Program-made: the position numbers and the translations under genes
Shown: piece after piece, positions 1 to 13,165 of the stretch
Position numbering within the stretch: position 1 is the stretch's first letter
How the letters are laid out: every line of letters starts with the position of its first letter
Origin: Candidatus Poribacteria bacterium
GTDB taxonomy: Bacteria > Poribacteria > DTPJ01 > WJIO01
NCBI GenBank assembly: GCA_014730235.1
Contig: WJIO01000217.1
Location: forward strand, 1 to 13,165
Direction: 5' to 3'
DNA: 13,165 nucleotides
Notes under the pieces: generated by a model
What the model saw: only the letters and a program-made list of their open reading frames with translations
Told to the model about the DNA's origin: nothing
The model's database searches: none

Positions 1-205
1 CCCATAGGCTTATCCAGGCGTAATCAGATTTTGCCTTTGCAACACCAGGTAAATCGCCCTTGTATCCTTTTAAAAGCTGAACACCAAGACATCCCGGTAG
101 TTTTTCCGTCTCAGGGATAAATTCCGTAAGCATGAATTTTTCAAATTCTTCTTTTTTTGCATCTGGTTTAAGATCTGCTGTGTGAATTGCTCTAAATTTA
201 GGCAT
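1..205 (-). CDS. Partial small dimeric alpha/beta-barrel protein (ABM/EthD-like), 3' end outside the window
   Basis: Only the first 68 residues are present; the frame runs open off the left edge. It begins MPKFRAIHTADLKPDAKKEE and continues with a PGC motif near residues 37-39, a LLKGYKGD stretch at about 44-51, and a Y-x-W-I-S-L-W strand at the cut. A beta strand, then an amphipathic helix, then PGxxxxxLLKGxxG followed by an aromatic strand is the usual pattern of small ferredoxin-like dimeric alpha/beta-barrel proteins such as antibiotic-biosynthesis-monooxygenase or EthD-type proteins. The start is well fixed: GGAGG at 211-215 sits 5 nt before the ATG at 205. It lies 26 bp downstream of the DUF3352-like gene on the same strand, probably as the second gene of one transcript. 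The fold is a reasonable call from pattern; the substrate is unknown and many such proteins have no known reaction. Confidence 0.7.
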   Translation of the reverse strand, partial: MPKFRAIHTADLKPDAKKEEFEKFMLTEFIPETEKLPGCLGVQLLKGYKGDLPGVAKAKSDYAWISLW

Positions 206-213
206 ACGCACCT

Positions 214-229
214 CCAATTTAGTAATTGG
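214..229 (-). promoter_or_regulatory. Small hairpin overlapping the ribosome binding site of the downstream gene
   Basis: CCAATT (214-219) and AATTGG (224-229) are a perfect 6-bp inverted repeat around a 4-nt loop, in the 26-bp gap between two minus-strand genes. In the mRNA the 3' arm ends in the GG that also begins the GGAGG Shine-Dalgarno sequence (211-215). Folding would therefore occlude part of the ribosome binding site. The stem is AT-rich and weak, so a regulatory role is only a possibility. Confidence 0.3.
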
Positions 230-231
230 TT

Positions 232-1914
232 TCAATATGTTTTTACACCAAGTAAGACAAAAATATACCCCAATCTATCTACAAAATTCCTTTCCCCCGA
301 ACCAACAAAATTCACCTTAAAACCATTCTCCATGTATTCCAGAGTTCCGCCCACTGAAGCCGATTTTGAGTTAATATTTTGCTGATCCAATGAAAGTATA
401 TATTTCATAAAACCAGTATTTTCCAAGTTTAGATAAAGCAAAACATTTGGATTATCCGGAAATTTAGAGGTTATTTTTAGGAAATCCTCCGATACTACCA
501 GCGGCGGCTCTTCTTCGATTATATCTTCAAAACTGCTTAGAGTGCCGAATATTAATAAATCACCAGCGAATATATAACCTAATGGTGAATTTGGCGACAG
601 GGAAAAAGGTACTTCGTATATTTTAACGCTCTTGTATTCAATATGACCTGAACCGTAGCCATTATATGAAAATAGCTTTTCAAGAGAATTTTCGCATAGA
701 TTTCGGTCTTTAAGTCCGAAGAAAAATATAAAGCCATCCTCAAGGAGTATTTCCGGTAGTCTGAATGCGTTTAAAGCGCCTCTCAATGATGTAGATATTC
801 CTATTTCACCGTTCAAACTTGCTATCAGGTCTTCATTGATGTTTAGACCCGATTCGTTTTCGATATTATTAAACATATTCTGCATAAAAGTGTATTTATC
901 TTCATTCAGAACTGTCTCGATAATGGGTTTTATTCTATCCCAGGATACGGATGGATCATCAAAATTGAAGACTAAAAATGCTTTTGAGCCAGTAAAGGGT
1001 ATTATATGCGGCGACACCAAAGCTCTATCTTTATTTAAAACAGAATAAAGAGGATGTTCATCTAAACCCATATAAATGTAAATTTCCTGAGAGGAATCTG
1101 GTGAATCAAGAGCCAGAGAACAGGACATTGACATAATCTGAATTGATGACATAGTTTCAAAAAAACTATACCATCCAGGATTTTGACCGCCAATAAAAGC
1201 TGAAAGTGGGTTCTCAAAATTTATATACATCAGAATATCCCTATCAACAGAAATGTTTGAAATTACATTATTGAATTTTGGATCGTATACGAGGGATACG
1301 TCTTTGCTATTATAAACATCAACTATGGTGCAAAATTCCTCCTCTTTACTGGTAAATATAAATAGATTATCTAAAAAGGCATATCTGGCTATAAAATTGG
1401 CATTTACTGCTTCCACCTGATTGAAGTTTATACCGGAATATTCTCCTGCCGGTGCTTTTATAATGTATTTATTATCTTTTTTGAGGTTCGTTTCAATCTC
1501 CTGAATCAACTTCTTTGCGACCTCAGTATTATCCAATTCAGCAACGATCACAGGGAAATTATTATAGTATGGTTTCGGCATGATGTAACATAAAGCAATA
1601 TGATTTCCAAATACATCTGCCAGTTCGTTTATATCAACTCCCAGACTTAGATTTATAAAATCATTTATATCCGAAATATCAGTGGAAATTTCATCATCGG
1701 AAATTATCTCTTTCCATGGGATAGATGAATCAATGGTGTTCCATATACCATTTACATCCCTTACCGAAAAGTAACCGGCACAATAGGCGGGTATAATCTC
1801 TTCCACCTCAAGGCTGAAAGCCTGCGGGATAAACATTAAAACCAGTATTGCTAATATATACCATAATCTTATATCTTTACTTACAGATCGGGAAATATTT
1901 TTTAATAAATACAT
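232..1914 (-). CDS. Secreted or membrane-anchored DUF3352-like protein of unknown function
   Basis: A 560-residue protein. The N-terminus has basic residues (K5, R9, K13, R16), a hydrophobic core at about 18-33 (LWYILAILVLMFIPQAF) and a possible signal-peptidase site after AFS (34), so it is probably exported or anchored in the cytoplasmic membrane. The mature part opens with IIPAYCAGYFSVRDVNGIW, followed by alternating strands, a helix with a conserved-looking IPWKE, and a C-terminal half that repeats the same layout (a second FxxNFDDPSVSW segment near residue 320). Two beta-rich halves after a 'P...F..(R/D)' opening match the general character of DUF3352 proteins, common in Planctomycetes, Armatimonadetes and cyanobacteria and uncharacterised. 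No catalytic motif or lipobox cysteine is visible. A TTGCTA/TAAAAT promoter lies about 75 bp upstream; the Shine-Dalgarno sequence (AAGGA) is distant and weak. The family call is from pattern only. Confidence 0.6.
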   Translation of the reverse strand: MYLLKNISRSVSKDIRLWYILAILVLMFIPQAFSLEVEEIIPAYCAGYFSVRDVNGIWNTIDSSIPWKEIISDDEISTDISDINDFINLSLGVDINELADVFGNHIALCYIMPKPYYNNFPVIVAELDNTEVAKKLIQEIETNLKKDNKYIIKAPAGEYSGINFNQVEAVNANFIARYAFLDNLFIFTSKEEEFCTIVDVYNSKDVSLVYDPKFNNVISNISVDRDILMYINFENPLSAFIGGQNPGWYSFFETMSSIQIMSMSCSLALDSPDSSQEIYIYMGLDEHPLYSVLNKDRALVSPHIIPFTGSKAFLVFNFDDPSVSWDRIKPIIETVLNEDKYTFMQNMFNNIENESGLNINEDLIASLNGEIGISTSLRGALNAFRLPEILLEDGFIFFFGLKDRNLCENSLEKLFSYNGYGSGHIEYKSVKIYEVPFSLSPNSPLGYIFAGDLLIFGTLSSFEDIIEEEPPLVVSEDFLKITSKFPDNPNVLLYLNLENTGFMKYILSLDQQNINSKSASVGGTLEYMENGFKVNFVGSGERNFVDRLGYIFVLLGVKTY

Positions 1915-1988
1915 GAAATTCTATTTTTCCTTCTGATTCTTCTTGATGATAATTAAATTTCTATCATGGGGCAGCATTTGTAATGAAC

Positions 1989-2017
1989 ATTTTACTATCC
2001 GGATAAGCTTTTAGCAA
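1989..2017 (-). promoter_or_regulatory. Sigma-70-type promoter for the DUF3352-like gene
   Basis: On the minus strand, TTGCTA (2017-2012) and TAAAAT (1994-1989) are separated by exactly 17 bp. This would give a leader of about 65-70 nt before the ATG at 1914. The spacer overlaps a perfect 10-bp palindrome, TATCCGGATA (1996-2005), which could be an operator or chance. Confidence 0.5.
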
Positions 2018-2057
2018 GGTAAATCTTTTATATGGATACTCATTTGTCTATTCACTC

Positions 2058-2086
2058 TTGATCTGATGCGGGAACTGTGATAAATT
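2058..2086 (+). promoter_or_regulatory. Sigma-70-type promoter for the TIM-barrel isomerase gene
   Basis: TTGATC (2058-2063) and TAAATT (2081-2086) are separated by 17 bp. Transcription would start near 2092, leaving a leader of about 57 nt before the ATG at 2149. The -10 lies downstream of an in-frame GTG at 2077, which argues against that GTG as the start. The promoter is divergent from the one at 1989-2017, with about 40 bp between the two -35 boxes. Confidence 0.45.
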
Positions 2087-2148
2087 TACGTAATAAAATT
2101 TTAGCGCTTGCAAAATCCGATTTAATTATAAATATCAGGAGAGTTATT

Positions 2149-3027
2149 ATGTTTAAACTAGCTGTAATAAGCGATGAAGTCTCTCAGGACTTCCAGACTG
2201 TGGCCGATTTAGCGGCGGAATACAAGCTCAATGGTATAGAAATAAGATCAGTATGGGATAAACCACCACAAGACTTAGACGAAAAAGATATGTCCAGGAT
2301 GAAAGAGATATTGGAAAAAGCTGGATTAGAAATAGCGGGAGTTGCTTCTCCCTTTTATAAATGCGATATAGATGATGCAGAAGCCCGTAAAGAACATATT
2401 GAGATACTAAAAAAATGTATAAAGTTGGCCAAGTTTTTCGGAACTAACATAGTCAGGGGTTTTGCGTTCTGGGATACAGGTAAAACAGAGGAATTATGGG
2501 ATACTATAAAGGAATATTACCAGGAGCCAGTTAAGATTATTGAATCAGAGGGCATTATACTGGGGTTGGAAAACGAATCGTCTACATCTCTGGCAACAGC
2601 CAAATTGACGGCTAAATTTATCCAGGAAATCGGATCACCAAACGTCAAGGCTATATGGGATCCAGCCAACGAAGCCCATGCAAAGGACGGAATAACGCCA
2701 TATCCAGATGCTTATAATGTGTTAAAACCTATGATGATCCATTGTCATGCCAAAGATGCCGCTCCAGGGCCCGATGGTAAGATGGAATCTGTGCCTGTAG
2801 GTGATGGAATTATTGACTGGAGTGGTCAGCTAAAGGAACTGCTGGACTCGGGTTATAAAGGCTACCTGTCACTGGAAACCCACTGGAGACCAAAGAAAGC
2901 CTTGAGTGAATCCCTGGTAAACGAACCGGGTGGATCAGCTTTCTCCGAAGCCGGTGAAGAGGCCAGCCGAATTTGCCTTGATAATATATTTGCCATGCTT
3001 AAGGAACACGACGTATCAATAGCTTAA
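2149..3027 (+). CDS. Sugar phosphate isomerase/epimerase (xylose-isomerase-like TIM barrel)
   Basis: A 292-residue protein of the AP-endonuclease-2/xylose-isomerase-like TIM-barrel superfamily, which interconverts or epimerises sugars or related polyols in the cytoplasm. The N-terminus (FKLAVISDEVSQDF) is the first strand. The four expected metal ligands can be placed: E141 in LGLENE, D171 in WDPANEAH, H198 and/or H200 in IHCHAKD, and E243 in LSLETHW. Length fits the family. The start is chosen because AGGAGAG (2137-2143) lies 5 nt before the ATG at 2149; the upstream GTG at 2077 has no such site and would precede the predicted -10. It stands alone on its strand, divergent from the DUF3352-like gene and convergent with the kinase gene, overlapping that gene's end by 12 bp. 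The family is clear; the substrate cannot be told from the sequence. Confidence 0.9.
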   Translation: MFKLAVISDEVSQDFQTVADLAAEYKLNGIEIRSVWDKPPQDLDEKDMSRMKEILEKAGLEIAGVASPFYKCDIDDAEARKEHIEILKKCIKLAKFFGTNIVRGFAFWDTGKTEELWDTIKEYYQEPVKIIESEGIILGLENESSTSLATAKLTAKFIQEIGSPNVKAIWDPANEAHAKDGITPYPDAYNVLKPMMIHCHAKDAAPGPDGKMESVPVGDGIIDWSGQLKELLDSGYKGYLSLETHWRPKKALSESLVNEPGGSAFSEAGEEASRICLDNIFAMLKEHDVSIA

Positions 3028-4032
3028 ATCCAGATCGTCCAGACGGAAGCTGCTGAACTGAATTGCTCTGGTGACTTCAGTGGCATCTTTACTGCCTCTC
3101 AAAGTCAGAATTTTACGGCAGAAATCTATATCTTCTATTAAAGCCAGACAAACAGGTTCGCCGCTTCTGTCTATTATGGCAACAAGCCGTTTTTTAAAAT
3201 ACCCCGGTGTATATGTGTATAATTCTTTCAGGCTGAAATATCCGCATAATTTTCGGAAGGACGCCTGGTTGACTTCATTTTCTGTAACGGCAAAAAGACT
3301 TTTTGAAGACCATTCCGCATATAAAACCTTGTGATCTATTACCTTTGATATGTTTTCCAGTTCTTTGTCGTTTGCCTCCCTGCCGTTCAGGAAACTGATT
3401 CTCTGACCGTTAATTTGTGAGAAACTAACTTCATATACTGCAAAATCTGAAAAATACTGGCAAAACTTTTCAATCCTGTATGAACATCTGCTTTCCCTAC
3501 TCTTCTTTTTTACCTCTCTGGCTGGACTAATTCTATATATATTACAGGTGGAATCTGTTTCATAACCTTTTATCAGCGTTTCAAGTTCACCATCTCTTTG
3601 AATACAGACGATATGATTGGGCCTTACAGCCTCAATTTTGCTGGATTTTAGAACCTTTCCTATCCGACCATCCACTAAACCTGTGGTATCAATTACTACT
3701 AAATCCACCTTTGCTTTTAACGCAGAATCCAGAACTTGCCTGACTCCGACAACTGTTTGGAGTAGATGTCTTTCAGGGGTAACGCTGCCTACAAAGTAGA
3801 ACGAATCAGGAAAAAGGATGGGTTTGGGATTTTCGCTATAGACTTTCATCGCTACAGTAGTCGGCGGGCCGATCCAGGATTGTCCTACATCAGAATCAAT
3901 AACCGCAACGTTTTTACCTTCTTTCAGAGCTTCAGAGGCTAGATGACGACAAAATGTTGATTTACCTGTATCCACGCGCCCTATAACTATAACGATTCCA
4001 CCCTCATTTATTATTTTAAAATTAGCTTTCAC
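3016..4032 (-). CDS. Clp1/Grc3-type polynucleotide 5'-hydroxyl kinase
   Basis: A 338-residue P-loop protein. Visible motifs: Walker A GRVDTGKS at 18-25; the Clp1-type DSDVGQSWIGPP at 46-57, equivalent to the D-x-D-x-G-Q...P segment of Clp1/NOL9/Grc3 kinases; VGSVTPERH at 81-89; Walker B-like LVVIDTTGLV at 111-120; and a lid/base-contact-like IVCIQRDGEL at 141-150. The C-terminal ~110 residues are beta-rich and end in an I-x-F-S-S-F-R-L strand, like the Clp1 C-terminal domain. The family phosphorylates 5'-OH ends of RNA or DNA, with roles in tRNA and rRNA processing in archaea and eukaryotes; bacterial members are little studied. The start is GTG at 4032, 11 bp inside the end of the EF-hand gene, implying translational coupling; an in-frame TGA lies just upstream and the next start candidate falls inside the P-loop. 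Family confidence is high; the substrate is inferred. Confidence 0.85.
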   Translation of the reverse strand: MKANFKIINEGGIVIVIGRVDTGKSTFCRHLASEALKEGKNVAVIDSDVGQSWIGPPTTVAMKVYSENPKPILFPDSFYFVGSVTPERHLLQTVVGVRQVLDSALKAKVDLVVIDTTGLVDGRIGKVLKSSKIEAVRPNHIVCIQRDGELETLIKGYETDSTCNIYRISPAREVKKKSRESRCSYRIEKFCQYFSDFAVYEVSFSQINGQRISFLNGREANDKELENISKVIDHKVLYAEWSSKSLFAVTENEVNQASFRKLCGYFSLKELYTYTPGYFKKRLVAIIDRSGEPVCLALIEDIDFCRKILTLRGSKDATEVTRAIQFSSFRLDDLDLSY

Positions 4033-6211
4033 CCCTTTTCATCCTTTTTCTGGCCAGACGTTCCAGCGGCACAAGAAGTTCCTTGTGTTTCTTACGCGAA
4101 CCTTTAGGGATTTTGGTTTTGCGGCAGAACAATTTTGCCATGGGCCTGATTAGCCGCATACGTCCATTAATTGACCAACCCGAAGCTTGAAGTAATACAC
4201 CCATATCACGTTGACGGAGTTTCAAGAGGGCCGATATAAATGAAGCTGTAACGCCTATTATAATAAAGACCCCTACCATAATCAACAGTACTTGCAAAGT
4301 TTTCGGTTGGGTCAATTGCTTTGCTGCATCCACTATAAATTTCAGGGCTGTTCCCAAACCCGCTACTAAAAGTCCTGTACCGATCATTATATCTCTTGCT
4401 GTTCCTGAGCGTTGGATTTCAGTTCTTGGTGTCTCTGATGTTCTGGCCTGTTGACCTACCTCGCTGGCTTCTTGGGATCGGGCGGTAGTTTGCTGCGCTT
4501 GCTGCAACTCCCTCTGTATGATCTGCTGATCGCTGGGTGATGTGATTATTGCTTTTTCTGATTCTTTCTGTATTGAAGAGCTAATTTGGGATATGCGTCC
4601 CCCTATCAGTGCATATAAACGTCTAAAGGGATCTTTTATAGAATCCAACAGGCTTATAGGATTTTCAACAATCTGAACTATTTGCGCATCCAGTTCCCGA
4701 CCCATAATAGTGAAGAATACTCCTCTTTTACCAACATAAAACTGCTTTCCGTTTCCCCTTGTCACAGGAACAGCGATTTCAAAAGAATCTTCAGTTTTAA
4801 AGCCTGTCACCTGGAGATACAGAAGATATATGCCGCTGTTTTTGGCCAGATTTGAATGTGCAACCCTGTTTTCTACCCTTACGCTGAAACTGTATTCCCG
4901 ACCACCCAAAACTAATTTTCCCATTTCGAACATGGCCTGAGTTTCTGTGTTAAATAAATGGGGAAAGCTGACGTAGTTATTTACAAATACAAACAACCAC
5001 TGATGATATAGAATAAGCTTTTCCAGGTTTTGCAACTGTTGTATTTCATCGGCTACGGTTTTATCCTCAATTATCAAAGAGCGAATAGCTGCATCATGGG
5101 GTGCATACAGATAGGCTTTAATTTTTTCTATACCCATTGTTTCAATAGGTACGGCAGGTTTTGAGTTGACCCATTTCTCGTAGTGGGCAAATTTGGATAA
5201 AATATGATTCCATTGCTCCTGGGATATTGCGTTTACTTCTTCACCAAAGATAGGCTTTACCAGTTTATCATGGAAAGCTTTAACCCGATCCCGGTAAAAC
5301 TCGTTGATGCCATTCAACAGATAAAGAATACCCTCTGGGTTGGCCTTAGCCAGAGGAGCGACGTTTATATGGTCTATAATGGCCTGCCGGTTCATGTAAT
5401 CCAGTTTTGCTATTTCCTCTTCCCGGGGATACATCCTGTCAGACATGCGGGGATCAAATCGCACCAACGAGCATTGAGCAAAAAACAGTTCGACTTTATC
5501 CCGGATTGAGTTTATTATCTGGTAGAGATTAGACGTTTCCGTTCCAAAAGGCATATTAAGTGTAGAACTTTCTCCTTCTGGAATTACACCCTGGTTATAC
5601 CATTGAATATAAGCGTTAGCATCCTTTTTGAACTGTTCCAAATTAGCTTCAGTAATGCCTTTAAGACCACTGGCATCTAATGCGCCTCCGTATGCCGTCA
5701 ACAAATCCCGGACAAACAGGGAAGCTGACGGGTCTTTTACAACTTCCGGCGGGATAACTCCATCGCCGTTGTAATCCGCCTGGGCCATAATTTTCTGACG
5801 ATCTCGCACCTGGGCAAGACTTATCTCAAAGGAATCTGGCAAACCAATATTCTTTAGTACAAGTTTGGCTGACTCAATAAGGGCTTTACCTTCAGGATCG
5901 TCGGTATTAATAAGGTTAATAGGAAGATTGGATTGATGATTTAACCAGGTCTCTGAGGGCTTCAAACACTTAAAGAGCCATCTCAAAGCTATTCGTATTT
6001 CTTCACTGATAATACGGTTATTACCATCTGCGTCTAAAAACTTCAGGAAAGCAGGATCAACAGTCAGACCAAACAACGGGCAACTGGTGGCCATCCAGCG
6101 ACCATCAGGTATGGTAAGGAGATGCTTTAAGTCCTGGATGTTTGATATTCGTAAATGGTAATGGCCACCGTATTTATGGAATACAGTCTTATCGTCTTTA
6201 TTTTGTAACAA
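4022..6211 (-). CDS. EF-hand protein with two C-terminal membrane helices, function unknown
   Basis: A 729-residue protein without a signal peptide. An N-terminal domain holds HYHLRI and RWMATSCPL motifs, then a canonical EF-hand loop at 60-71 (DADGNNRIISEE; ligands D60, D62, N64, E71) and a second, looser one at 146-157 (DYNGDGVIPPEV; acidic residue at loop position 11 rather than 12). A long mostly helical middle follows. Residues ~560-605 are Q/E/S-rich and probably coiled-coil or disordered. Two hydrophobic segments at ~608-630 and ~638-663 form a likely membrane hairpin, and the last ~65 residues are strongly basic (KIPKGSRKKHK, LARKRMKR). The large N-terminal part and the basic tail would then both face the cytoplasm. 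The start is a TTG with an ideal AGGAG 8 nt upstream; the next Met is at residue 40. It sits between the reductase (11-bp gap) and the kinase (11-bp overlap). I recall similar uncharacterised EF-hand proteins in diverse bacteria but can name no function. Confidence 0.75.
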   Translation of the reverse strand: MLQNKDDKTVFHKYGGHYHLRISNIQDLKHLLTIPDGRWMATSCPLFGLTVDPAFLKFLDADGNNRIISEEIRIALRWLFKCLKPSETWLNHQSNLPINLINTDDPEGKALIESAKLVLKNIGLPDSFEISLAQVRDRQKIMAQADYNGDGVIPPEVVKDPSASLFVRDLLTAYGGALDASGLKGITEANLEQFKKDANAYIQWYNQGVIPEGESSTLNMPFGTETSNLYQIINSIRDKVELFFAQCSLVRFDPRMSDRMYPREEEIAKLDYMNRQAIIDHINVAPLAKANPEGILYLLNGINEFYRDRVKAFHDKLVKPIFGEEVNAISQEQWNHILSKFAHYEKWVNSKPAVPIETMGIEKIKAYLYAPHDAAIRSLIIEDKTVADEIQQLQNLEKLILYHQWLFVFVNNYVSFPHLFNTETQAMFEMGKLVLGGREYSFSVRVENRVAHSNLAKNSGIYLLYLQVTGFKTEDSFEIAVPVTRGNGKQFYVGKRGVFFTIMGRELDAQIVQIVENPISLLDSIKDPFRRLYALIGGRISQISSSIQKESEKAIITSPSDQQIIQRELQQAQQTTARSQEASEVGQQARTSETPRTEIQRSGTARDIMIGTGLLVAGLGTALKFIVDAAKQLTQPKTLQVLLIMVGVFIIIGVTASFISALLKLRQRDMGVLLQASGWSINGRMRLIRPMAKLFCRKTKIPKGSRKKHKELLVPLERLARKRMKRGES

Positions 6212-6219
6212 CTAATCCA

Positions 6220-6224
6220 CTCCT
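6220..6224 (-). promoter_or_regulatory. Shine-Dalgarno site fixing the TTG start of the EF-hand gene
   Basis: AGGAG on the minus strand (6224-6220) lies 8 nt before TTG at 6211-6209. It overlaps the TAG stop of the aldo/keto reductase gene (6225-6223), so ribosomes finishing the first gene end on the initiation site of the second. No ATG lies in frame near this position. Confidence 0.65.
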
Positions 6225-6966
6225 AAGACATAAGAGAGATGTTCTGAAGAACTTGTTCTTCACTGACCATACCGATAACAAAAACATCAACACAGGATAA
6301 ACCCAGTATATAATCCATACATTTGGGAGCATGATCGGCTAATTTTCCCTGACCATAGACTTTCATACCGATAACGCCTTTACCTGCTTCCTTTATACCT
6401 TCCAGCACAGGAACGATTTTATCCGGATCATCATCCATATTTTCCCCATTATAATTTATACGAGCAAGTACAGCGTCTACCCATTCGGCTGATGCCACTG
6501 TTTTCAGGGATTCATAGTCATGACACGACATGCCTATGGCCTTAACCTGACCTTTTTCCTTTGCCTGCTGGAACACCTCTATAACATCGGCGTAATCCGT
6601 AAGCCAGTTTTTATTTGTTATACAGTGCATAAGGAGAATGTCTATGTAATCAGTACCGAGTTCTTTCAGAAATCGAGGAATTTCCTCTTTGACTGTCTCC
6701 GCAGATTTTGAATGGGTTTTGGTGATGATGGTAACGGATGACCTGTCTATGTCTTTAAGCGCATCCCCAAAGTGTGGGTGACTGCCATAGCCATCAGCCA
6801 GGTCCCATAAGGTAATTCCTTTATCATAGGCAAATTTCATAAGGTTTACCAGTTTTTGATGGCCTATCCTGGTTTGGTCGGAATTATTATTCCAGCCATG
6901 GGTGCCTGTTCCAAACCCAAGGCGGGAAGAGCTTATGCCGGTGTTTCCTATATCTACAACTTGCAT
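6223..6966 (-). CDS. Aldo/keto reductase
   Basis: A 247-residue NAD(P)H-dependent oxidoreductase with a TIM-barrel fold. All four catalytic residues are in place: D55 and Y60 in WDLADGYG, K83 in IITKTH, and H114 in DILLMHC. The opening GNTGISSSRLGFGTGTHGW is the family's usual N-terminus. At 247 residues it is shorter than the common 280-330; the C-terminal cofactor-binding part is compact (GVIGMKVYGQGKLADHA and VDVFVIGMVSEEQV are present), so it looks complete rather than broken. The start is ATG at 6966 because the AGGGG site (6976-6980) is 9 nt upstream; the in-frame TTG at 6975 abuts that site and is unlikely. It is the first gene of the reductase/EF-hand/kinase operon, about 45 nt downstream of the predicted transcription start. 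The substrate is unknown. Confidence 0.92.
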   Translation of the reverse strand: MQVVDIGNTGISSSRLGFGTGTHGWNNNSDQTRIGHQKLVNLMKFAYDKGITLWDLADGYGSHPHFGDALKDIDRSSVTIITKTHSKSAETVKEEIPRFLKELGTDYIDILLMHCITNKNWLTDYADVIEVFQQAKEKGQVKAIGMSCHDYESLKTVASAEWVDAVLARINYNGENMDDDPDKIVPVLEGIKEAGKGVIGMKVYGQGKLADHAPKCMDYILGLSCVDVFVIGMVSEEQVLQNISLMS

Positions 6967-7018
6967 TATATTCAACCCCTTTATATGAAATATTATATTT
7001 ATCTAGTTTACATGGATC

Positions 7019-7047
7019 ATTATAAGGGTTGTGGGTTATCATGTCAA
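7019..7047 (-). promoter_or_regulatory. Perfect-consensus sigma-70 promoter for the reductase/EF-hand/kinase operon
   Basis: On the minus strand, TTGACA (7047-7042) and TATAAT (7024-7019) are separated by exactly 17 bp. Both hexamers match the consensus at all six positions. Transcription would start near 7012, about 45 nt upstream of the ATG at 6966. Such a promoter suggests strong, mainly constitutive expression unless an operator overlaps it; none is obvious. Confidence 0.85.
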
Positions 7048-7092
7048 TAGGATCGAGCTAAATCCAAGAATAAAATCTATGTCCGTGAAAAC

Positions 7093-7240
7093 TTTGGCTC
7101 ATCCGGTTTGAGTATGGTAATAATTTGAAAATTTTCTCAGCTTGTCATTCCTGCTTTTGCAGGAATGACAAATGGAGGATATTTTTTTCTTAATTGGACA
7201 ATGTTTTTTACACTTCCACACTCAAACCGGATGAGCCAAA
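7093..7240. mobile_element. MITE-like nested inverted-repeat element (148 bp)
   Basis: Two perfect 21-bp inverted arms, 7093-7113 and 7220-7240, enclose about 106 bp. The core of the left arm reads GGCTCATCCGGTTTGAG; the pairing resumes for 3 bp (7115-7117 with 7216-7218) after one mismatch. The interior carries a second independent hairpin (7142-7171) and AT-rich spacers, and has no coding capacity. Short length, long terminal inverted repeats and no ORF are typical of a miniature inverted-repeat transposable element or a dispersed palindromic repeat. No convincing target-site duplication is seen; only AC is shared at the outer edges. It lies between the reductase operon promoter and the URO-D operon promoter. 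No transposase in this window matches it. Confidence 0.6.
7142..7171. repeat. REP-like palindrome inside the MITE-like element
   Basis: TTGTCATTCCTGC (7142-7154) and its exact complement GCAGGAATGACAA (7159-7171) flank a TTTT loop. The GTCATTCCTGC...GCAGGAATGAC type resembles the dispersed 'GTCATTCC-(G/C-rich)-GGAATGAC' palindromes common in many bacterial genomes. A run of seven T (7182-7188) follows at a distance of 10 nt, too far for a good intrinsic terminator. Confidence 0.65.
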
Positions 7241-7322
7241 ACTTCTGATACAAACCAAAAGCTTTATTTGTTACTCCATTATTCGCAATAACACAGGGAT
7301 GTAAAATTTATGCTTGGGAGCT

Positions 7323-7334
7323 AAATTGCAATTT
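7323..7334. promoter_or_regulatory. Palindrome just upstream of the URO-D operon -35 box
   Basis: AAATTGCAATTT (7323-7334) is a perfect 12-bp palindrome ending 3 bp before the -35 hexamer at 7338. The position suits an activator or other dimeric regulator site, but an AT-rich palindrome of this size can arise by chance. Confidence 0.3.
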
Positions 7335-7337
7335 CCA

Positions 7338-7366
7338 TTGACTAAGTTATCCGACAGAGGTAAAAT
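7338..7366 (+). promoter_or_regulatory. Sigma-70-type promoter for the URO-D-like operon
   Basis: TTGACT (7338-7343) and TAAAAT (7361-7366) are separated by 17 bp, with five of six consensus matches in each box. Transcription would begin near 7373, about 45 nt before the ATG at 7419. The leader contains only a small GGGTTAAACCC fold (7389-7399), with no room for a riboswitch. Confidence 0.75.
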
Positions 7367-7418
7367 ACGATTTAAATGGCATAATAACGGGTTAAACCCA
7401 TAACAGAAGGTGATCGCT

Positions 7419-8498
7419 ATGAATTCACGGGAAAGAATACTTACAGCATTGGATAAAAAACAGCCTGACAGAGTTCCCATATTTGAATTATACATAAACG
7501 AACCGAATATAGTGGATCTGGCCAGAACTATTGCGCCGGATGAGGTGAAAATACAGGCCGGCAGGGATAAATTCGGCAGTGAAAGTGTTGAAGTGATGGA
7601 CCTTTATTGCCTGCTTATAGAACGCTTGGATATTGACGCAACATGCACTAATTTTTCTATTGGTATAACGGACATAGGCGGAGAAAAGGGAAGGGATAAA
7701 TATGGAACTTACTACCTACTGAGCGAACATGGAGAGCCTACGCCGGTGGATGGACCTATCAAGAATATGGATGATCTTGATGGATTTGATATGATTTCAA
7801 AACTGGAAGAGAGTGATTTTTCTACAGTACAATATGTTATTGAAAAAGTCGGGAAGGAAAAAGCCCATTTCGTAAGTATTACAGACCCTTTTAAAGTAAG
7901 CTGGCGGCGGCGGGGTGGTATGCAAAACCTACTTATGGATTATATTCAAAATCCGGAAATGGCCCATAGACTTGCCTGTATTGCCACAGATTTTGACAAG
8001 GTTGCTGTTGATATGATCATAAAATCCGGCGCGGATGTGATAACCATGCCGGGAGACCTGGCCGGCGAGGACACTACCATAATGTCCCCAACCCACTTTC
8101 GGGAATACATAAAACCATATCACAAGGAAATAGTTGATTACGTCCATGACAAAGGACTGAAGATTATAAAGCACTCTGACGGCAACCTTTGGCCCATCCT
8201 GGACGACCTGGTTGAAGTTGGTTTTGATGGTCTGCATCCTATACAACCCCAGTGTATGGATATAGGGGAAGTAAAGGAATACCTGGCCGGTAAAGTCTGT
8301 ATTTTGGGCAATATTGACTGTCGGGATCTGCTGGTAAACGGAACTGTGGAAGAAGTGGAAGAAACAGTAAAGCAAACCATAGAAAAAGCCGCTCCCGGCG
8401 GCGGATATATAATAACTTCGTCCAATTCTATACACCCGGGGGTTAAGACTGAGAATTACCTGGCAATGGTGGAAGCTGTGCATAAGTATGGGCATTAA
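7419..8498 (+). CDS. Uroporphyrinogen decarboxylase-like protein (URO-D/corrinoid methyltransferase fold), first paralogue
   Basis: A 359-residue TIM-barrel protein. It opens NSRERILTALDKKQPDRVPI, the typical N-terminus of the URO-D-like MtaA/MtbA/CmuA group. The substrate-binding RQAGR motif of true heme uroporphyrinogen decarboxylase is absent, so heme synthesis is unlikely. The methyltransferase zinc motif H-x-C is replaced by H-S-D (252-254, KHSDGNLWPI), and the region where the family's third ligand Cys would fall reads ITSSNSIHPG. Other family landmarks are GADVITMPGDLAG (204-216) and CILGNIDCRDLL (294-305). It may be a methyltransferase variant or a different lyase. The start is ATG at 7419, with AGAAGG 8 nt upstream; the in-frame GTG at 7410 overlaps that site. 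It is the first gene of a two-gene operon, 39 bp before its paralogue. The family is certain; the reaction is open. Confidence 0.85.
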   Translation: MNSRERILTALDKKQPDRVPIFELYINEPNIVDLARTIAPDEVKIQAGRDKFGSESVEVMDLYCLLIERLDIDATCTNFSIGITDIGGEKGRDKYGTYYLLSEHGEPTPVDGPIKNMDDLDGFDMISKLEESDFSTVQYVIEKVGKEKAHFVSITDPFKVSWRRRGGMQNLLMDYIQNPEMAHRLACIATDFDKVAVDMIIKSGADVITMPGDLAGEDTTIMSPTHFREYIKPYHKEIVDYVHDKGLKIIKHSDGNLWPILDDLVEVGFDGLHPIQPQCMDIGEVKEYLAGKVCILGNIDCRDLLVNGTVEEVEETVKQTIEKAAPGGGYIITSSNSIHPGVKTENYLAMVEAVHKYGH

Positions 8499-8537
8499 AT
8501 AGAAACCGGGAAAAATAGATAAAAGGAATAATAAGCA

Positions 8538-9641
8538 ATGAATGTACCATTAGATAACCCAAAACCAGACATAGAAAATTTCAAGCAAATAATATTGAGA
8601 AAAAAAGAACCTGAAAGACCGCCCTTTGTGGAACTTCACATTGACAAGGAAATTGTTAAAGAAATTGTGGAATCAAAATTAGGCAGAAAGTGGGTTCCAC
8701 CTGTGCTTGATGACAGAGACTCTCAATCTGCGTGTCTTATGAATTATATCGAGTGCCATTATCGTCTTGGATACGATTTTATTCGGCTTACCGGGGATTT
8801 CAGGTTTTCCAGCGGTCTGCATTTTGTCAGTCATGTTCGGGAAGGTAAAGATACAGCCGATTTGACCAGGGGTGAAAGAAAATGGGTGGAGTTAAGCGCT
8901 GGTGTTATAAACTCGTGGGAGGATTTTGAAAAATATCCCTGGCCTTCACTGGATGAAGTTGATATGTGGGCTATGGACTTTGTTTCAAGTAATCTGCCTG
9001 ATGGTATGGGTATTCTAGCATGTCCTACCCAGGGCGTTTTTGAAACGGGGATGAACAGCCTATTTGGATATGAAAATTTGGCCTTTCTTCTGTATGATGA
9101 TCCTGAACTGGTAAAAGCGGTATTCGACAGAGTAGGTGAACTGATATATAGCTACTATCAGAACATTATTGGTATGGATAACCTAGCTGGATTCTTCCAG
9201 GGTGAGGATATGGGCTTCAGAACCAGCACCCTTATTGCCCCTGAATATCTGAGGAAATTTGTTTTTCCATGGCATAAGAAAATTGCGAAATTGGCCCATG
9301 AGAACGATCTGATCTACATTCTTCATGCCTGCGGCAATCTGGAATCCATAATGGAAGATTTGATCGAAGACGTTGGTATTGATGCAAAGCATTCCTTTGA
9401 GGATGCCATAATGCCTGTTACAGAATTTAAGAGAATATATGGTGACAGAGTAGGTATTATGGGCGGTGTAGATGTAGATAACCTTTGTAGAATGGAAGAA
9501 AAAGATTTGAGGGCTTATGTGAAAAATATTATTGATGAATGCAATAAAGGCGGCGGATATGCCCTGGGAACCGGAAATTCAGTTACTAATTATGTTCCAT
9601 TAAAGAATTTTCTCATAATGTTAGATGAAGGTTTAAGATAA
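8538..9641 (+). CDS. Uroporphyrinogen decarboxylase-like protein, second paralogue
   Basis: A 367-residue TIM-barrel protein of the same superfamily as the preceding gene but strongly diverged; almost no long identical stretch is shared. Landmarks: ERPPFVELHIDKE near the N-terminus, GFFQGEDMGFRTSTLIAPEYLRKFVFP (about 218-244), ILHACGN (261-267, H263-x-C265, the zinc-motif form), and GIMGGVDVDNL (316-326). The last segment, YALGTGNSVTNYVP, has no cysteine where MtaA/MtbA-type enzymes carry the third zinc ligand. A true heme enzyme is unlikely because the RQAGR motif is missing. The ATG at 8538 has AAAGGA about 11 nt upstream. It follows the first paralogue by 39 bp without a promoter or terminator, so co-transcription and possibly a joint reaction or heterodimer are inferred. 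The substrate is unknown; no corrinoid protein is encoded in the window. Confidence 0.85.
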   Translation: MNVPLDNPKPDIENFKQIILRKKEPERPPFVELHIDKEIVKEIVESKLGRKWVPPVLDDRDSQSACLMNYIECHYRLGYDFIRLTGDFRFSSGLHFVSHVREGKDTADLTRGERKWVELSAGVINSWEDFEKYPWPSLDEVDMWAMDFVSSNLPDGMGILACPTQGVFETGMNSLFGYENLAFLLYDDPELVKAVFDRVGELIYSYYQNIIGMDNLAGFFQGEDMGFRTSTLIAPEYLRKFVFPWHKKIAKLAHENDLIYILHACGNLESIMEDLIEDVGIDAKHSFEDAIMPVTEFKRIYGDRVGIMGGVDVDNLCRMEEKDLRAYVKNIIDECNKGGGYALGTGNSVTNYVPLKNFLIMLDEGLR

Positions 9642-9655
9642 AATACATGCGCTTA

Positions 9656-9699
9656 TCAATGTGGAACGATTTGTTCTCATTGTGGAACAAAAGATTTGT
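9656..9699 (+). repeat. Imperfect tandem direct repeat
   Basis: TCAATGTGGAACGATTTGT (9656-9674) is repeated as TCATTGTGGAAC followed by AAAA and GATTTGT (9677-9699). The copies differ by one base and a 4-nt insertion. The second copy also forms a small hairpin with the end of the first (TTGTTC 9671-9676 with GAACAA 9685-9690). Function unknown. Confidence 0.5.
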
Positions 9700-9890
9700 A
9701 GGGTAAGTGTTAATGAGACTTCACAGTTACCATAGTAATTACTATAAAAATTCTCAACGCAATTTATTCTTATTATGGAACATAAAATATATACATCAAA
9801 TCGTTAAATATGCTGTATTCCAGTATTATCAAGGTTTCACAGATATGGCATGAATACTGCTAAAATATTGACCACTACCCCTTGCCTTTA

Positions 9891-9941
9891 GCTACAGCTT
9901 CGTGGTTGTCCCCCAAGCAACCACGAAGCTGTAGCAGTTTT
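9891..9941 (+). terminator. Strong hairpin, probable transcription terminator at the convergent junction
   Basis: GCTACAGCTTCGTGGTTG (9891-9908) and its exact complement (9918-9935) form an 18-bp perfect stem with a 9-nt loop, TCCCCCAAG. On the plus strand it is followed after AG by TTTT (9938-9941), consistent with a terminator for the URO-D operon, although it lies 250 bp past that operon's last stop. On the minus strand, just downstream of the GHMP kinase gene (15 bp past its stop), the T-run is lacking. It could stop transcription from both sides imperfectly, or be a dispersed palindromic repeat. Confidence 0.55.
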
Positions 9942-9950
9942 AAAACATAT

Positions 9951-11888
9951 TTAAAGCATGCAGGCCCTTTCTACCGGAATGTTTACAGCTAATCCTTCAA
10001 AGTAATAATCGGCAGGGATAAATAATAGCTCTCTATCTATTTTTTTATCTTTAAAGAGTGCGTTTACTTTTCTTTGTACAGCTTCCAGATATTCTGCTTC
10101 AGCCTTGTTTACTGGTTCTTTTTTCCTGCGCTTTTTTTTCACAATATCAGCCAAACGGCTTCGCATTTGTTCCAAATCGTTTTTGTCTTCTATAGCTTTT
10201 TCAAGACCATTATCATATTTTAACCAATCCAACTCTTTTGCTTCGTTGGGCTCATAATAATTTTCAATAAGCGCGTTTTTCAACCGTGATAGGCATTCAT
10301 CATTTTTCTCAGCCATTACCAATACATTACCACCGAATCCTGCCCCTGTCAGGGATGCACCGATAACGCCTTCTGTGCGTCTGGCTATTTCTACAATGGT
10401 GTCCAGTTCCAGACTGCTGGCGTCGTAATCGCCCGGTTGTCTTGCCAACTGGGATTTTTTTATAAGTTCTTCGTCGCTACTGTTTATATTCGCGATCAGG
10501 TTTTCCAGATAAGGATTTGTAACCTTATTCTGAGTAAACTGCTCATAGCTCTGTAAGTCCTGGCCAAATTTAAACAACCGGTCGCCATCATGACCAATAA
10601 ACATTAATTCACCGGCTTCCTTTATCCTGCCTTCTTTTATCAACCGACCAAACTCGCGACTTCGCTCGGATTCGGCAATTCCCCATAACGTCGCGCCCCG
10701 GACTTCCACCGAATCGGGAAAGCGTTTCAACTGACCGAAGAACCTGTCCAGACGGGAATCTATCTCAGCATCGGAGTAACGGCTTCGCAGTTCTTTAATG
10801 CTTATCTGCTCAGGTAAAGCCAGCAGCATCTCATAAATTTTTTGCAGACCGAATTCCTGAGGTGTTATCTGTCCCAGGTATTCCAGCTTTTCTATAGTAT
10901 TACTGCCGATACCCTCCATTCCTGCCAGAACATCTTTTATGAGGGTAGTGGCCATGCTGTAGGCAAACATGGTCTGATTGTATGCAAATAAGCGTTCATC
11001 AGATTTGGAAGATGTTTTATAGGATTTAACAATAATAACCTGGTAGTCATCTGGTAGAGGTATATACTCAGGCTGCATTTCCTCCACAGTCAAAAATACG
11101 CTGTGGATAATGCTTCCCTGTTTTCCAAACAGTATAGCCCCGTGATCACCAAATCCGCCGCGGGTTCCAACATACCATTCACCGCGACCTAGTTCCACAG
11201 TAAATTCCCGGCGATCCATTTCCAGGTTGTTGACAGCCATAAAAGCTAAAGCCGATGATACCACCACTGCTGATGAGGAGGCCATACCGCTTCCCCTGGG
11301 TGCATCCCCATAAGTAACAACATCCATCCCCTTAAGGGCTTTATCGGGGAAACTGTCCTGAATCTTCAAAACTGAAGCTTTTACATAGTTCGCCCAGTCT
11401 CCCCTGGCTGTTTCTATGGATTTCCTCACATATTCGCTATCTATGTATTTTGTCCATTCACCCCAACTATCCTGTTTTGTCTCCCGGGATATGGTAAATT
11501 CCCGGGGGCCAAAACGTTCGTTATCCACATTATTCAGCACCACCTTATCATTATCTCGTCGTCCTACAACCATGACGATCTCCCGTCCATGAGTCAGGTA
11601 GTTTGGAGTAGCGTGCTGCATTTCCGAATGCATACCCCGCAGGTTTATCCTGCCCGGTGCTCTGGTAATGGTTACATCTTTATCTGGGCCGTATACCTGA
11701 GCAAAATGCTCTAAAGCTCTTATAATCAGACTTCTGCGTGTATCAATAAAATCTTTGTTGTTGCCGTAAAGTTCCACAAGGCGTTTTGAAAAATCCTGGT
11801 CTGGATTATTAAAAAGCCTCAACCATTCGTTAATATTTCTGAAATCCACTTTCTGGGGAACAAAATCTAAAGCCGCTGGCCCTGGCAT
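9951..11888 (-). CDS. Large galactokinase-family GHMP sugar kinase with atypical substrate motif
   Basis: A 645-residue GHMP kinase, far longer than the usual ~390 of galactokinase. Motifs (numbered from ATG at 11888): APGRINL at 77-83; PRGSGMASSSA at 197-207 (phosphate-binding loop); the catalytic-base region GGFGDHGA with D248; and GASLTGAGFGG at 510-520. Galactokinases read GRVNLIGEHxDY, where E, H and D contact the sugar; here the equivalent is GRINLRGMHSEM, so the Glu is Met and the Asp is Glu. There is an extended region between motifs 2 and 3 and a charged C-terminal tail of ~100 residues (about 546-645, rich in K/E, including KKKRRKKE). The start is ATG at 11888 because AGGAGG lies 5 nt upstream; the frame stays open to an ATG at 11939 and a TTG at 11963 that overlaps the GH2 stop. 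It is coupled to the GH2 gene upstream. Kinase family is secure; galactose as substrate is doubtful. Confidence 0.8.
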   Translation of the reverse strand: MPGPAALDFVPQKVDFRNINEWLRLFNNPDQDFSKRLVELYGNNKDFIDTRRSLIIRALEHFAQVYGPDKDVTITRAPGRINLRGMHSEMQHATPNYLTHGREIVMVVGRRDNDKVVLNNVDNERFGPREFTISRETKQDSWGEWTKYIDSEYVRKSIETARGDWANYVKASVLKIQDSFPDKALKGMDVVTYGDAPRGSGMASSSAVVVSSALAFMAVNNLEMDRREFTVELGRGEWYVGTRGGFGDHGAILFGKQGSIIHSVFLTVEEMQPEYIPLPDDYQVIIVKSYKTSSKSDERLFAYNQTMFAYSMATTLIKDVLAGMEGIGSNTIEKLEYLGQITPQEFGLQKIYEMLLALPEQISIKELRSRYSDAEIDSRLDRFFGQLKRFPDSVEVRGATLWGIAESERSREFGRLIKEGRIKEAGELMFIGHDGDRLFKFGQDLQSYEQFTQNKVTNPYLENLIANINSSDEELIKKSQLARQPGDYDASSLELDTIVEIARRTEGVIGASLTGAGFGGNVLVMAEKNDECLSRLKNALIENYYEPNEAKELDWLKYDNGLEKAIEDKNDLEQMRSRLADIVKKKRRKKEPVNKAEAEYLEAVQRKVNALFKDKKIDRELLFIPADYYFEGLAVNIPVERACML

Positions 11889-11893
11889 TACTT

Positions 11894-11899
11894 CCTCCT
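11894..11899 (-). promoter_or_regulatory. Strong Shine-Dalgarno sequence deciding the GHMP kinase start
   Basis: AGGAGG on the minus strand (11899-11894) lies 5 nt before ATG at 11888. The alternative starts at 11939 (ATG) and 11963 (TTG, overlapping the GH2 stop by 11 bp) have no clear site. The same bases would encode Q-E-E-V in a longer product, so chance cannot be excluded. Confidence 0.5.
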
Positions 11900-11952
11900 G
11901 GAAAAACATGGGAGTGTATTTATTATCTTCCCATGTCATGATATATTTATTA

Positions 11953-13165
11953 TTATTCTTCAATCGCCGCTTTTTGAGTATTTATTTCCTTTATTTTGTC
12001 GGGATCGAACTTGGGTTTGCGGTCGTAATAATACAATCCGTTGACTTCCTGTTCGATATCATACAACTGAGTGTAGCAGAAAGCGCACATTTTAGGATGA
12101 TTAAGCAGTACCTCCGTTAGCTTTCTATAGCGCTCGAAAAATTCCTCCTCGTTTTTAGGTCGGCCATCTACACCACCATAACCCCAACCTTTATCATCCT
12201 GCTGTCCGGGATTCCACCATATACCTCCGTATTCACTCACCCAGTAGGGCTGGCCCTGATATGGTACGTCATGTTCCGGGTTATTGCGTCGAGCTTTGCC
12301 GCCTTCGGCCAGGGGGCGATAGCGTTCTGCAAAGGTATCCGGGTTCTGGTCATAGTCGTGGACATCGTAAAGATCAGTTTCCACATGCACATAACCGCTG
12401 GTGTCAACAACCGGTCGGGTGTGATCAAAGGCTTTGGTAACCCTGTAAACTCGCCTTAAAAGCTCAGAATCCTGGCTTCTTGGCGTTTCGTTGAATGGAC
12501 ACCAGCCAACAATAGATGGATGGCTGTAATCCCTTTCCAGCACTTCCATCCACTCTTTGAGATAGCGTCTCAGGGTTTCTGCTGACGCATGGTCTACCCC
12601 CCAGTTGGGATATTCATCCCATATAAGGTAGCCAAGTTTATCGGCCCAATAAAGGAATCTGGGTTCAAAAACCTTTTCATGCAGACGCGCTCCGTTAAAG
12701 CCTAAACCCATTGATATTTCGATGTCATTTTTCAGGGCTTCGTCTGACGGGGCGGTGTATATTCCATCGGGGTAGAATCCCTGATCCAGAACCAATCTTT
12801 GGAACACAGGCTTATCATTGAGCAGGACAGCAGGCGGAACGACCTTTATAGAGCGCATGCCAAAGTAGCTGTCAACCTGATCCACTGCCTCTCCCTGTGA
12901 TACCAAGGTCAGTTTAAGGTCGTAGAGGAATGGGTCTTCCGGTGACCATGAACGAATTTCTGAAAGTTTAATGGCAGTCTTAGTTGACACGCCATAACAA
13001 ACAGCTTCTGCCTGACCGACTGAAGTGCCGTCTATCATGGCGTTGGCTTTAACAACCATACCTTTGCTGTCGCCGTTGATTTTTGCTTCTATGAAAAGCT
13101 GACCACTGTCCAGATCCGGTGTGAGTTTTACATTTTCTATGTAAGTTTTTGGAACGGCTTCCATC
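11953..13165 (-). CDS. Glycoside hydrolase family 2 (beta-galactosidase/beta-glucuronidase-like), 5' end outside the window
   Basis: The C-terminal 403 residues (plus one base) of a GH2 enzyme; the frame is open at the right edge and the Met at 13164 is internal, since the ~180-residue N-terminal sugar-binding domain is missing. Residues ~1-110 are the Ig-like sandwich domain (WSPEDPFLYDLKLTL; FGMRSIKV). The TIM barrel follows from about 115: NDKPVFQRLVLDQGFYPDG, NGARLHEKVFEPRFLYWADKLGYLIWDE, then the acid/base N225-E226 in WCPFNETPRS and the nucleophile E311 in YWVSEYGG, 85 residues apart. Both are intact, so the enzyme should be active, releasing a non-reducing-end beta-linked sugar. It ends with MCAFCYTQLYDIEQEVNGLY, typical of the family. 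The GHMP kinase follows directly, suggesting the released sugar is phosphorylated. Export cannot be judged without the N-terminus. Glycosidic specificity is not readable here. Confidence 0.92.
   Translation of the reverse strand, partial: MEAVPKTYIENVKLTPDLDSGQLFIEAKINGDSKGMVVKANAMIDGTSVGQAEAVCYGVSTKTAIKLSEIRSWSPEDPFLYDLKLTLVSQGEAVDQVDSYFGMRSIKVVPPAVLLNDKPVFQRLVLDQGFYPDGIYTAPSDEALKNDIEISMGLGFNGARLHEKVFEPRFLYWADKLGYLIWDEYPNWGVDHASAETLRRYLKEWMEVLERDYSHPSIVGWCPFNETPRSQDSELLRRVYRVTKAFDHTRPVVDTSGYVHVETDLYDVHDYDQNPDTFAERYRPLAEGGKARRNNPEHDVPYQGQPYWVSEYGGIWWNPGQQDDKGWGYGGVDGRPKNEEEFFERYRKLTEVLLNHPKMCAFCYTQLYDIEQEVNGLYYYDRKPKFDPDKIKEINTQKAAIEE

Follow-up and report, generated by a model that had tools for sequence, protein, structure and literature searches.

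A galactokinase-like GHMP kinase with an altered signature, encoded next to a furanosidase-like GH2 gene in a Poribacteria-related genome

Does a galactokinase-like protein that departs from the galactokinase signature still phosphorylate galactose, or does it act on another sugar released by the glycoside hydrolase encoded next to it? This question is raised by the window analysed here, a stretch of 13,165 nucleotides that makes up one entire contig of a Poribacteria-related genome. The features of the locus are as follows.

9951..11888, minus strand: gene for the 645-aa GHMP sugar kinase, including its stop codon (ORF, Pfam, alignment, model)
11894..11899, minus strand: Shine-Dalgarno-like AGGAGG of the kinase gene (read from the sequence)
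11622..11636, minus strand: codons of G85-M86-H87-S88-E89, the altered galactokinase signature (alignment, motif extraction)
11271..11294, minus strand: codons of the ATP loop GSGMASSS, residues 199-206 (sequence, alignment)
11145..11147, minus strand: codon of the catalytic Asp248 (invariant in a 50-row alignment)
10329..10349, minus strand: codons of TGAGFGG, residues 514-520 (sequence, 50-row alignment)
9996..10232, minus strand: 79-residue lineage-specific insertion, residues 553-631, predicted to be helical (alignment, AlphaFold2 model)
11953..13164, minus strand: GH2 group III (GH2_18/19-like) furanosidase gene, truncated at its 5' end and probably the kinase's partner (Pfam, PDB sequence matches, gene order)

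The kinase ORF spans 9951-11963 (minus strand), 670 codons when counted from the first TTG. Since AGGAGG is located 5 nt upstream of the ATG at 11888, forming a strong ribosome-binding site, translation likely starts at this ATG to give a product of 645 aa, and the residue numbers used below follow this form. A perfect inverted repeat of at least 15 bp (ACAGCTTCGTGGTTG...CAACCACGAAGCTGT, 9894-9932) separates the kinase gene from a URO-D gene that converges on it. It forms a hairpin that is probably a two-way terminator; it occurs once in the genome, which ruled out a repeat family. Elsewhere in the window are two adjacent URO-D/MtaA-like methyltransferase genes (7410-9641, plus strand) that score below all NCBIfam MtaA cut-offs, and a gene for a CLP1_P-type (polynucleotide 5'-kinase-like) P-loop protein (3016-4032, minus strand; 129.9 bits). 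The latter adjoins a gene for a 729-aa protein having no Pfam match and containing EF-hand-like DADGNN and DYNGDG stretches.

An earlier note on this DNA, which placed the gene at the same 9951-11888, had claimed that the signature is altered to M-H-S-E and that the ATP loop, D248 and the TGAGFGG motif are kept, and the alignment bore out both points. Residues 85-89 read G-M-H-S-E where galactokinase has G-E-H-T-D; Met86 and Glu89 correspond to Glu43 and Asp46 of galactokinase in human numbering. R80, H87, E237, D248, K295 and Y303 are present, as are the ATP loop (199-206) and TGAGFGG (514-520). The protein passed the Pfam cut-offs for GHMP_kinases_N (44 bits against 22.3) and GHMP_kinases_C (36 bits against 21), while the galactose-binding signature PF10509 scored 22.6 bits, just below its cut-off of 23.1. 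TIGR00131, the NCBIfam galactokinase model, gave 118.6 bits against a cut-off of 226.65, and the PRK models scored still lower. The substrate loop is rebuilt over ca. 15 residues; the stretch following the signature, MHSEMQHATPNYLTH, is peculiar to this protein and one close relative, and these two alone carry Thr at position 306, which is Arg or Lys in almost every other sequence sampled. Because the catalytic residues, invariant across the alignment, are retained along with the ATP loop and TGAGFGG, an active kinase is expected, and we consider it very likely that the protein is an active sugar kinase.

The extra residues that had been described as a C-terminal extension of about 100 residues do exist, but an alignment with 48 relatives placed them inside the protein, as a 79-residue insertion (553-631) ahead of the conserved last strand of the family. 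This insertion was found only in the kinase and in a relative of 57% identity, and its conservation there argues against an assembly artefact. No evidence supports the suggestion that it bears on substrate choice. An AlphaFold2 model built from a 49-row alignment, from which the E. coli row was left out, had a mean pLDDT of 92 and represented the insertion as helices. The model has the GALK1/GALK2 fold, with Z values of ca. 36 to both and an rmsd of 2.1-2.6 over 376-434 residues. GALK2 (PDB 2a2c/2a2d) is, together with GALK1, the closest whole-length structural match and also matches the N-terminal helices (Z 36.1); however, it is only 22% identical to the kinase and retains a GEHIDY signature. 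When the matches were ordered by Foldseek E-value, the yeast protein Gal3p came first. This order, together with a lineage-specific helical insertion that could bind a partner, would suit a kinase-like sugar sensor rather than an enzyme. However, every catalytic residue is kept, VIA-align placed Gal3p below the true kinases with GALK2 sharing first place, and no regulator gene lies beside the kinase gene; a sensor function is thus very improbable.

Relatives were sought with an alignment as the query, a scan with the single protein having returned nothing, and the wider search yielded 65 loci. The closest relative, 57% identical, is encoded by another Poribacteria genome (Candidatus Poribacteria SpSt-970, DTPJ01000497; G001) and shares the motif, the insertion and the upstream GH2 gene. 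Motif extraction separated the canonical EHTDY group from RH[IV][DE]H[RQ]GG, MHIDH[QR]GG, VH/TH[IV][DE]HRGG and MHSEMQ, the last comprising the kinase and this relative; among the 84 genomes searched in the phylum, MHSEMQ occurred only in these two (G000 and G001). Trees were constructed with FastTree and, from 49 rows, under a mixture model. In the latter, the 32 rows in which Arg, Met, Val or Thr replaces the signature Glu formed one clade (hereafter the Glu-less clade; SH-aLRT 99), which extends across many phyla in the sampled sequences, and each motif group except EHTDYS occupied one side of a branch. FastTree placed the kinase pair beside the Arg-type clade (support 0.974); the mixture-model tree placed it inside the Glu-less clade with no sister resolved. 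Forcing the pair together with six canonical galactokinases cost 109 log-likelihood units (p-AU 0.0002). This rejection, with the low TIGR00131 score, agrees with the expectation that the protein is not a canonical galactokinase, and on sequence grounds we are highly confident that it lies outside that group; its identity as a kinase and its membership of the Glu-less clade are well supported. The altered signature is, in turn, a clade trait. It had been presented as special to this protein, but Met replaces Glu in all sampled MHIDH[QR]GG relatives, and the Asp-to-Glu change recurs in other clade members (HIEHRGG). As a separate observation, three further Poribacteria proteins (L012, L113 and L114) form a branch of their own with an intact EHIDY signature; in at least one of them, L012, the reading frame continues into a C-terminal half resembling an NTP transferase.

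The gene upstream of the kinase gene encodes a GH2 protein whose 5' part is absent as the contig ends. Its best PDB sequence matches were 7xyr (8e-91), 7sf2 and the Streptomyces galactofuranosidase 9j6n/9j6m (1e-46 for 9j6n). 7XYR and 9J6M belong to GH2 group III, which has arabinofuranosidase and galactofuranosidase activities, and GH2_19 proteins are mostly unsecreted (PMC12243196). The window GH2 contains FNETP and VSEYGG, corresponding to the catalytic NE and the nucleophile Glu, and retains the acid/base Glu of FNETP that is lost in 7XYR itself. By sequence it thus matches the group III furanosidases (alpha-L-arabinofuranosidase/beta-D-galactofuranosidase). The supposed link between the kinase and this enzyme held up in the second genome, where a GH2 gene whose product is 78% identical lies directly upstream of the relative's kinase gene (same gene order in L029/L010). 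The kinase probably acts on the GH2 product: GH2 would cleave furanosides, and the kinase would then transfer an ATP phosphate to C1 of the small sugar set free, making its 1-phosphate.

Which sugar this would be can be considered in the light of the host genome, which contains a GalE-GalT fusion, and canonical-type galactokinase pieces at the ends of two contigs (C428 and C184). Based on these genes, galactose seems to be served elsewhere in the genome. The non-canonical phylogeny, the sub-cut-off TIGR00131 score and the conserved GH2 gene, together with the separate GalE-GalT fusion and galactokinase pieces, make it plausible that the kinase uses a sugar other than ordinary galactose. An FKP-like gene (L007) and a weak AraA-like match are also present; owing to the latter, the proposal that the host lacks an arabinose isomerase was dropped. 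PF01704 (UDP-sugar pyrophosphorylase) gave no match in the host genome, and its control gave no match anywhere either.

The signature Glu of galactokinase probably contacts O6; none of the papers searched names the atom contacted. If this contact holds, loss of the Glu suits a sugar without a C6 hydroxyl group, such as L-arabinose, which is galactose without the C6 hydroxymethyl group and for which the signature Glu would not be needed. In FKP, Asp601 bonds O3 and O4, and Trp599 packs on C4-C5-C6 (PMC11982464); as read from the motifs, these residues are equivalent to E89 and H87 of the kinase, respectively. The C6-hydroxyl argument is soft, since GalK accepts 6-deoxy-6-fluorogalactose (PMC3898844), so that Glu loss need not change the substrate and, taken alone, does not rule galactose out. 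The kinase could still be a galactokinase if GH2 frees galactofuranose that opens and recloses as galactose, which is then phosphorylated despite the signature. That group III includes beta-D-galactofuranosidases, that the nearest fold is GALK1/GALK2, that R80, H87, E237, D248 and Y303 are retained and that GalK tolerates 6-substituted galactose all fit this explanation; the position outside the canonical galactokinases, the rebuilt substrate loop and the galactose genes elsewhere in the genome speak against it, and we regard it as unlikely. We favour a C1 sugar kinase of the Glu-less clade and a group III GH2 acting in sequence, with L-arabinose as the most likely substrate and D-galactose as the main alternative, though we give this combined reading slightly less than an even chance; all of it, from the activity and its C1 regiochemistry to the two-step route and the substrate, is inferred. 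L-arabinose is somewhat more likely than galactose, and its assignment in particular is tentative.

The neighbourhoods of other clade members bear on both the arabinose proposal and a further alternative. GH51 (L041, L045) or GH127 (L043, L044, L046) genes lie near Arg-type members. Of 21 loci, 5 had such a gene within 6 kb, whereas genome counts predicted 0.32; with close relatives merged, 3 were observed against 0.25 expected (P ca. 0.002, in a test chosen after the pattern was seen). These genes adjoin three clade lineages other than the kinase's own. Most Arg-type members carry a fused N-terminal NTP_transf_3 domain that is closest to GlmU and is encoded adjacently instead in three Clostridia; no such domain was seen in the Met, Val, Thr or MHSEMQ members sampled. 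Arg-type genes are also found next to GalE (Clostridia), a UDP-sugar dehydrogenase and a hexapeptide protein (L035), polysaccharide genes (L063) or a glucuronyl-esterase-like gene, and polysaccharide or amino-sugar genes (UDP-sugar dehydrogenase, GalE, flippase) lie beside other clade members. Because of these neighbours and the GlmU-like fused domain, N-acetylhexosamines or uronates are possible substrates of the clade. Extended to the window, this would make the kinase an N-acetylhexosamine or uronate kinase with GH2 serving a related polysaccharide. GALK2, a GalNAc kinase, is the best PDB sequence match of two relatives (P0003 and P0006) and joint first by structure for the kinase itself, and the signature of plant galacturonokinase is GAHIDHQGG. 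On the other hand, the window kinase, having Met86, is not of the Arg type and has no nucleotidyltransferase partner within the window, and its conserved neighbour is a furanosidase, neither a hexosaminidase nor a glucuronidase. We consider this alternative quite unlikely.

Compared with known systems, the kinase resembles GalK/GALK1 (TIGR00131) in fold, ATP loop, catalytic Arg/Glu/Asp and C-terminal glycine motif, and differs in the loop after the signature, the 79-residue insertion and its separate clade. The Arg-type members fused to NTP_transf_3 (e.g. L043 and L045), for which no named family was found, share its clade at 31-36% identity, whereas their Arg and their GlmU-like domain are both missing from the kinase. 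L-fucokinase/FKP (PDB 9iip) is likewise a GHMP sugar-1-kinase without the signature Glu, but is distant (Z 22), has a GGWSD motif and carries a fused GDP-fucose pyrophosphorylase. Plant-type L-arabinokinase, whose signature is GGIADY, shares the substrate proposed for the kinase; the motif differs, and the GGIADY-type Poribacteria proteins fall on another, distant branch according to motifs and tree. The fold is thus ordinary, and the Glu-less clade is uncharacterised. Pfam or NCBIfam matches are likely to label its members galactokinases, and if their sugar pocket differs, sugar salvage would be mis-annotated in Planctomycetota, Verrucomicrobiota, Latescibacterota, Poribacteria and rumen Clostridia. 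On the broadest reading, which is doubtful, the clade would be a widespread, undescribed bacterial sugar-1-kinase family, mostly fused to a UDP-sugar pyrophosphorylase, that directly activates free L-arabinose or some other sugar that is not galactose, as a counterpart of plant UDP-arabinose salvage; the window enzyme would then be an unfused form that has a cytosolic furanosidase as its partner.

Several other arrangements were observed in the clade. In rumen Clostridia (L048, L053, L049 and L036), the kinase, a GlmU-like nucleotidyltransferase and a GalE-type epimerase occur together, the nucleotidyltransferase being fused to the kinase in L036 and encoded by a separate gene in the others. 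In Latescibacterota, the Val-type kinase gene directly follows one for a conserved protein of at most 380 aa that has no Pfam match and looks ATP-grasp-like by eye (3 of 3 loci; L037, L039 and L040). Directly downstream of the kinase gene in L047 lies a gene (10805-15589) whose 1595-aa product has HNH_4 and RuvC_III domains (Cas9-like). Besides, the Met-type (MHIDHQGG) kinase genes of two sponge-type Poribacteria (L089:7537-8871 and L068:1708-3042) directly follow a sulfatase gene, hinting at a different substrate source for this subgroup.
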